DNA from: Thermomonas flagellata | GTDB taxonomy: Bacteria; Pseudomonadota; Gammaproteobacteria; Xanthomonadales; Xanthomonadaceae | Direction of reading: 5' to 3' | Length of the DNA stretch: 64,000 nt | Assembly: GCF_022419185.1 (NCBI RefSeq) | Contig: NZ_JAJOZK010000002.1 | Coordinates: 1 to 64,000, forward strand | Shown: in pieces, positions 1-64,000 of the stretch | Numbering within the stretch: position 1 is the first letter of the stretch | Layout of the letters: every line of letters starts with the position of its first letter | Notes under the pieces: model-generated | The model's input: the letters and a program-made list of their open reading frames with translations, nothing else | Told to the model about the DNA's origin: nothing | The model's database searches: none | Made by a program: the position numbers and the translations under genes

Positions 1-1387
1 CGCGGTCTTCACGGCGGCCTTCGCTGCGCCCGTCGCCGCCGCGCGCACTGCCGCGGCGCTCGCCCGAACGCCCGCCGCTGCGGCCGCCGCGGCCACCGCC
101 GCGCTTGGCGTCCTCGGCGGCGCGCGCCTCGCGCACCTCGCGGAAGATCTCGCCGATGCTCTCGCCCTCCTCGGCCACGGCCTCCACGCCTGCGCGCGGG
201 GCGCGCGGCAGGGCGGTCAGCAGTTCGGCGGTGACCGGCTCGGACGGGATCTTCTGCTCGATGTAGGCCTCGATGTCGGGCAGCGACATCGCGTAGCGCT
301 CGCAGGCGAAGCTGATCGCGTCGCCTTCCGCGCCCAGGCGCGCGGTGCGCCCGATGCGGTGCACGTAGTCCTCGGCGTCGAACGGCAGGTCGAAGTTGTA
401 GACGTGGGAGACGCCGTCGATGTGCAGGCCGCGCGCGGCCACGTCGGTGGCCACCAGGATCTCCAGCTGGCCGGCCTGGAACTTCTTCAGCAGCGACTCG
501 CGCTTCTTCTGCGGCACGTCGCCGGACAGCACGCCGACCCGGTAGCCGGCCTTCTCCAGCGCGCGCGCGACGCGCTCCACGAACGCCTTGGTGTTGACGA
601 ACACCATCGTGCGCGCGCCCTCGCTGCGCGACAGCAGGCCCAGCAGCAGCGGGATCTTCTCCTCGTCGGCCGGGTAGTAGAGCTTCTGGCGCACGCGCGC
701 GGCGGTCACGGTCTCCGCCTCCACCACCAGCTTCTCCGGCTCGTTCATGTGCTCGTAGGCCAGCTCCAGCACGCGGTGGCTCAAGGTGGCCGAGAACAGC
801 AGGGTCTGGCGGGTGGTGCGCTCGGGCATGCGCCGCAGCAGGAAGCGGATGTCCTTGATGAAGCCGAGGTCGAACATGCGGTCGGCCTCGTCCAGCACGC
901 ACACCTCGCAGGCGTGCAGGCTGACCACCTTGTGCTGCTTGACGTAGTCGATCAGGCGCCCGGGGGTGGCGATGATGATGTCGGCACCGGCCTGCAGCTG
1001 CGCACGCTGCTTGTCGTAGTCCACCCCGCCGTACACCAGCGCGAACTTCAGGCCGAGGTCGGAGGCGAACTTCAGCGCGTCCTTGTGGATCTGGATCGCC
1101 AGCTCGCGGGTCGGGGCCAGGATCAGGCAGCGCGGGTCCTCGGCGCGGCGCTCGGCCAGCGCCGGGCGGGTCAGCAGGCGGTTGATGGCGGCGACCAGGA
1201 AGGCCAGGGTCTTGCCGGTGCCGGTCTGCGCCTGGCCGGCGACGTCGCGGCCGGCGAGCGCGACCGGCAGGGTCATGGCCTGGATCGGGGTGCAGCGGGT
1301 GAAGCCGGCCGCCTCCAGCCCGGCGAGCAGCGCCGGGTGCAGGTCGAAGGAGGCGAAGGTGACGTCGGTCAGGGGCTTGTCGGACAC
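1..1387 (-). CDS. rhlB: ATP-dependent RNA helicase RhlB, C-terminus cut by window edge
   Basis: DEAD-box RNA helicase, in enterobacteria a partner of the RNA degradosome that unwinds structured mRNA. The protein reads from a GTG at 1387 with an AGGAA ribosome site about 7 bases upstream. Visible motifs are the Q-motif region near residue 35 (CTPIQ), Walker A AQTGTGKT at 53-60, PTRELA, the DEAD box VLDEADRM near 166, SAT (FSATLSHR), and the [14 protein letters not shown] end of helicase domain 2. The tail turns into a Gly/Arg-rich segment typical of RhlB RNA-binding tails, and it runs off the left edge, so 462 residues are seen and the stop is missing. Divergence from trxA-rho matches the enterobacterial rhlB/trxA/rho neighbourhood, which favours RhlB over RhlE. 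Family call is certain; the precise paralogue is inferred. Confidence 0.93.
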
Positions 1388-1587
1388 GGAGCGTTCCTGT
1401 GGGCCGCGGCCGCGCGGCGGCCGCTTGCGTGTGGACTGGCAGCCGCGCAGACTGCCGGGAAGGGTCCGGGGCTGCTGGTTCCCGGCACGGCCGGGGGCTT
1501 GCATCCGCCGCCCGGCAACCCCACCAGTCTAGCATCCGTCCCCACCCCGCCCGCCGCGCCGCGCGCCGGCGCCCCTCCGGAGCCTCC

Positions 1588-1914
1588 ATGAGCGACACCG
1601 TCCTGCATGCCACCGATGCCGATTTCGACCAGCTGGTCCTGCAATCGGACGTCCCCGTCCTGGTCGATTTCTGGGCGCCGTGGTGCGGCCCGTGCCGGAT
1701 GATCGCGCCGGCGCTCGACCAGCTCGCCAGCGAATACGCCGGCAAGGCCAAGGTGGTGAAGATCGACGTCGACCAGAACCCGCGCACCGCGATGCAGTAC
1801 AAGGTGCGCTCGATCCCGATGCTGCTGGTGTTCAAGGGCGGCCAGATCCACGGCCAGCAGATCGGCGCGGTGGGCAAGGCGCAGCTGGCGCAGCTGCTCG
1901 ACAAGGCCCTGTGA
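1588..1914 (+). CDS. trxA: Thioredoxin 1
   Basis: Cytoplasmic thiol-disulfide reductant of 108 residues, the normal length for TrxA. The active site WCGPC has its redox cysteines at residues 33 and 36, preceded by the usual VDFWAP strand. The cis-proline loop (SIPM, Pro77) and the C-terminal helix are present. The ATG at 1588 follows a GGAG at 1579-1582. An open frame extends upstream in phase, but homology begins at this ATG. trxA lies between divergent rhlB and downstream rho as in many gammaproteobacteria, and a strong hairpin follows the stop. Confidence 0.96.
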
Positions 1915-1919
1915 CCCGC

Positions 1920-1950
1920 GCGCGGGCGCCGCGGTCGCCGGCGCCCGCGC
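1920..1950 (+). terminator. Hairpin after trxA
   Basis: A perfect 11-base inverted repeat (1920-1930 with 1940-1950, 9-base loop) starts 5 bases after the trxA stop. No T-run follows, so it may be a partial terminator or a 3'-end stabiliser ahead of the rho leader. Confidence 0.5.
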
Positions 1951-1964
1951 TGAACGCCGCCCGC

Positions 1965-2100
1965 CGCGGCGGTTGCGCGGCCGCCCGCCGCGGTGCTAGC
2001 GTTGCGCCGCAACCGCCGCGCCACACGCGCCCACCGGGCGCAGCGCCGGCAGCTCCCGTCCGGTTCCCACCCGTCGACCCATCCCGACCCGCCCGCCCCG
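1965..2100 (+). promoter_or_regulatory. rho leader: long-range dyad plus C-rich, G-poor tract
   Basis: The 217 bases between trxA and rho hold a perfect 13-base inverted repeat (1965-1977 with 2008-2020, 30-base loop). It is followed by a C-rich, G-poor stretch at about 2050-2100 with roughly 30 C in 50 bases. Rho binds such C-over-G tracts, and E. coli rho is autoregulated by attenuation in its leader. A similar autoregulatory site here is an inference from composition only. Confidence 0.35.
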
Positions 2101-2131
2101 CGGGCGCTCGCCCCTAGCGAGGATCGTTCCC

Positions 2132-3829
2132 TTGTCCGAGACCCCCAACGACGCCGGCGAAGTCGCCGACAAGCGCGTGCGCCGTACCCGCGTGGCCAAG
2201 GCCGCCACTCCGCCCCCCGACACTGCCGCCGAACCCGCGACCGCGGTGGCCGCATCCGCCGCACCGGCCCCCGCCGCGGAGCCCGCGCGCGACTCCGCAC
2301 CGGCCGAGACCGCCCCCGCGCCTGCCGCGGCCACCGAGAGCCCGGGCGCCAGCACCGCCAGCGAACCGCCTGCGGGCGAGGCGGGCGCCGCCGGCCAGCC
2401 CGGAGGCGGCGACGGCCAGCGCCGCCTGAGCCGCCGCGAGCGCTTCAAGAACCGCCGCGAGCGCCAGCGCGAACGCCAGCGCGAGCTGGCGATGGCGGAC
2501 GAGGGCGGCAACGGCCAAGAGCCCTTCGTGCCGCGCCCGCACCCGCAGGTGCCGGAGGGCTTCCCCAGCTACACCCTGGGCGACCTCAAGCGGCTGCCGG
2601 CGCACCGCCTGCTGGAGATCGCCGACCAGCTCTCCATCAGCGAGGGCGTGGCGCGCGCGCGCAAGCAGGACATCATCTTCGCGATCCTGAAGGTGCTGAC
2701 CCGCCACGGCGAGGGCGTGCAGGCCGACGGCGTGCTGGAGATCCTGCCGGACGGCTACGGCTTCCTGCGCGCGGCCGAGGCCAGCTACCTGGCCGGCCCG
2801 GACGACGTCTACATCAGCCCGTCGCAGATCCGCCGCTTCAACCTGCGCACCGGCGACCACGTCTCCGGCCGCATCCGCTGGCCCAAGGACGGCGAGCGCT
2901 ATTTCGCGCTCAACATCGTCGACACCATCAACGGCGAGCCGCTGGAGGCGAGCAAGAACAAGACCCTGTTCGAGAACCTCACCCCGCTGTTCCCGCGCCG
3001 GCGCTTCAAGTTGGAGCGCGGCGACGGCTCCAGCGAGGACATCACCGGCCGCATCCTCGACCTGATGGCGCCGCAGGGCAAGGGCCAGCGCTCGCTGATC
3101 GTCAGCCCGCCCAAGGCCGGCAAGACGATGATGATGCAGCAGATCGCCACCGCGATCACCACCAACCACCCGGACGTGCACCTGATCGTGCTGCTGATCG
3201 ACGAGCGCCCGGAGGAAGTGACCGAAATGCAGCGCACCGTGCGTGGCGAGGTCATCAGCTCCACCTTCGACGAGCCGGCCGCGCGCCACGTGCAGGTGGC
3301 CGAGATGGTGATCGAGCGCGCCAAGCGCCTGGTCGAGCACAAGAAGGACGTGGTGATCCTGCTGGACTCCATCACCCGCCTGGCGCGCGCCTACAACAAC
3401 GTGCTGCCCAGCAGCGGCAAGGTCCTGACCGGCGGCGTGGACGCCAACGCGCTGCACCGCCCGAAGCGCTTCTTCGGCGCCGCCCGCAACGTCGAGGAAG
3501 GCGGCTCGCTCACCATCATCGCCACCGCGCTGGTGGACACCGGCAGCGCGATGGACAAGGTGATCTACGAGGAGTTCAAGGGCACCGGCAACAGCGAGGT
3601 GCACCTGGACCGCCGCATCACCGAGAAGCGCGTGTACCCGGCGATCGCGGTCAACCTGTCTGGCACCCGCCGCGAGGACCTGCTGATCGAGCCGGAGCTG
3701 CTGCAGAAGATCTGGATCCTGCGCAAGCTGCTGCACCCGATGGACGAGATCGCGGCGATGGAGTTCCTGCTCGACAAGATGAAGAACACCAAGTCCAACG
3801 ACGAATTCTTCGCCTCGATGAAGCGCTGA
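2132..3829 (+). CDS. rho: Transcription termination factor Rho
   Basis: Hexameric RNA-dependent ATPase that terminates transcription. The start is TTG at 2132, chosen because a GAGGA ribosome site lies 8 bases upstream (2119-2123) and no ATG precedes the conserved region. The product is 565 residues against about 420 for E. coli Rho. The excess is a 146-residue N-terminal extension rich in Ala, Pro and Glu that ends in an Arg-rich basic patch (residues 97-120). The conserved body begins with [10 protein letters not shown] at 147, followed by the RNA-binding cold-shock-like fold ([13 protein letters not shown]) and the P-loop SPPKAGKT at 325-332. [22 protein letters not shown] (Q-loop/R-loop region) and the C-terminal EFF segment follow. 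Low-complexity Rho extensions are known in other high-GC bacteria, but the role of this one is not known to me. Confidence 0.96.
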
Positions 3830-3852
3830 CGGCCCACCGCCCGCGCCGCGAG

Positions 3853-3886
3853 CGACGCCCCGCCGACGCGCGGGGCGTCGGCGTTT
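3853..3886 (+). terminator. Terminator after rho
   Basis: A perfect 10-base stem (3853-3862 with 3871-3880) with an 8-base loop is followed by a short GCGTTT. It lies 24 bases after the rho stop and between convergent genes, so it may act on both strands. Confidence 0.65.
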
Positions 3887-3965
3887 CGGGGGCCGGCCAG
3901 CACGCGCAGGTCGGGCCACCTGGACCTGCGAGGGTCACCGACACGCGGCGCAGGCGTGGAGTGGG

Positions 3966-4838
3966 TCAGGCCGCCGGCAGCGCCTGCCGGCACTGCGCGA
4001 AGCCCTCCCAGGGATCGCGGGCGAGCGCCTGCGCGCGCTGCCGCGCGCGCGGCAGGTCGTAGGCGGCGGGGCCGGGGCACTCGGCCAGCTCGTCCCAGTG
4101 CAGCGGCATCGCCACCGGCAGCCGCGGGCGCGCGCGCAGCGACCAGCCGGCCACGCTACTGGCACCGCGCGCGTTGCGCTGCCAGTCCAGGTAGATGCGC
4201 CCGCCGCGCGCCGTGCGCGCGGCGCCGCTGGCATAGCGCCGGGGCGCGGCGTCCTGCAGCGCCTGCGCCAGCGCGCGGCAGAACGCGCGCAGCGCGGTCC
4301 AGTCCGGGCCCGGTGCGAACGGCGCGACCACGTGCACGCCCTTGCCGCCGGTCAGCCGCACCCAGCTGCGCAGGCCGCGCGCGGCGAGCGCCCCGCGCAC
4401 CTCGACCGCGGCGTCGCGGACCTGCGCCCACGGCAGCGCCGGATCCGGGTCGAGGTCGAACACCAGCCGGTCCGGGCGGTCCGGCGCGTCCGCCGGCGCG
4501 CCCCACGGGTGCAGTTCGAGCACGTTCATCTGCACCAGGGCCTGCAGGCCGCGGGCATCCTCGATGGCCAGCAGCGGCCCGCCCTCGCCGCGCGCGTCCG
4601 GCAGCGCCAGCGCGCGCACCCCGGGCCCGAACCCGGGGCGGTAGTGGCGCTGGAAGAAACACGCCGCTCCGACCCCGTCCGGGCAGCGCAGCAGCGACAG
4701 CGGCCGTCCTGCGACCTGCGGTAGCAGCCAGGGCGCGACGGCCTCGTAATACGCGGCCACATCCGCCTTGCGCAGCCCGCTGGCGGCATCCACCACCCGC
4801 TGCGGATGGGTCAGCACGGGCGGCCGGACGCGGGCCAC
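3966..4838 (-). CDS. Stand-alone LigD-type polymerase (primase-polymerase) domain protein
   Basis: Homologue of the polymerase domain of DNA ligase D, the bacterial non-homologous end-joining enzyme that fills gaps and adds ribonucleotides at breaks. Seen features are the N-terminal LTHPQRVVDAASGLRKAD block, the FFQRH motif, the metal-binding VFDLDPD, the LTGGKGVHVV motif and the third acidic motif IYLDWQRNARGASSVA. These cover the full catalytic set. The protein is about 290 residues and stops after the domain, with no ligase or phosphoesterase domain. No Ku gene is visible. The GTG at 4838 is preferred because the upstream gene ends at 4855; the GTG at 4817 is also possible. The frame stays open to 5036 but that part overlaps another gene and shows no homology. 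It could be a true single-domain polymerase (such forms exist in mycobacteria) or a remnant of a split ligD. Confidence 0.82.
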   Translation of the reverse strand: MARVRPPVLTHPQRVVDAASGLRKADVAAYYEAVAPWLLPQVAGRPLSLLRCPDGVGAACFFQRHYRPGFGPGVRALALPDARGEGGPLLAIEDARGLQALVQMNVLELHPWGAPADAPDRPDRLVFDLDPDPALPWAQVRDAAVEVRGALAARGLRSWVRLTGGKGVHVVAPFAPGPDWTALRAFCRALAQALQDAAPRRYASGAARTARGGRIYLDWQRNARGASSVAGWSLRARPRLPVAMPLHWDELAECPGPAAYDLPRARQRAQALARDPWEGFAQCRQALPAA

Positions 4839-4854
4839 GGCGGCAGCGCCGGGG

Positions 4855-5626
4855 TCAGCCCTCGACCGGGGTGTGCAGATGCGGCCCGCCGCCCCCCAGC
4901 AGGCTGATCGCGTTGGGCGGCTCCGCGCCCGGGCCGCCGGCCGCCTGCAGGGCTTCCTGTGCCCACGGGATGTCGCGGTTGCGCGGCCCGGGCAGGTAGG
5001 TACGCCGCCGGCCGGGCTCGGAGGAGGCCTCCCCACCCAGGATGAAATCGACCGGCACCCGGACGATGTGCGGACCGGGGCCGAGCGCGGACGACACGTC
5101 CAGCCGCCAGCACGCGCCGTATCTGCTGCATCAGGCGCTCATTACCGACGGTATACAGGTCGACCTGCTCGGTCGCCGCGTCCTGCGGGATGCCGTTGGC
5201 ATCCACCCGCAGCAGCAGGTAGACGTTGCCCGCATAGCCGAATCGGAGCGCATCTTCCGGGTAGATCGGCGCAGGCATTCGGCATGGCCCCGCACCGTCA
5301 CCCCCCTTCGGATCGCCAAACCAGGCGCTGGCCAGGCGCTGGCGCATCGGCGCGCGCACGTCGACCGGTTCACCGGCCTCCCGCACCAGTTCGAATTGCC
5401 AGCCGCGGATGCTCCCATCGAGAAAGCCGCGCACGTCCTGGCCGATCGGCGCCTTCGGGTCCGGGCGGTACTCGCGGATCGCGCCGTCGGGCCCCAGCGT
5501 GATCTCGCCGGCCACCACCAGTCTCGATTCCAGCGCCTGGCGCTCCACCGCCGCGGCCGGGACGAGCGCGCCCGGCAGCAACCCCGGCGCCAGCAGGCGT
5601 GCCCCCATCCATGCCCCGATCCCCAT
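4855..5626 (-). pseudogene. TonB C-terminal-domain protein with a frameshift
   Basis: Small exported protein with a TonB-like C-terminal domain. It starts at ATG 5626 behind a GGGAGG site, and a hydrophobic signal (residues 8-26) follows. The reading frame runs through APIYPEDALRFGYAGNVYL and RVDANGIPQDA, the usual start of a TonB domain, down to MQQIRRV at about 5111. The expected Trp-containing end of the domain (WRLDVSSALGPG, then HIVRVPVDFILGG) is found only in the next frame, which stops at 4855. Removing one base near 5110 would join the two halves. It is therefore a disrupted gene, a sequencing error, or less likely a recoded gene. It sits 16 bases upstream of the LigD-like gene on the same strand. 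Confidence 0.7.
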
Positions 5627-5758
5627 CGCGCCGCCCTCCCAGCGATCCGCGTGCGGGCGACTGTAGCCACGCACCGCGACCGCCGCAACGAACGCGCCGC
5701 ACAGGCGCCGGCCGCGCGATCGCCGATACTGGGGCCGGTACGAACGCGCGGAGCCTGC

Positions 5759-7561
5759 ATGCACGGCGGCGGTCTCACCCTGGCCTTGGTCTTCCTGCTG
5801 GCGGCGGTGGTCGCAGTCCCGCTGTTCAAGCGCCTGCGCCTGGGCGCGATCCTCGGCTACCTCGCGGCCGGGGCGCTGCTCGGGCCGCACGGGCTGCGCC
5901 TGGTGCCACAACCGGAACCGGTGTTGGCCGCCAGCGAGATCGGGGTGGTGATGCTGCTGTTCGTGATCGGGCTGGAGCTGTCGCTGGCGCGGCTGAAGCT
6001 GCTGCGCCGCCCGGTGTTCGGCGCCGGCGGCACCCAGGTGCTGCTCAGCGGGCTGGCGCTCGGCGCGCTGGCGCTCGCCGCCGGCCTGGGCTGGAAGCCG
6101 GCGCTGGTGGTCGGGCTGGGGTTGGCGCTGTCGTCCACCGCGGTCGGCCTGCAGCTCTTGGCCGAGCGCAAGGCCCTGGCCAGCGAGCACGGCCGGCTCG
6201 GGTTCGCCATCCTGCTGTTCCAGGACCTGGCGGCGATCCCGCTGCTGGCGGCGATCCCGCTGCTCGGACGCGCGGCGGTGGCCGACGCCCACGTCGGCAG
6301 CGCGGTGCTGCAGGCGCTGGCCGCGATCGCCGCGCTGGTGCTGGGCGGGCGCTACCTGCTGCGCCACCTGTTCCGCGCGGTGGCGCGCACCGGCATCCCC
6401 GAGGTCTTCACCGGGGCCGCGCTGCTGGTGGTGCTCGGCAGCGCCTGGCTGCTGCAGCTGGCCGGGCTGAGCGCGGGCCTGGGCGCGTTCCTGGCCGGCG
6501 TGCTGCTGGCCGAGTCGGAGTACCGGCACGAGTTGGAGGCGCAGATCCGCCCGTTCGAGGGCCTGCTGCTCGGGCTGTTCTTCATGGCGGTGGGGATGAG
6601 CATCGACCTGCAGCGGATCGCGGCGGAGCCGGGCATCGTCGCGACCGGCGTGCTGATCTTGCTGGCGGTGAAGTCCGCGCTGCTGTATCTGGTCGGGCGC
6701 CGGCCCGGGCAGCTGGCGCCGCGCGAGGCGCTGCTGCTGGCGGCGACCCTGGCGATGGGCGGCGAGTTCGCGTTCGTGGTGTTCTCCGAGGCGGCGCGGG
6801 TCGGGCTGCTGGCCGCGGCCCAGCGCGACCGCCTGGTGGCGATCGTCGGGGTGTCGATGGCGCTGGCGCCGCTGCTGCTGGTGGTGCTGGCGCGCCTGCT
6901 GCGCGATCCGGCGCCGGCGGCCGCGGCGCGCCCGTTCGACGCCATCCCCGACAGCCGCCCGCAGGTGCTGATCGCCGGCTTCGGCCGCTTCGGCCAGGTG
7001 GTCGCGCGCCTGCTGTGGGCGCAGAAGATCCCGTTCATCGCGATCGACCCGGACGTGGCGCAGGTGGACTTCTTCCGCCGCTTCGGCAACCCGGTCTACT
7101 ACGGCGACCCGACCCACCCGGAGCTGCTGCGCGCGGCCGGCGCCGCGCACGTGCGCGCGTTCGTGGTCGCGATCGACCGCCCGGAGCAGGCGCTGGCGCT
7201 GGTGCGCCTGCTGCGCACGCAGTATCCGGACGCCGCGGTGCTGGCGCGCGCGCGCGACCGCCGCCACGCGTGGCAGCTGCTGGACCTCGGCGCGCAGCCG
7301 TTCCGCGAGCTGTTCGCCAGCAGCCTCGAGCTGGGCCGGGCGCTGCTGCAGACCCTGGGCATGGACCCGGAGCTGGCGGCGCAGCGGGTGCAGCGCTTCC
7401 GCGCGTTCGACGAGCGCCTGCTGGAGGCCCAGCGCCAGCTGCAGGACGACGAGGACGCGCTGCTGCAGAGCGCGCAGGATGCGCGCCGCGAGCTGGCCGA
7501 ACTGTTCGAGGCCGACGCCGGCGAGGGCAGCCTCGGCCGGCTGGTCGATCCGCGCGACTGA
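5759..7561 (+). CDS. KefC-like monovalent cation:proton antiporter (CPA2 family)
   Basis: Inner-membrane cation/proton antiporter of 600 residues. The N-terminal two thirds form about 12 hydrophobic segments with the CPA2 hallmarks GAILGYLAAGALLGP, GVVMLLFVIGLELS, LALSSTAVGLQLL and GLLLGLFFMAVGMSID. A cytoplasmic RCK/TrkA-N domain follows from about residue 400, with the nucleotide-binding turn AGFGRFGQVVARLL and the acidic end of the next strand (IAIDPD). The last 80 residues are charged and helical. This architecture is that of KefB/KefC glutathione-gated potassium efflux systems. No KefF/KefG ancillary subunit lies nearby, so the ion and the gating signal are uncertain. The ATG at 5759 follows a GGAG. 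Confidence 0.9.
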   Translation: MHGGGLTLALVFLLAAVVAVPLFKRLRLGAILGYLAAGALLGPHGLRLVPQPEPVLAASEIGVVMLLFVIGLELSLARLKLLRRPVFGAGGTQVLLSGLALGALALAAGLGWKPALVVGLGLALSSTAVGLQLLAERKALASEHGRLGFAILLFQDLAAIPLLAAIPLLGRAAVADAHVGSAVLQALAAIAALVLGGRYLLRHLFRAVARTGIPEVFTGAALLVVLGSAWLLQLAGLSAGLGAFLAGVLLAESEYRHELEAQIRPFEGLLLGLFFMAVGMSIDLQRIAAEPGIVATGVLILLAVKSALLYLVGRRPGQLAPREALLLAATLAMGGEFAFVVFSEAARVGLLAAAQRDRLVAIVGVSMALAPLLLVVLARLLRDPAPAAAARPFDAIPDSRPQVLIAGFGRFGQVVARLLWAQKIPFIAIDPDVAQVDFFRRFGNPVYYGDPTHPELLRAAGAAHVRAFVVAIDRPEQALALVRLLRTQYPDAAVLARARDRRHAWQLLDLGAQPFRELFASSLELGRALLQTLGMDPELAAQRVQRFRAFDERLLEAQRQLQDDEDALLQSAQDARRELAELFEADAGEGSLGRLVDPRD

Positions 7562-7575
7562 GCGGGCGCGCCGGG

Positions 7576-10500
7576 TCAGGGTTCGCGCAGGAAACGCGCC
7601 AGCGACACCGGTGCCGAGGGCGGCGCGGCCGGCACCAGTTCCGCGGCCAGATCCACGTAGCCGCGTACCAGCGCCAGCTCGCGCGGGGTGCGCCCGAGCG
7701 CGTCGCGCGCGTGTACGTCGGCGCCGGCCTGCAGCAGCGCCTGCGCGACCTGCAGCAGCCCATGCAAGGCCGCCAGGTGCAGCGCGGTGAAGCCGCGCGC
7801 GTCGCGCGCGTCCAGCCGCGCACCCTCGTCGAGCAGGCGCTCCAGCCCGCCCAGCAGCACGTCCTCGCGCGCCGGGGTGCCGGGCTCGGCGCGCGCGCCG
7901 AGCAGCAGCAGCAGCGGGGTCAGGCCCTTGTCCGCGGGCGCATCCACTTCGGCCCCGGCCAGCAGCAGCGCATCGAGTAGCGCCAGCAGCCGCGGCCGCT
8001 CGCGCGCGGTGAAGCCGTACAGCGCGGCGCAGTGCAGCGCGGTCAGGCCCTGCGCGTCGCGCGCCTGCAGGTCGGCGCCGGCCGCCAGCAGGCGGCTGGC
8101 CAGGTCCGGCAGGCCGAGCGCGGCGGCCAGCATCAGCACGCTCACCTGCCCGGGCAGGCGCTGCTCGAGGTCGGCGCCGGCCGCGAGCAGGCGGTCCACG
8201 ATCGCCGGCTGGCGCATGCTCACCGCCGCCGACAGCGGGGTGGCGCCGGTGTAGGCGGCCAAGCTGGGATCGGCGCCGCGCGCGAGCAGGGCCTCGACCA
8301 CCGCCAGGTGGCCGCCGCCGGCGGCACGCAGCAGCGCGGTGCAGCCCTGGGCGTCGGTGGCATCGATCGGCAGGCCGAGCGCGAGCAGGCGGGTCACCGC
8401 CTCGGCGTCGCCGCGCACCGCCGCCGCCGGCAGGTCGGGGCCGCGCAGGGGGCGCCCGGGCCATGGCCAGCCGCGCCAGTCCAGCCACTGCGTCAGCTCG
8501 CGGCGGCCGGCGGCGAGCGCCAGCCCGAGCGGGGTCTGGCCGTCCGCGGCGCGCCGGTCCGGGCGCGCGCCGGCGCGCAGCAGGGCCTGCAGCAGGGGCA
8601 GGTCGGCGCGCGCCACCGCGATGTGCAGCGCCGTCTCGCCACCGGGGCCGGCACTGTCCGGATCCACCCCGCGCGCCAGCAGCGCGCTCGCCAACCGGGC
8701 CCAGCCGAGCCGGGCGGCCAGCAGCAGCGGGGACGTACCATCCGGCGTCGGCGCGAACGGATCGGCCCCGCGTTCCAGCAGTTCCAGCGCCTGGCGCTCG
8801 CCAACGGCGTCTGCATCCTGGGCCAGGCAGGCGGCGAGGAAGCGCGCCAACCCCCCGCCCCCGGCGGGGCTGGCTCCCGCCGCGAACAGCGCCTGCAGCA
8901 CCGGCCAACCGGCGCTGCCGCGCGCCAGTGCCGCCCAGACCGGCAGCGGCTGCCCGGGCAGGCGTGCCTCGGCGGCGGCGCCGTGGCGCAGCAGCCAGTC
9001 CACCGTGGACGGCAGCGCCGCGATCTCCGCATCCAGCAGCAGGCCGCTCAGCGCGGCGGGCGTGACCAGGCCCAGCAGCGGCGCCGGGTCGGTGCCGGCG
9101 AGCAGGCGCTCGCGCAGCAGCAGCAGCGGCGGACGGTCGGCCGGCGGCGCCTCGCCGGCGACCGCGACCGGCAATTCGCGCTGCGGATCCAGCACTGCCA
9201 GCAGGGTCCAGCGCCCGGCCGCCGCGGCCAGGTCGCAGGCGCTGCGCCCGGCGCCATCGGCGGCATGCGGATCCAGCCCGAGCGCCAGCAGCCGCCGCAC
9301 CACCTCGGACGAGGGCGCATCCGCGCGGCAGGCCAGGTGCAGCGCGCTGGCGCCCTCGGCATCGCGCGCGTGCGGATCGGCGTGCGCGGTCAGCAGCGCC
9401 TCCAGCACCGCCGGCGCGCCGGCGAGCGCGGCCGCGTGCAGCGGGGTGCGCCCGGCCTGGTCGCAGGCCGTGGCATCCGCGCCGGCGTCCAGCAGGGCGC
9501 GCACGATCGCCGCATGCCCGGCCGCCGCGGCCACATGCAGGGCGCTGCGCCCGTCGCCGTCGCGTGCATCCAGACGGGCGCGCTGGCGCAGCAGCAGCTG
9601 CACCCCGGCCGGGTCGTCGTCGTCGCCGCCGGCCGCCGCCAGCAGCGCCGGGCGGGCGCCCGCCGCATCCGGCTGCGCGCCGCGTTCCAGCAGAAACTTG
9701 GCCAGCCGCCAGTTGCCGACCGCACAGGCCATCCCGAGCGGGGTCAGGCCGTCGCCATCGCAGGCCTCCAGTTCGGCCCCGGCGTCCAACAGCAGGGCGG
9801 CGACCGCCGGGTCCGAGCTGCGCGCGGCGTGGTGCAGCGGAGTGCGACCTTCGCCATCGCGCACCCGCGGGTCGGCGCCGTTGGCCAACAGCGTGGTGAC
9901 CGCTTCCGGGCGCCCGTGCCAGCTGTCGCGGGTGGCCGCCAACAGCGGCGGCATGCCTTCGGCCGGGTTGAGCTCGGCGCCGCGCGCGATCAGTGCGCGC
10001 AGCAGGCGCAGGTCAGGCAGCAGCGCGGCCAGCACCAGCAGGCTGCGGCGGTCACGCTCGCCCGCGGGCGGCGGCGCCGCCGGATCGGCACCGGCCTCCA
10101 GCAGCGCCAGTGCCTGCGCCACCCGGCCGCTGCGCGCGGCGGCGTACAGCGCAGCCGTCTGCGCGGCGGTGTCCCGCGCCGGCGCGGGCCCTGGGTCGGC
10201 CTGCACTGCGGGCGGCTCCACTTCGGCCGCCGCCGGCCGCGGCATCTCGCGCACCGGCAGGCCCGCGATCCGCGCCGCCGCCATGGGCGCACGTGCCAAC
10301 TGCAGCCACAGCGGCAGCAGCACCGCGGCCGCCAGCGCCAGCCCGAGGCGCGGAGCGCCCGCCAGCCCTCCGGGCCAGGCCAGGGCGAGCGCGGCCAGCA
10401 GCACCAGCGCCACCGGTAGCGCAGTGCGCAGCCCGCGCCAGGCCTGCCGCTCGGCGGCCGGCACCGGCGTCGCCCAGCGCGACGCGAGCGGTCCGCCTGC

Positions 10501-10884
10501 ACACAGCAGCCCATGCCAGAACGGCCACTGCCACCACAGCGCCAGCAGCAGCACGCCGAGCGCAGCGCTCATCGCCAGCACGCTGCCCGGACCGGGCGCG
10601 GTGCGCAGCGCCTGCAGCGGCAGCACCAGCAACGCCGCGGCCAGCGCCAGCGCCAGCCCCCAGGCCAGGGCGAGCGCCCCCAGATCGCGCGCGCCCGCCG
10701 TGCCGGCATCGCCCGCACGCAGCAGGGCGAACGCGACCGGCACCGGCGCCAGCAGGGCAAGCAGGCCGAAGCCGGGGCGCTCCAGGCCGGCCGCGGCGGT
10801 CAGGCCGAGGCCGAGCAGCAGCAGCGCGAGCGCGCCGGCGCGCCGGCGCCGCCGGGCCGCCGCCTCAGCCATCGGCGCGGACAT
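7576..10884 (-). CDS. Large membrane-anchored ankyrin-repeat protein
   Basis: An 1102-residue protein with two parts. Residues about 13-210 are strongly hydrophobic, with six or seven predicted membrane helices separated by short Arg-containing loops. A Pro/Ala linker leads into a long ankyrin solenoid from about residue 235 to the C-terminus. About fifteen repeat cores are easy to recognise, for example [48 protein letters not shown] and [12 protein letters not shown], with degenerate repeats between them. The start at 10884 overlaps the 3' end of ycgL by 20 bases, which suggests translational coupling; an ATG at 10872 is an alternative. Ankyrin arrays bind proteins. The partner and function are unknown, and no enzymatic domain is visible. 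Confidence 0.88.
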
Positions 10885-11134
10885 CCGTCCCCACGCGCGC
10901 GGTCTCCGCCGGCGGCAGCTGCAGGTGGAAGCCGCGCGCGGCCAGGTTGGCGCGCACCACGGCCGGATCCTCGCGCGCCAGCCGGCGCTCCGGGGTCAGC
11001 GCCACCTCGAGCACGAACGCCAGCGCCCCCAGGCGCGCGCGCAGTGATTCCGGCAGGCAGCCGAAATCGTCGCGGCGGGCCAGGTACACGTAGGTATCCG
11101 CCTTGCGCAGGCTCTTGTAGACGTAGGCGTACAT
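10865..11134 (-). CDS. ycgL: YcgL domain-containing protein
   Basis: Small cytoplasmic protein (89 residues) of the YcgL/UPF0745 family, recognised by [18 protein letters not shown] at the start and the [15 protein letters not shown] segment. In E. coli and many gammaproteobacteria this family often lies beside ribonuclease D or cell-division genes, and its molecular role is not established. Here it is the first gene of a two-gene unit with the ankyrin protein, which begins inside its last codons. Confidence 0.85.
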
Positions 11135-11270
11135 CGGGCGTCCACGGGCAGTGCCGGGGATTGTGCGGGAAAGCCGCGGTGGACGGAACCGCGAGGCCGG
11201 CGTCCGGCACGGGCGCGCGGCGTGCGGGCTGCTAGGCTGCTGCGCTCCACCGCCACCTCGCTGCCCGCCG

Positions 11271-13661
11271 ATGCGCCCGTTCCCGCTAGCCCTGGCCCTG
11301 CTGCTGACCTGCACCGCCGCCCATGCCGGCGAACCGATCACCCTCGCCCAGGCGATGGCCGACCCGGACTGGATCGGCCCGCCGGTCGAGCGCATGTGGT
11401 GGCGCTGGGACGGGCGCGCCGCGCAGTACACCCTCAAGCGTGCCGGCAGCCCGGTGCGCGACACCTGGCAGGTGGCGATCACCGGCGACCCCCCGCAACG
11501 CCTGGACGGCGCGGCCCTGGCCGAAGTGGACGCGCCCGGCGCGGTGACCGCGCGCGGCGGCCAGCGGCTCGCGTTCGTGCGCAACGGCGATGTGTTCGTG
11601 CGCGACCTACATAGCGGCGCGCTGCAGGCGCTGACCCGCGGCGGCGCGCCGGCCGCGCGCCTGCAGTGGAGCGACGACGGCGGTCTGGTGTGGCAGGCCG
11701 GCGCGGCGTGGTATCGCTGGGACGGGCGGGTGGTGGCGCTGGCGGCGGAGGCGAAGGCCGAGGACGCCCCGGACGCGCCGCCCAAGCCGGACCTGCTGCG
11801 CGAGCGCCAGCTGCGCCTGCTGTCCACCCTCGCCGACGACCGCGCCCGCCAGGAGGCGGCGCGCGCCGAGGACGCCGCGCGCCGGCGTGCCGACCCGACC
11901 CGCGCGCCGGCGCCGATCTACCTCGGCAGCGGCGTCGCCATCGTGGACAGCGCGCTGTCGCCGGACGGCCGCTGGCTGCTGGTGGTGACCGTGCCCAAGG
12001 ACGCCGATCCCGGCCGCCGCGGCAAGCTGCCGCGCTATCTGACCGAATCCGGCTACGAGGAGAGCGAGGACGTGCGCACCCGGGTCGGGCGCAATCCGCC
12101 CGCCGGGCAGCGCCTGTGGCTGGCCGAGGTTGCCAGCGGCCAGGTGCGCGCGGTCAGCCTGGCCGCCCTGCCCGGCATCGGCGAGGACCCGCTGGCCGAC
12201 CTGCGCCGGAAGGCCGGGCTGCCGCCGCTGCAGGGCGAGCGCCCGGTGCGGATCGCGGCGGACGAGGACGCCCCCGCCGCCTCCACCCTGCGCTGGACCG
12301 GCGACAGCCGCCAGGTGGCGGTGATGCTGCGCGCGATCGACAACAAGGACCGCTGGATCGCCACTGTGGACCTCGCGCGCGCGGCGCTGGTGCCGCGCCA
12401 CCGCCTGCACGATCCGGCCTGGATCAACTGGGACTTCAACGACTTCGGCTGGCTACCGGACAACCGCAGCCTGTGGTACCTGTCCGAGGAAGCCGGCTAC
12501 GCCCACCTGTACGTGCTCGGCGCGGACGGACGCCGGCGCCAGCTCACCGATGGCCGCTGGGAGACCTCGCAGGTCGCGCTCGCCCCCGACGGCGCGACCT
12601 TCTACTTCGTCTGTAACCCGGTCCGCCCGATCGCCTACGAGGTGTGCAGCGTGCCGGCCGCCGGCGGCCCGCTGCGCACCCTGACCGCGCTCGGCGGGGT
12701 CGAGGACTTCGTGCTCTCCCCGCACGGGCGCGACCTGCTGGTGCGCCATTCCGGCCCCTACCTGCCGCCGCAGCTGGCGGTGCTGCCCGCCGCCGGCGGC
12801 CCCCCGCGCGAGCTGACCGACACCCGCAGCGCCGACTTCCGCGCGCGCGACTGGATCCAGCCGCAGGCGGTGCAGATCCCGAGCCGACATGGCGCCGGCA
12901 CGATCTGGGGCAAGTTCTACGGCCCGGCCCGACTGGAACCGGGACGGCGCTATCCGCTGGTGCTGTTCGTGCACGGCGCCGGCTACCTGCAGAACGCCGA
13001 CCTGCGCTGGCCGGACTACTTCCGCGAGCAGATGTTCCACAACCTGCTGGTGCAGCAGGGCTTTTTAGTGCTGGACCTGGACTATCGCGCCAGCGCCGGC
13101 TACGGCCGCGACTGGCGCACCGCGATCTACCGCTGGATGGGCAAGCCGGAGCTGGAGGACTACCTGGACGGCATCGCCTGGGCGGCGGCCGAGCGCCAGG
13201 CCGATCCCGACCGGGTCGGTATCTACGGCGGCAGCTACGGCGGGTTCCTGACCTTCATGGCGCTGTTCCAGCACCCCGGCACGTTCAAGGCCGGCGCCGC
13301 GCTGCGCCCGGTCAGCGACTGGACCCAGTACAACCACGAATACACCAGCAACATCCTCAACACCCCCGAGCTCGACCCCGAGGCCTACCGCCGTTCCTCG
13401 CCGATCGAGTACGCCCAGGGCCTGGCCGACCCGCTGCTGATCGCGCACGGGATGATCGACGACAACGTGTTCTTCCGCGACTCGGTGATGCTCACCCAGA
13501 GGCTGATCGAACTGCGCAAGGACGGCTGGGAGATCGCGCTGTACCCGCTCGAGCGCCACGGCTTCGTGCACCCGGACAGTTGGTACGACGAGTTCCGCCG
13601 GATCGACCAGTTGTTCCTGCGCACGCTGCGGCCGCAGACGGATCAGGCGTCCTCGAAGTAA
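11271..13661 (+). CDS. S9 family prolyl oligopeptidase / DPP4-like peptidase, exported
   Basis: A 796-residue serine peptidase with a cleavable signal peptide (residues 1-19, ending AAHA), hence periplasmic or secreted. An N-terminal beta-propeller region, with TolB/DPP-type repeats such as [13 protein letters not shown] and [13 protein letters not shown], is followed by the alpha/beta-hydrolase domain. The catalytic triad is visible: Ser655 in GGSYGG, Asp730 in HGMIDDNV and His763 in ERHGFVHP. The oxyanion region [12 protein letters not shown] is present. Order and length match the DPP IV-like S9 enzymes that are abundant in Xanthomonadaceae. The 3' end overlaps the convergent mrr gene by 19 bases. 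Confidence 0.93.
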
Positions 13662-14560
13662 TCCGAATCCAACCGCCGCACGACGTAGGTTGCGACCGGG
13701 GTCACCCCGACCCCGGCCTCGATCATCAGGTGCGCCATTTCGCGGCCGTCCACGAGCACCACCTTCTTGTCGAGATGGCGCACGTATTCGCGCGCCTCGG
13801 CGGTGAACGTCCCGGTGGTCATGAAGATGCCTTTGCCCGCGCGCTGGCCGTGCAGCGCGCCGACGAAGCGCTGGATCTCCGGGCGGCCGACACTGCCCTG
13901 CCAGCGCTTGGCCTGCAGGTAGATCACGTCCAGGCCGAGCCGGTCTTCCTTGATGGTGCCGTCGATGCCGCCGTCGCCGCTGCGGCCGAGGCGCGCACCG
14001 GCATCCTCGCGCGCGCCACCGTAGCCGAGTGCCAGTAGCAGGTCGATCACGACCTGCTCGAAGAACTCCGGGGCCACCGCCTGTAGCCGTGCGAGAAGAT
14101 CGCTGGCGAGGGCATCGCGGACCTGCTGGTAGGCCTCCTGCAGCAGCTCGTCGGCGGTGCGGGCAGCCTCCGGGTGGAGGTCGGGGCTGGCCCCGGGATC
14201 GGCGGTGGTCGTGCCGAGGCTCGCCATGTACTCGGCATACGCCGGAAAGCGACCCAGGTACTCCTTGTCGATCCGCACGGGTGGCGCTTGCAGCACCTGC
14301 CGCCCAGCGTCGGTGATCTCGAAACGCCCGCGGCGCGGCTTGGCGAGCAACCCCGCCTTGGCAAGGTAGAAGCTGGCCCAGCCAATGCGGTTGTGCAGCA
14401 CGCGCTGCTGGCCGCTGGGCAGGCGCTGGGCGCGCTCCTCGGGGCCGAGGGCGAGCGCATCCGCCAACAGGCGTTCGGCGGTCACCAGATCATGCGCACG
14501 CCCTTCGCCGGCCAAGCGCAGCAGCGGCAGCATCAGGTCTTCGAACGTCGGCAGCGCCAT
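13643..14560 (-). CDS. mrr: Mrr-type restriction endonuclease (type IV, modification-dependent)
   Basis: A 305-residue protein with the two-domain Mrr layout. The N-terminal winged-helix domain (about 1-95, with QRVLHNRIGWASFYLAKAGL) is Mrr_N-like. The C-terminal PD-(D/E)XK-like nuclease domain is Mrr_cat. Catalytic signatures are the helix FFEQVVIDLLLALGYGG, DGGID (Asp200) and the QAK motif (Gln216-Lys218). E. coli Mrr cuts methylated DNA and is activated by high pressure or foreign methylases. No modification gene lies nearby, as expected for type IV. The ATG at 14560 has GAGGA 5 bases upstream. It starts only 7 bases after the fadI stop, so the two are probably co-transcribed. Confidence 0.9.
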   Translation of the reverse strand: MALPTFEDLMLPLLRLAGEGRAHDLVTAERLLADALALGPEERAQRLPSGQQRVLHNRIGWASFYLAKAGLLAKPRRGRFEITDAGRQVLQAPPVRIDKEYLGRFPAYAEYMASLGTTTADPGASPDLHPEAARTADELLQEAYQQVRDALASDLLARLQAVAPEFFEQVVIDLLLALGYGGAREDAGARLGRSGDGGIDGTIKEDRLGLDVIYLQAKRWQGSVGRPEIQRFVGALHGQRAGKGIFMTTGTFTAEAREYVRHLDKKVVLVDGREMAHLMIEAGVGVTPVATYVVRRLDSDYFEDA

Positions 14561-14567
14561 CCGGTCC

Positions 14568-15845
14568 TCACCGCTCCAGGATCGCCGCCACGCCCATGCC
14601 GCCGGCGGTGCAGATCGACACCAGGCAGCGACCGCCGCCAAGTTCCTTCAGCTGGCGCGCGGCGGTGGCGACGATGCGCGCGCCGGTGGCGGCGAACGGA
14701 TGGCCGGTCGCGAGCGAGGAGCCGACCGGGTTGATCCGCGCCGGGTCGATCGCGCCGAGCGGGGCGTCCAGCCCGAGGCGGTCGCGGCAGTAGTCGGCGC
14801 TCTCCCACGCGCGCAGGGTGCACAGCACCTGCGCGGCGAAGGCTTCGTGGATCTCGTACAGGTCGAAGTCCTGCAGGCGCAGGCGGTGGCGCGCCAGCAG
14901 GCGCGCCACCGCGACCGTGGGCGCCATCAGCAGGCCCTCGCCGTGCACGAAGTCGACCGCGGCGGTCTGCACGTCCACCAGCCGGCACAGCACCTCGTGC
15001 CCATGCGCGGCGGCCCAGTCCTCGCTGGCCAGCAGGCAGGCCGCGGCGCCGTCGGTCAGCGGGGTGGAGTTGCCGGCGGTCAGGGTGCCGTGGCCGGAGG
15101 TCTTGTCGAACGCGGGCTTGAGGGTGGCCAGCTTCTCCACGCTGGTGTCGGGGCGCAGGATGTTGTCGCGCTCCACCCCGCGGAACGGCACTACCAGGCC
15201 GTCGAAGAAGCCGCGCGCGTAGGCCGCGGCGAGCTTGTGGTGCGAGCCGACCGCCAGCGCGTCCTGGCTGGCGCGGTCGATGCCCCACTGGCGCGCCATG
15301 TCCTCGCAGTGCTGGCCCATGGACTTGCCGGTGCGCGGTTCGGTCACCCCGGGGAACGCCGGCTTGAGCTCGCCCGGGCGGAAGCCGCGGAACGCCGCCA
15401 GCTTCTGCCCGAGGCTCTTGGCCGCCGCCGCCTGCAGCAGGCGCCGGCGCAGGCGCGCGCCGTACACGATCGGCACGTCCGAGGTGGTGTCCGAACCGCC
15501 GCCGATCCCGGCCTCGATCTGCCCGGTCGCGATCTTGCCGGCGATGATGGCGATGCTGTCCAGCGAGGTCCCGCAGGCGCGCTGCAGGGTGATCCCGGGG
15601 GTCAGCGGCGACAGCCCGGAGGACAGCGCGGCCTCGCGCGCGAGGTTCCAGTCGGAGGAGTGCTTGATCACCGCCCCCATCGCCACCTCGCCCAGTTCCT
15701 GCCCCTGCAGGCGGAACGCCTCGACCAGCGCGCCGAGCACGCGCACCGACAGGCCGAGGTTGCCGACGTCGGCGTAGGCCGTGTTCTGGCGGCAGAAGGG
15801 AATGCGGACGCCGCCGAGGACGGCGACGGGACGACCATGCTGCAT
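14568..15845 (-). CDS. fadI: Acetyl-CoA C-acyltransferase (3-ketoacyl-CoA thiolase, FadI type)
   Basis: Thiolase of 425 residues catalysing the last step of fatty-acid beta-oxidation. Nucleophile Cys91 lies in LQRACGTSLDS, and the two C-terminal catalytic motifs are GHPFAATGAR (His) and CTAGGMG (Cys). The segment NSTPLTDGAAACLL and the IHEAFAAQVLC motif are thiolase hallmarks. Length and the IPFCRQNTAYADVGN start resemble FadI rather than the shorter FadA. No FadJ/FadB partner is beside it; the linked gene is mrr. The ATG at 15845 follows a GAGG site. Confidence 0.9.
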   Translation of the reverse strand: MQHGRPVAVLGGVRIPFCRQNTAYADVGNLGLSVRVLGALVEAFRLQGQELGEVAMGAVIKHSSDWNLAREAALSSGLSPLTPGITLQRACGTSLDSIAIIAGKIATGQIEAGIGGGSDTTSDVPIVYGARLRRRLLQAAAAKSLGQKLAAFRGFRPGELKPAFPGVTEPRTGKSMGQHCEDMARQWGIDRASQDALAVGSHHKLAAAYARGFFDGLVVPFRGVERDNILRPDTSVEKLATLKPAFDKTSGHGTLTAGNSTPLTDGAAACLLASEDWAAAHGHEVLCRLVDVQTAAVDFVHGEGLLMAPTVAVARLLARHRLRLQDFDLYEIHEAFAAQVLCTLRAWESADYCRDRLGLDAPLGAIDPARINPVGSSLATGHPFAATGARIVATAARQLKELGGGRCLVSICTAGGMGVAAILER

Positions 15846-15929
15846 CGGCTTGACCTCGTGCGGCCCGCACGGCGCGGGATTCCTCGATAATCGGCAGTGT
15901 AGCGCCGCCCCGCCGAGCCCGGACTCCAC

Positions 15930-16796
15930 ATGCCCGCCACCGCCCCCGACGCCTTCCGCGGCGTGATCGCCCTCGAGCTGCGTCCCGGCAGCGCGCCGCA
16001 GGCGCCGGCGCTGGCCGCGGAGGCCGCCGGCGAGGCCGCCGCGCAGCTGGGACGGGCGCTGGCCGCGCTGGCGCCGGGCGCCGAGGCGCTCTCGCTGGCG
16101 CTGCTCGGCGCGCACTTCGACCCCGCCGAGGCCCTGCGCCCGGGCTGGCCGCTGCACCGGCGCGCGCTCGAGTTGCTGCAGCGCGCGCCCGGGCGCGCCC
16201 TCGGCGCGCGCGTGGTCGGCGTCGGCGCGGATGCGCAGGGCGCGGTGCCGCTGCCGCTGCAGGCCGACCCGCAGTTCGCCGGCGGCCCGCTGCGGGTACT
16301 GCCGTTCGTGCTGCACGGCGAGGGCGTCGCCGCCGTCGCGCAGGCGCTGGAGGCGAGCCTGCTCGACCGCGGCATGGCCGATGCGGCGCTGGCCCTGGCG
16401 CTGCAGGACGGGCTGGCCGCGCAGATCGAGCACGCGCGCCTGCTCAGCCTGCACGACCTGCTGGCGATCATCGCGATGCAGTACCGCCACGCCGGCCTGG
16501 ACGCGCTGTGGACGCTACTGGAGACCGCGCTGCTGGCGCCGGGCGCATCGGCCCTGCTGGACGCCCCGCCGGAGCCGCTGGCGCGCTATGCCGAGGGCGA
16601 GGTGCGCATCGCCCTGCTCGATCCGGCGGCCTGGCAGCAGCGTGACGCTCCCGGCGAGCGCGACGAGGCGCGCCTGCAGCGCGGCTTCGAGCGGTTCCAG
16701 GCGCGCCAGCGCCAGTACGCCGCGGTGCTGGACGCACACGCGGTGCCGGTGCAGTTCGTGCACTGCGCGGACGGCGATCCGGCCTGCCTGTGCTGA
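15930..16796 (+). CDS. Uncharacterised protein
   Basis: A 288-residue soluble protein that I do not recognise. It is rich in Ala and Leu, has no signal peptide or membrane helix, and ends with a Cys-containing CADGDPACLC tail. Short charged segments such as LLDRGMADAALALALQDGLAAQIE suggest an alpha-helical fold. Codon use and GC skew are like its neighbours, and homology-like order is maintained throughout, which argues for a real gene. It is divergent from fadI and runs toward the manganese superoxide dismutase gene. Confidence 0.7.
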   Translation: MPATAPDAFRGVIALELRPGSAPQAPALAAEAAGEAAAQLGRALAALAPGAEALSLALLGAHFDPAEALRPGWPLHRRALELLQRAPGRALGARVVGVGADAQGAVPLPLQADPQFAGGPLRVLPFVLHGEGVAAVAQALEASLLDRGMADAALALALQDGLAAQIEHARLLSLHDLLAIIAMQYRHAGLDALWTLLETALLAPGASALLDAPPEPLARYAEGEVRIALLDPAAWQQRDAPGERDEARLQRGFERFQARQRQYAAVLDAHAVPVQFVHCADGDPACLC

Positions 16797-16858
16797 CGCG
16801 GTGGCGAGGGCCGCGGTGGGTTGCTATCGTCGCCGTGCCCCCGCTCCAGGCCTGCCCC

Positions 16859-17605
<747 letters not shown>

Positions 17606-17628
17606 CAGCCCGTGCGCCCGGGGCGCGT

Positions 17629-18204
17629 TCAGCGCACGATCCGGATCACCCCGCAGGCGATCCGCGCGCCGGCGTTGCCGGCGGGCTGGGTGGTGTAGTC
17701 GTCGGGCGCGGCGTGCACCACGATCGCGCGCCCGGCGATGTCGTTGCCGGCGCCGCCGCCCAGGGTCACGTCCGGCAGCAGCACGTCCACCTGCGCCACC
17801 CCGCGCGCGTCGGCGACCAGGTTGTCGGCATCGCCGGCGTGGTGGGCGCCGTGCCCGCTGCGCCCGTGCGGCTGCGCCGCCGGGTTGAAGTGGCCGCCGG
17901 CGCTGCTGGCGTCGGCGGCGCTGCAATCGCCCTTCTCGTGCACGTGAAACCCGTGCAGGCTGCCGGGCGTAAGCCCGCCGACCTCGCCGCGCAGGCGCAC
18001 GCCGCCGGCCTCCGGGCGCAGCAGCAGGCGCCCGCTGACCAGGCTGCCGGACGCCGGGGCGAGGTTGGCGACCGCCTCCTGCGCGGTGCTGCGCGGCGCC
18101 GGCGGCGGGGGCGGCGCGGGGGGCGGCGGGGGCGCACTGGCGCAGGCCGCGAGCAGCGCGGCGAGCAAGGCGGGGGCGGCAGCGGGGGGACGGCGGGGCG
18201 ACAT
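17629..18204 (-). CDS. sodC: Cu/Zn superoxide dismutase, lipoprotein
   Basis: Periplasmic copper/zinc superoxide dismutase of 191 residues. The N-terminus carries a lipoprotein signal (LLAALLAAC) and a proline-rich linker before the beta-barrel. Copper and zinc ligands lie in HGFHVHEKGDC, GGHFNP, the HGAHHAGD segment and VVHAAPDD, with the conserved GNAGARIACGVI end. The ATG at 18204 has a CCTCCGGAG ribosome-site region upstream. Its stop lies 23 bases from that of the Mn-type enzyme, so the two dismutases are convergent neighbours. Confidence 0.94.
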   Translation of the reverse strand: MSPRRPPAAAPALLAALLAACASAPPPPPAPPPPPAPRSTAQEAVANLAPASGSLVSGRLLLRPEAGGVRLRGEVGGLTPGSLHGFHVHEKGDCSAADASSAGGHFNPAAQPHGRSGHGAHHAGDADNLVADARGVAQVDVLLPDVTLGGGAGNDIAGRAIVVHAAPDDYTTQPAGNAGARIACGVIRIVR

Positions 18205-18328
18205 GGCGCGGCTCCGGAGGGGATGGGGCCTGCGGTCCGCGGCAGGCGCCGCGGCGCGCATGCGGCAAGTCCAGCATAGCCCGGCGCGCGGCGACAAGCG
18301 CGGCGATGACGGGCCGCGGGCGGGGCGC

Positions 18329-19727
<1,399 letters not shown>

Positions 19728-19735
<8 letters not shown>

Positions 19736-20753
19736 CGCCGGCCTCCGCCAGCGGCAGCAACAGCGTGAACACGGTATGCCCGGGCCGCGAGCGGTACACC
19801 AGCGAGCCGCGGTGCTCGCGCGCGACCTGCTGCGCGAGCGCCAGCCCCAGCCCGGTGCCGTCCGCGCGCCCGCTCACCAGCGGCAGGAACAGGCGCTCGG
19901 CCAGCTCCGGCGGCACCCCGCGGCCGTCGTCGGCGATGTCCAGGCGCAGCGCGCGCGGGTGCAGCTCGTCGCCGATCCGGGCGCCGCGCTCGAGCCGGGT
20001 GCGCAGTTGCACCCGGCGCGCGCCGGCCTCGCCGGCGTTGCGCACCAGGTTCCAGACTGCCTGCACCAGGCGGTCGGCATCGCCGGGGAATTCCGGCAGC
20101 GAGGGATCGTAGTCGCGCTGCAGCTCGACCGTCGCGCCCGGCTGCGCCTCCGCCAGCCGGCGCACGCGCTCGAGCACGGCATGGATATTGACCGCGGCGA
20201 ACGCGCGCGGCGGCGCCGGGTCGAGCAGGCGCTGCACCAGCGCGTCCAGGCGGCCGACCTCGGCCTCGATCAGCGCGGTCAGCGCGCGCATGTCCTCGTC
20301 GCCGCGGCGCGCCAGCAGCTGGGCGGCGCCCTTGATCCCGGCCAGCGGATTGCGCAGCTCGTGCGCCAACCCACGCAGGGCCGCGTTCAGCGCACCCGGC
20401 AGCGCCTGCGCCGGGTCCTCGCCGGGGAACTCGTCGACCGGGTGCACCTCCAGCCAATAGCCGCCCTCGCCGCGCGGCACCAGCCACAGGTCGGCGAACT
20501 GCAGCTCGGCATGGGTGGGGCAGGCCAGGCCCACCCGACGCAGGCGCATCGGCGCCTGCGGGCGGTGCGCCAGCGCCGCGGCCAACAGCCCGCCCTCGCG
20601 CTCGAGCATCGCCACTGGCTGCCCGGCCAGGCGGCGCGGGCCGGCGCCGAGCCAGTCGGCCGCAGCCAGGTTCGCCGCCACGATCCGCCCGTCCGCATCC
20701 AGCCGCAGCAGCGGGGTCGCCAGTTCATCCAGCAGGGCGGCGGCATCGGCCAT
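19728..20753 (-). CDS. ntrB: Nitrogen regulation sensor histidine kinase NtrB
   Basis: Soluble histidine kinase/phosphatase of 341 residues that controls NtrC in response to PII proteins. A PAS-like N-terminus (about 5-110) is followed by the H box HELRNPLAGIKG with His131. The ATPase motifs are NLVRNAGEAGA (N box), DDGRGVPPE (G1) and DGTGLGLALAQQ (G2). There is no membrane segment, as expected for NtrB. The ATG at 20753 is used because an in-frame earlier start would put coding sequence through an NtrC-like dyad. The gene follows a sulfotransferase gene after 37 bases and is coupled to ntrC. Confidence 0.95.
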
Positions 20754-20771
20754 TGCACCACTATAGTGCAA
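20753..20771. promoter_or_regulatory. NtrC-type binding dyad over the ntrB start
   Basis: TTGCAC, 7 bases, GTGCAA: a perfect 6-base dyad with the GCAC-N7-GTGC core of NtrC sites. It touches the first base of the ntrB start codon. NtrC bound here could repress or tune its own operon, as known for enteric glnLG. Binding is inferred from sequence. Confidence 0.65.
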
Positions 20772-20790
20772 CCGCACGACCCGATCGGCC

Positions 20791-21531
20791 CTAGCCTGCG
20801 ACCGCGGCCAGCGCCGCGGCGATCTCCGGATAATTCAGCAACAGCGCCTGCGGCGGCTGGCGCACGATCTTCTCGGTCGCCACCCGCACCGGCGCCGGCG
20901 CCACTCCGAGGAAACCCGCAATCCGGTCGCAGCTGGCCTGCGGGTCGGCCGCCAGGTCCTCGTAGGCGATCCGCAGCGACGGCTGCGCCGCGAACACCTG
21001 CGCGAAATGGGCGGCACGGCGGCGGGTTTCGGCGATGTCACGCAGCAGATCGTCCACGTCCACCGCGAACGGCGCGATCGCCGGCACCGGCTGCCCGGCC
21101 GGGACATGGGTGATCCCGGTCTGGCGCAGCACGATCTGGTGCGAGACGTAGCGGGCCAGCAGGTCGCGGCGCTCGAGGAACACCACGTGCAGGGCGTGGT
21201 CGGCCTGCAGCCGCGCCAGCACCGGCGCCCACGCCGGCTGCACCAGCTCCTCGTACTTGAGCTTGAAACCGGCGGCCTCGGCGCCGTGCGGCGCGAAGAA
21301 GCGCGCCAGTGCGGCCGCCGGGTCGGTGAAGCGCAGCGCCTCAAGCGCCGCCAGCGCCGGGGGGTCGAGCGCGGCCAGCGGGGCATCCAGGCCGACCATC
21401 GGCTGGCCGTACACCTCGCCGTGCACGCGCAACCGCGGGTGCGTGCGCAGGGTGCGCACCAGCAGCGTGCTGCCGCTGCGCGCCGGGCACACGATCAGGA
21501 ACCGGCGCGGCGCCGGCGCGTCCGTGCTCAC
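20791..21531 (-). CDS. Sulfotransferase family protein
   Basis: A 246-residue soluble protein with the PAPS-binding loop of sulfotransferases near the N-terminus (CPARSGSTLLVRTLRTHP, residues 15-32). It also carries the matching 3'-phosphate region (LERRDLLARYVSHQIVLRQ) and a later EDL segment. It would transfer sulfate from PAPS to an unknown acceptor; related bacterial proteins are often just annotated as sulfotransferase. The GTG at 21531 overlaps the upstream amidase stop in a GTGA. The next gene is ntrB. Confidence 0.82.
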   Translation of the reverse strand: MSTDAPAPRRFLIVCPARSGSTLLVRTLRTHPRLRVHGEVYGQPMVGLDAPLAALDPPALAALEALRFTDPAAALARFFAPHGAEAAGFKLKYEELVQPAWAPVLARLQADHALHVVFLERRDLLARYVSHQIVLRQTGITHVPAGQPVPAIAPFAVDVDDLLRDIAETRRRAAHFAQVFAAQPSLRIAYEDLAADPQASCDRIAGFLGVAPAPVRVATEKIVRQPPQALLLNYPEIAAALAAVAG

Positions 21532-22304
21532 GGCACGGCACCGCGCTGGCGCGCGAGCGCGGCGAGGATGCGCCGGTCCTCGGCGTCCAGCGTCGGCTGC
21601 GGGTCGTCGCCGTCCTCGCGCCCGCGGTAGTGGCGGTGGAACGCGCGCACCGTGGCGGCACGATCGTCCAGCGGATAACCGATCGCGGCCAGCGCCAGCC
21701 ACGGATCGAACCCGGGCGGCGGGTCGCGCAGTTCGCCCTGCGGCCACAGCCCATAGCCGGCCGCGGCCAGGCGCGCCCACGGAAAGTGCGCGCCGGGGTC
21801 GGTCTTGCGGGTCGGGGCGAGATCGGCATGCCCGATCACCTGGGTCCGGGGGATGTTCCAGCGCGCGGTGATGTCGTCCAGCAGGCGCAGCAGCGCCGCG
21901 ATCTGCGCCGGCGGGTACGGGGCGCGGCCGGCATTGTCCAGCTCGATCCCGAGCGAGGCGGAGTTGAGCTCGACCAGCCCGCCCCAGCGCCCGGCGCCGG
22001 CGTGCCAGGCACGCGCGCGCTCATCCACCAACTGCCAGATGCGGCCGTCGCGGCCGATCAGGTAGTGCGCGCTGACGCGGCCGCCGGCGTTGGCAGTCTG
22101 CAGGGTGCGCAGGGCCTGCGCGGCGGACGGCTCCTCGGTCGCATGCAGCACCACCAGCTGCGGTCGGCGCGCATCGAAGTTCGGCGACGGCGCCCACTCC
22201 GCGAGGGCACTGCGCACCGGCGCGTGCCCGCAGCCGGCGAGCGCGGCGACGGCGAGGGCCGCGAGCACAGGCACGGCGCGGCGGGGGCGGCGCAAGCGAT
22301 CCAT
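21528..22304 (-). CDS. amiD: N-acetylmuramoyl-L-alanine amidase, AmiD-like lipoprotein
   Basis: Zinc amidase of the amidase_2/AmpD family that cleaves the amide between N-acetylmuramic acid and L-alanine. It is 258 residues with a lipoprotein signal (ALAVAALAGC, Cys25), so it is placed in the envelope like E. coli AmiD rather than cytosolic AmpD. Zinc and catalytic residues by alignment to AmpD are His54 (VVLHATEE), His159 (VIGHADLAP), Lys167 and Asp169 (RKTDPG). It is the first of the pair overlapping the sulfotransferase gene. Family is clear; the AmiD name is inferred from the lipobox. Confidence 0.87.
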   Translation of the reverse strand: MDRLRRPRRAVPVLAALAVAALAGCGHAPVRSALAEWAPSPNFDARRPQLVVLHATEEPSAAQALRTLQTANAGGRVSAHYLIGRDGRIWQLVDERARAWHAGAGRWGGLVELNSASLGIELDNAGRAPYPPAQIAALLRLLDDITARWNIPRTQVIGHADLAPTRKTDPGAHFPWARLAAAGYGLWPQGELRDPPPGFDPWLALAAIGYPLDDRAATVRAFHRHYRGREDGDDPQPTLDAEDRRILAALARQRGAVP

Positions 22305-22345
22305 CCCGCCATTGCAGCGGCGCGCGCCGGCCGATGCAAGCCCGC

Positions 22346-23215
22346 TCACGGATTGCACTGCGGGCAGTCCCCGGGGTCGGCCGCGCGCAGGCCGTCGGCG
22401 CGCGGGCGTTCGCGGCGCAGGCCGCAGGCCACGCAGCCCTCGATCCACGCCGCCACCTGCGCGGTGGCGGTCCCGCACCAGGCGCACGGCAACCCGGTGC
22501 GGCGGTCGTGCACGCCCCAGCCCGGGCTGGCGCACTCAGGGCACGGCGTGGCCAGCCTCCGCGCCAGGCGCGCGCCCAAGCCCGCTAGCACCCGCATGCG
22601 CTCGGGATGGCAGTGCGCGCGCAGGTCCAGAAGCAGCCGCGCGCGCCGCTGCGGCGACGTGGCGATGCAGGATTCGACCGCGAACGCCAGCAGCGCCGGG
22701 TCGCGTACGCCCTTCCAGTTTGGCCATGCGCCGCCCGCCAACCCGGCCGGTTGCACGCACAGGGCATGCGCGGGGAACCCGTGGCGCCGCGCGAACGAGC
22801 GCGCCTGCGCGAGGTCCGCCACCTCCTGCACGGCGTGATGGCGGACCGGCCGCGTGCACGATTCGAGCAGTTCGATCCCGCGCGCCTCGTCCCGCCACAG
22901 CAGCAGCTCCTGGTGCAATGCCAGCAGGCCGCAGGTCGGGTCGCCGCCGAAGCTGCCCTCGCTGGCCAGCGCGCGCGGTATCCCGCTGGCCGCGATCGCC
23001 AGGCGCGCCTTGGCGCGCACCGTCTCCAGCGCCGAGCGGGTCCGCGGCTGGCTGCCGCAGAAGGTCCCCAAGGCATCGGTCGCCAGGTCGCGCGGGGTGC
23101 GCAGGCGCACCCCGGCCAGCCGCCGCAACGGCACCCGCAGCGCGCGTGCCTTGCCATGCCGGGTGGCGACCACCGCCACGCACCCGGCATAGGGCGGGCG
23201 CGGCGCCGGGTTCAC
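22346..23215 (-). CDS. DUF6671 family protein with four CxxC zinc-knuckle motifs
   Basis: A 289-residue protein resembling the DUF6671 family: a start of the type YAGCVAVVATRHGKARAL, then RAKARLAIAASGIPRALASEGSFG and a LLALHQELLLW segment. The last 65 residues hold four Cys pairs (225/228, 244/247, 261/264, 284/287), which look like zinc knuckles or a rubredoxin-like ribbon. Function is unknown. It begins with GTG at 23215 inside the stop of the isocitrate dehydrogenase gene (GTGA overlap), so the two are translated together. Confidence 0.75.
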   Translation of the reverse strand: MNPAPRPPYAGCVAVVATRHGKARALRVPLRRLAGVRLRTPRDLATDALGTFCGSQPRTRSALETVRAKARLAIAASGIPRALASEGSFGGDPTCGLLALHQELLLWRDEARGIELLESCTRPVRHHAVQEVADLAQARSFARRHGFPAHALCVQPAGLAGGAWPNWKGVRDPALLAFAVESCIATSPQRRARLLLDLRAHCHPERMRVLAGLGARLARRLATPCPECASPGWGVHDRRTGLPCAWCGTATAQVAAWIEGCVACGLRRERPRADGLRAADPGDCPQCNP

Positions 23216-24708
23216 TCGCCCTGCGCGGCGCTGAAGCCGGGCTGGCCGTCGAACGCGTACAGCTGCTCGTTCTTGATCCAATCCAGCCCGGCGTCGGCGA
23301 TCCGCGCCAGCAGGGCGGCCAGCGCCTGCGGGCTGGCATCGCCGTCGCGGTGCAGGAAGCGGCAGCGCCAGTGGTCGGTGCGGAAGGTCTCCGGCCGGCC
23401 CTGCGGCCACACCTTGACCCCGCGGTTGGTGATCACCGCTAGCCGGAAGGCCTCGCCCGCCAGCGGCTGCAGGCGCGCGGCGAGCGCCTCCGGGTCGCGC
23501 CCCGGCGCGTCCCAGTGCAGGAACACGTCGAGGCCGTGGCAGGTCTTGCGCGCCGCGGGCACAGGCGCGGTCGCCGCCGCCGCGGCCGTCGGCGCGGGCG
23601 CGTCGGCGCGGGCATAGGCCACCGCAGGCAGCTGCTGCGGGCGGCGCCCCAGGCGCTGCGCCACCGCCTGCGCGAACGCGCGGGTGCCGACCTGCCGGCG
23701 TGTGCCGTGGCCGGCGATGTCGGCGGTGTGCACGCCGTCCTCCAGCGTGCACAGCCAGGCGTTGTGGATGCGCGCGGCCTCCTCCGGCAGGCCCAGGTGC
23801 ACCAGCAGCATCACCGCCGCCTGCAGCAGGCCGGAGGGATTGGCCACGTCGCGGCCGGCGATGTCCGGCGCCGAGCCGTGCACCGCCTCGAACATCGCTC
23901 CGTGCAGGCCGATGTTGGCGGAGGCGGCCATCCCGATCGAGCCGGCCAGCTCGGCGGCGATGTCGGAGAGGATGTCGCCGTACAGGTTCAGGGTCACCAC
24001 CACGTCGAAGTCGCGCGGGCGGGTGGCCAGGCGCGCGGCGCCGATGTCGATGATGCGGTGCTCGCTCTGGATCTGCGGGTAGTCCGCCGCGACCTCCTCG
24101 AACACGCGCCGGAACAGGCCGTCGGTCAGCTTCATGATGTTGTCCTTGGTCATGCAGGTGACCTTGCGGCGGCCATTGCGCAGCGCGTAGTCGAACGCGT
24201 GCCGCACGATCCGCTCGCAGCCCGGGCGGCTGACCAGCTTCAGGCACTGCACCACCTCGTCGGTCTGGCGGTGCTCGATCCCGCCGTAGGTGTCCTCCTC
24301 GTTCTCGCGCACGATCACCACGTCCATCCCCGGATGCGCGGAAACCACGTGGGGCGCATAGGCCACGCACGGGCGCACGTTGGCGAACAGCCCGAGGGTC
24401 TTGCGCAGGGTGACGTTGACGCTCTTGTAGCCGCCGCCCTGCGGGGTGGTCAGCGGCGCCTTCAGCAGCACCCCGTGCTCGGCGATCACCTCCCATGCCG
24501 CCGGCGCGATCCCGGCGCGCTCGCCGGCGCGGTAGGCGCGCTCGCCGAGAGTCACCGGCAGCAGCCGCAGCGGCGCGCCGGCCTCGGCCAGCACGTGCAG
24601 CACGGCGTCCATGATCTCCGGGCCGATGCCGTCGCCGTGAGCGACGGCCACGCTGCGGGCGGCGGGGTAGGATCGCGGGGTGGGGGCGGTCTGCAGGACG
24701 GCGGACAT
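23212..24708 (-). CDS. icd: Isocitrate dehydrogenase, Thermus/Rickettsia type with C-terminal extension
   Basis: Beta-decarboxylating dehydrogenase of 498 residues converting isocitrate to 2-oxoglutarate. Signature segments are GDGIGPEI at the start, KSVNVTLRKTLGLFANVRP (substrate Ser/Arg residues), RENEEDTYGGIE, TKDNIMK, NLYGDILSDIAAELAGSIG and EAVHGSAPDIAG. After an Ala-rich linker at about 365-385 comes an extra domain of about 120 residues (GLDVFLHWD, NRGVKVWPQG, TDHWRCRF, IKNEQLYAFDG). This extension marks the Thermus and Rickettsia enzymes and is absent from E. coli Icd. Cofactor preference cannot be set from sequence here. The ATG at 24708 has GGAG 8 bases upstream. 2-oxoglutarate is the carbon skeleton sensed by PII/NtrB, a sensible neighbour for the nitrogen genes. 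Confidence 0.9.
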   Translation of the reverse strand: MSAVLQTAPTPRSYPAARSVAVAHGDGIGPEIMDAVLHVLAEAGAPLRLLPVTLGERAYRAGERAGIAPAAWEVIAEHGVLLKAPLTTPQGGGYKSVNVTLRKTLGLFANVRPCVAYAPHVVSAHPGMDVVIVRENEEDTYGGIEHRQTDEVVQCLKLVSRPGCERIVRHAFDYALRNGRRKVTCMTKDNIMKLTDGLFRRVFEEVAADYPQIQSEHRIIDIGAARLATRPRDFDVVVTLNLYGDILSDIAAELAGSIGMAASANIGLHGAMFEAVHGSAPDIAGRDVANPSGLLQAAVMLLVHLGLPEEAARIHNAWLCTLEDGVHTADIAGHGTRRQVGTRAFAQAVAQRLGRRPQQLPAVAYARADAPAPTAAAAATAPVPAARKTCHGLDVFLHWDAPGRDPEALAARLQPLAGEAFRLAVITNRGVKVWPQGRPETFRTDHWRCRFLHRDGDASPQALAALLARIADAGLDWIKNEQLYAFDGQPGFSAAQGE

Positions 24709-24739
24709 CGGCGGCTCCAGGTTGCGGAAGGATAAATCA

Positions 24740-24753
24740 CGAAATATATGTCG
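24740..24753. promoter_or_regulatory. AT-rich dyad between icd and the HTH gene
   Basis: A 14-base imperfect dyad (CGA, A, ATATAT, G, TCG; 12 of 14 positions symmetric) sits in the 39-base gap between divergent genes and covers the regulator start codon. It is a candidate operator for the adjacent regulator. The surrounding 50 bases are the most AT-rich for kilobases. Confidence 0.45.
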
Positions 24754-25098
24754 CGTATTAAAGATCGCAATCCGGCCCGGGTCAAGGCCCCGCGCCGCGT
24801 GGCCGAGCCGGCGCCCGACGCCGCGCCCGGCTGGACGTTCTTCAGCAACCACGCGCACGTGCTGTTCTGCCTCGCCGCCGAGGACGGGCTGGCGCTGCGC
24901 GACGTCGCCGCGCGGGTCGGCATCACCGAGCGCGCGGTGCAGCGGATCGTGGCGGAGCTGGAGCGGGCCGGCGTGCTCGAGCGCGTGCGCGACGGCCGCC
25001 GCAACCGCTACCGGATCGACCGCGCGGTGCACCTGCGGCATCCGGTCGAGGCTCACCGCACGGTCGGCGAGCTTCTGGCGCTGGTGCACGGGGCCTGA
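24748..25098 (+). CDS. Winged helix-turn-helix regulator (ArsR/MarR-like)
   Basis: A 116-residue DNA-binding protein. After a basic N-terminal arm (about 1-25) it carries a winged [27 protein letters not shown], then [20 protein letters not shown] as recognition region and RDGRRNRYRID as the wing. No metal or ligand motif is evident. It is divergent from icd with only 39 bases between starts, so it probably controls icd-DUF6671 and itself. The only ribosome-like sequence, GGAAGGA, is 14 bases upstream of the ATG, farther than usual, so translation may be weak. Confidence 0.85.
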   Translation: MSRIKDRNPARVKAPRRVAEPAPDAAPGWTFFSNHAHVLFCLAAEDGLALRDVAARVGITERAVQRIVAELERAGVLERVRDGRRNRYRIDRAVHLRHPVEAHRTVGELLALVHGA

Positions 25099-25108
25099 CC
25101 CCGCCCAT

Positions 25109-25138
25109 GAAAAAGCGGGCAGCGTCGCCGCTGCCCGC
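25109..25138 (-). terminator. Intrinsic terminator of the glnK-amtB unit
   Basis: On the minus strand a perfect 9-base GC stem (25138-25130 with 25123-25115, 6-base loop) is followed at once by TTTTT. It is the best rho-independent terminator in the window. It lies 51 bases past the amtB stop and may also end the convergent HTH transcript. Confidence 0.85.
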
Positions 25139-25189
25139 GTGTCGCCGGAGGGGAGGGTCGTCCGGTGACGGAAGCGATGTGCGCCGGGC

Positions 25190-26788
25190 TCAGGTCTCGT
25201 AGGCGGACTCGCCGTGCGAGGTGATGTCCAGCCCCTCGCGCTCGGCCTCGACGCTGACCCGCAGGCCCACCGTGTACTTCACGATCAGGAACGCCAGCAG
25301 TGCGACCGTGGCCGACAGCGCGACCGTGACCAGCACCGCCTGCGCCTGGATCCAGACCTGGGCCGCGATCGAGTAGTCCGGCAGCGCGCGCTCGTGCACG
25401 TAGTCCCAGATCCCGGCACCGCCGAGCGCGGGCGCGGCGAACACCCCGGTCAGCAGGGCGCCGCTGATCCCGCCCACGCCGTGCACGCCGAACACGTCCA
25501 GGCTGTCGTCCGCGCCCAGCAGGCGCTTGAGCCCGCTCACCCCCCACAGGCACAGCACGCCGGCGAGCGCGCCGATCACCAGGGCGCCATTGAGCCCGAC
25601 CAGGCCCGCGGCGGGGGTGATCGCGACCAGCCCGGCGACCGCGCCGGAGGCCGCGCCCAGCAGCGAAGGCTTGCCCTTGAGCACCCACTCCGCCGCCAAC
25701 CAGGCCAGCACCGCAGCGGCGGTGGCGAGGAACGTGTTGACGAACGCCAGCGCCGCGGTGCCGCCGGCCTCCAGCGCGGAGCCGGCGTTGAAGCCGAACC
25801 AGCCGACCCACAGGATCGACGCGCCGACCATGGTCAGGGTCAGGTTGTGCGGCTTGATCGCCTCGCGCCCGTAGCCGGTGCGCTTGCCGATCACGTAGGC
25901 CCCGACCAGGCCGGCGACCGCGGCATTGATGTGGACCACGGTGCCGCCGGCGAAGTCGAGCGCGCCCTTGGCCCACAGGAAACCGGAGCGGGCGGTCGCC
26001 GCCTCGGCCGCGGCGGCGTCGGTGAACGCATCCGGGCCCGGGAAGAACCACACCATGTGCGCGACCGGCAGGTAGGCGAAGGTGAACCACAGCGCGGTGA
26101 ACAGCAGCACCCCGGCGAACTTCACCCGCTCCGCGAACGCGCCGACGATCAGCGCGCAGGTGATGCTGGCGAACGCACCCTGGAACACGAAGAACGCCAG
26201 CTCCGGGATGTACACGCCCTTGCTGAAGGTGGCGCCGATCGCGGCGGCGTCCAGGCCGTGGGCGAGCAGGCGATCCGTGCCGCCGAAGAACGGGTTGCCC
26301 TCGGTGAAGGCGATGCTGTAGCCGTACAGGGCCCACAGCACCGCCACCAGCGCGAACACCGCCAGGTTCTGGATCAGGATCGACAGCACGTTCTTGGCGC
26401 GCACCAGCCCGCCGTAGAACAGCGCCAGGCCCGGCAGGGTCATGAAGATCACCAGTGCCGCCGAGACCAGCACCCACATGGTGTCGGGCTTGCTGATGCT
26501 GGGCGCCGCTGGCGCCGGCGGCGATGCGGAAGTGGCGGCGGCGGACGGCGCGGACGCCGGTTCCGCCGTGGCGACCGCCGGTGAGGCAGGCGCGGCGGCC
26601 GGTTCCGCCCCGGCGTTGGCCGCGGCGGGCGCGCTCGCGCTGGGTGCAGGTGCCGCGGCGGGCGTGGCCGCGCCGTCCTGGGCACGCGCGGGCGCGGCGA
26701 GGCCGAGCGCCAGCGTGCACAGGCCGGCCAGCAGCAGGCCGCGCAGCCGGGTCACGGCCCCGGCGGGCCGTCGGGAGGATCGGGACAT
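25190..26788 (-). CDS. amtB: Ammonium transporter AmtB
   Basis: Trimeric ammonium channel of 532 residues. A signal peptide (about 1-30, ending APARA) is followed by an unusual low-complexity Ala/Pro segment of roughly 80 residues, then 11 membrane helices starting at DTMWVLVSAALV. Hallmarks are GLALFYGGLVRAKN, FVFQGAFASITCAL, the twin pore histidines in LPVAHMVWFF and DVFGVHGVGGISGALLTG, and GGTVVHINAAVAGLVGA. The C-terminal tail that binds GlnK is present (GLDITSHGESAYET). The ATG at 26788 has AAGGAG upstream. It lies 19 bases downstream of glnK in the usual glnK-amtB arrangement. Confidence 0.95.
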   Translation of the reverse strand: MSRSSRRPAGAVTRLRGLLLAGLCTLALGLAAPARAQDGAATPAAAPAPSASAPAAANAGAEPAAAPASPAVATAEPASAPSAAATSASPPAPAAPSISKPDTMWVLVSAALVIFMTLPGLALFYGGLVRAKNVLSILIQNLAVFALVAVLWALYGYSIAFTEGNPFFGGTDRLLAHGLDAAAIGATFSKGVYIPELAFFVFQGAFASITCALIVGAFAERVKFAGVLLFTALWFTFAYLPVAHMVWFFPGPDAFTDAAAAEAATARSGFLWAKGALDFAGGTVVHINAAVAGLVGAYVIGKRTGYGREAIKPHNLTLTMVGASILWVGWFGFNAGSALEAGGTAALAFVNTFLATAAAVLAWLAAEWVLKGKPSLLGAASGAVAGLVAITPAAGLVGLNGALVIGALAGVLCLWGVSGLKRLLGADDSLDVFGVHGVGGISGALLTGVFAAPALGGAGIWDYVHERALPDYSIAAQVWIQAQAVLVTVALSATVALLAFLIVKYTVGLRVSVEAEREGLDITSHGESAYET

Positions 26789-26807
26789 GGGAGTCTCCTT
26801 CGCGGGC

Positions 26808-27155
<348 letters not shown>

Positions 27156-27953
27156 TCAGAAGGCCTTGGTCAGCGTGACCGCGAGCGTCCCGCGCGCGGT
27201 GTTGCGCCCGTACGCATTGGTGTACAGCGCGGCATCCGCGTCGGTATCGGTCCATGCCGCCGCCAGCGAGACGCCGTTGGCGAACGCCTTGGTGACGCCC
27301 AGCTTCCAGTCGGTGTACTCGTAGGCGCGGTTGGACTTGATCCATTGCCGGCCGGCATGTGCGCCGACGCTCCAGCCATCCGCGAGGTTGAGGGTGGCGT
27401 TCAGATCGAGGTAGCTGCTGCCGGACGAGTTGGTGTAACCGAACAGGTCGGTGACCGAGACCGAGTACTTCGCTCCCAGACTCAGGGCCTCATTGGCGGC
27501 GAGGGTCGCACCGGCGTAGACCTCGGCGGTATCGGCACTGTTGAAGCCGGCCGGGAATCTGCCGGGATACCCGTAGTAGGCCAGGCCGACATCAACGCTC
27601 AGCGCCTCGCTGAGCTTGCCGCGCCAGCCGCCGTAGGCATCCAGCTCGACGCTGCTGCTGATCGGCGCGGTCGGGGTGGACAGATCGGACAGCCAGCTGA
27701 TGCTGCTGCCCCAGGCGCCGAGGTAGAGGCCGCTGTCCGCTGCATACTCCATGCCCGCCTGCACGGCCGGCTTGGCATTGGTCTGCGTGATGCCGCGGTA
27801 GATGTAGTCGCTGGTGACGGCAATGCTGCCGCTGGCGCCGGCGTGTGCGGACGCCGCCAGCAGGACACCGGCGAGACCGACGGCAAGGCCGGCCGCACGG
27901 GGCATGACACGACGTGACCGGCACCCCCGGCCGGAACGCGATGGCTTGGACAT
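27156..27953 (-). CDS. TorF family putative porin
   Basis: Outer-membrane beta-barrel of 265 residues in the TorF/TIGR02001 family. A long basic signal peptide (residues 1-38, ending ASAHA) precedes GSIAVTSDYIYRGITQTNAKPAVQAG, the family hallmark. The rest alternates amphipathic strands and ends with a C-terminal Phe (TLAVTLTKAF), as needed for barrel assembly. The ATG at 27953 is backed by AGGGAG. Family members often sit just upstream of glnK-amtB, as here, which suggests a role in uptake of ammonium or small nitrogen compounds; that role is not proven. I looked for a sigma-54 promoter upstream and did not find one. Confidence 0.88.
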   Translation of the reverse strand: MSKPSRSGRGCRSRRVMPRAAGLAVGLAGVLLAASAHAGASGSIAVTSDYIYRGITQTNAKPAVQAGMEYAADSGLYLGAWGSSISWLSDLSTPTAPISSSVELDAYGGWRGKLSEALSVDVGLAYYGYPGRFPAGFNSADTAEVYAGATLAANEALSLGAKYSVSVTDLFGYTNSSGSSYLDLNATLNLADGWSVGAHAGRQWIKSNRAYEYTDWKLGVTKAFANGVSLAAAWTDTDADAALYTNAYGRNTARGTLAVTLTKAF

Positions 27954-28123
27954 GACGCAAGGCTCCCTGGTGGATGAGCCCTCCCCGGTCATTCAGTACC
28001 GCGTGTTGCCCGGACACCGGCCTCTGCAGCCGCGCGCCCTGCGCCCGTCCCCGTTGTCGTTTCCCGCCTTCCTGGCGTCTCCCCGCGGATCGCGCCGGCG
28101 CCGCGCAACCCGCTCCCCACTCT

Positions 28124-28157
28124 CGCGGCGCGCGCGGCCCGAGCCGCGCGCGCCGCG
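28124..28157 (-). terminator. Very stable hairpin after glnA
   Basis: A perfect 15-base, nearly all-GC stem (28124-28138 with 28143-28157) with a 4-base loop begins 4 bases past the glnA stop. There is no U-tract. It probably protects the glnA 3' end and/or pauses polymerase. Confidence 0.6.
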
Positions 28158-28161
28158 CGCC

Positions 28162-29571
28162 TCACACGGCGTAGTACATCTGGTATTCCAGCGGATGGGT
28201 GGCCGCGCGGAAGCGGGTCACCTCCTGCATCTTGAGCGCGATGTAGCCGTCGATGAAGTCGTCGGAGAACACGCCGCCGGCCTTGAGGAAGTCGCGGTCG
28301 GCGTCGAGCGCCTCCAGCGCCTGGTCCAGGCTGTGGCAGACCTGCGGGATGTTCTTCTCCTCCTCCGGCGGCAGGTCGTAGAGGTCCTTGTCGCTGGGCG
28401 CGCCCGGATCGATCTGGTTCTTGATCCCGTCCAGGCCGGCCATCATCAGCGCGGCGAAGGTGAGGTAGCCGGACTGCAGCGGATCGGGGAAGCGGATCTC
28501 GATCCGGCGCGCCTTCGGGTTGGACACCCACGGGATGCGGCAGCTCGCCGAGCGGTTGCGTGCCGAATACGCCAGCATCACCGGCGCCTCGAACCCCGGC
28601 ACCAGCCGCTTGTAGCTGTTGGTGCCGGAGTTGCTGAAGGCATTGATCGCGCGCGCGTGCTTGAAGATGCCGCCGATGTACCACAGCGCCAGCTGCGACA
28701 GGCCGCCGTAGCCGTCACCGGAGAACAGGTTCTGCCCGCCCTTGGCCAGCGACTGGTGCACGTGCATGCCGGAGCCGTTGTCGCCGACGATCGGCTTGGG
28801 CATGAAGGTCGCGGTCTTGCCGTGGCGGTAGGCCACGTTCTTGACGATGTACTTGAGCGTGAGCAGGTCGTCGGCCTTCTTCACCAGGGTGTTGAAGCGG
28901 GTGCCGATCTCGCACTGCCCGGCGGTGGCGACCTCGTGGTGGTGCACCTCGACCTCGATCCCGACCTGGCCGAGGATCTTGCACATCTCCGCCCGCAGGT
29001 CCTGCAGCGAGTCGGTCGGCGGCACCGGGAAGTAGCCGCCCTTGATGCCCGGGCGGTAGCCACTGTTGCCACCCTCGATCTGAGCGCTGCTGCTCCATGC
29101 CGCCTCTTCGGAGTCGATCTGGAAGAAGGTGTGGCCCATCTCGTTGCCGAAGCGCACGCCGTCGAACACGAAGAACTCCGGCTCCGGGCCGAAGAACGCG
29201 GCGTCCGCGATCCCGCTGGCCTTCAGGTAGGCCTCGGCGCGCTTGGCGACCCCGCGCGGGCAGCGTGCATAACCCTGCATGGTGGCCGGGTCGAGCACGT
29301 CGCAAGTCAGCACCAGGGTCGGGTCGTCGTAGAACGGATCGATGTAGGCCGTGCTGGCGTCCGGCAGCAGCACCATGTCGGATTCGTTGATGCCCTTCCA
29401 GCCGGCGATCGAGGAGCCGTCGAACATCTTGCCGTCCTCGAACAGGGCCGGCTCGACGATGCTCACCGGGAAGGTCACGTGCTGCTGCACGCCTCGCATA
29501 TCGACGAAGCGCAGGTCGACGAACTCGACCTTGTGGTCCTGGATCAGCTGCTCTACCTGCGGGTGCGGCAT
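28162..29571 (-). CDS. glnA: Glutamine synthetase type I
   Basis: Dodecameric enzyme of 469 residues making glutamine from glutamate, ammonium and ATP. Family signatures are [17 protein letters not shown], the ATP-binding motif [26 protein letters not shown] and [10 protein letters not shown]. The adenylylation site Tyr lies in [10 protein letters not shown], so activity should be controlled by GlnE. The ATG at 29571 has GGAG upstream. It is a single gene with its own sigma-54 promoter and NtrC sites, divergent from uppP. Confidence 0.97.
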
Positions 29572-29628
29572 CGGGGGCTCCGGTACTTGGATGATGTCGA
29601 GGGGGATTAGGATCGATGCCCACTCTCA

Positions 29629-29645
29629 AGCAAGCCGCGTGCCAA
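29629..29645 (-). promoter_or_regulatory. Sigma-54 promoter of glnA
   Basis: On the minus strand TTGGCACG, 4 bases, TTGCT matches the -24/-12 consensus (TGGCAC-N5-TTGC) exactly. Initiation would be near 29618, about 47 bases upstream of the glnA ATG. Confidence 0.88.
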
Positions 29646-29695
29646 CCTGCAACCCATTGATTGTCTATCAAGATGGGACGGGCGGCTCGGCTGTA

Positions 29696-29712
29696 TGCAC
29701 TATATTGGTGCA
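29696..29712. promoter_or_regulatory. NtrC-binding dyad upstream of glnA
   Basis: TGCAC, 7 bases, GTGCA: a perfect dyad with the enteric NtrC half-sites and spacing. Its centre is about 86 bases upstream of the predicted glnA start, a normal enhancer distance. It also lies upstream of uppP on the other strand. Confidence 0.8.
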
Positions 29713-29726
29713 TTTTCACGAACGGA

Positions 29727-29743
29727 TGCACCAAGCTGGAATT
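29727..29743. promoter_or_regulatory. Second, half-degenerate NtrC site
   Basis: A good TGCAC half-site followed at 7 bases by a weak partner (GAATT). Its centre is 31 bases, about three helical turns, from the stronger dyad, the spacing expected for cooperative NtrC enhancers. Confidence 0.5.
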
Positions 29744-29790
29744 AACGTCGCTGGGCTATCCTGCCGGCTGCTTTCCGGTCCCTCCCGCGC

Positions 29791-30645
29791 ATGAACGACC
29801 TGCTCGCCGCGCTCCTGCTCGGCATCATCGAAGGCATCACCGAATTCCTGCCGATCTCCAGCACCGGCCACCTGCTGATCGCCGAGCACTGGCTGGGCGC
29901 GCGCAGCGACCTGTTCAACATCGCCATCCAGGCCGGGGCGATCCTCGCGGTGGCGCTGATCTACTGGAAGCGGCTGTGGGGCATGCTGCTGGCCTTCCTC
30001 GGCCGGGACGCGCCCGCCGCCTACGACCCGCTGGGACAGACCGCCAGCCCGGCGCAGTCGCGCGACTACGCCTTCAAGCTGATCGCCGCCTTCCTGGTCA
30101 CCGCGGTCGGCGGGCTGCTGGTGAAGAAGCTGGGCTGGCGCCTGCCGGAGACGGTGACACCGGTGGCGTGGGCGCTGGTGATCGGCGCGGTGTGGATGGT
30201 GCTGGCCGAGCAGTTGGCCGCGCGCCGCGCCGCGCGCGAGGGCGAGCGCACCGCGATCACCTGGACCGTGGCGCTGCTGGTGGGCGCCGCGCAGATCGCC
30301 GCCGGCGTGTTCCCGGGCACCTCGCGCAGTGCCGCCACCATCTTCGTCGCCCTGCTGGCCGGCACCACCAACCGTGCCGCCGCCACCGAGTTCGCGTTCG
30401 TGGTCGGCATCCCCACCATGTTCGCGGCCACCGGCTACGAGTTGCTCGGCACGCTCAAGGCCGGCGGCGGCGCCGGCGAGGACTGGAGCGCGCTGGCGGT
30501 GGCGTTCGTGGCCGCCGCGATCACTGCGTTCGTGGCGGTGAAGTGGCTGCTGCACTACATCCAGCGCCACCGCTTCACCGCGTTCGCGGTGTACCGCCTG
30601 CTGCTCGGGATCGCGCTGCTGCTGTGGCTGCCGGCCGGGGCCTGA
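29791..30645 (+). CDS. uppP: Undecaprenyl-diphosphatase UppP (BacA)
   Basis: Inner-membrane enzyme of 284 residues that recycles the undecaprenyl carrier for cell-wall synthesis and gives bacitracin resistance. Catalytic motifs EGITEFLPISSTGHL near the N-terminus and PGTSRSAATI near residue 175 are intact. Seven or eight hydrophobic helices make up the rest. It starts at ATG 29791, divergent from glnA, with no strong ribosome site. Confidence 0.95.
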   Translation: MNDLLAALLLGIIEGITEFLPISSTGHLLIAEHWLGARSDLFNIAIQAGAILAVALIYWKRLWGMLLAFLGRDAPAAYDPLGQTASPAQSRDYAFKLIAAFLVTAVGGLLVKKLGWRLPETVTPVAWALVIGAVWMVLAEQLAARRAAREGERTAITWTVALLVGAAQIAAGVFPGTSRSAATIFVALLAGTTNRAAATEFAFVVGIPTMFAATGYELLGTLKAGGGAGEDWSALAVAFVAAAITAFVAVKWLLHYIQRHRFTAFAVYRLLLGIALLLWLPAGA

Positions 30646-30712
30646 GCGCGTTCACGCCGGCATAACTTGGGATCACTCGGGATGGCGGCATCACCGCAAG
30701 GGGAGCATCGCC

Positions 30713-31513
30713 ATGCACCGCTGGTTCATCCTGGCCCTGTCCTCCCTGCTGCTCAGCGCTTGCCCGCGCGCGCCGGCGCCTGCCGCGCCCGGAGCGGGCG
30801 CCGATACCGCCCAGGCGACTGCGCTGGCAGAGGAACTGCCGCGCTACCACTGGCGGCTCACGGACGCGCGCGCCTCCGACGGTCGCCGCATCGATGCCCT
30901 GTTCGTGCGTGCGGACGCGCCGCTGCAGCTGGACTTCCGCGGCGGCCGGCTCGCGGTGAGCAACGCCTGCAACCGGCTGGTCGGTGGCTATGCGCTGGAA
31001 GGCGGGCAACTGGTCGTGGCGCGGCTGGCCGCGACCATGATGGCCTGCCCGGATCCGGCGGTGATGGCGCTGGACACGCAGATCGGCCGGCGCCTGGAGG
31101 GCACGCTTGCGGTCACCGCGCAGGCCGGCGATCCGCCGCGGCTGCAGCTGCGCAATGCCGCCGGCGACACCCTGGTGTTCGCCGGCGCGCCGACCGCGCA
31201 GACCCGCTACGGCGGGCCGCCGACCCGGATCTTCCTCGAGGTGGCGGCGCACGACGCGCCGTGCGCGCATCCGCTGATCCCCAACGCACGCTGCCTGCAG
31301 GTGCGCGAGCTGGAGTACGACGCCAACGGCCTCCGGCGCGGCGCGCCGGGGCCGTTCCAGCCGTTCTCCGGCCAGATCGAGGGCTACACGCATGCCGACG
31401 GCATCCGCAACGTGCTGCGGATCGACCGCTACGACGTGCCCAATCCGCCCGCCGATGCGTCGCGTTATGCCTACGTGCTGGACATGGTGGTGGAGTCCGC
31501 GCGCGAACCGTGA
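30713..31513 (+). CDS. META and DUF4377 domain lipoprotein
   Basis: A 266-residue envelope lipoprotein; the signal ends in the lipobox LLLSAC. An HslJ-like META domain (about 40-165) contains VSNACNRLVGGYALEGGQL, including the conserved Asn-x-x-x-Gly core and a later MMACPDP segment. A DUF4377 domain follows (about 175-265; RCLQVRELEYD, IEGYTHADG, NPPADASRYAYVLD). META proteins such as HslJ are linked to novobiocin resistance and envelope stress; the exact role here is unknown. The ATG at 30713 has AGGGGAG upstream. Confidence 0.87.
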   Translation: MHRWFILALSSLLLSACPRAPAPAAPGAGADTAQATALAEELPRYHWRLTDARASDGRRIDALFVRADAPLQLDFRGGRLAVSNACNRLVGGYALEGGQLVVARLAATMMACPDPAVMALDTQIGRRLEGTLAVTAQAGDPPRLQLRNAAGDTLVFAGAPTAQTRYGGPPTRIFLEVAAHDAPCAHPLIPNARCLQVRELEYDANGLRRGAPGPFQPFSGQIEGYTHADGIRNVLRIDRYDVPNPPADASRYAYVLDMVVESAREP

Positions 31514-31529
31514 GCGCGGCCGGCGCGCG

Positions 31530-32132
31530 TCAGCCGTGCAGGCTGTAGGTGCCGTACAGCGCCGCCTCCGCCAGCACGTGGCCGTGCAGCGCGCGCAGCA
31601 CCTCGCCGGCGCCGAAGCGCGCCGGCAGCGCCAGGGTCGGCACGTCCAATGCGAACAGGCGGAAGAAGTAGCGGTGCACGCGCAGATCGTGCGGCGGCGG
31701 GTAGGGCCCGTCGTAGCCGTGGTAGTCGCCGGCCATCGCCGGATCCGCGGCGAACCAGCCGGTGTAGTCGTTGAGGCCGCGGCGACCGCCGGCATCCAGG
31801 CCGGCCGGCTTGCCGTGCACGGTCACCCCGTCGCTACAGCTGCCGGCCGCGATCTGGCGCAGGTCGGCCGGCAGGTCGGCGACCACCCAGTGCACGAAGT
31901 CGCCGCGCGGGTGCTCGACCGGGATCGGGGTGGCGGCGTCCGCGACCAGCGCCGGATCGGTCGGGGCATCCGGGTCGATGCACAGCAGGGCGAACGAAGC
32001 GGTGCCGGCCGGCACCGCGTCCCAGGCCAGGTGTGGGTTGCGGTTGCCGCCGAAGCCGCCGCCCGGCGCGCCGAGGGCGAACTCCGGCGGGATCGGCTGG
32101 CGGTGCTCGAAGCTGTCGCTGCGCAGGATCAT
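31530..32132 (-). CDS. YbhB/YbcL family Raf-kinase-inhibitor-like (PEBP) protein
   Basis: A 200-residue phosphatidylethanolamine-binding-protein fold. Recognisable parts are the early SDSFEHRQPIPPEFALG, NRNPHLAWDAVPAGTASFALLCIDPDAP (ligand pocket), HWVVADLPAD and the PYPPPHDLRVHRYFFRLFALD segment. Bacterial members are soluble and of unclear function. Its ATG lies within the stop of the upstream hydrolase gene (ATGA), with GGAG 10 bases before it, so it is the last gene of a coupled three-gene set. Confidence 0.88.
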   Translation of the reverse strand: MILRSDSFEHRQPIPPEFALGAPGGGFGGNRNPHLAWDAVPAGTASFALLCIDPDAPTDPALVADAATPIPVEHPRGDFVHWVVADLPADLRQIAAGSCSDGVTVHGKPAGLDAGGRRGLNDYTGWFAADPAMAGDYHGYDGPYPPPHDLRVHRYFFRLFALDVPTLALPARFGAGEVLRALHGHVLAEAALYGTYSLHG

Positions 32133-33148
32133 GGCGTGTCTCCGGACTTGGAATCGGCATCGGCGGGAGCGCCGAGCAGGCGTTGTACCACCCAGCGCTC
32201 GGCGTAGCCGTCGAGGCTGGCGCGTTCGATGAAGCCGCAGTGGCCGCCGTGGCGGGCCAGCTCCACGTGCACCCGCGGCAGGCGCGCCAGCGCGCCGAAG
32301 CCGGCGGTCGGGATCACCGGGTCGTCGGCCGCCATCAGGATATCGGCCGGCACCGCCAGCGCGCGCAGGCGGCCACCGGCCACGCGGTAGCCGTCGAAAT
32401 AGGCGTCGAGGTCGGGGAAGTCGGTGTGGCGCGCGACCATCCACGCGGTCAGCGCGCGCATGCGCAGGCGCAGCACGGCGTCGTCGAACCCATGTAGTTG
32501 CGGGAACAGCCGCCGCTTGCGCGCCAGCGACCCGCGCCACTTGCGCTCGAAGTAGCGCAGGTACACCGGCCAGCCGCGCTCCATCGCGTCCATCGTGCGC
32601 GCCGGGTCGAGCACCGGGCACACCGCCGCCACCTTCTGCAGTGGCAGCCGCTGCGGATCCGCGCGCAGGCCCAGGCGCAGCGCGAAGTTGCCGCCGAGCG
32701 AGTAGCCGGCAGCGAAGTATGGCCGGATCGGCCAGCGCGCGGCGACCTCGGCCGCGGCCTGCACCACCTCGTCCAGGCGGTTGGAGTGGAACAGCCCGGG
32801 ATTGAGGTGGTGGGTGTCGCCGTGGTCGCGGAAGTTGAGCCGGAACACCGCAGCCCCCGCCTGCAGCAGGCGCGCCGCGGTCAGGCGCATGTAGCTGGAG
32901 TCGAGGCTGCCCTCCCAGCCGTGCAGCAGCAGCACCAGCGCGCGCGGCGTCGCCGCCGGCGCGCTGTACACGCCCTGCAGGCGCACCCCGTCGGCCAGCT
33001 CCAGCAGCACCGGTTCGTGCCGCGCCGGGGCCTGCAGCAGGCGCCGGCGCGCGCGCAGCCCGCGCAGCGGACTGGACGCGAGCAGCGATTGCAGGTGCGG
33101 GCTGCGCAGCAGGCGCGGCGGGCGGTACGGGCTGCGCGCCAGGCTCAT
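32129..33148 (-). CDS. YheT family alpha/beta hydrolase
   Basis: A 339-residue hydrolase of the YheT/ABHD1-3 type. The N-terminal RPPRLLRSPHLQSLLASS motif, LLHGWEGSLDSSYMR, RLNFRDHGDTHHLNPGLFHSNRLD, nucleophile elbow GYSLGGN (Ser) and the C-terminal GGHCGF (His) identify the family. Esterase or lipase activity is inferred; the substrate is unknown. Start and stop overlap both neighbours by 4 bases. Co-expression with plsC suggests a role in lipid turnover. Confidence 0.9.
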   Translation of the reverse strand: MSLARSPYRPPRLLRSPHLQSLLASSPLRGLRARRRLLQAPARHEPVLLELADGVRLQGVYSAPAATPRALVLLLHGWEGSLDSSYMRLTAARLLQAGAAVFRLNFRDHGDTHHLNPGLFHSNRLDEVVQAAAEVAARWPIRPYFAAGYSLGGNFALRLGLRADPQRLPLQKVAAVCPVLDPARTMDAMERGWPVYLRYFERKWRGSLARKRRLFPQLHGFDDAVLRLRMRALTAWMVARHTDFPDLDAYFDGYRVAGGRLRALAVPADILMAADDPVIPTAGFGALARLPRVHVELARHGGHCGFIERASLDGYAERWVVQRLLGAPADADSKSGDTP

Positions 33149-33909
33149 GCCTGCGCCATCGCCGCCAGCACCTGCGCGCGCGCGGCCTCGGCGATCGCGC
33201 GCCGGCCGCTGTGCGCCTGCGCCGGGATCGGCGGCAGGAACCACACGGTGACCGGGCGCGCCGGCTCGCCGAGCAGGCGCAGGAAATTGCCGAGGAAGCT
33301 CTCGCGCGGGGCGAACGCCACGATCCGCTGCGCCGCGCAGCCCTCGCCGTAGCACAATGCGACCGGCTGCACCGGCGCGCCGGCCTCGATCGCGGTGGCG
33401 AAGATGCGCGCATGGAACGGGCCGACCTCGCCGCCGTCGCGGGTGCCGCCCTCCGGGAACGCCGCGACCGCGCGCCCGGCGCGCAGGCGCGCCACCATCT
33501 CCACCATCACCCGTCCCAGCGAGTCGGCGTTGCCGCGCTGCAGGAAGATGGTCTCCGCGTGCGTGGTCAGCCAGCCGACCACCGGCCAGCCGCGGATCTC
33601 GGCCTTGGCGATGAAGCCCATCATGTGCTGCGAGTGCAGGGCGACGATATCCACCCAGCTGACGTGGTTGGCCACGAACAGGGTGCCGCCGGGCAATGGT
33701 TCGCCGCGGCGCTGCACGCGCAGGCCGAACACCCGCAGCAGGCCGCGTGCCCACCAGCGGATCGCGGCGTGCGCGCGCGCCTCGCCGCCGAACGCGATCA
33801 CCAACAGCACCAGCGGCAGGGCGACCAGCAGGTGCCAGGCCAGCAGCGGCAGGCGGTAGCCGTAGCGCAGCAGGCGGCGCAGCGGTGCGGCGGAGGCGCG
33901 GTCGGGCAT
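33145..33909 (-). CDS. Lysophospholipid acyltransferase family protein (PlsC-like)
   Basis: A 254-residue membrane-associated acyltransferase that would acylate lysophosphatidic acid or a related lipid. A hydrophobic N-terminal helix (about 20-40) precedes the catalytic HX4D motif (NHVSWVD, His82/Asp87). The acceptor-binding FPEGGTRDGG follows near residue 148, then PVALCYGE. An ATG at 33909 and an in-frame TTG at 33918 are both possible starts; neither has a good ribosome site. It is first in the plsC-hydrolase-YbhB set. Confidence 0.9.
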   Translation of the reverse strand: MPDRASAAPLRRLLRYGYRLPLLAWHLLVALPLVLLVIAFGGEARAHAAIRWWARGLLRVFGLRVQRRGEPLPGGTLFVANHVSWVDIVALHSQHMMGFIAKAEIRGWPVVGWLTTHAETIFLQRGNADSLGRVMVEMVARLRAGRAVAAFPEGGTRDGGEVGPFHARIFATAIEAGAPVQPVALCYGEGCAAQRIVAFAPRESFLGNFLRLLGEPARPVTVWFLPPIPAQAHSGRRAIAEAARAQVLAAMAQA

Positions 33910-33937
33910 GGCCGGCAAGCTTAGCCGAGGCGCAGGC

Positions 33938-34387
33938 TCACGGCGCCGCTGGCTCTGCCCCGGGCGGCTGCGGCAGCACCGCCAGGGTCAGCCGGCTCGC
34001 GCACACCAGCCGCCCTTCGCCATCCTCGATCCGGATGTCCCAGACCTGGGTGCTGCGGCCCACGTGCAGCGGGCGCGCGGTGGCGGTGACCGAGCCGGCG
34101 CGCACTGCGCGCAGGTGGTTGGCGTTCAGCTCCAGCCCGACCACCGCGCCGCCGCCGGCCAGCAGCATGCCGCCGACGCTGGCGACCGTCTCCGCCAGCG
34201 CCGCCGAGGCGCCGCCGTGCAGCAGGCCGTAGGGCTGGTGGGTGCGCGCATCGACCGGCATGCGCGCGCGCAGGTAGCCGGGCCCGAGTTCGGTGAACTC
34301 GATGCCGAGGGTCTGCATCAGGGTGCCGGCGGCATGGGCGTTGATCGCCGCGACGGTGGCCGCGGCCGGCCAGGTGAACTCGGGCAT
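33938..34387 (-). CDS. Hotdog-fold thioesterase (PaaI/MenI type)
   Basis: A 149-residue acyl-CoA thioesterase. The hotdog helix has HGGASAALAETVASVGG, with the catalytic Glu, preceded by RTHQPYGLLHGG and followed by ELNANHLRAVRAGSVTATA. This matches the YdiI/MenI and PaaI subgroup acting on aromatic acyl-CoA; the substrate here is not known. The ATG at 34387 has GAGGAA upstream. Confidence 0.88.
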   Translation of the reverse strand: MPEFTWPAAATVAAINAHAAGTLMQTLGIEFTELGPGYLRARMPVDARTHQPYGLLHGGASAALAETVASVGGMLLAGGGAVVGLELNANHLRAVRAGSVTATARPLHVGRSTQVWDIRIEDGEGRLVCASRLTLAVLPQPPGAEPAAP

Positions 34388-34497
34388 GGCGTCCGTTCCT
34401 CGGGGGCGTGCCTGCGCGGGGGAAGCGCCGGCGCAGCCTAGGCAGCCGGCGCGGTGCCGTCAATGCGCCGCTGCCGGCCGCGGCGCCGGAGGGGCCG

Positions 34498-36429
34498 CTA
34501 CAGGATCGGCCGCAGCCCGGCCCCGAACGCGGTGAACAGGCGCACGCCGAGCCACTTCACACCCATGTCCACCTCGGGGAAGTCGCCGACCGGCACGTGG
34601 CAGCGGCGGAAGTCGGGAGCGAACGGCGATGGCGGCGCCGGGCAGTCCGGCCCGGGCACGAACTGGTAGCTGGTCGCGTACTTGACCGGCCACAGGTCGA
34701 ACAGCGGCATCCGCTCGGACAGCCGCGCCAGGGTGAATTCAAGGCCGGGCAGGAGCGGCGACGGGTCGCGGCGGCCGATCGTCCAGGCGTTCTCCGGCGC
34801 CATGTCGCGGCGGATGCTGGCGGCCAGCGCGGCGGCGAACGCCGGGTCCGCGACCAACACCGCACTCTCGGTGTTCCAGTGGTCCCCGCGCGGGTCGAAG
34901 TTGTGGCTGCCGACCACCCCGACCCGCCCGTCCACCACCAGCGACTTGGCGTGCAGGCCCATGCGCAGCCCGGCCTCGCGCAGGCGCACCGGCAAGCCGC
35001 CGGAGGGGAAGATACCCCAGCGCGCCGATTCGCTCTCCGGCGCCTCGCGCAGGCGGTGCGCGGCCAGCCGGCGCGCCTGCAGTCCGCGCGGCGCGGGCGT
35101 CGCCGGCGCGGGCGGCGCGTCCGGCAGGTCCACCCCGAGCGCATCCAACCGCAGCGGCGCCGCGGCCGGGAACGGCTTGAACTCGTGGATCTCAAAGCCG
35201 AAGTCGCGCAGGTAGCGGCGCTTGTACTTGTACGACAGCGCGTAGGCGATGAAGGCGTCGGTCGCGGCCAGGCTGTTGGTGGAGATCTGCACTCGCGGCG
35301 GGGCCGGCTGCCGGTGCAGCTGGCGGAACACGTGCTGGGCCTGCTGCGACAGCACCAGGTACGGCGTCTGCAGCAGGATCTCCGACTGCGCGCCGGCCAC
35401 CAACGCGCGCAGCGCCGCCCCGGCCGGTTCCGGCGCCTGCCGCGGATCCACCTCCGCGCGGTGCTTGCGCGGGCCGTCGGCGATGAAGCGCACCGGGCCG
35501 ACCGCCAGCGCGGGGTCGACCAGGTGCGCCTGCTGCCACTGCGGGTCGCCCGCCTCGGCCTGTAGCGCCTGCACCCGCTGCGGGCGGCGGTACGGCGGCG
35601 GCGCCAGCGCCGGCGCGCCGTGCGCGCGCAGGTAGCCGGCGACATCCCCCAGGCGCGCCGCCGGCACGCTGTAGGGCGAGTCCCAGAAGGCCTGGAAGTT
35701 GCGCGCCATCGCCGCGGTCTCCGGCCCGGCCAAGAGCAGGTCGCGGTCGCGGAAGTTGTAGTCCTCGCCCCAGTCGAAGTACACGTCCTGAACGTTGCGC
35801 CCGCCGGTGATCGCCAGCGCGTCGTCCACCAGCAGCAGCTTGTTGTGCATGCGCCGGTTGAGCTGGCGCCAGCAGCAGGCGGAGGCGACCGCGTACATCG
35901 GCAGCGACAGCCGCGCGCGGTCCAGCACCGGGTTGTACAGGCGCAGGGCGAAGTTGGCATGCAGCGACGCCAGCGCGGCCAGGGTGCGCACCTGCGCGAA
36001 CGCCGACAGCTGGTCGACCAGCACCCGCACCTGCACCCCGCGGCGGGCGGCGGCGGCCAGTTCCTGCAGCAACAGCCAGCCGCTGTCGTCCTCGGCGAAG
36101 ATGTAGGTCTGCAGGTCGATGCTGCGGCGCGCGCTGCGCACCAGCGCGATCCGCGCCGCCAGCGCCTCCGGGCCGTCGTCGAGCAGGCGCAGGAGGTGGC
36201 GCGGCCGGTCTGGGCTGGACTCGGCCGCGGCGCGCGCGGCCAGCGCATGCAACGGCGAGGGCGCCGCGCAGGCCTCCGCCGCGGCGCAGTCCAGCGCGTG
36301 CGATTGCGCGGCCACGGCGATCGCCTCCGCCTGCGCGCGCGCCGGCGCGCCGAGGCTGGCGCAGCCGGCGGCCGCCAGCAGTGCCAGCACCGCGAACAGG
36401 GACGCGGCGACCCGCGCCGCGCCGGTCAA
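34498..36429 (-). CDS. Phospholipase D family lipoprotein (cardiolipin-synthase-like)
   Basis: A 643-residue protein with two HKD catalytic motifs: HNKLLLVDDALAITGGRN at His195 and HAKSLVVDGRVGVVGSHNFD at His493. The N-terminus is a lipoprotein signal ending LLAAAGC, so it should be anchored in the envelope. Two-HKD lipoproteins of this type include the YmdC/ClsC-like cardiolipin synthases, but an exported phospholipase is also possible. The start is read as TTG at 36429, inside the sixA stop (TTGA); a GTG at 36435 is an alternative. The upstream open frame beyond these starts belongs to the sixA shadow. Confidence 0.85.
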   Translation of the reverse strand: MTGAARVAASLFAVLALLAAAGCASLGAPARAQAEAIAVAAQSHALDCAAAEACAAPSPLHALAARAAAESSPDRPRHLLRLLDDGPEALAARIALVRSARRSIDLQTYIFAEDDSGWLLLQELAAAARRGVQVRVLVDQLSAFAQVRTLAALASLHANFALRLYNPVLDRARLSLPMYAVASACCWRQLNRRMHNKLLLVDDALAITGGRNVQDVYFDWGEDYNFRDRDLLLAGPETAAMARNFQAFWDSPYSVPAARLGDVAGYLRAHGAPALAPPPYRRPQRVQALQAEAGDPQWQQAHLVDPALAVGPVRFIADGPRKHRAEVDPRQAPEPAGAALRALVAGAQSEILLQTPYLVLSQQAQHVFRQLHRQPAPPRVQISTNSLAATDAFIAYALSYKYKRRYLRDFGFEIHEFKPFPAAAPLRLDALGVDLPDAPPAPATPAPRGLQARRLAAHRLREAPESESARWGIFPSGGLPVRLREAGLRMGLHAKSLVVDGRVGVVGSHNFDPRGDHWNTESAVLVADPAFAAALAASIRRDMAPENAWTIGRRDPSPLLPGLEFTLARLSERMPLFDLWPVKYATSYQFVPGPDCPAPPSPFAPDFRRCHVPVGDFPEVDMGVKWLGVRLFTAFGAGLRPIL

Positions 36430-36899
36430 GGCCACCAGAACTCGCGCAGGCGGGCCACGCCCGGTTCGATCACGGCCTGGTCCGGCAGCACAAGCCAGGC
36501 GATCGCCGCCGGCGGCATTCCGCGGAAGTCGCCGGACTGGCCGCTGTGCAGCAAGGCCAGCAGGTGCTCCAGGCCGGGGTTGTGCCCGACCAGCAGCACG
36601 CTGTCGGCGTCGCGCTCGGCCTCCAGCACCGCCATCAGGGTGCCGGCGGTGGCGTCGTAGATCGCCGGCTCCAGCCGCACCTCGGGCGCGCCGAGCGCGC
36701 CGAGTCCGGCCAGGGTCTCGCGCGTGCGCCGCGCCGGCGAGCACAGCACGCGCGCCGGTTGCAGGGCGTGCGCGCGCAGCCAGTCGCCGGCCGCGGCGGC
36801 CTCGCGCCGGCCGAGGTCGGACAGCGGGCGCTCGGCATCGTCCTGGCCGGGCGCGGCCGGCTCGGCATGGGCATGGCGCAGCAGGATCAGGGTGCGCAT
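36426..36899 (-). CDS. sixA: Phosphohistidine phosphatase SixA
   Basis: Histidine phosphatase of 157 residues. The RHG-type motif LLRHAHAEP gives the catalytic His9, and VLLVGHNPGLEHLL holds the second His. E. coli SixA dephosphorylates Hpt-type phosphohistidine (ArcB, NPr). A hybrid kinase with an Hpt domain is encoded one gene upstream, a possible but unproven target. The ATG at 36899 has GGAGGAG upstream. Confidence 0.9.
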   Translation of the reverse strand: MRTLILLRHAHAEPAAPGQDDAERPLSDLGRREAAAAGDWLRAHALQPARVLCSPARRTRETLAGLGALGAPEVRLEPAIYDATAGTLMAVLEAERDADSVLLVGHNPGLEHLLALLHSGQSGDFRGMPPAAIAWLVLPDQAVIEPGVARLREFWWP

Positions 36900-36918
36900 C
36901 GGCGGCTCCTCCGGGGGG

Positions 36919-37551
36919 TCAGGCGGCCTGCAGCCAGCGCTGCAGCGGGGCCCAGTCGGCCTGGTGCTCGCGCACCTGCGCCGAGTGGTAGTCGAACAGG
37001 CTGCGCCCAAGCCCGGTCAGCACCACGTAGGCCTGGCTGTCGCGCAGCTGGGCGACCAGCGGGAACGGCCAGGCCTGCAGCTGCTCCAGCGCCTGCTGGC
37101 TGGCCAGGGTGTGCGGGCGCAGGCGGTTGCCGACCAGCCCGACCCGCAGCTTGCCCTTGCGGATGCGCGGATGGCGGGCGACGTCCTGCAGGAAGCGCGC
37201 GGCGGCCTCCAGGTCCAGCGCCGAGGGCTGCACCGGCACCAAGAGGGCGTCCGCCTCGTCGAGGAAGCCCTCGAGCGTGTCGCGGTCGGCCCCGGCCGGG
37301 GTGTCCACCACCACCCGCCGCGTCGCGTCGGGCAGCGCCTTGCGCCAGCCCTTGCGGGTGCCGTCCACCCACGCCAGCGGCGCGGCGCCGAGGGCGGCGC
37401 GGCGCATCGCCCAGCGGGTCGCCGACTGCTGCGGATCGGCATCCACCAGGGCGCAGGCGTGGCCATCCGCGGCGGTGGCCGCGACCAGCTGGGTGGCGAG
37501 CGTGGTCTTGCCGACCCCGCCCTTGGCGCAGGCGACCAGCCAGATCTTCAT
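36919..37551 (-). CDS. ParA family ATPase
   Basis: A 210-residue MinD/ParA-type ATPase. The deviant Walker A KGGVGKTT (residues 10-17), LVDADPQQSATRW and VVVDTPAG (Walker B region) are clear. No ParB-like gene or parS-like repeat lies beside it, so it is an orphan ParA. Such orphans may position chemoreceptor or other protein clusters, or be plasmid relics. It follows the hybrid kinase gene and precedes sixA on the same strand. Confidence 0.88.
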   Translation of the reverse strand: MKIWLVACAKGGVGKTTLATQLVAATAADGHACALVDADPQQSATRWAMRRAALGAAPLAWVDGTRKGWRKALPDATRRVVVDTPAGADRDTLEGFLDEADALLVPVQPSALDLEAAARFLQDVARHPRIRKGKLRVGLVGNRLRPHTLASQQALEQLQAWPFPLVAQLRDSQAYVVLTGLGRSLFDYHSAQVREHQADWAPLQRWLQAA

Positions 37552-37599
37552 GCGCGCCCCTCCGCTGCCGGCATGCGCCAAGCGTACACCGGCGCGGGC

Positions 37600-40473
37600 T
37601 CAGCCCGGCCAGCGCGCGGCCACGTGCAGGCGCAGCCGCGCCAGCGCGGTCTCCACGTCGCTCGCGGCCGGCAGCACCCGGTCCCAGGCCGCCTCGCGCG
37701 CGGCCGCCTCCAGCCGCTCCGCCGCCTGCGCCAGCTCCTGCGCGCCGACCAGGCGCGCCGCGCCCTTGAGCTTGTGCGCCTGGCGCGCCAGCCCGGGCAG
37801 GTCGCCGGCGCCGTGCCGGGCCTGCGCCTGCGCGAGGTCGTCGTCGCAGCTGGCGAGGAAGTCGATGAGCAGCGCGCGCACCTCGCCATCGTCGCCGCCG
37901 GTCAGCGCGTCCAGCACCGCCGGGTCCAGCGGCGGCGGCTGTTCCAGCTGCGGCAGCGCGGCGGCCGGCTCCGCCAGCGCCGCGGCATCCGCGTCCGGCA
38001 GCGGCAACCAGCGCCGCAGGCAGGCGTCCAGCGCCTGCAGGCCGACCGGCTTGGCCATGTAGTCGTCCATGCCCGCGCCGAGGCAGCGCTCGGCCTCGCC
38101 CTTCAGTGCGGAGGCGGTGAGCGCCACGATCGGGGTGCGCGCGCGCCCGCCGCGGGCCTCCTCCTCGCGGATCGCGCGCGCGAGTTGGTAGCCGTCCATG
38201 TGCGGCATGTGCACGTCGGTGAGGACCAGCCCGTAGCGCCCGCTGCGCCAGCGCTGCAGGCCCTCGCGGCCGTCCTCGGCGGTCTCCGCGGCGTAGCCGG
38301 CGAGCGCCAGCTGGCGCTGGATCACCTGGCGGTTGGTCGGGTGGTCGTCCACCAGCAGGACCAGCCGTCCGGCCTGCTCGGCCTCGGCCACGGTCGGCAG
38401 CCGCCGCGGGCGGAAGCCGCCGCGGCCGTCGCCGGGCAGGCTGGCCTGCGGCAGCGCCTCCGCCGGCGCGCGCGCCAGGGTCAGGTGCAGGCGCAGGGTG
38501 GTGCCGATCCCCGGCACCGACTCCATCTCGACCGTGCCGCCCATCAGTTCGGCCAGGCGCCGGCTGATCGCCAGGCCGAGGCCGGTCCCGCCGAAGCGGC
38601 GGGTGGTGTCGGCCTCGGCCTGGGCGAAGGGCTGGAACAGCCGCGCCTGCGCCTCCGGGCTGATCCCGATGCCGCTGTCGCTGACCCGGAACACCAGCTG
38701 GTCGGCGCCGAGCGCGCCCTGCGCCGGGTCCTCGCCGCGCCATTCCAGCGCCACCTGCACCCCGCCCTCGCGGGTGAACTTGATCGCGTTGGACAGGAAA
38801 TTGCCGAGGATCTGGCGCAGCCGCACCGGGTCGGCGTAGTGCGCCGGGCCGATCCGCGGGTCGATCTCGCAGCGCAGGCCGAGGCCCTTGCTCGAGGCGG
38901 AGCCGGCATGGCTGGCGGTGACGCTGCGCACCAGCTCCGGCAGCGCGGTCGGCACCGGTTCGATCTCCAGCCGGCCGGCCTCGATCTTGGAGAAGTCCAG
39001 GATGTCGCCGATGATCCGCAGCAGGGTCTGGGCCGAGGCCTGCACCACGTTCAGCGCCTGCCGCTGCTCGGCATCCAGCGGGGTGTGGGCGAGGATCTCG
39101 AGCATCCCGGTGACGCCGATCATCGGGGTGCGGATCTCGTGGCTCATCGCCGCCAGGAACGCGCTCTTGGCCCGGTTGGCCTCGTGCGCGCGCGCCTCGC
39201 TGTCGCGCAGGGCGTGCTCCAGGCGCTTGGTCGCAGTGAGGTCGGTGGCCACCGCCAGCAGCCCGACCAGCGCGCCGGTGTCGTCGCGCATGGCCGCCAG
39301 CGCCAGCTGCACCGGCAGCCGCCGCCCGCGCTGGTGGCGCAGGGCGAACTCGCGCGGGGCCTCGTGGTGCAGCGCCAGCGCGCGCAGCGCGGTCCAGTCC
39401 GCCGCCACCGGCTGCGCATAGGCCTCGGACAGCGCCGCGGCCAGCACGGACAGCGCCTCCGGGTCGAGGATGCGGTCCAGCCGCTCGCGCCCGACCAGGG
39501 TCGCGGCCGGCCAGCCCAGCAGTTGCTCGGCGAACGGGTTGACCTGGGTGAACACGCCCTCGGCATCGACCGCGAGGATCGCGGTCGGCGCCGCCTCCAG
39601 CAGCAGGCGCTGGAAGTGCTCGCGCCGCTCCAGCGCCTCGCGCACGCGGTCGGTCTGGCGCAGCTGCTCGGTCAGCTGCTGCTCCATGCGCTGCACGTGC
39701 GCGCGCAGGCGCAGGAAGCTGTCGAGCACCTCGCCCAGTTCGCCGCTGGCGCGGTAGCGCGGCTGCGCGGCGTAGTCGTGCGCCTGCATCCGGCGCGCCA
39801 GCTCGACCAGGGTCTCCACCCCGCGGTAGCCGTTGCGCACGATCCGCCGCCCGACCCAGGCCAGCAGCAGCAGGCTGGCCGCGACCACCGCCACCTGCAG
39901 CCAGCCGAGCCAGCGCGCCAGCCGCAGCGCGCGCTCGGCCTGCGCGTCGGCGCGCTGCTGCGCGAGCGCGGCCAGCTGCTGCAGGTCGGCGGCGAGCGGA
40001 TCCACCGCGGGATACAGCTCGTGGTCGATGAACTGCGCCTGCGCGCGCAGGTCGTCGTTCTCCAGCGCACGCGCGATCACCGCCGCCGCGGCGTCGGCGC
40101 GCTCGCGCGACTGCAGCGCCTGCGCCAGCAGCGTACGCTCCGCGCCCTGCAGCGGGCGCGCCTGCAGCGCGCGCCAACCGGCCTCGATCGCCGCGCGCGC
40201 GTCCCCGAGCCGGGCGCGCGCGTGGTCCCGCTGGATCAGCGCGTGCCGGGCCTTGACCGTGGTGTCCACCACCCCGCTGCGGTAGGCCTCCGCCAGCCGG
40301 TTCAGGTCGGCCATCTCCGCCAGCACGTCGCTGCGGATCTGCTGCAGCGACTGCCGCACCAGCCATTGCCCGAGCTGGTCCAGCGCCAGCAGCAGCACCC
40401 CGGTGGCGAGGAACAGCCCGAACAGCCCCAGCCACTGCTGGCGCAGGCCGAGGCGGGACAGGTCCAGGCGCAT
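37600..40473 (-). CDS. Hybrid sensor histidine kinase with receiver and Hpt domains
   Basis: A 957-residue inner-membrane phosphorelay protein. A first membrane helix (about 13-33), a periplasmic helical sensor of about 150 residues and a second helix near 190-205 are followed by a HAMP-like segment. A PAS domain comes next (about 285-400), then HisKA with His445 (MSHEIRTPM) and the HATPase motifs (NFLSNAIKFT, DSGIGIS, GTGLGLAIS). A receiver domain has Asp753 (LTDVHMPHMDG) and a C-terminal Hpt has His900 (QAHKLKGAA). Every relay residue is present. It lies 18 bases after the REC-EAL gene. The likely output is that regulator. Confidence 0.93.
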   Translation of the reverse strand: MRLDLSRLGLRQQWLGLFGLFLATGVLLLALDQLGQWLVRQSLQQIRSDVLAEMADLNRLAEAYRSGVVDTTVKARHALIQRDHARARLGDARAAIEAGWRALQARPLQGAERTLLAQALQSRERADAAAAVIARALENDDLRAQAQFIDHELYPAVDPLAADLQQLAALAQQRADAQAERALRLARWLGWLQVAVVAASLLLLAWVGRRIVRNGYRGVETLVELARRMQAHDYAAQPRYRASGELGEVLDSFLRLRAHVQRMEQQLTEQLRQTDRVREALERREHFQRLLLEAAPTAILAVDAEGVFTQVNPFAEQLLGWPAATLVGRERLDRILDPEALSVLAAALSEAYAQPVAADWTALRALALHHEAPREFALRHQRGRRLPVQLALAAMRDDTGALVGLLAVATDLTATKRLEHALRDSEARAHEANRAKSAFLAAMSHEIRTPMIGVTGMLEILAHTPLDAEQRQALNVVQASAQTLLRIIGDILDFSKIEAGRLEIEPVPTALPELVRSVTASHAGSASSKGLGLRCEIDPRIGPAHYADPVRLRQILGNFLSNAIKFTREGGVQVALEWRGEDPAQGALGADQLVFRVSDSGIGISPEAQARLFQPFAQAEADTTRRFGGTGLGLAISRRLAELMGGTVEMESVPGIGTTLRLHLTLARAPAEALPQASLPGDGRGGFRPRRLPTVAEAEQAGRLVLLVDDHPTNRQVIQRQLALAGYAAETAEDGREGLQRWRSGRYGLVLTDVHMPHMDGYQLARAIREEEARGGRARTPIVALTASALKGEAERCLGAGMDDYMAKPVGLQALDACLRRWLPLPDADAAALAEPAAALPQLEQPPPLDPAVLDALTGGDDGEVRALLIDFLASCDDDLAQAQARHGAGDLPGLARQAHKLKGAARLVGAQELAQAAERLEAAAREAAWDRVLPAASDVETALARLRLHVAARWPG

Positions 40474-40491
40474 CCGCAAGGCGCCGGCGGG

Positions 40492-41685
40492 CTACTGCGC
40501 CGGCTGCCGCCAGCGCGCGATCGCGGCGGCCAGCTCCGCGGGGGGCACCGGGCGCCCGATCAGCCAGCCCTGGGCGATGTCGCAGCCGAGCTCGGCCAAG
40601 AGCTGCCAGTCCTCGGCGCTCTCCACGCCCTCGGCCACCGTGGTCAGGCCGAGCTTGCGCGCCAGGTCCAGGCTGGCCTCCACCACCGCGCGCTTGCGCG
40701 GCTGCGCGGCGACCCCGGTGACGAAGCCCTGGTCGATCTTGAGCTCGGTGAACGGGATCTGCGACAGCTGCGCCAGCGACGAGTAGCCGGTGCCGAAGTC
40801 GTCGATCGACAGCCCGAATCCCTTCAGCCGCAGCCGCGCCAGCACCCCGAGCGCGCGCGCGGCGTCGGCCATCACCGAGCTTTCGGTCAGCTCCAGCACC
40901 ACATCCTCGGGCTTGAGCCCGTGGCGCTCGACGATCGCCTGGTAGCGGTCGGCGGTGGCATCCGCCAGCGCCTGCGGCGAGACGTTGACCGACAGTTCCA
41001 GCCGCAGCCCCTGCTCCTGCCAGCGCCGCTTCCATACGCAGGCGGCGTCCAGCATGTGCTCGGTCAGCGCCTCGGCCAGGCCTTCGCGCTCGAGCACCGG
41101 GACGAACAGGTGCGGGCGCACCAGCAGGCCGTCGCGGCGCTGCCAGCGCGCGAGCGCCTCGACCCCGACCACCTTGCCGTTGGCGAACTCGGCCTGCGGC
41201 TGGAACCAGGGCACGATCTCGCCGGCCGCCAGCCCCGCGCGCAGCGCGCCGGCGTCGACCTCGGTGTCGGCGTCCTCGACCGCCTCCCCGGCCTGCTCGT
41301 CATAGCGCTCCAGCACCTGCTCGAGCTTGTCGCGGGTCAGCGGCTTCTCGACGCTGCCGAGCACGCGCAGCCCGTAGGCGCGGGTCATGGTCTGCACGGT
41401 GTGCAGCAGCGCCGGATCCAGCGCACTGACCACCACCACCGCGCGCGCCAGGTGCTCCTGCGCGAGGTGGCCGATGCATTCGATGCCGTCCATCCCCGGC
41501 ATGTCCAGGTCGACCAGCACCACGTCCGGCGGCGCCGCCTGCGCGCGCAGGCACTGCAGCGCCTGCAGCCCGTCCGCCGCCTCCTGCGCGTCGCGCACGC
41601 CGAGCTCGGCGAGCAGGCGCAGCGCGATGCGGCGCTGGAAGCCGTGGTCCTCGACCACCATCACCCGCAGATCCGCCCAGCCCAT
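40492..41685 (-). CDS. Response regulator with EAL c-di-GMP phosphodiesterase domain
   Basis: A 397-residue protein. The receiver (1-120) has Asp59 (VLVDLDMPGMDG). The EAL domain (about 145-390) keeps all active-site motifs: EALAR (Glu176), NVSPQAL, ELTESS, IDDFGTGYSSL, LKIDQGFV, AEGVES and QGWLIGRP. It should therefore hydrolyse c-di-GMP, not merely bind it. The ATG at 41685 is preferred for its AGGGG site 8 bases upstream; an ATG at 41694 also exists. The layout matches RocR of Pseudomonas aeruginosa. It pairs with the adjacent hybrid kinase. Confidence 0.92.
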   Translation of the reverse strand: MGWADLRVMVVEDHGFQRRIALRLLAELGVRDAQEAADGLQALQCLRAQAAPPDVVLVDLDMPGMDGIECIGHLAQEHLARAVVVVSALDPALLHTVQTMTRAYGLRVLGSVEKPLTRDKLEQVLERYDEQAGEAVEDADTEVDAGALRAGLAAGEIVPWFQPQAEFANGKVVGVEALARWQRRDGLLVRPHLFVPVLEREGLAEALTEHMLDAACVWKRRWQEQGLRLELSVNVSPQALADATADRYQAIVERHGLKPEDVVLELTESSVMADAARALGVLARLRLKGFGLSIDDFGTGYSSLAQLSQIPFTELKIDQGFVTGVAAQPRKRAVVEASLDLARKLGLTTVAEGVESAEDWQLLAELGCDIAQGWLIGRPVPPAELAAAIARWRQPAQ

Positions 41686-41834
41686 GCGTCGCATCCCCTG
41701 CCGCAGGCACAGCCCCGCTAGCCTACCCCAGCCGCGGCCGGGGTGGTGGCCGGCGGGGCGGCCGCGCGACCCCGGCTGCTACCATACCGAGTCTTTGCTC
41801 GAACGGCGCCACGCCCCGCGCCGGGACTCCCACC

Positions 41835-44800
41835 ATGACCAGCACCGCCGAACTCTCCTCGCCGGCCTCGGCCAACACCGGCCTGACCCATGGCGTGACC
41901 GATCCGGACTACACCCTGGACGACAAGTACCGGCGCCCGCAGGGGCGCATCTACCTGTCCGGGGTGCAGGCGCTGGTGCGGCTGCCGCTGATGCAGCGCC
42001 TGCGCGACCAGCGCGCGGGCCTGGACACCGCGGGGTTCATCTCCGGCTACCGCGGTTCGCCGCTCGGCGGGTTCGACCTCGAGCTGTGGCGCGCACGCAA
42101 GTACCTGGACGCGGCCGGGGTGAGGTTCACCCCCGGCCTCAACGAGGACCTCGGCGCGACCATGGTCTGGGGCACCCAGCAGGTCAACCTGTTCCCGGGC
42201 GCGAAGCACGATGGCGTGTTCGCGATGTGGTACGGCAAGGGGCCGGGCGTGGACCGCTGCGGCGACGTGTTCAAGCATGCCAACGCGGCCGGCACCTCGC
42301 GGCATGGCGGCGTGCTGGCGCTGGCCGCCGACGACCACGCCTGCCGCAGCTCGACCCTGCCGCACGGCAGCGAGGACGAGTTCGTCAGCGCGATGATGCC
42401 GGTGCTCAACCCGGCCGGGGTGCAGGACATCCTGGAGCTGGGCCTGCTCGGCTTCGCGATGAGCCGCTACACCGGGCGCTGGATCGGGTTCAAGACGATC
42501 GCCGAGACGGTGGAGTCCTCGGCCTCGGTGGAGGTCGATCCGTTCGCGCTTGAGATCGTGCTGCCAGGCGATGATGACTTCGCGCTGCCGGAAGGCGGGC
42601 TCAACATCCGCTGGCCGGACCCGCCGCTGGAGCAGGAGATGCGCCTGCACCGCTATGCGGTGGTGGCGGCGCAGGCGTTCGCGCGCGCCAACCGGATCGA
42701 CCGCGTGGTGATCGACGCGCCCGCCGCGCGCCTGGGCATCGTCACCACCGGCAAGAGCTATCTCGACGTGCTGCAGGCGCTGGAATACCTCGGGCTGGAC
42801 GAGGCCGCCTGCCGCGCCATCGGCATCCGCGTGTACAAGGTCGGCATGACCTGGCCGCTGGAGCCGCAGGGCATCGCGCGCTTCGCGCGCGGGCTGGACG
42901 ACATCGTGGTGGTCGAGGAGAAGAAGGCCTTCATCGAGCGCCAGATGAAGGAGCAGTTCTACAACTGGCCGCAGGACTGGGGCCGCCGCCCGAGCATCGT
43001 CGGCAAGTACGACGAGGCCGGCGAATGGATCCTGCCGTCCACCGGCGAGCTGACCCCGGCCACGATCGCCGGGGTGATCGGCCGGCGCATGCTGCGGCTG
43101 GGGCTGGTCGAGGGCGGCCAGGCCGAGCGCATCGGCCAGGTGCTGCAGTGGATGGCGCAGAAGGAAGGCGAGCTGGCGCTGCCGCGCGCCAACTTCCCGC
43201 GCGTGCCGCACTACTGCTCCGGCTGCCCGCACAACACTTCCACCCAGGTGCCGGAGGGCAGCCGCGCGCTCGGCGGGATCGGCTGCCACTACATGGTCAC
43301 CTGGATGGACCGCCGCACCGACACCTTCACCCACATGGGCGGCGAAGGCGTGACGTGGGCGGGCCAAGCGCCGTTCACCGACACCCCGCACGTGTTCCAG
43401 AACCTCGGCGACGGCACCTACTTCCACAGCGGCTCGCTGGCGATCCGCCAGGCGATCGCCGCCGGGGTCAACATCACCTACAAGATCCTCTACAACGACG
43501 CGGTGGCGATGACCGGCGGGCAGCCGGTGGACGGCGTGCTGACGGTGCCGCAGATCGCCCACCAGATGCGCGCCGAAGGCGTGCAGGTGATCGCGGTGGT
43601 GTCCGACGACATCGACAAGTGGACCGACCCCTCGATCTTCCCGGCCGGCACCAGCTTCCACGACCGCCGCGAGCTGGATGCGGTGCAAAAAAGGCTGCGC
43701 GAGGTCGCGGGGGTGAGCATCCTGATCTACGACCAGGTGTGCGCCACCGAGAAGCGCCGCCGGCGCAAGCGCGGCAAGCTGCCGGACCCGCCGAAGCGGG
43801 TGCTGGTCAATTCGCTGGTGTGCGAGGGCTGCGGCGACTGCGGGGTGAAGAGCTTCTGCGTCAGCGTGCTGCCCAAGGAGACCGAGTACGGGCGCAAGCG
43901 CCAGATCGACCAGAGCAACTGCAACAAGGACTTCGCCTGCGTCGAGGGCTTCTGCCCCAGCTTTGTCACCGTCGAGGGCGGGCGCCTGCGCAAGGGCCGC
44001 AAGGCGGAGGCGGCGCAGCGGCTGGCGCAGCTGCCCGACCCGGTATTCCGCAGCGACCTCGCGCAGCCCTGGAACATCCTGATCACCGGCGTCGGCGGCA
44101 CCGGCGTGGTCACCATCGGCGCCCTGCTGGGCATGGCCGGCCACCTCGAGGGCAAGGGCGCGACCGTGCTCGACCAGACCGGGCTGGCGCAGAAGGGCGG
44201 CGCGGTCACCACCCACGTGCGCCTCGCGCGCCGTCCTGACGCGCTGCATGCGGTGCGGATCGCCGCCGGCGAGGCCGACCTGGTGCTCGGCTGCGACATG
44301 GTGGTGGTCAACGACTACTGGGCGCTGTCCAAGATCCGCGCCGGGCGCAGCACGGTGGTGCTCAACACCTACGAGGCGATGCCCGGCACCTTCACCACCC
44401 GCCCCGACCTGCAATTCCCGGCGGCCGCGATCGTGCAGGCGGTGCGCACCGCGCTCGCCGGCGGCGAGCCGCTGCAGGTGGACGCCACCGAACTGGCCAC
44501 CGCGCTGCTCGGCGACGCCATCGCCAGCAACCTGTTCATGCTCGGCTATGCCTGGCAGCAGGGCCTGGTGCCGATCTCGCACGCCGCGCTGATGCGCGCG
44601 ATCGAACTCAACGGCGCCGCGGTGGAGATGAACAAGCAGGCCTTCGCCTGGGGCCGGCTGGCGGCGATCGACCTGCCGGCGGTCACCGCCGCCGCCGGGC
44701 TGGAACGCGACCCGCCGACCGCGGCCGAAGCCACCCCGCCGCCGCTGCCGCTGCTGGCGGCGACCCCGAACGAGGCGCACGAGTCCGGCCTGATGCCGCA

Positions 44801-45533
44801 GGCGGCCGACTTGCGCGACGCCGACGAGCTGCGCCACCTGCCGGCTGGCGACCCCGGCGCGGCGCTGCATCCGGCGCTCGACGATACCCGCCTGTCGCGC
44901 TCGCTGGACGAGCTGATCGCGCGCCGCCGCGCGTTCCTGACCGGCTACCAGAACGCCCGCTACGCGCGCGCCTACGCCGACTTCGTGCAGCGCGTGCGCG
45001 CGGCCGAGGCCGCGCGCGTGCCCGGCAGCCACGTGCTGACCGAGGCGGTGGCGCGCGGGCTGTTCAAGCTGATGGCCTACAAGGACGAGTACGAAGTCGC
45101 GCGGCTGTACACCAGCGGCGAGTTCCTGCGCCAGGTGCAGGCCCAGTTCGAGGGCCAGGTGCGCCTGCACGTGCACCTGGCGCCGCCGCTGTGGGCCGGC
45201 AAGGACGCCCAGGGCCGGCTGCGCAAGCGCGCCTACGGGCCGTGGGTGTTCCCGGCGTTCCGGCTACTGGCCAAACTGCGCTGGCTGCGCGGCACCTGGC
45301 TGGATCCGTTCGGCTACCAGCGCGAGCGCCGCGAGGAGCGTGCCCTGATCGGCGAGTACCGGCGCACGGTGGAGGGCCTGCTGGAACGGCTGGCGCCCGC
45401 CAACCTCGCGCTGGCCGCGCAGATCGCCGGCCTGCCCGAGCACATCCGCGGCTACGGCCACGTCAAGGACGCAAGCCTGGCCCGCGCGCGCGCACGGCTG
45501 GCGGACCTGCTCGCGCAGTGGCAGGCGGCCTGA
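41835..45533 (+). CDS. Indolepyruvate ferredoxin oxidoreductase, fused subunits
   Basis: A 1232-residue 2-oxoacid:ferredoxin oxidoreductase that oxidatively decarboxylates aryl pyruvates to aryl-CoA in amino-acid breakdown. The alpha-like start (RGSPLGGFDLELWRARKYL, NEDLGATMVWGTQQ) is followed by a thiamine-diphosphate region with CSGCPHNTST near residue 460. Next is a ferredoxin-like Cys cluster (CEGCGDCGVKSFC near 662). The gamma-like domain begins ITGVGGTGVVTIGALLG near 755 and the family's C-terminal extra domain closes the protein. This single-chain form is the aerobic proteobacterial type. It stands alone, flanked by divergent and convergent genes. Confidence 0.93.
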   Translation: MTSTAELSSPASANTGLTHGVTDPDYTLDDKYRRPQGRIYLSGVQALVRLPLMQRLRDQRAGLDTAGFISGYRGSPLGGFDLELWRARKYLDAAGVRFTPGLNEDLGATMVWGTQQVNLFPGAKHDGVFAMWYGKGPGVDRCGDVFKHANAAGTSRHGGVLALAADDHACRSSTLPHGSEDEFVSAMMPVLNPAGVQDILELGLLGFAMSRYTGRWIGFKTIAETVESSASVEVDPFALEIVLPGDDDFALPEGGLNIRWPDPPLEQEMRLHRYAVVAAQAFARANRIDRVVIDAPAARLGIVTTGKSYLDVLQALEYLGLDEAACRAIGIRVYKVGMTWPLEPQGIARFARGLDDIVVVEEKKAFIERQMKEQFYNWPQDWGRRPSIVGKYDEAGEWILPSTGELTPATIAGVIGRRMLRLGLVEGGQAERIGQVLQWMAQKEGELALPRANFPRVPHYCSGCPHNTSTQVPEGSRALGGIGCHYMVTWMDRRTDTFTHMGGEGVTWAGQAPFTDTPHVFQNLGDGTYFHSGSLAIRQAIAAGVNITYKILYNDAVAMTGGQPVDGVLTVPQIAHQMRAEGVQVIAVVSDDIDKWTDPSIFPAGTSFHDRRELDAVQKRLREVAGVSILIYDQVCATEKRRRRKRGKLPDPPKRVLVNSLVCEGCGDCGVKSFCVSVLPKETEYGRKRQIDQSNCNKDFACVEGFCPSFVTVEGGRLRKGRKAEAAQRLAQLPDPVFRSDLAQPWNILITGVGGTGVVTIGALLGMAGHLEGKGATVLDQTGLAQKGGAVTTHVRLARRPDALHAVRIAAGEADLVLGCDMVVVNDYWALSKIRAGRSTVVLNTYEAMPGTFTTRPDLQFPAAAIVQAVRTALAGGEPLQVDATELATALLGDAIASNLFMLGYAWQQGLVPISHAALMRAIELNGAAVEMNKQAFAWGRLAAIDLPAVTAAAGLERDPPTAAEATPPPLPLLAATPNEAHESGLMPQAADLRDADELRHLPAGDPGAALHPALDDTRLSRSLDELIARRRAFLTGYQNARYARAYADFVQRVRAAEAARVPGSHVLTEAVARGLFKLMAYKDEYEVARLYTSGEFLRQVQAQFEGQVRLHVHLAPPLWAGKDAQGRLRKRAYGPWVFPAFRLLAKLRWLRGTWLDPFGYQRERREERALIGEYRRTVEGLLERLAPANLALAAQIAGLPEHIRGYGHVKDASLARARARLADLLAQWQAA

Positions 45534-45563
45534 GCCCGGCGTCCGCGGCGGCGGCCGGGATCA

Positions 45564-45584
45564 GGCGCGGGCGACGCCCGCGCC
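45564..45584. terminator. Hairpin between convergent genes
   Basis: A perfect 9-base GC stem (45564-45572 with 45576-45584) with a 3-base loop lies 30 bases past the oxidoreductase stop. There is no T-run. The rest of the 215-base gap to 45748 shows nothing I can name. Confidence 0.45.
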
Positions 45585-45748
45585 GCGGCTGAGCGCGCAC
45601 CCGCGCGTTGCCGACCAGCCGGCCGGCGAACGCGGGCGGGCCGATCCGCAGGCAGGCCTCCCGCGTGCCGCCGGATCCGGTCGCCCTCCCGGCCGCAGGG
45701 CCGCACCGCGACCCGCGCCGCGCACGGGCCGCCGCGGGCGCGCCGCGC

Positions 45749-47656
45749 TTACTTGCGCGCGGCGAAGATCGCGCCCAGGTAGTCCGGGGTGCCGGGGATG
45801 CGCTCCAGGTGCGGGTAGCGCAGGCCGCCGTGGTAGTCCAGCCTGACCGTGCGGAAGCGGTCGAAGTCGCGCACCAGCAGTTCGATCGGGGCCGGGCTGT
45901 CCTTGGCGGCCTTGATCGCGTCCTCCAGCGCCTCCTTGCTGTAGGCCTGGCCATTGACCGCGACCACCGTGCTGCCGCTGCCGAGGCCGGCGTTGAACGC
46001 CGGGCTGTCCCAACGCACGTCGGCGATGCTGCCGTCGGCGCCGAGGGTGAGGCCGAGGGAATAGACGAAATCGCTGAAGCCGCCGCGGGTGTTGGCCTTG
46101 GCGTAGGCGCTCGGGGTGTCCTTGAACACCAGCTTCCAGCCGGCGGCCTCGATCCCGCCGGTCAGCGGATGGCGGCCGTCCAGGCGTGCGCGCAGGAAGC
46201 CGGCCCAGTCGTGCGGATAGACCTGGTTGAGGGTGGCGACCACGTCGTCGAAGGTGTACAGCGACTGGGTGCGCCACTGGCCGTCGTTCTGGCCGAAGAA
46301 GGCGCGCGCGAAGTCGTCCAGCGACTTCTTGTTGCCGGTGCCGGCGCGGATCAGGGCGTCGGCCTCCAGCCAGATCAGCTGGCCGCCGGAGTAGTAGTCC
46401 TCGCTGAGCTGCCAGTTGCGGTAGGCGCGCGGGGCGCGCGCGGCGATGATCGGGTCGTTGGTGGTGTCCTGGATGTTGCGCCAGGACAGGCCGGGGCGGT
46501 TGTCGGCATAGGTGGCGGCGACCAGCGCCAGCGCGTCGAGCGAGGCCGGCAGCGGGCGCATGCCGCTGCGCGCGGCCAGCACGTTGCCCCAGTACTGGGT
46601 CTGGCCTTCGTAGACCCACAGCAGAGTGTCCTGCATCGGCACGTTGTAGTTCGGCGTCCACAGGTCGGCCGGCCGGCGGTACTTGCCGTTCCAGCTGTGG
46701 GTGAACTCGTGCGGCAGCAGGTCGTCGAAGCCGGTCTTCTCGTTCCAGCCGGTGAAATAGTCGGTGCCGACCCCGTTCTCGCTGGAGCGCTGGTGCTCCA
46801 GGCCGTTGCCGCCCAGCTGCGAGGACAGCGACAGCAGGAAGCGGTAATGGTCGTAGTGCTGCGCGCCGAACAGCTTGAGCGCCTGCGCGACCATCGCCTT
46901 GTGCTGGGCGATCTGCTCCGGCTTGGCCTCGAGGTACTTGGGTGCGTCGGCGACCACCCCGAGGCTGACCGGCACCTTGCTGCCGGCCGGGGTGAGGTCG
47001 ATCAGGCGCGCATGGCGGCCGGCGTACACAGGGGAATCCACCAGGATGTCGAGCGGCACGTCCTCGTAGTCCACGGTGTCGCCCTGGCGGCCGTCCTCGT
47101 GCAACGCGGTGAACGCGGTCCAGCCGGCCGGGTAGGTCACCCGCATGTCCACCGGGATGCGGTGCACGTAGTAGCCGGCCGGGTACAGCACGGTCGCCAG
47201 CGGCTGCAGGTTGAGCATGCTCGGGGTCATCACGATCCGGCCCTGGTTGGGCGCGGTCGGGGTGAGGTACTTGAATTCGGCCACCACCTCGTTGGCGCCG
47301 GCCGGCACGTCGAGGTGGAAGGCGGCCACGTCGAGCGGGTCGCGCCGCCACGCCAGCGGCTTGCCGCCGGCGCTGAAGCGGATGCCGGCGATCTTGTCCA
47401 GCGGGTTGCGCGGGGTGTGCCCGCCCGGCACCCACATCGGGTAGAGCAGGGTCAGCGGGCCGGGCTGCGCCGGGAGGGTCTCCTTCACCCGGAAGATCCG
47501 CTGGGACAGGTTGGTGGCGTCCACCTCCAGCTTGATGGTGCCGGCATAGGGGATGTCGCGCGGCGGCGGAATCGTCGATTCGGCCTGCTGCGCGCGCGCG
47601 CCGGCGGCCAGCAGCAGCGGCAGGATCAGGACGGACAGCGGGCGCAGGCGCGGCAT
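45749..47656 (-). CDS. M61 family metallopeptidase (glycyl aminopeptidase type) with PDZ domain
   Basis: A 635-residue exported zinc peptidase. The signal peptide ends near residue 21 (GARAQQ). After an N-terminal beta-rich region comes the catalytic HEFTHSWN motif (His316, Glu317, His320) and the downstream zinc-ligand helix around LLWVYEGQTQYWG. A C-terminal PDZ domain follows (DVRWDSPAFNAGLGSGSTVVAVNGQ). These match the M61 family. It is divergent from an I78 peptidase-inhibitor gene with 156 bases between. Confidence 0.92.
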   Translation of the reverse strand: MPRLRPLSVLILPLLLAAGARAQQAESTIPPPRDIPYAGTIKLEVDATNLSQRIFRVKETLPAQPGPLTLLYPMWVPGGHTPRNPLDKIAGIRFSAGGKPLAWRRDPLDVAAFHLDVPAGANEVVAEFKYLTPTAPNQGRIVMTPSMLNLQPLATVLYPAGYYVHRIPVDMRVTYPAGWTAFTALHEDGRQGDTVDYEDVPLDILVDSPVYAGRHARLIDLTPAGSKVPVSLGVVADAPKYLEAKPEQIAQHKAMVAQALKLFGAQHYDHYRFLLSLSSQLGGNGLEHQRSSENGVGTDYFTGWNEKTGFDDLLPHEFTHSWNGKYRRPADLWTPNYNVPMQDTLLWVYEGQTQYWGNVLAARSGMRPLPASLDALALVAATYADNRPGLSWRNIQDTTNDPIIAARAPRAYRNWQLSEDYYSGGQLIWLEADALIRAGTGNKKSLDDFARAFFGQNDGQWRTQSLYTFDDVVATLNQVYPHDWAGFLRARLDGRHPLTGGIEAAGWKLVFKDTPSAYAKANTRGGFSDFVYSLGLTLGADGSIADVRWDSPAFNAGLGSGSTVVAVNGQAYSKEALEDAIKAAKDSPAPIELLVRDFDRFRTVRLDYHGGLRYPHLERIPGTPDYLGAIFAARK

Positions 47657-47812
47657 CGGGGCACTCCGGATCGGACGATCCGGGCATGGTAGGCGGGGCC
47701 GGCCGCGCGCCCCTATGCCGGAAGCCATGCACGCCGCGTGCACGCGGTGCGGACGCCGCCTCCACCCCCGCGCAGGCACACTGGCGGCATCCCCACCCTC
47801 TGGAGGTTTCCG

Positions 47813-48274
47813 ATGCGCCCATCGCTGCGCTGGCTCGCCCCCGCCGCCGTCCTGTTGCTGGCGGCTTGCGCCACGCCACCGGTGCCGCCCGCCCCGCCGC
47901 CGCCCGCGGCCGGAATGGCGCCTCCCCCGCCGCCCCCGGCCGGCGCACTGCGGCCGGCCCCGCCGCCCCCGCCGACCGCCGCCCCGGGCCAGCGTCCGCC
48001 GCCGCCCGCCGCGCCGCCCGCCCCACCTGCGCCGCCCGCCGCGTCCGCGCCACCGCCGCCCGCGCCGCCGATGGCCTGCGATGCCGGGCCGGCCCAGCGC
48101 TTCGTCGGCCAGTCGGCGAGCGCGACCAACGTCGAGGCCGCGCGCCGCGCCGCCGGCGCGCGCACGGTGCGCAGCCTCATGCCGGGGCAGCCGATGACGA
48201 TGGACTACCGCGGCGACCGCCTGAACGTGCTGCAGGACGCCGCCGGCCGCATCGCGCAGATCACCTGCGGCTGA
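47813..48274 (+). CDS. I78 family peptidase inhibitor, proline-rich lipoprotein
   Basis: A 153-residue lipoprotein (lipobox LLLAAC). An extremely proline-rich spacer of about 65 residues links the anchor to the inhibitor domain, which begins CDAGPAQRFVGQSA. The domain has the family signature ARTVRSLMPGQPMTMDYRGDRLNV and ends AQITCG. I78 inhibitors block serine peptidases in Aspergillus and bacteria. The ATG at 47813 has GGAGG 8 bases upstream. The spacer could let the inhibitor reach across the periplasm. Confidence 0.88.
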   Translation: MRPSLRWLAPAAVLLLAACATPPVPPAPPPPAAGMAPPPPPPAGALRPAPPPPPTAAPGQRPPPPAAPPAPPAPPAASAPPPPAPPMACDAGPAQRFVGQSASATNVEAARRAAGARTVRSLMPGQPMTMDYRGDRLNVLQDAAGRIAQITCG

Positions 48275-48277
48275 GGC

Positions 48278-49549
48278 TCAGCCCGGCCCCGGTCCGTCCG
48301 CGACGGCGGGCGGGGGCTCGGCGGCCACGCGCCGGCCGGCGCGCCAGGCGATCGTGGCCGCCGCCGCCAGCAGCAGTGCCGCCAACAGGAACGCGATGCC
48401 CGGCAGCCGCAGCGGCGCGTGCGGGCCGATGAAGAACCCGAAGCTGCCGGCGAACAGCGCCGGCGCGACGATCCCGGCCAGCGACACCAGCCCGCTCAAC
48501 GCGCCCTGGATGCGCCCCTGCATCTGCGCCGGGATCTGGCGGGTGATCAGCGCCATCGTCGCCGGCGAGGCGATCGCCCACAGCGCGCTCAGCGGCAGCC
48601 CGAGCAGGAACACCCAGCCCTGCCCGGCCAGCCCGTACACCAGGAACCCGAGCGCGCCGCAGCCGAGCCCGAGCAGCATCGCGCGGCGCTCGCCCAGCCG
48701 CTTCACCGCGCGCCCGACCACCGCCACGTTGACCACCACGCTGAGCACCCCGACCAGCGCCAGCACGTAGCCGGCGGCGCGCTCGCCCCAGCCGAACGCG
48801 GCGTCCGCGAACAGCACGAAGGTGCTCGGGTACACGTAGTGGGCGAAGTTGGCGATGAACACCACCGCCACCAGCGGCCAGATGCGCGGGAACTCGGCCA
48901 GCAGCCGCACCCCGCCGAGCGGGCGCGCGTGCCGCCAGTCGAAGCGCGCGCTGCGCCGCTCCGGCGGCAGCGACTCCGGCAGCACCAGCAGCCCGTACAG
49001 GAAATTGAGCAGCGCCAGCGCCGCCGCCACCCAGAACGGCAGCCGGTGTTCGATCGCGCCCAATACCCCGCCCAGCAGCGGGCCGATGATGAACCCCAGC
49101 CCGAACGCGGCGCCGATCAGGCCGTAGCTCTTGGCGCGGCGCTCGGCCGGCACCACGTCGGCGATGTAGGCATTGGCGGTGGTGAAGCTGGCCGAGGTGA
49201 TCGCCGAGACCACCCGGCCGACGAACAGCCAACCCAGGCTCGGGGCCAGCGCCATGAACACGAAGTCCACCCCCAGCCCGAGACAGGACAGCAGGATCAC
49301 CGGGCGCCGCCCGTAACGGTCGGACAGCGCGCCCTGCACCGGCGCGCTGAAGAACTGCACCAGCGCGAAGGTGAACGAGAACACCCCGGTCCAGTACGCC
49401 GCCTGCGAGGTGCTGCCGCCGACGAACTGCTGCACCAGGTGCGGCAGCACCGGGATGATCAGCCCGAACGCGATCACGTCGATCAGGACGGTGACGAAGA
49501 TGAAGGCGAGCGCGGCGCGGCGGCCGGGCAGCAGGGTCGGGATCGGCAC
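48278..49549 (-). CDS. MFS transporter, TetA-like
   Basis: A 423-residue proton-driven efflux protein of 12 membrane segments. The motif-A loop GALSDRYGRRPVILLS, the SFTTANAYIADVVPAERRAKSYG segment and GFIIGPLLGGVLG are characteristic of the tetracycline-efflux (TCR/Tet) group. Substrate is unknown; chromosomal members often act on other compounds. GTG at 49549 has GAGG upstream and lies 11 bases after the DUF2239 stop. Confidence 0.88.
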   Translation of the reverse strand: MPIPTLLPGRRAALAFIFVTVLIDVIAFGLIIPVLPHLVQQFVGGSTSQAAYWTGVFSFTFALVQFFSAPVQGALSDRYGRRPVILLSCLGLGVDFVFMALAPSLGWLFVGRVVSAITSASFTTANAYIADVVPAERRAKSYGLIGAAFGLGFIIGPLLGGVLGAIEHRLPFWVAAALALLNFLYGLLVLPESLPPERRSARFDWRHARPLGGVRLLAEFPRIWPLVAVVFIANFAHYVYPSTFVLFADAAFGWGERAAGYVLALVGVLSVVVNVAVVGRAVKRLGERRAMLLGLGCGALGFLVYGLAGQGWVFLLGLPLSALWAIASPATMALITRQIPAQMQGRIQGALSGLVSLAGIVAPALFAGSFGFFIGPHAPLRLPGIAFLLAALLLAAAATIAWRAGRRVAAEPPPAVADGPGPG

Positions 49550-49560
49550 GCGGGCCTCGC

Positions 49561-50142
49561 TCAGGCGGCGGTGAAGGCATCCGCGGCCAGCACCGCGGCA
49601 TGCTCGCGGATGTCCTCGGGCCAGCGCTGGATGTGTTCGTGGAAGGCGCAGAAATCGCCGGCGAACAGCGCGCGCCCGGCCGCCTCGCAGCCGGGCAGCT
49701 CGCGCGCCATCGCCTGCAAAAAGCGCCAGGTGGCCTCGCGCGCGGCGCCGCGGCGCTCGCCGGCGGCGGCCACCCGCGCCTGCTCGACCAGCCGCCGCAG
49801 CGCCACCGAGGCCCCGCCCGGCTGCACCGCCAGCCAGTCCCAGTGCTGCGGCAGCAGGGTGACCTCGCGCGCGATCACGCCCAGGCGCGGTCGCCCCGGC
49901 CCGCGCGGCGCGCGCGCACCGCCGGCACGCGCGCTGCGCGGCTCGGCCAGCCAGCGCAGCAGCTCCGCCTCCGGCAGCGCCAGCGGCAGCTCCACGCTGC
50001 GCCCGCTGGCGTCCTCGAACACCTGCACCCGGTGCCCGCGATCGTGCGCCTGCTTGGCCTTGAGCGCGACGTGCCGCAACTCGCCGCTGGCGATGCGGGA
50101 CTGGTCGGCGAACGCGGTGCAACGCAGGGACGGCAGGCTCAT
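49561..50142 (-). CDS. DUF2239 family protein
   Basis: A 193-residue soluble protein resembling DUF2239: the CTAFADQSRIASGELRHVALKAKQA start, GRPRLGVIAREVTLLPQHWDWLAVQPGGASVALRRLV split by an Ala-rich segment, and a C-terminal FAGDFCAFHEHIQRWPEDIREHA. The conserved Trp/His-rich core suggests a folded domain, but no function is known. It is co-directional with and close to the MFS gene. Confidence 0.82.
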   Translation of the reverse strand: MSLPSLRCTAFADQSRIASGELRHVALKAKQAHDRGHRVQVFEDASGRSVELPLALPEAELLRWLAEPRSARAGGARAPRGPGRPRLGVIAREVTLLPQHWDWLAVQPGGASVALRRLVEQARVAAAGERRGAAREATWRFLQAMARELPGCEAAGRALFAGDFCAFHEHIQRWPEDIREHAAVLAADAFTAA

Positions 50143-50212
50143 GGCGGGGGGCGGGGGCGGGCGCGCCCATTGTCGCGGCGGCCACGCCCGCCTCCAAGCC
50201 GCGCGGGTCGGC

Positions 50213-50815
50213 TCAGCGGCGGCCGTTGCCGACCTCGATGAAGCGCAGGAACTCGGCGCGCGTGCGCGCGTCCTCGCGGAAGCAGCCGAGCATCTTGCTG
50301 GTGACCATGCTCACCCCGCGCTTGTGCACGCCGCGGGTGGTCATGCACTCGTGCGCGCCCTCGACCACCACCCCGACCCCGCGCGGCTGCAGCACGTCCT
50401 GGATGCAGCGCGCGATCTGCGCGGTCATCTTCTCCTGCACCTGGAAGCGGCGCGCGAACGCATCCACCACCCGCGCCAGCTTGCTGATGCCGACCACCTT
50501 GCCGTCCGGCAGGTAGCCCACATGGACCTTGCCGATGATCGGCGCCATGTGGTGCTCGCAGTGGCTCTCGTACTCGATGTCGCGCAGGATGATCATCTCG
50601 TCGTAGCCGGCCACCTCCTCGAAGGTGCGCTTGAGGTACGCCTCCGGGTCGATCGCGTAGCCGCTGAACCAGTCGGCATAGGCCTTGACCACCCGCTTGG
50701 GGGTCTCGAGCAGGCCCTCGCGCGTGGGATCGTCGCCGGCCCAGCGCAGCAGGGTGCGGACGGCCTCCTCGGCCTGGGCACGGCGGACGCCGTGGCGGAT
50801 CTCGTCGTCGGACAT
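50213..50815 (-). CDS. folE: GTP cyclohydrolase I
   Basis: First enzyme of tetrahydrofolate (and queuosine) synthesis, converting GTP to dihydroneopterin triphosphate; 200 residues. Zinc ligands by family alignment are Cys86 and His89 (SHCEHHMAP) and Cys157 (HECMTTRG). [24 protein letters not shown] and the [11 protein letters not shown] segment are diagnostic. The start is ATG at 50815. It lies downstream of an MFS gene, with no other folate gene near. Confidence 0.96.
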
Positions 50816-50874
50816 GGGGGCGGTTCCGGGGGGAACGGGGATCGTAACCCGCGCCGCGGCGCGGGACATCAGCT

Positions 50875-52140
50875 CTACGGCGCCGGACCCGCATTCGATG
50901 CACCCGCACGCCGCCCGCGCATCGCCAGTGCCACCACCGCGCCGGAGGCGAAGGTCAGCGCCGCCACCGCCAGGATCGCCGCGCGCAGGCCGAAGCGGTC
51001 GGCCAGCAGCCCCGCGGCGAGCGCACCGACCGCGTAGCCGAGGTCGCGCCAGAAGCGGTACACGCTGAGCGCCCGCGCGCGCCAGGCCGGGGCCGCCGCA
51101 TCGGACACCGCGGCCAGCAGGCTCGGGTACACCATCGCGGTGCCGACCCCGAGCAGCACGCTGCCGGCCAGCCAGCCGGCGAAGCGGCCGCTGAGCGCGG
51201 TCAGCGCCAGGCCCGCGGCCTGCACCCACATCCCGGCCACGATCAGGCCCTTGCGCCCCCAGCGGTCGCTGAGCGGCCCGGTCACCACCTGCAGCGCGCC
51301 CCACACCACCGGATACACCGCCTTGAGCAGGCCGATCCGCTCCAGCCCCAGTCCTAGCGCCGCGAAGAACAGCGGGAACAGGCCCCAGCTCATGCCGTCG
51401 TTGAGGTTGTTCACCAGCCCGGCCTGGGAGGCCGCGAACAGGTCGCGGTCGCGCCAGCTGGTGCGCGCGAAGACCTCGGCGAACCCCGGCCCCGGCGCCC
51501 CCACCGGCGCCGCACGCGCTTCCAGCGCCACGTATGCGGCGGTGTCGCGCACCAGCGTCCACGACAGCAGGGTGCCGGCCACCGCATAGCCCACCCCGAG
51601 CCACAGCGGCGCCGGGCGCAGCCCATGGCGCGCGGCCAGCCAGCCGGTGGCGAGCGCGGTGGCGCCGACCGCGAGATAGCCGGCGAACTCGTTGAGCCCG
51701 ACCGCCAGGCCGCGCTGGCGCGGCCCGACCAGGTCGATCTTCATCACCACCGTCATCGACCAGGCCAGGCCCTGGCTGGCGCCGAGCAGGACGTTGGCCG
51801 CCACGATCCAGCCCCAGTCCGGCGCGGCGATGATCAGCCACGGCACCGGCAGCCCCAGCACCCAACCCAGCAGCAGGGTGCGCTTGCGCCCCCAGCGGTC
51901 GGCCAGCTGCCCGGACACCAGGTTGGCCGCCGCCTTGACCAGGCCGAAGCTGACGATGAAGGCGGTGACCAGGCTGGCCGACGCGAGGTGGAACTGCTCG
52001 CTGCCGATCAGCGGCACCACCGTGCGCTCGATCCCGACCAGCCCGCCGACGCAGGCGTTGACCACCACCAGCAGCGCGAACTGGCGCCAGTTGGCGCGCA
52101 GGCCGAGGCGGACCGGAGCCGGCGGGGCGGGTGGGGTCAT
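50875..52140 (-). CDS. MFS transporter
   Basis: A 421-residue major-facilitator protein with 12 hydrophobic segments. Motif A occurs twice ([17 protein letters not shown] and [17 protein letters not shown]), one in each half. The central loop and [17 protein letters not shown] segment resemble uncharacterised drug/proton antiporters. Substrate unknown. Ends 59 bases upstream of folE. Confidence 0.87.
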
Positions 52141-52181
52141 CCGCGCAGCCTACCCGTGGCCACGCCCGCCTGCCTGCGCCA

Positions 52182-53399
52182 TCAGAACCACAGGCGCACG
52201 CCCGCGACCCAGCGCCCCTCGCGCACGGGCCATCCCGCCGCCCGGCGCAGGCGCGCGGTGGTGCCGTAGCCGCGCTCCCACTCCCAGCCGAGATAGGGCG
52301 CGAACTGGCGGTCGATCTCATAGCGCAGGCGCAGCCCCGCCTCCAGCGTGGCCAGCCCCGCGCCCAGCCGCCAGGCCGGATCCGCGCGCGCCTGCACCAG
52401 GGCTTCCGCGCGCCACTGCAGGATCAGGCGGTTGCTCAGCAGGGTGTCGTACTCGCCGTCCAGCCGCAGCTGGTGACGGCCGGCGCGGCCGAGATAGGCG
52501 GTCGCGGCCAGCTCGAACTTGTACGGCGCCAGCCCCTGCACGCCGAGCCCGAGCCAGTCGCGCCGCGGCCCGTCGCCGCGCTGCTGGCGCACGCCGGCGA
52601 CCACGTCCCACCACGGGCGCACCGCGCGTCCGGCGAACAGCGCCAGCTCGCCCTGCTCCAGCCGGCCCGCGGCAGCATGCCCGCGGGTGCGCCACCACAG
52701 CCGGTCGAGATCGCCGCCGATCCAGCCCTGCGCCTCCCACTGCCAGGCACCGGCCGCGGCCGGCACCGCCTCCAGGCGGTCGATCAGGCTGTAGCTGTAG
52801 ATCCCCTCGCCGTGCCTGTGCATGTGCGCGTGCAGCGACGGAAACGCGGCCGCCAGGTCCTGCGCGGTCGGCGGCGGAATCGGCGTGCGCGGCGCGGCGG
52901 TGGCCGGCAGGTCGTCGGCCCCCGGCGCAGGGGGCCTCTGCGCGTGATCCCTCTGCGCGTGATCCCTCTGCGCGTGATCCATCTGCGCGTGATCCATCTG
53001 CGCGTGATCCATCTGCGCGTGATCCATCTGCGCGTGATCCATCTGCGCGTGGTCCCTCTGCGCGTGGTCCCTCTGCGCGGGGTCCCTCTGCGCGGGGTCC
53101 CTCTGCGCGGGGTCCCTCTGCGCGGGGTCCCTCTGCGCGGGGTCCCTCTGCGCGTGGTCCATTTGCGCGTGGTCCATTTGCGCGTGATCCCTCTGCGCGT
53201 GATCCCTCTGCGCGTGATCCCTCTGCGCGTGATCCAGCTGCGCGGGGCTCTGCCCCCGATGCGCTGCGCGCAGCGGCGGCACCTGCAGCGCAGGCCCGGG
53301 CGGCGATGCGGCCTGCCGGGCGGCGACCGGAGCCGCGGCCAGCGCGGCGGCGAGCGCGGCCGCCAGCGCCAGCGCGGCCGGGAGGCACGGCGCATTCAT
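52182..53399 (-). CDS. copB: Copper resistance protein CopB with pentapeptide repeat array
   Basis: Outer-membrane copper protein of 405 residues. A signal peptide (1-33) is followed by a repeat tract at residues about 55-155: twenty tandem pentads of the form D-(H/P)-A-Q-(R/M), fifteen with His and five with Pro. A Pro linker follows. The beta-barrel (about 185-405; [36 protein letters not shown]) ends in [10 protein letters not shown] with a terminal Phe. His/Met-rich N-termini bind copper in CopB homologues. The ATG at 53399 overlaps the copA stop (ATGA). The repeat length is exceptional and described separately. Confidence 0.93.
52936..53235 (-). repeat. Minisatellite: 20 copies of a 15-base unit in copB
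   Basis: Exactly twenty head-to-tail 15-base units without interruption; each unit is five codons. Units differ at only a few positions, giving His or Pro at the second residue and Arg or Met at the fifth. Variants lie in blocks: a run of five Pro units is flanked by His units. Such blocks are the mark of recent slippage or unequal crossing-over. Length change stays in frame. Confidence 0.98.
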
Positions 53400-55171
53400 G
53401 GCTCCACCCGCACTTCCCGGAACATGCCGGATTCCATGTGGAAGAACAGGTGGCAGTGGTAGGCCCAGCGCCCGAGCGCGTCGGCGCGCACGCGGTAGCT
53501 GCGGCGGGTGCCGGGCGGCATGTCCACCGTGTGCTTGCGCAGATGGAAGCGGCCGTCGGCATCTTCCAGGTCGCTCCACAGCCCGTGCAGGTGGATCGGG
53601 TGGCTCATCATGGTGTCGTTGACCAGCACGATCCGCACGCGCTCGCCGTGGCGCAGGCGCAGCGGAGTGCTCTGCGCGAACTTGACGCCGTCGAACGACC
53701 ATGCGAAGCGCTCCATGTGCCCGGTCAGGTGCAAGGTGAGTTCGCGCCCGGGCGCGCGGCCGTCCGGGTCCGGGAACAGGCTGCGCAGCGCGCCGTAGGT
53801 GGCCACCCGGCGCCCGTTGCCGCGCAGCCCGACCCCCGGATCGTCCAGGCGCGGCTGCGGGTCCATCGCCTGCATGTCCACCAGCGGATTGTCGGCAAGG
53901 CGCGCCGCGCCGGCCGCGGCATGCCCTGCGTGCCCGGCCTGGCCGGCGTGCGCCATCCCGGCGCCGCAGCCGCCCTCCATCCCCGCCATTCCGCCCATCG
54001 CCGCGCCGCCGCCGTGGCCCATGTCGGCCATGCGCAACAGAGGCCGCGGGTCGAGCGGCGGCACCGGGGCGCGCAGGCCGGGGCGGGTGGCGAGGGTGCC
54101 GGCGACCCAGCCGGTACGCGCCGCATCCTGCGCGAATACGGTGTAGGCCTCCTGCCCGCGCGGCTGCACGATCACGTCGTAGGTCTCGGCGACTGCGATG
54201 CGCAGTTCGTCGACCGTCAGCGGGTGCACGTACTGCCCGTCCACCGCCACGATCGTCATCTCCAGCCCGGGGATGCGCAGGTCGAAATAGGTCATCGCCG
54301 AGCCGTTGATCAGGCGCAGGCGCACGCGCTCGCCGGGGCGGAACAGCGCAGTCCAGTTGTCCGCCGCGGTGTGGCCGTTGAGCAGGTAGGTATAGGTGTG
54401 CGCGTTGACGTCGGACAGGTCGGTCGGGGTCATGCGCATGCGGCCCCAGGCCGCACGGTCGCGCAGGGTGGCGCGTAGCCCGTCGCGCCCGGCGTCGCGC
54501 AGGAAGTCGGCGACCGTGCGCTGGTAGGTGTTGTCGTAGCTCGGCATCTTCTTCAGCCGCGCCATCAGCGCCGCCGGCGGCAGGTCGGTCCAGTCGGACA
54601 GCATCAGCACGTAGTCGCGCTCGTACGCGAACGGCTCCGGTTCCAGCGGGTCGATGATCAGCGGCCCGTACAGCCCCGCCTGCTCCTGGTAACCGGAGTG
54701 GCTGTGGTACCAGTAGGTGCCGCTCTGGCGCACACGGAAGCGGTACAGGTAGCTCTCGCCGGGGCGGATGCCGTCGAAGCTCAGCCCGGGCACGCCGTCC
54801 ATGTCCGCCGGCAGCAGGATGCCGTGCCAGTGGATCGAGGTGTCCGGGCCGTGGATCGCGCCGGGCGGCAGCGCGTTGCGCACGCGCAGGCGCACCTCGC
54901 TGCCCTCGCGCCAGCGCAGCACCGGGCCGGGCAGTTGGCCGCCGAGGGTCACCGCCGGGCGCGGGCGGCCGGTGAAATTCACCCAGGTCTCGCCCACGCT
55001 GAGGTCGAAGTCGGTGCCGGCGACCACGCCGGGCGCATCCGGCGCACGCAGGGTCCAGGCGGGGCGCGGCCACAGGGCCGCCAGGCCGGCGCCGGCCAGG
55101 CCCTGGACGAACCGGCGGCGGGTCAGGCCGGCCGCGGTGGGCGCGGCCGGCAACAGCAAACGGGCAGACAT
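53396..55171 (-). CDS. copA: Copper resistance multicopper oxidase CopA
   Basis: Periplasmic multicopper oxidase of 591 residues, exported by the Tat path (twin-Arg TRRRFVQGLAG at 17-27). Copper ligands are His114/His116 (HWHG), His156/His158 (HSHSG), His524/His527/His529 (HPIHLHG), and Cys573, His578, Met583 (HCHLFFHMESGM), so type 1, 2 and 3 sites are complete. A Met/His-rich linker (about 380-430, with MGHGGGAAMGGMAGMEGG) is a probable copper store. The ATG at 55171 has AGGAG upstream. It lies 84 bases after copL and is coupled to copB. Confidence 0.96.
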   Translation of the reverse strand: MSARLLLPAAPTAAGLTRRRFVQGLAGAGLAALWPRPAWTLRAPDAPGVVAGTDFDLSVGETWVNFTGRPRPAVTLGGQLPGPVLRWREGSEVRLRVRNALPPGAIHGPDTSIHWHGILLPADMDGVPGLSFDGIRPGESYLYRFRVRQSGTYWYHSHSGYQEQAGLYGPLIIDPLEPEPFAYERDYVLMLSDWTDLPPAALMARLKKMPSYDNTYQRTVADFLRDAGRDGLRATLRDRAAWGRMRMTPTDLSDVNAHTYTYLLNGHTAADNWTALFRPGERVRLRLINGSAMTYFDLRIPGLEMTIVAVDGQYVHPLTVDELRIAVAETYDVIVQPRGQEAYTVFAQDAARTGWVAGTLATRPGLRAPVPPLDPRPLLRMADMGHGGGAAMGGMAGMEGGCGAGMAHAGQAGHAGHAAAGAARLADNPLVDMQAMDPQPRLDDPGVGLRGNGRRVATYGALRSLFPDPDGRAPGRELTLHLTGHMERFAWSFDGVKFAQSTPLRLRHGERVRIVLVNDTMMSHPIHLHGLWSDLEDADGRFHLRKHTVDMPPGTRRSYRVRADALGRWAYHCHLFFHMESGMFREVRVEP

Positions 55172-55255
55172 GCCGAAATCTCCTGAGAAAACGCACGGGT
55201 CAAGGCCGCGCGGCAGGCGCGGACGGACGGCGCGCAGGGCGCGCAGGGCCGTGCG

Positions 55256-55651
55256 TCAGGCGATCGGCGGGCGCAGCAGGCGCGCGGGCGGGGCGGCGGC
55301 CAATCCGCTGTGCGGCGGCGCCGGCGGGGCGGTCGCGGCCGACCCCGGCGCCGGCACGGGCAGCGGTGGCAGCAATGCGATCCCGGCATGCAGGCAGTCG
55401 CAGCCGGCGCGCCCGTGCTGCGCATGCGGGCACGGGCAGTCCGGCGCGTGCGCGGCGGGCGCCGGCGCGGCCGCATGGCAGGGCGGCACGGCGCCGGCAC
55501 GCGCCTGTGCATGCGCATGTGCAGCAGGTGCTGATGGAGACGCCAGCGCGGCGGCGGCCATCCGGGTCGCGGCCATCGCCTGGGCGACGCCGCCCAGCAC
55601 CAGGCTGAGCAGCAATAGGACGCGCAGCAGGGGCGGCAGCGCTCGGCGCAT
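55256..55651 (-). CDS. copL: CopL family metal-binding regulatory protein
   Basis: A 131-residue exported protein preceding copA. The signal (about 1-27) is followed by a His/Cys-rich region with Cys58, 72, 74, 84 and 86 and histidines at 45, 47, 59, 68, 76, 79 and 88. It ends LLRPPIA, as CopL proteins do. In Xanthomonas, copL upstream of copAB is required for copper-induced expression, though its mechanism is debated. No other regulator is adjacent, which fits this role. Confidence 0.8.
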   Translation of the reverse strand: MRRALPPLLRVLLLLSLVLGGVAQAMAATRMAAAALASPSAPAAHAHAQARAGAVPPCHAAAPAPAAHAPDCPCPHAQHGRAGCDCLHAGIALLPPLPVPAPGSAATAPPAPPHSGLAAAPPARLLRPPIA

Positions 55652-55790
55652 GCCGGCACTCTAGCCGATGCCGGCGCCGCACGCGGCGTCCGGCCCTGCC
55701 GGATGGCCGAGCCCTCCCCGCCGTTCGGCCGATGGTCGGCGCCTGCCGCGCCCGCCACACTGTCGCGCAGTCCCCGCTACGCCTGCCACC

Positions 55791-56417
55791 ATGCCCGGAT
55801 CGACGATGCCCGCTGCGACTGCCCTGCTGCTGGCCGGCCTGCTGCTGGCCGGCTGTGCCCGCGCCCCGGCCGCCGAGGACTCCGCTGCCGCACCGCCTGC
55901 CGCCGCGTCCTCCACACCCACGGCGGGCACCGGCGCGGGCGACGACCCCGAGCTGGCGGCGCTGCGGCGGCTGCATCCGCCGGAGGCCTGCCAGCTGCTG
56001 CCGGTCGCGCAGCTGGGCACCGTGTTCCCGGGCCAGAGCTTCAAGGTCCAGCAGGCGCTGCCGCCGCGCCTGAGTGGCTATGCCTGGGATTCCCGCTGCA
56101 GTTACGCGGCCGGGATCGGCAGCATCGCCCAGGCGCCGACCACCCCGACCCATACCGTGGACCTGTTCGTGCGCACCCCGGCCACGCCCGAGAAGGCGCG
56201 CGCCAACCTCGCCGAACGCCACCGCCAGGCGCTGACGACCACCGGCTACCAGCCGCTGCCGCAGCTGGGCGAGGACGCGCATGCAGTCAGCCAGACCGGG
56301 CTGGTCTCGGTCTGGCTGGTCAAGGGCGGCAGCGAGCTGCAGCTCAACGCCAGCGACATCCAGACCCCGAACGCGGAGAAGCTGCGCCGGCTGGTGGCGC
56401 TGGCGCAGGCGCTGTAA
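55791..56417 (+). CDS. Uncharacterised lipoprotein
   Basis: A 208-residue lipoprotein (lipobox LLLAGC after a hydrophobic stretch). The mature part has CQLLPVAQLGTVFPGQ and a later SRCSYAAGI segment, giving two cysteines that could form a disulfide, then an alpha/beta pattern of about 130 residues ending in LRRLVALAQAL. The conserved placement of Cys residues suggests a folded sensor-like domain. I do not recognise the family. Start at ATG 55791 or 55806. Confidence 0.72.
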   Translation: MPGSTMPAATALLLAGLLLAGCARAPAAEDSAAAPPAAASSTPTAGTGAGDDPELAALRRLHPPEACQLLPVAQLGTVFPGQSFKVQQALPPRLSGYAWDSRCSYAAGIGSIAQAPTTPTHTVDLFVRTPATPEKARANLAERHRQALTTTGYQPLPQLGEDAHAVSQTGLVSVWLVKGGSELQLNASDIQTPNAEKLRRLVALAQAL

Positions 56418-56432
56418 CCCGGCGGACGCCGT

Positions 56433-57785
56433 TTACTCCGCCGGCGGCAGCGCCGGGTCGGCGGCCACGTCCACCTCGCGCAGGCTGCGCTCGATCGCGC
56501 GGGTGCGCACGCCGGTCTGCTCCAGCTGGCGGCTGGCCTGGTCGAGCTTGGCCTTGACGTTGTCGAGCACGTCGCCGAACTTGCCGAACTCGGTCTTGGC
56601 CTTCTCCAGGATCCGCCATACCTCGGCCGAGCGCTGCTCGATCGCCACCGTGCGGAAGCCGATCTGCAGGCTGGTCAGCAGCGCCAGCAGGGTGGTCGGG
56701 CCGGCCAGGGTGATGCGGTGCTCGCGCTGCATCGCCTCGAACAGCCCGGGCCGGCGCAGCACCTCCGCGTATAGCCCCTCGCTGGGCAGGAACATCACCG
56801 CGAACTCGGTGGTGTGCGGGGTGGCGACGTATTTGCGGATCTCGCGCGCCTGCAGCCGCACCGCGCGCTCCAGCGCCTCGCCGGCGGCGCGCACCGCCTC
56901 GCCGTCCGCGCGCTCCTGTGCGTCCAGCAGGCGCTCGTAGTCCTCGCGCGGGAACTTGGCGTCGATCGGCAGCCACACCGGACCGCCGCCACCGGTGCCG
57001 GGGAAGCGCACCGCGAACTCGACCCGGCGGTTGCTGCCGGGCACGGTCTCCACGTTGGCGGCGTACTGCTCCGGCGCGAATACCTGCTCCAGCAGCGCCG
57101 CCAACTGCACCTCGCCGAACACGCCGCGCGACTTCACGTTGGTCAGCACCCGCTGCAGGCCGCCGACGTCGGCCGCCAGCTTGCCCATCTCGCCCAGGCC
57201 CTGGTGCACCTGCGCCAGCATCCGCTGCACGCTGGCGAAGCTCTCGGTCAGGCGGGTCTCCAGGGTGGCATGCAGCTTCTCGTCCACGGTGGCGCGCATC
57301 TGTTCGAGCTTGCGCGCGTTGTCCTCGCGCATGCCGGTGAGCTGCTGCTCGAGGGTGGCGCGCAGCTCGCCCAGGCGCGCCTCGTTGCGCTGGGTGAGCT
57401 CGCGCAGGCCGGCCGCCAGCGCCTCGGCATGGCGCTGCTGCTGCTGTGCCAGTTCCTGGCGCGCGGCGCGCGCATCCTCGACCAGCGCCGCGCGCAGCGC
57501 CTCGAGGCGGGCATCGGTGCGCGCGGTCAGTTCGTCCAGGCGCGCGTCGGTGCCGGTCGCCACCGCCTGCAGCTGCAGGCCGAAGCCGTCGATGCGCTGG
57601 GCCTGCTGCAGGGCCAGACTGTCCAGCCGCCCGCGCAGGTCCTCGCGGGCGTCCTGCGCGTGCGCGCGCAGAGCCTGCGCCAGCGTGTCCTGTTGGCGGC
57701 GCGGGCCGCGCAGCAGCAATGCCAGTGCCACCAGCAGCAGCGCGGCATTCAAAATGAGCAGGACGATCGCGGCGGTAGTCGGCAT
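56433..57785 (-). CDS. rmuC: DNA recombination protein RmuC
   Basis: A 450-residue protein with an N-terminal membrane helix (4-26), a coiled-coil of about 170 residues rich in Gln/Glu/Arg, and the RmuC nuclease-like domain. The domain shows KSRGVFGEVQLAALLEQV, LPIDAKFPREDYERLLDA and FLPSEGLYAEVL. RmuC limits inversions at repeats in E. coli. Location near rlmI and the VIT gene is not informative. Confidence 0.93.
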   Translation of the reverse strand: MPTTAAIVLLILNAALLLVALALLLRGPRRQQDTLAQALRAHAQDAREDLRGRLDSLALQQAQRIDGFGLQLQAVATGTDARLDELTARTDARLEALRAALVEDARAARQELAQQQQRHAEALAAGLRELTQRNEARLGELRATLEQQLTGMREDNARKLEQMRATVDEKLHATLETRLTESFASVQRMLAQVHQGLGEMGKLAADVGGLQRVLTNVKSRGVFGEVQLAALLEQVFAPEQYAANVETVPGSNRRVEFAVRFPGTGGGGPVWLPIDAKFPREDYERLLDAQERADGEAVRAAGEALERAVRLQAREIRKYVATPHTTEFAVMFLPSEGLYAEVLRRPGLFEAMQREHRITLAGPTTLLALLTSLQIGFRTVAIEQRSAEVWRILEKAKTEFGKFGDVLDNVKAKLDQASRQLEQTGVRTRAIERSLREVDVAADPALPPAE

Positions 57786-57826
57786 CGTGGCAGTGTAGCC
57801 AGCGGCGGTCGCAGCGGCAGCGACGC

Positions 57827-58531
57827 TCAGCCGACCGCGACCCCGAACAGGCGCCCGATGCCGGCGGTCACCGCCAGCGCCAGCGCGCCCCACAGCAGCA
57901 CCCGCCCGGCGCCGCGCCAGCCGTTGCCGCCGGCGATGCGCTCGGCCAGGTAGCCCATCAGCAGCAGCAGGAGCAGGGTGGCCGGCACGATCGCGGACGC
58001 CAGGCTGGCGGCCGGCCAGCGCCACGCCAGCAGCACCGGCGGCAGCGCGCCGGCGGTGAATGCCGCGGCCGAGGCCAGCGCGGCCTGCACCGGGCGCGCG
58101 CGCAAGCGGTCGTGGATGCCCAGCTCGTCGCGCAGGTGGGCGTCGAGGCCGTCGTGCGCGGTCAGCTGCTCGGCCACCTGGCGCGCCAGCGCCGGCGCTA
58201 CCCCGCGCTGCACGTAGATCTGGGTCAGTTCCTCGAGCTCGGCCTCCGGATGCTCGTCCAGCGCGCGCGCTTCGATCCGCGCATCCGCCGCCTCCGCATC
58301 CGCCTGCGAGCTGACCGAGACGAATTCGCCGGCGGCCATCGACAGCGCGCCGGCCGCCATCCCGGCCAGGCCCGCAAGCAGGATCGCGTCCGCATGCGCG
58401 CGCGCGCTGGCCATGCCGAGCACCAGGCTGGCGGTCGAGATCAGGCCGTCGTTGGCGCCCAGCACCGCCGCGCGCAGCCAGCCGCCGTGCTGGCTGCGAT
58501 GCGGCTCGGCGTGCGGATGCGGGATGTGCAT
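57827..58531 (-). CDS. VIT1/CCC1 family metal transporter
   Basis: Inner-membrane transporter of 234 residues. The first helix LRAAVLGANDGLISTASLVLG is diagnostic of the VIT family, followed by GMAAGALSMAAGEFVSVSSQ with the conserved Glu. A charged cytoplasmic hairpin and three C-terminal helices complete five segments. Relatives move iron or manganese out of the cytosol. The ATG at 58531 has GGAGG upstream; it lies 17 bases after rlmI. Confidence 0.9.
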   Translation of the reverse strand: MHIPHPHAEPHRSQHGGWLRAAVLGANDGLISTASLVLGMASARAHADAILLAGLAGMAAGALSMAAGEFVSVSSQADAEAADARIEARALDEHPEAELEELTQIYVQRGVAPALARQVAEQLTAHDGLDAHLRDELGIHDRLRARPVQAALASAAAFTAGALPPVLLAWRWPAASLASAIVPATLLLLLLMGYLAERIAGGNGWRGAGRVLLWGALALAVTAGIGRLFGVAVG

Positions 58532-58548
58532 GCGGCCTCCGGCGGGAG

Positions 58549-59718
58549 TCAGTCGAGCACGCGGCAGAATACTGCCTTCAGGTAGCGCGATTCCGGCACC
58601 TGCGCCAGCCACGGGTGGTCCGGGCCGGCACCGGCGACCTTCAGCACCTGCACCTTGCGGCCGGCGTAGAACGCGGCGCGGCGCAGCATGTCGAGGAACT
58701 GCTCCTCGCTGACCAGGCCGGTGCAGCTGAAGGTGGCGAACAACCCGCCGGGCCTCACCACCCCCAGCGCCAGCTTGTTCATGTCGAGGTACTTCTTGAG
58801 CGCGGCGATCACCTGCTCGCGGTCACGGGTCATCTTCGCCGGGTCCAGCACCACCAGGTCGAAGCGCTCGCCGTTGGCGGCCGCATCGCGCAGCCACGGG
58901 AAGATGTCGGCCTGCACGAAACGCGGGCGCACCTGGTTGAGCTGTGCGTTCTCGCGCGCGATCGCGATCACCGCCGGGTCGATGTCCACCCCGACCACTT
59001 CGGCCGCGCCGGCCACCGCCGCGTGCACCGCGAAGCCGCCGGTGTTGCAGCACAGGTCCAGCACCCGCCGGCCGGCGGCCTGTGCCGCGACCCAGCGCCG
59101 GTTCTCGCGCTGGTCGGCGAAGAAGCCCGTCTTGTGCGCGCCGGCCGGATCCGCGCGGAAGCGCACGCCGTACTCCTGCACCAGCGCCGGCGCAGTGCCC
59201 TGGGTGTCCTTGTAGTCGAAGCTCTCCTGCTTCTGCACGTGCTCGTCGGCGAAGCTGTGGAAGCGGCAGCCGGGGAAGTGCGCGCGCAGGGCGTCGAAGA
59301 TGATGCTGCGGTGGCGCCAGGCGCCGGCGCTGAAGAACTCGACCACCAAGAGGTCGTCGTAGCGGTCCACCACCAGCCCGCTGAGGCCGTCGCCCTCGCT
59401 GTGGACCACGCGCCAGGCGGTGGAGACTTCGTCGAGCCGCAGGATGTCGCGGCGCAGGCGCACCGCCTCGCCGATCTTGCGCGCGAACCAGGCGGCGTCC
59501 ACCGCCACGTCGGGGTCGCGCTCGAGCAGGCGCACGGCGATCCGCGAGTGGCCGTTGTAGAAGCCGCGCCCGACGAACGCGCCATCCACCCCGACCACCT
59601 CGACGATGCTGCCGGGCTTGGGCCGCTGCGCGGGCTTCTCGACCAGGCGCTGGAAGATCCACGGGTGGGTGGAGTTCCAGGCGTTCTTCAGCCGGATCAC
59701 GGGCAGGGCGTCGGTCAT
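58549..59718 (-). CDS. rlmI: 23S rRNA (cytosine-C5)-methyltransferase RlmI type
   Basis: SAM-dependent rRNA methyltransferase of 389 residues. A PUA-like N-terminal domain (1-75, KNAWNSTHPWIFQRLVEKPA) precedes the EEHEA-type hairpin and the Rossmann domain. Motifs are VLDLCCNTGGFA, VGVDIDPAVIA, VVLDPAKMTRDREQ and the FSCTGLVSEEQF catalytic region. RlmI methylates C1962 in E. coli. The ATG is at 59718, upstream of a VIT gene. Confidence 0.92.
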   Translation of the reverse strand: MTDALPVIRLKNAWNSTHPWIFQRLVEKPAQRPKPGSIVEVVGVDGAFVGRGFYNGHSRIAVRLLERDPDVAVDAAWFARKIGEAVRLRRDILRLDEVSTAWRVVHSEGDGLSGLVVDRYDDLLVVEFFSAGAWRHRSIIFDALRAHFPGCRFHSFADEHVQKQESFDYKDTQGTAPALVQEYGVRFRADPAGAHKTGFFADQRENRRWVAAQAAGRRVLDLCCNTGGFAVHAAVAGAAEVVGVDIDPAVIAIARENAQLNQVRPRFVQADIFPWLRDAAANGERFDLVVLDPAKMTRDREQVIAALKKYLDMNKLALGVVRPGGLFATFSCTGLVSEEQFLDMLRRAAFYAGRKVQVLKVAGAGPDHPWLAQVPESRYLKAVFCRVLD

Positions 59719-59770
59719 CGGGCGCGGGGGTGGCGGGCGTAGGCGCGGGTGGGCTATTCTCGCGCAACCC

Positions 59771-59899
59771 GAAGGGGAGTAACTCCGCGCGCGGCGGTCG
59801 TCATGACGGGCCGGCATCCAGGCGATGCCGCCCCGGCCCCGCGGCAGGCCGCCGGCCTGCGAGTGAGACCTTCGCCTGCCGGCGAAGCGTGTCCCCTTC
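59771..59899 (+). ncRNA. yybP-ykoY manganese riboswitch
   Basis: The leader of the TerC gene carries the class hallmarks: GGGGAGTA at 59774-59781, the GTCGTCATGACG segment around 59797-59808, and the GAGTGAGACC region near 59860-59870. A perfect 8-base P1 stem closes it (59771-59778 with 59892-59899). These riboswitches sense Mn2+ and commonly control TerC/Alx and MntP. The ribosome site of the gene is 45 bases past P1, so translational control is plausible. Confidence 0.9.
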
Positions 59900-59953
59900 C
59901 TCCATGCCCGCGCATGGTCGCGCCCGCCGGCATCCCCAACGACGAGGATGCCC

Positions 59954-60916
59954 ATGGAGACGATCGGTTCCCCCCTGCTGTGGACGGTGTTCGCCGGCGT
60001 GGTGCTGCTGGCGCTCTTGGCCGACCTGGTGCTGATGCGCCACGGCGGGCCGCACAAGGTGAGCTTCAAGGAGGCGGCGTGGTGGAGCACGGGCTGGGTC
60101 GCGCTGGCGCTGGCCTTCAACGCCTGGCTGTGGTGGCACGCTGGGCAGCGCTTCGGCGCCGCGGAAGGCGAGCGCATCGGCATGGAGTTCTTGACCGGCT
60201 ACCTGGTCGAGAAGGCGCTGGCGGTCGACAACATCTTCGTGTTCCTGATGCTGTTCGGCTACTTCGCGGTGCCGGAGCTGCAGCGCCAGCGCGCGCTGGT
60301 GATCGGCATCATCGGCGCGATCGTGCTGCGCGCGCTGCTGATCTTCGCCGGCGCGCTGCTGCTGGCGAAATTCCACTGGATCCTCTACCTGTTCGGCGCC
60401 TTCCTGCTGTTCACCGGGGTGAAGATGTGGCGCGCGGCCGGCGAGGAGCCCGACCTCGACCGCAACCCGGTGCTGCGCTGGCTGACCGCGCACGTGCCGT
60501 TCGTGCGCCGCTACGTGGGCAGCGCGCTGTGGATCGGCCGCGGCAGCCGGCGCAAGTTCACCCCGCTGTTCATCGTGATCGCGATGATCGGCATCACCGA
60601 CGTGATCTTCGCGGTGGATTCGATCCCGGCGATCTTCGCCATCACCGCCGATCCGTTCATCGTGCTGACCAGCAACGTGTTCGCGGTGCTGGGCCTGCGC
60701 GCGATGTTCTTCCTGCTGCAGGGCATGGCCGACCGCTTCCACCTGCTGCCCTACGGCCTGGCGCTGGTGCTGGTGTTCATCGGCGCCAAGATGCTGCTGG
60801 TGGACCTGTACAAGCCGCCGGTGCTGCTGGCGCTGGGCGTGGTGGCGGCGATCATCGGCACCACCATTGCCCTGAGCCTGCGCTTCCCGCCGGCCACGCG
60901 CTGCCCTCCCGGCTGA
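59954..60916 (+). CDS. TerC/Alx family membrane protein
   Basis: A 320-residue inner-membrane protein with about nine helices. Family motifs are EKALAVDNIFVFLMLFGYF and TDVIFAVDSIPAIFAIT, with the paired Asp residues likely to bind a cation, and TSNVFAVLGLRAMFFLL. TerC-type proteins help load or export manganese to protect and mature exported proteins. The ATG at 59954 is chosen for its GAGGA site 5 to 6 bases before; an ATG at 59948 has none at a proper distance. A Mn riboswitch precedes it. Confidence 0.94.
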   Translation: METIGSPLLWTVFAGVVLLALLADLVLMRHGGPHKVSFKEAAWWSTGWVALALAFNAWLWWHAGQRFGAAEGERIGMEFLTGYLVEKALAVDNIFVFLMLFGYFAVPELQRQRALVIGIIGAIVLRALLIFAGALLLAKFHWILYLFGAFLLFTGVKMWRAAGEEPDLDRNPVLRWLTAHVPFVRRYVGSALWIGRGSRRKFTPLFIVIAMIGITDVIFAVDSIPAIFAITADPFIVLTSNVFAVLGLRAMFFLLQGMADRFHLLPYGLALVLVFIGAKMLLVDLYKPPVLLALGVVAAIIGTTIALSLRFPPATRCPPG

Positions 60917-60971
60917 GGGCAGCGGCGCGCCGGCGCCTTGCGTCGGCGCCGACGCCCCCCACTTCGCTGCA

Positions 60972-61745
60972 ATGGATCAGCCCGACCTGCCCGCCGTCCA
61001 ACGCGACCGCCGCCGCCTGCGCCGCGCCGTGCTCGCCAGCGGCGGGTTCGTCCTCCTGCTCGGGGCCTGCTTCCTCGCCCAGCAGGCGTTCGACCCGACT
61101 GCGCTGACGGTGACCCCCGGCCGCCGCGCCGGCCTGCTCGGCGTGCTCACCGCACCGCTGCTGCACGGCTCGCCGGCGCACCTGCTGGCGAATGCGAGCG
61201 CGCTGCTGCTGCTCGGCACTCTGGCGCTGGTCGCCTACCCGCGCGCGAGCGTGCGCGCGCTGCCGCTGCTGTGGCTGGGCTCCGGCCTCGGGGCGTGGGC
61301 GCTGGGCGAGCCCGGCAGCCACCACCTCGGCGCCAGCGGGCTGACCCACGGCCTGCTGTTCCTGCTGTTCACGCTCGGGCTGCTGCGCCGCGACCGCGCC
61401 GCGCTGGCGGCGGCGATGCTGGCCTTCGCCTTCTACGGCGGGATGCTGCTGACCGTGCTGCCGCGCGAACCGGGGGTGTCCTGGCAGTCGCACCTGGGCG
61501 GCGCACTGGCCGGGATCCTCGCCGCACTCCTGTTCCGCCGCAGCGACCCGCCGCCCGTGCGCGCGCCCTACAGCTGGGAGCTGGAGGAGCAGCAGGCCGC
61601 GGCCGCGCGCGAACACGCCGCCGCGGACGCTGCGCAGTTCGAACCGCCCGCGCCGGCCGACGTGCCGGTGCTGTGGCAACGCCCCACGCCACCGGCGCAA
61701 GCAGGGGAGCGCAAGGTAGTGCCGCTGCGGCGGCCGCGGGAGTGA
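60972..61745 (+). CDS. Rhomboid family intramembrane serine protease
   Basis: A 257-residue membrane protease. The dyad is Ser122 in GASGLTHG and His174 in SWQSHLGGALAG; the HGSPAHLLANASALLL segment gives the usual His/Asn of the second helix. Six helices are followed by a 60-residue cytoplasmic, Gln/Ala-rich tail. Substrates are unknown. It follows the TerC gene by 55 bases and may be co-transcribed. Confidence 0.9.
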   Translation: MDQPDLPAVQRDRRRLRRAVLASGGFVLLLGACFLAQQAFDPTALTVTPGRRAGLLGVLTAPLLHGSPAHLLANASALLLLGTLALVAYPRASVRALPLLWLGSGLGAWALGEPGSHHLGASGLTHGLLFLLFTLGLLRRDRAALAAAMLAFAFYGGMLLTVLPREPGVSWQSHLGGALAGILAALLFRRSDPPPVRAPYSWELEEQQAAAAREHAAADAAQFEPPAPADVPVLWQRPTPPAQAGERKVVPLRRPRE

Positions 61746-61852
61746 GCCGCGGCCCGGCGCCTCGCCCTGGCCTGGCAGTGTCGAGAGCACCCACGGCAAA
61801 TCGGCCGCTCCGCATGGTCTGACACATCTGTGCCGCGAGCGGCCTGCCGAGC

Positions 61853-61881
61853 TTGGTCCTCGCGGCAGCAATCACTATGAT
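61853..61881 (+). promoter_or_regulatory. Sigma-70 promoter of the outer-membrane barrel gene
   Basis: TTGGTC (61853-61858), 17 bases, TATGAT (61876-61881). Good hexamers at ideal spacing, 51 bases upstream of the ATG. It is one of few standard promoters recognisable in this GC-rich DNA. Confidence 0.75.
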
Positions 61882-61887
61882 GCACGC

Positions 61888-61905
61888 CCCGCCAGGACAG
61901 GCGGG
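61888..61905 (+). other. Stem-loop at the predicted 5' end of the barrel mRNA
   Basis: A perfect 6-base GC stem (61888-61893 with 61900-61905, 6-base loop) begins at the expected transcription start. A 5'-terminal stem of this kind protects ompA mRNA in E. coli. Confidence 0.5.
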
Positions 61906-61932
61906 ATCGACCATCACAAAAGGAGTTACAAC

Positions 61933-62490
61933 ATGAAGAAGTCCCTGATGGCAGCCGCCGCCCTGATGCTGTGCGGACTGTCGGCCTCGGCCACCGCCGG
62001 CGATGGGTTCGTCCGCGCCGAGGTCGGCCAGAGCAAGGTCAAGGCGATCCTGGAGGACGTCGGCAGCTCGCATGACAAGGACACGGCGTATTCCCTGCGC
62101 GGCGGCTACTGGTTCAATCCGAACTTCGCTGCGGAAGCCAGCTACAGCCACTTCTACGACCGCCCCCTGTTCAAGGACGGTCAGGGCCGCGCGGACGGCA
62201 AGCTGTCTGCCATCGGTCTTGGCATGATCGCCAAGGAGCACGCCACCGAAACCGATCTCGGGTTTTTCGTGCAGCTGCGCGCCGGTATCGCCCGCAGCAA
62301 GTTCTCGATCCGGTCCACGCAAGGCAACGACAGCGAGACTTCCAACCGGCCCTACTATGGCATCGGCGCCGGCTACGACTTCAGCAAGACCTTCGGCGTC
62401 AGCCTGAATTACGACCACAACCGGGCGTCTGTTGGCGCACTGCGCCTGCGCACCAACACCCTTTCGCTGGGCCTGGAAGCCCGCTTCTGA
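61933..62490 (+). CDS. Outer-membrane beta-barrel protein
   Basis: A 185-residue small barrel: signal peptide 1-22 (ending ATAG), then alternating strands such as FVRAEVGQSKVKAIL, YSLRGGYWFNPNFAAEASYSHF and GIGAGYDFSKTFGVSLNYDH, and a C-terminal Phe (LGLEARF). It belongs to the OmpA-like/opacity porin superfamily of eight-stranded barrels; the specific role is unknown. AAAGGAG lies 8 bases before the ATG. Strong promoter, ribosome site and terminator suggest high expression. Its base composition is less GC-rich than neighbours. Confidence 0.88.
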   Translation: MKKSLMAAAALMLCGLSASATAGDGFVRAEVGQSKVKAILEDVGSSHDKDTAYSLRGGYWFNPNFAAEASYSHFYDRPLFKDGQGRADGKLSAIGLGMIAKEHATETDLGFFVQLRAGIARSKFSIRSTQGNDSETSNRPYYGIGAGYDFSKTFGVSLNYDHNRASVGALRLRTNTLSLGLEARF

Positions 62491-62516
62491 TCCTGTTGCC
62501 GCTGACCCGGCCACAA

Positions 62517-62548
62517 GCGCCACCGCCACCGCAAGGTGGCGGTGGCGC
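62517..62548 (+). terminator. Hairpin after the barrel gene
   Basis: A perfect 14-base stem (62517-62530 with 62535-62548) capped by a GCAA (GNRA) tetraloop, 26 bases past the stop. No U-tract follows. Confidence 0.7.
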
Positions 62549-62611
62549 CATGGGATCGGCCGATTCCATGCCGTGCCCGCATGAATGCCAAACGCGGTAG
62601 CCAGCACACCC

Positions 62612-62642
62612 CGCACACGCGCTGCTCGCCCGCGCGTGTGCG
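62612..62642 (-). terminator. Hairpin after the TonB-dependent receptor gene
   Basis: A perfect 10-base inverted repeat (62612-62621 with 62633-62642, 11-base loop) 15 bases past the receptor stop on the minus strand. No U-tract. Confidence 0.45.
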
Positions 62643-62657
62643 CGGGCCCCGCGCCGG

Positions 62658-64000
62658 TCAGAACTTGACGCTCAGCTGCACGCCCCAGATACGCGGCTCG
62701 TTGAGCATCCCGGTCAGGTTGTTGAAGTCGATCCCGGAGGTGGCGTACATCGTGTTGGTGATGTTGCGCCCGAACAGCGCCAGCTCGCGCTGGCCGTCCT
62801 GCCAGCTGTAGCCGACGCGCAGGCCGCCCTCGACCATCGGCCGGCTGCGGAACGACACCGACTCGTACAGGAAGAAGTTGGCCGAACTCTTGTAGGCCCA
62901 GTCGGTGAGCACGTACAGCTCGCCGCCGGCGAGCGGCACGCCGTAGCGCGCGGTCATGTTGGCCACGTACTTGGGCGCCTGCGGCAGCGGGTTGCCGTCG
63001 AGCAGGAAGGTGCCCGGGCGCGCCGGGTCCGGGTTGGCCGGGTCGCGCACGCCGCACAGGTCGAGCACGCAGCCGAACACCGCCAGGGTCGGGTCCTGGA
63101 TGCGGGTGTCGTTGAGGCTGGCGCCGGCGGTCACGTACAGCGCGTCGGTCAGCTGCGCCTCGAGGTCCAGCTCCAGGCCCTGGCCGCGCGCGCGGCGCGC
63201 GTTGACCAGGCGGGCGACGTTGGCGTCGCCGCCGACCGCGGTCAGCTGCAGGTCGCGCACCTGGTAGTGGAACGCGGCCAGGCCCAGGCGCACGCGGTTG
63301 TCCCACAGCTGGCTCTTCAGGCCCAGTTCGAGCGAGCGCACCTTCTCCGAGTCGGCGACCGTCACCAGTTGGCTGGCCGGCAGGCTGGCGTCGGCGAACA
63401 GCAGCCGGCCCTGCACGCTGGGCGCGCGGAAGCCGGTCGCCACCCGCAGGTAGACGTTGGTCGCCGGGCTGAGCTGGTACAGCGCGCTGGCGTCGCCGCT
63501 GAGGTTGCTGCCGCGCGGGCTGACGTGGATCGGCGCGATCGGCGGGCCGAACGGCCCGGTCACCCGCTGCGCGGTGAAGTCCTTGCTGTCGCGGGTGTAG
63601 CGCAACCCGCCGCGCAGCTTGAGCGCCGCGGTCAGGTCGTAGTCGCCGGAGGCGAACACCGCCCACGCGGTATTGTCCTGGCGCTGGGTGGCATAGCCGG
63701 TCTGCGGGCCGCCGAAGCCGTCGTAGGAGAAGCTGTCGATGCGGATGCGCTCGTTGAACCAGAACGCGCCGGCCTGCCAGTCGAAGCGGCCCCAGTCGTT
63801 GGATTCGACCCGCACCTCCTGGCTGAGCTGGCGGTGGTACGGCAGGCCGTCGGCGGATTCCGCCGGGAACAGCGCCTGCCCCGGCAGCAGCGGCGGGAAC
63901 ACGTACACCGAGCCGCCGTCGATGTCGCCGCGGCTGTAGACCTTGACGTGCTCGTAGCCGGAGATGGCGTGCACGGTCACCCGCCCGAGGTCCCATTGCA
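62658..64000 (-). CDS. TonB-dependent receptor, N-terminal part outside window
   Basis: The last 447 residues of an outer-membrane TonB-dependent receptor; the gene continues past the right edge. Only the beta-barrel is seen: strands such as VTVHAISGYEHVKVYSRGD, WQAGAFWFNERIRIDSFSYD, LRGGLRYTRDSKDF and NVYLRVATGFRAPSVQG, a VRSLELGLKSQLWDNRVRLG segment, and the closing EPRIWGVQLSVKF with terminal Phe. A Cys pair in an outer loop (FGCVLDLCG) may form a disulfide. The plug and TonB box are not visible, so the ligand cannot be named. Confidence 0.9.
   Translation of the reverse strand, partial: QWDLGRVTVHAISGYEHVKVYSRGDIDGGSVYVFPPLLPGQALFPAESADGLPYHRQLSQEVRVESNDWGRFDWQAGAFWFNERIRIDSFSYDGFGGPQTGYATQRQDNTAWAVFASGDYDLTAALKLRGGLRYTRDSKDFTAQRVTGPFGPPIAPIHVSPRGSNLSGDASALYQLSPATNVYLRVATGFRAPSVQGRLLFADASLPASQLVTVADSEKVRSLELGLKSQLWDNRVRLGLAAFHYQVRDLQLTAVGGDANVARLVNARRARGQGLELDLEAQLTDALYVTAGASLNDTRIQDPTLAVFGCVLDLCGVRDPANPDPARPGTFLLDGNPLPQAPKYVANMTARYGVPLAGGELYVLTDWAYKSSANFFLYESVSFRSRPMVEGGLRVGYSWQDGQRELALFGRNITNTMYATSGIDFNNLTGMLNEPRIWGVQLSVKF

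Follow-up and report, generated by a model that had tools for sequence, protein, structure and literature searches.

The outer-membrane protein PcoB of Caulobacter vibrioides consists of a barrel and a His/Met-rich N-terminal tail of ~109 residues, which the accessible part of the study on it (PMC12509749) sees as predicted disordered, very likely periplasmic and needed for Cu efflux and for PcoA stability, and which tolerates truncation and swapping. When residues 34-109 were deleted, copper sensitivity and copper content went up, PcoB went down and PcoA was destabilised; additional loss of residues 3-33, which leaves no tail His, made the mutant behave like the pcoAB deletion, and its PcoB level was lower. 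Removal of 26 or 52 tail residues, or exchange for the E. coli tail, left resistance unchanged, a tolerance observed with plasmid-borne pcoAB driven by a strong promoter. Replacing nine His or four Met by Ala kept resistance and raised cell copper, so the ligands do matter for efflux, and stabilisation of PcoA by PcoB was not wholly dependent on the tail His (PMC12509749). The tail carries ATCUN-like His clusters; a tandem array is not described in the accessible part of that report.

Repeated ligand motifs are known from related systems. The MXXMXHXXM (MDH) motif recurs in CopA and CopB of Pseudomonas syringae, and its number varies among the CopA copies of Pseudomonas putida strains (PMC3056050, in the parts available). 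SilE, a disordered periplasmic protein, carries HxxM motifs, and HxxM spacing binds silver in SilE peptides (PMC5008109, PMC10080550, both in part). Length variants of copB as such are not new either, since gaps of 3, 300 and 36 bp are already in print for Xanthomonas strains (Lai et al. 2021 as cited in PMC8453159, in the part available). Among the open-access titles listed, none deals with this array or with slippage in copB, which is a statement about titles and not about absence from print. 'DHAQ' returned, among the matches listed, only a rheumatology questionnaire or an anthraquinone and was uninformative. The accessible parts of PMC13115771 do not mention methionine, histidine, motif, N-terminal or MDH, and tail length is not addressed in those of PMC13115771, PMC10667631, PMC3071791, PMC10667641 and PMC11651105.

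A genuine copB in a copL-copA-copB cluster

The window, i.e. the whole 64-kb stretch analysed here, holds a copB coding sequence of 405 aa on the minus strand (52182..53399), as assigned by reading frame and Pfam PF05275. CopB matched this profile at E=1.7e-70 with 237.3 bits (cut-off 27) over profile positions 2-208 of 208, such that aa 201-405 cover it end to end. These residues make up the outer-membrane beta-barrel domain (52185..52799, minus strand), which also matched the solved CopB chain 7pge_B at E=2.1e-47; an NCBIfam search of copB returned zero models at a threshold of 0.001. Adjoining copB on the same strand is copA (53396..55171), the multicopper oxidase of the copper-resistance system, with 945.9 bits against TIGR01480 (cut-off 478.95), and the cluster includes copL (55256..55651, minus strand), encoding a CopL-family metal-binding regulatory protein that scored 62 bits against NF033807 (cut-off 40) and was without a match in the Pfam search. 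With both neighbours above cut-off, the gene is a genuine CopB in a cluster of the xanthomonad type, and it gives the one CopB match at E<=0.001 in the whole genome (2.52 Mb, 15 contigs). Its ATG (53397-53399) shares ATGA with the copA stop, and a four-base A/B gene overlap is likewise found in Caulobacter pcoAB (PMC12509749, in part). For chromosomal copLAB of xanthomonads, a role in copper homeostasis more than in resistance has been argued (PMC3071791, in the part available).

By eye, residues ~1-27 (53319..53399, minus strand) are a probable signal peptide, the hydrophobic stretch of which has no preceding Lys or Arg; a conventional signal peptide is reported missing from Caulobacter PcoB too (PMC12509749, in part). 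An MFS transporter gene (50875-52140) lies 41 bp downstream of copB, a place taken by a cytochrome c gene in the seven copLAB plasmids of Xanthomonas that were retrieved among the near matches described below. A promoter scan gave 0 sites, and terminator-like sites numbered 3 against a shuffle mean of 0.5.

Twenty tandem units in the CopB tail

Inside the N-terminal tail of CopB, aa 56-155 are encoded by twenty uninterrupted tandem 15-bp units reading D-(H/P)-A-Q-(R/M) (52935..53234, minus strand), as delimited by Tandem Repeats Finder (TRF) and codon alignment, with the copy number taken from one assembly. A previous sequence-only reading of this DNA had described the same twenty units at 52936-53235; the array stands as described and its coordinates shift by one base. 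That reading also named the gene copB and counted 15 His and 7 Met as ligands, both correctly. TRF reported 52935-53244 with period 15, 20.7 copies, 95% matches and a score of 445. As the runner-up row in the 64-kb window scored 101, a chance repeat was set aside. The array is confirmed as real. Preceding the twenty in the reading frame is a degenerate 21st unit, SPAQL (53235..53249, minus strand).

Array residues include 15 His, 7 Met, 5 Pro and 13 Arg (15 DH units and 5 DP units). Variation among units is confined to 4 of the 15 positions, two of which are synonymous (GAT/GAC, CAG/CAA), while the other two alter a ligand (CAC/CCC for His/Pro, ATG/AGG for Met/Arg). Seven unit types follow each other in the order AAABCDEEEEEDFGGGGAAA, and identical units are neighbours at 11 of 19 junctions; when the units were shuffled 100,000 times, this count was reached 0 times. 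Identical units run to no more than five in a row (75 bp), and the blocks meet at distinct junctions; one block of five DPAQR units (53070..53144, minus strand) has neither His nor Met. Since local duplication of neighbouring units leaves just such a block order, the pattern fits local expansion, which the sequence-only reading had supposed to be recent. We envisage that one unit, DHAQM or DHAQR, may have been copied in tandem via in-frame slippage or unequal recombination, that units lacking Met, plus one block also lacking His, would have been copied along, and that the change at the closing position probably ran from Met to Arg. Folded as single-stranded DNA, the array does better than its shuffles (z -2.73), of which 3 in 200 fold equally well, and such folding could favour slippage.

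Tail repeats and tail lengths in relatives

Tails were compared at 110 CopB loci, 109 of them besides that of the window (L002), drawn from the best 80 of 404 matches and 30 of 31 genus matching places and thus biased towards relatives of the query. The count of tandem pentads was a loose one, taking any D/E/N followed by H/P/R at five-residue intervals and including degenerate end units. On this count the longest run is that of the window (20), followed by Lysobacter selenitireducens (L057) with 16, L006 (= L035) and L095 with 10 each, L094 with 9, L004 with 8, L108 with 7 and L007 (= L034) with 6, and 91 of the 110 loci have three or fewer. Like the window array, the runs in L057 and the congener L035 lie in the CopB tail and consist of 15-bp units in tandem (MDHSG/MDHSK; 16 and 10 by the loose count), but their third and fourth unit residues differ from those of the window array and, unlike the latter, nearly all of their units keep His (15/16 and 10/10) and Met (14/16 and 10/10). 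L035 and L004 share 96.1% DNA identity in their barrels, yet the array differs between them by 30 bp or two units, so that close relatives can differ in unit number. The plasmid-encoded CopB of Pseudomonas syringae (pPT14-32, L133) belongs to the same family and has His/Met repeats at the same place ahead of the barrel; these, however, are five MDHS(Q/K)M units (one of them VDHSQM) within MDHSxMQG octapeptides of 8-residue period, as opposed to twenty 5-residue units, 7 with Met, in the window.

Of 25 genomes of the genus, that of the window included, 19 have a CopB barrel match, and the closest barrel match among the 24 other genomes is 62% identical. The unit doublet DHAQ(M/R) turned up in 1 of 395 genomes sampled from the family, that of the window, as judged by an exact DNA pattern that fixes Ala as GCG, so that other codons would escape it, and in genomes drawn from a larger group; within this scope we set aside a motif shared across the family. 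One congener has a CopB relative (G013:C1:1696103-1696815) that matches in two pieces, one with an internal stop, and looks broken. In Stenotrophomonas sp. MMGLT7 (L077) and Xanthomonas massiliensis (L079), CopB tail repeats ahead of position 3001 contain cysteine (EHAAMGHC...), in contrast to those of MDHxxM type in relatives of the window.

Natural length differences also occur in Xanthomonas, for which 20 plasmid records were gathered as near matches to the copB of L123, all of them from this genus (7 of the 20 sequences were fetched). Gene length is intermediate (1269-1272 bp) in 15 records, short (1122-1125 bp) in 3 and long (1425 bp) in 2. When copB of L123 (from X. hortorum) is aligned with that of L125 (from X. 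euvesicatoria), 1122 nucleotides contain 0 mismatches, and an in-frame gap of 147 bp has a 10-bp direct repeat where it joins. The genes of two Thai strains of X. citri pv. citri, L122 and L132, likewise show 0 mismatches over 1272 nucleotides and an in-frame gap of 153 bp. Such strain-to-strain differences, where compared, fall in the tail and keep the frame, in line with the previous suggestion that whole-unit changes in length would be in-frame. However, among the 15 records of middle length are 8 with 99.9-100% identity that come from two species (X. hortorum, X. citri), so length there is not in constant flux. Moreover, the Xanthomonas genes encode a longer linker with MQGMDHSQM motifs dispersed in it instead of a pure 15-bp array. 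Since it is these longer interspersed repeats that change, we regard them as a parallel to the window array and not as the same event. Copper-binding CopB tails of variable length are a known kind, and the array is an extreme case among them.

Ligand content and readings of the array

The units do resemble the MDHxxM-type copper motifs of CopB tails, as the sequence-only reading had noted, yet Met-Asp-His-x-x-Met is present only in part, with His in 15 and a closing Met in 7 of the 20 units. Hence 13 units are without Met, and 5 of these are without His as well. Elsewhere, in 15 distinct runs of at least 4 units, Met closes 88 of 101 units, and none ends in Arg as do 13 of 20 in the window; a Fisher p of 3.5e-6 for this loss of Met is not usable as a test because the units copy each other. 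L095 also shows partial loss of Met, to Thr, Val and others, with Met kept in 5 of 10 units. Up to the aligned barrel, the window tail measures 165 aa and contains 16 His and, besides the start Met, 7 Met. These 23 ligands compare with a median of 21 in 90 homologue tails (the 110 loci minus 10 without a start by our rule and 9 duplicates; as this simple rule chose the tail starts, lengths are approximate). Among the 90, at least as many His are found in 24, at least as many Met in 60 and at least as many of both together in 40; 20 tails are as long or longer, and 73 have a higher His+Met density. With so many ligand-poor units, the array has lengthened the tail without enriching it, and the number of units says little about the number of ligands. 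Repeat count, as the array warns, is not ligand count.

We think it likely, on balance, that the array belongs to a copper-ligand tail that is probably disordered and drifts in length through in-frame slippage. CopB is the outer-membrane barrel of the copA-copB copper-detoxification pair, and the array would be the expanded part of its periplasm-facing N-terminal tail; the His/Met motifs (MDHxxM) of such tails are thought to keep copper near the barrel and to help CopA stability. By their residues, DHAQM units may hold copper, DHAQR units would do so weakly and DPAQR units not at all, the HxxM spacing of DHAQM being that of the SilE peptides. SilE/PcoE metal 'sponge' proteins share this spacing but are separate proteins rather than barrel tails, and the parallel is one of mode of action only. 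Because units without Met or His would have been copied too, the tail would have gained length far more than copper ligands, and if, as in Caulobacter, such a tail works over a wide range of lengths given a minimum set of His, length changes would be largely tolerated in this organism as well.

Alternatively, the Arg and Pro units may be kept as an acidic/basic spacer for docking to CopA or to the membrane surface, and ligands would then be required in the DHAQM blocks alone. The abundance of Arg-ending units here and their absence from the 15 other runs would suit this, as would the charge of the tract (20 Asp, 13 Arg), the five identical DPAQR units forming one block and the contribution to PcoA stability in Caulobacter that does not entirely go back to tail His (PMC12509749, in part). 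Neutral copying of a mutated unit, however, yields the same pattern, the unit doublet is confined to the window genome among the family genomes scanned with the exact pattern, and L095 has lost part of its Met as well, so that to our minds this scenario is unlikely.

Quite unlikely, too, is the idea put forward by the sequence-only reading that tract length tunes copper binding, with a copy number that mutates often, is selected with copper exposure and adds ligands with each unit. In-frame 15-bp units with variants in blocks, otherwise identical plasmid copB genes that differ naturally in in-frame length and copper accumulation by the His and Met mutants of Caulobacter PcoB (PMC12509749, in part) all point its way. 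But more units need not mean more ligands when 13 of 20 lack Met and 5 lack both, and the ordinary ligand total together with the ligand-poor units weakens copy number as a ligand dial; nor is it helped by the unaltered resistance of the Caulobacter truncations (PMC12509749, in part) or by the single length common to 15 of 20 Xanthomonas genes. As a whole, then, the previous interpretation is partly supported. A true copper contingency locus, in which slippage reshuffles both the number and the type of units within populations (ligand-bearing DHAQM, half-ligand DHAQR, ligand-free DPAQR), we hold to be improbable; were it real, cells would differ in the copper held at the outer-membrane channel. 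If copper-resistance tails change in length by whole in-frame motifs, one may ask directly whether ligand number, tail length or neither determines efflux, and units with two, one or no His/Met ligands in one natural protein offer a convenient test object.

A copy number of twenty that is partly an artefact of assembly appears very unlikely. A genome in 15 contigs is probably a draft, and a 300-bp array exceeds usual short-read length; against this, identical runs of at most five units (75 bp) with distinct junctions can be resolved by usual reads, and the reading frame stays open throughout the array. Finally, a DNA element (binding sites) or a code in another frame, to which the CopB reading would be incidental, is extremely improbable and was set aside, since the open further frames are what a stop-free 15-bp unit in 74% GC DNA mechanically gives, and the somewhat better single-strand folding is set against units that lie in frame within a conserved gene at a place where relatives have DHxxM pentads.

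Repeats of other kinds occur elsewhere in the window and its contig. At 47883-48070 lie overlapping repeats of low complexity and high GC content, their units measuring 9-42 bp. In a further 160 kb of the same contig, three TRF rows exceed 445 and the next scores 190. All three rows fall in L139 (G000:C13:124001-144000), at 2422-2863 and 8545-9339, with units of 114-138 bp; the genome thus has other strong tandem repeats, but these are long-unit ones.
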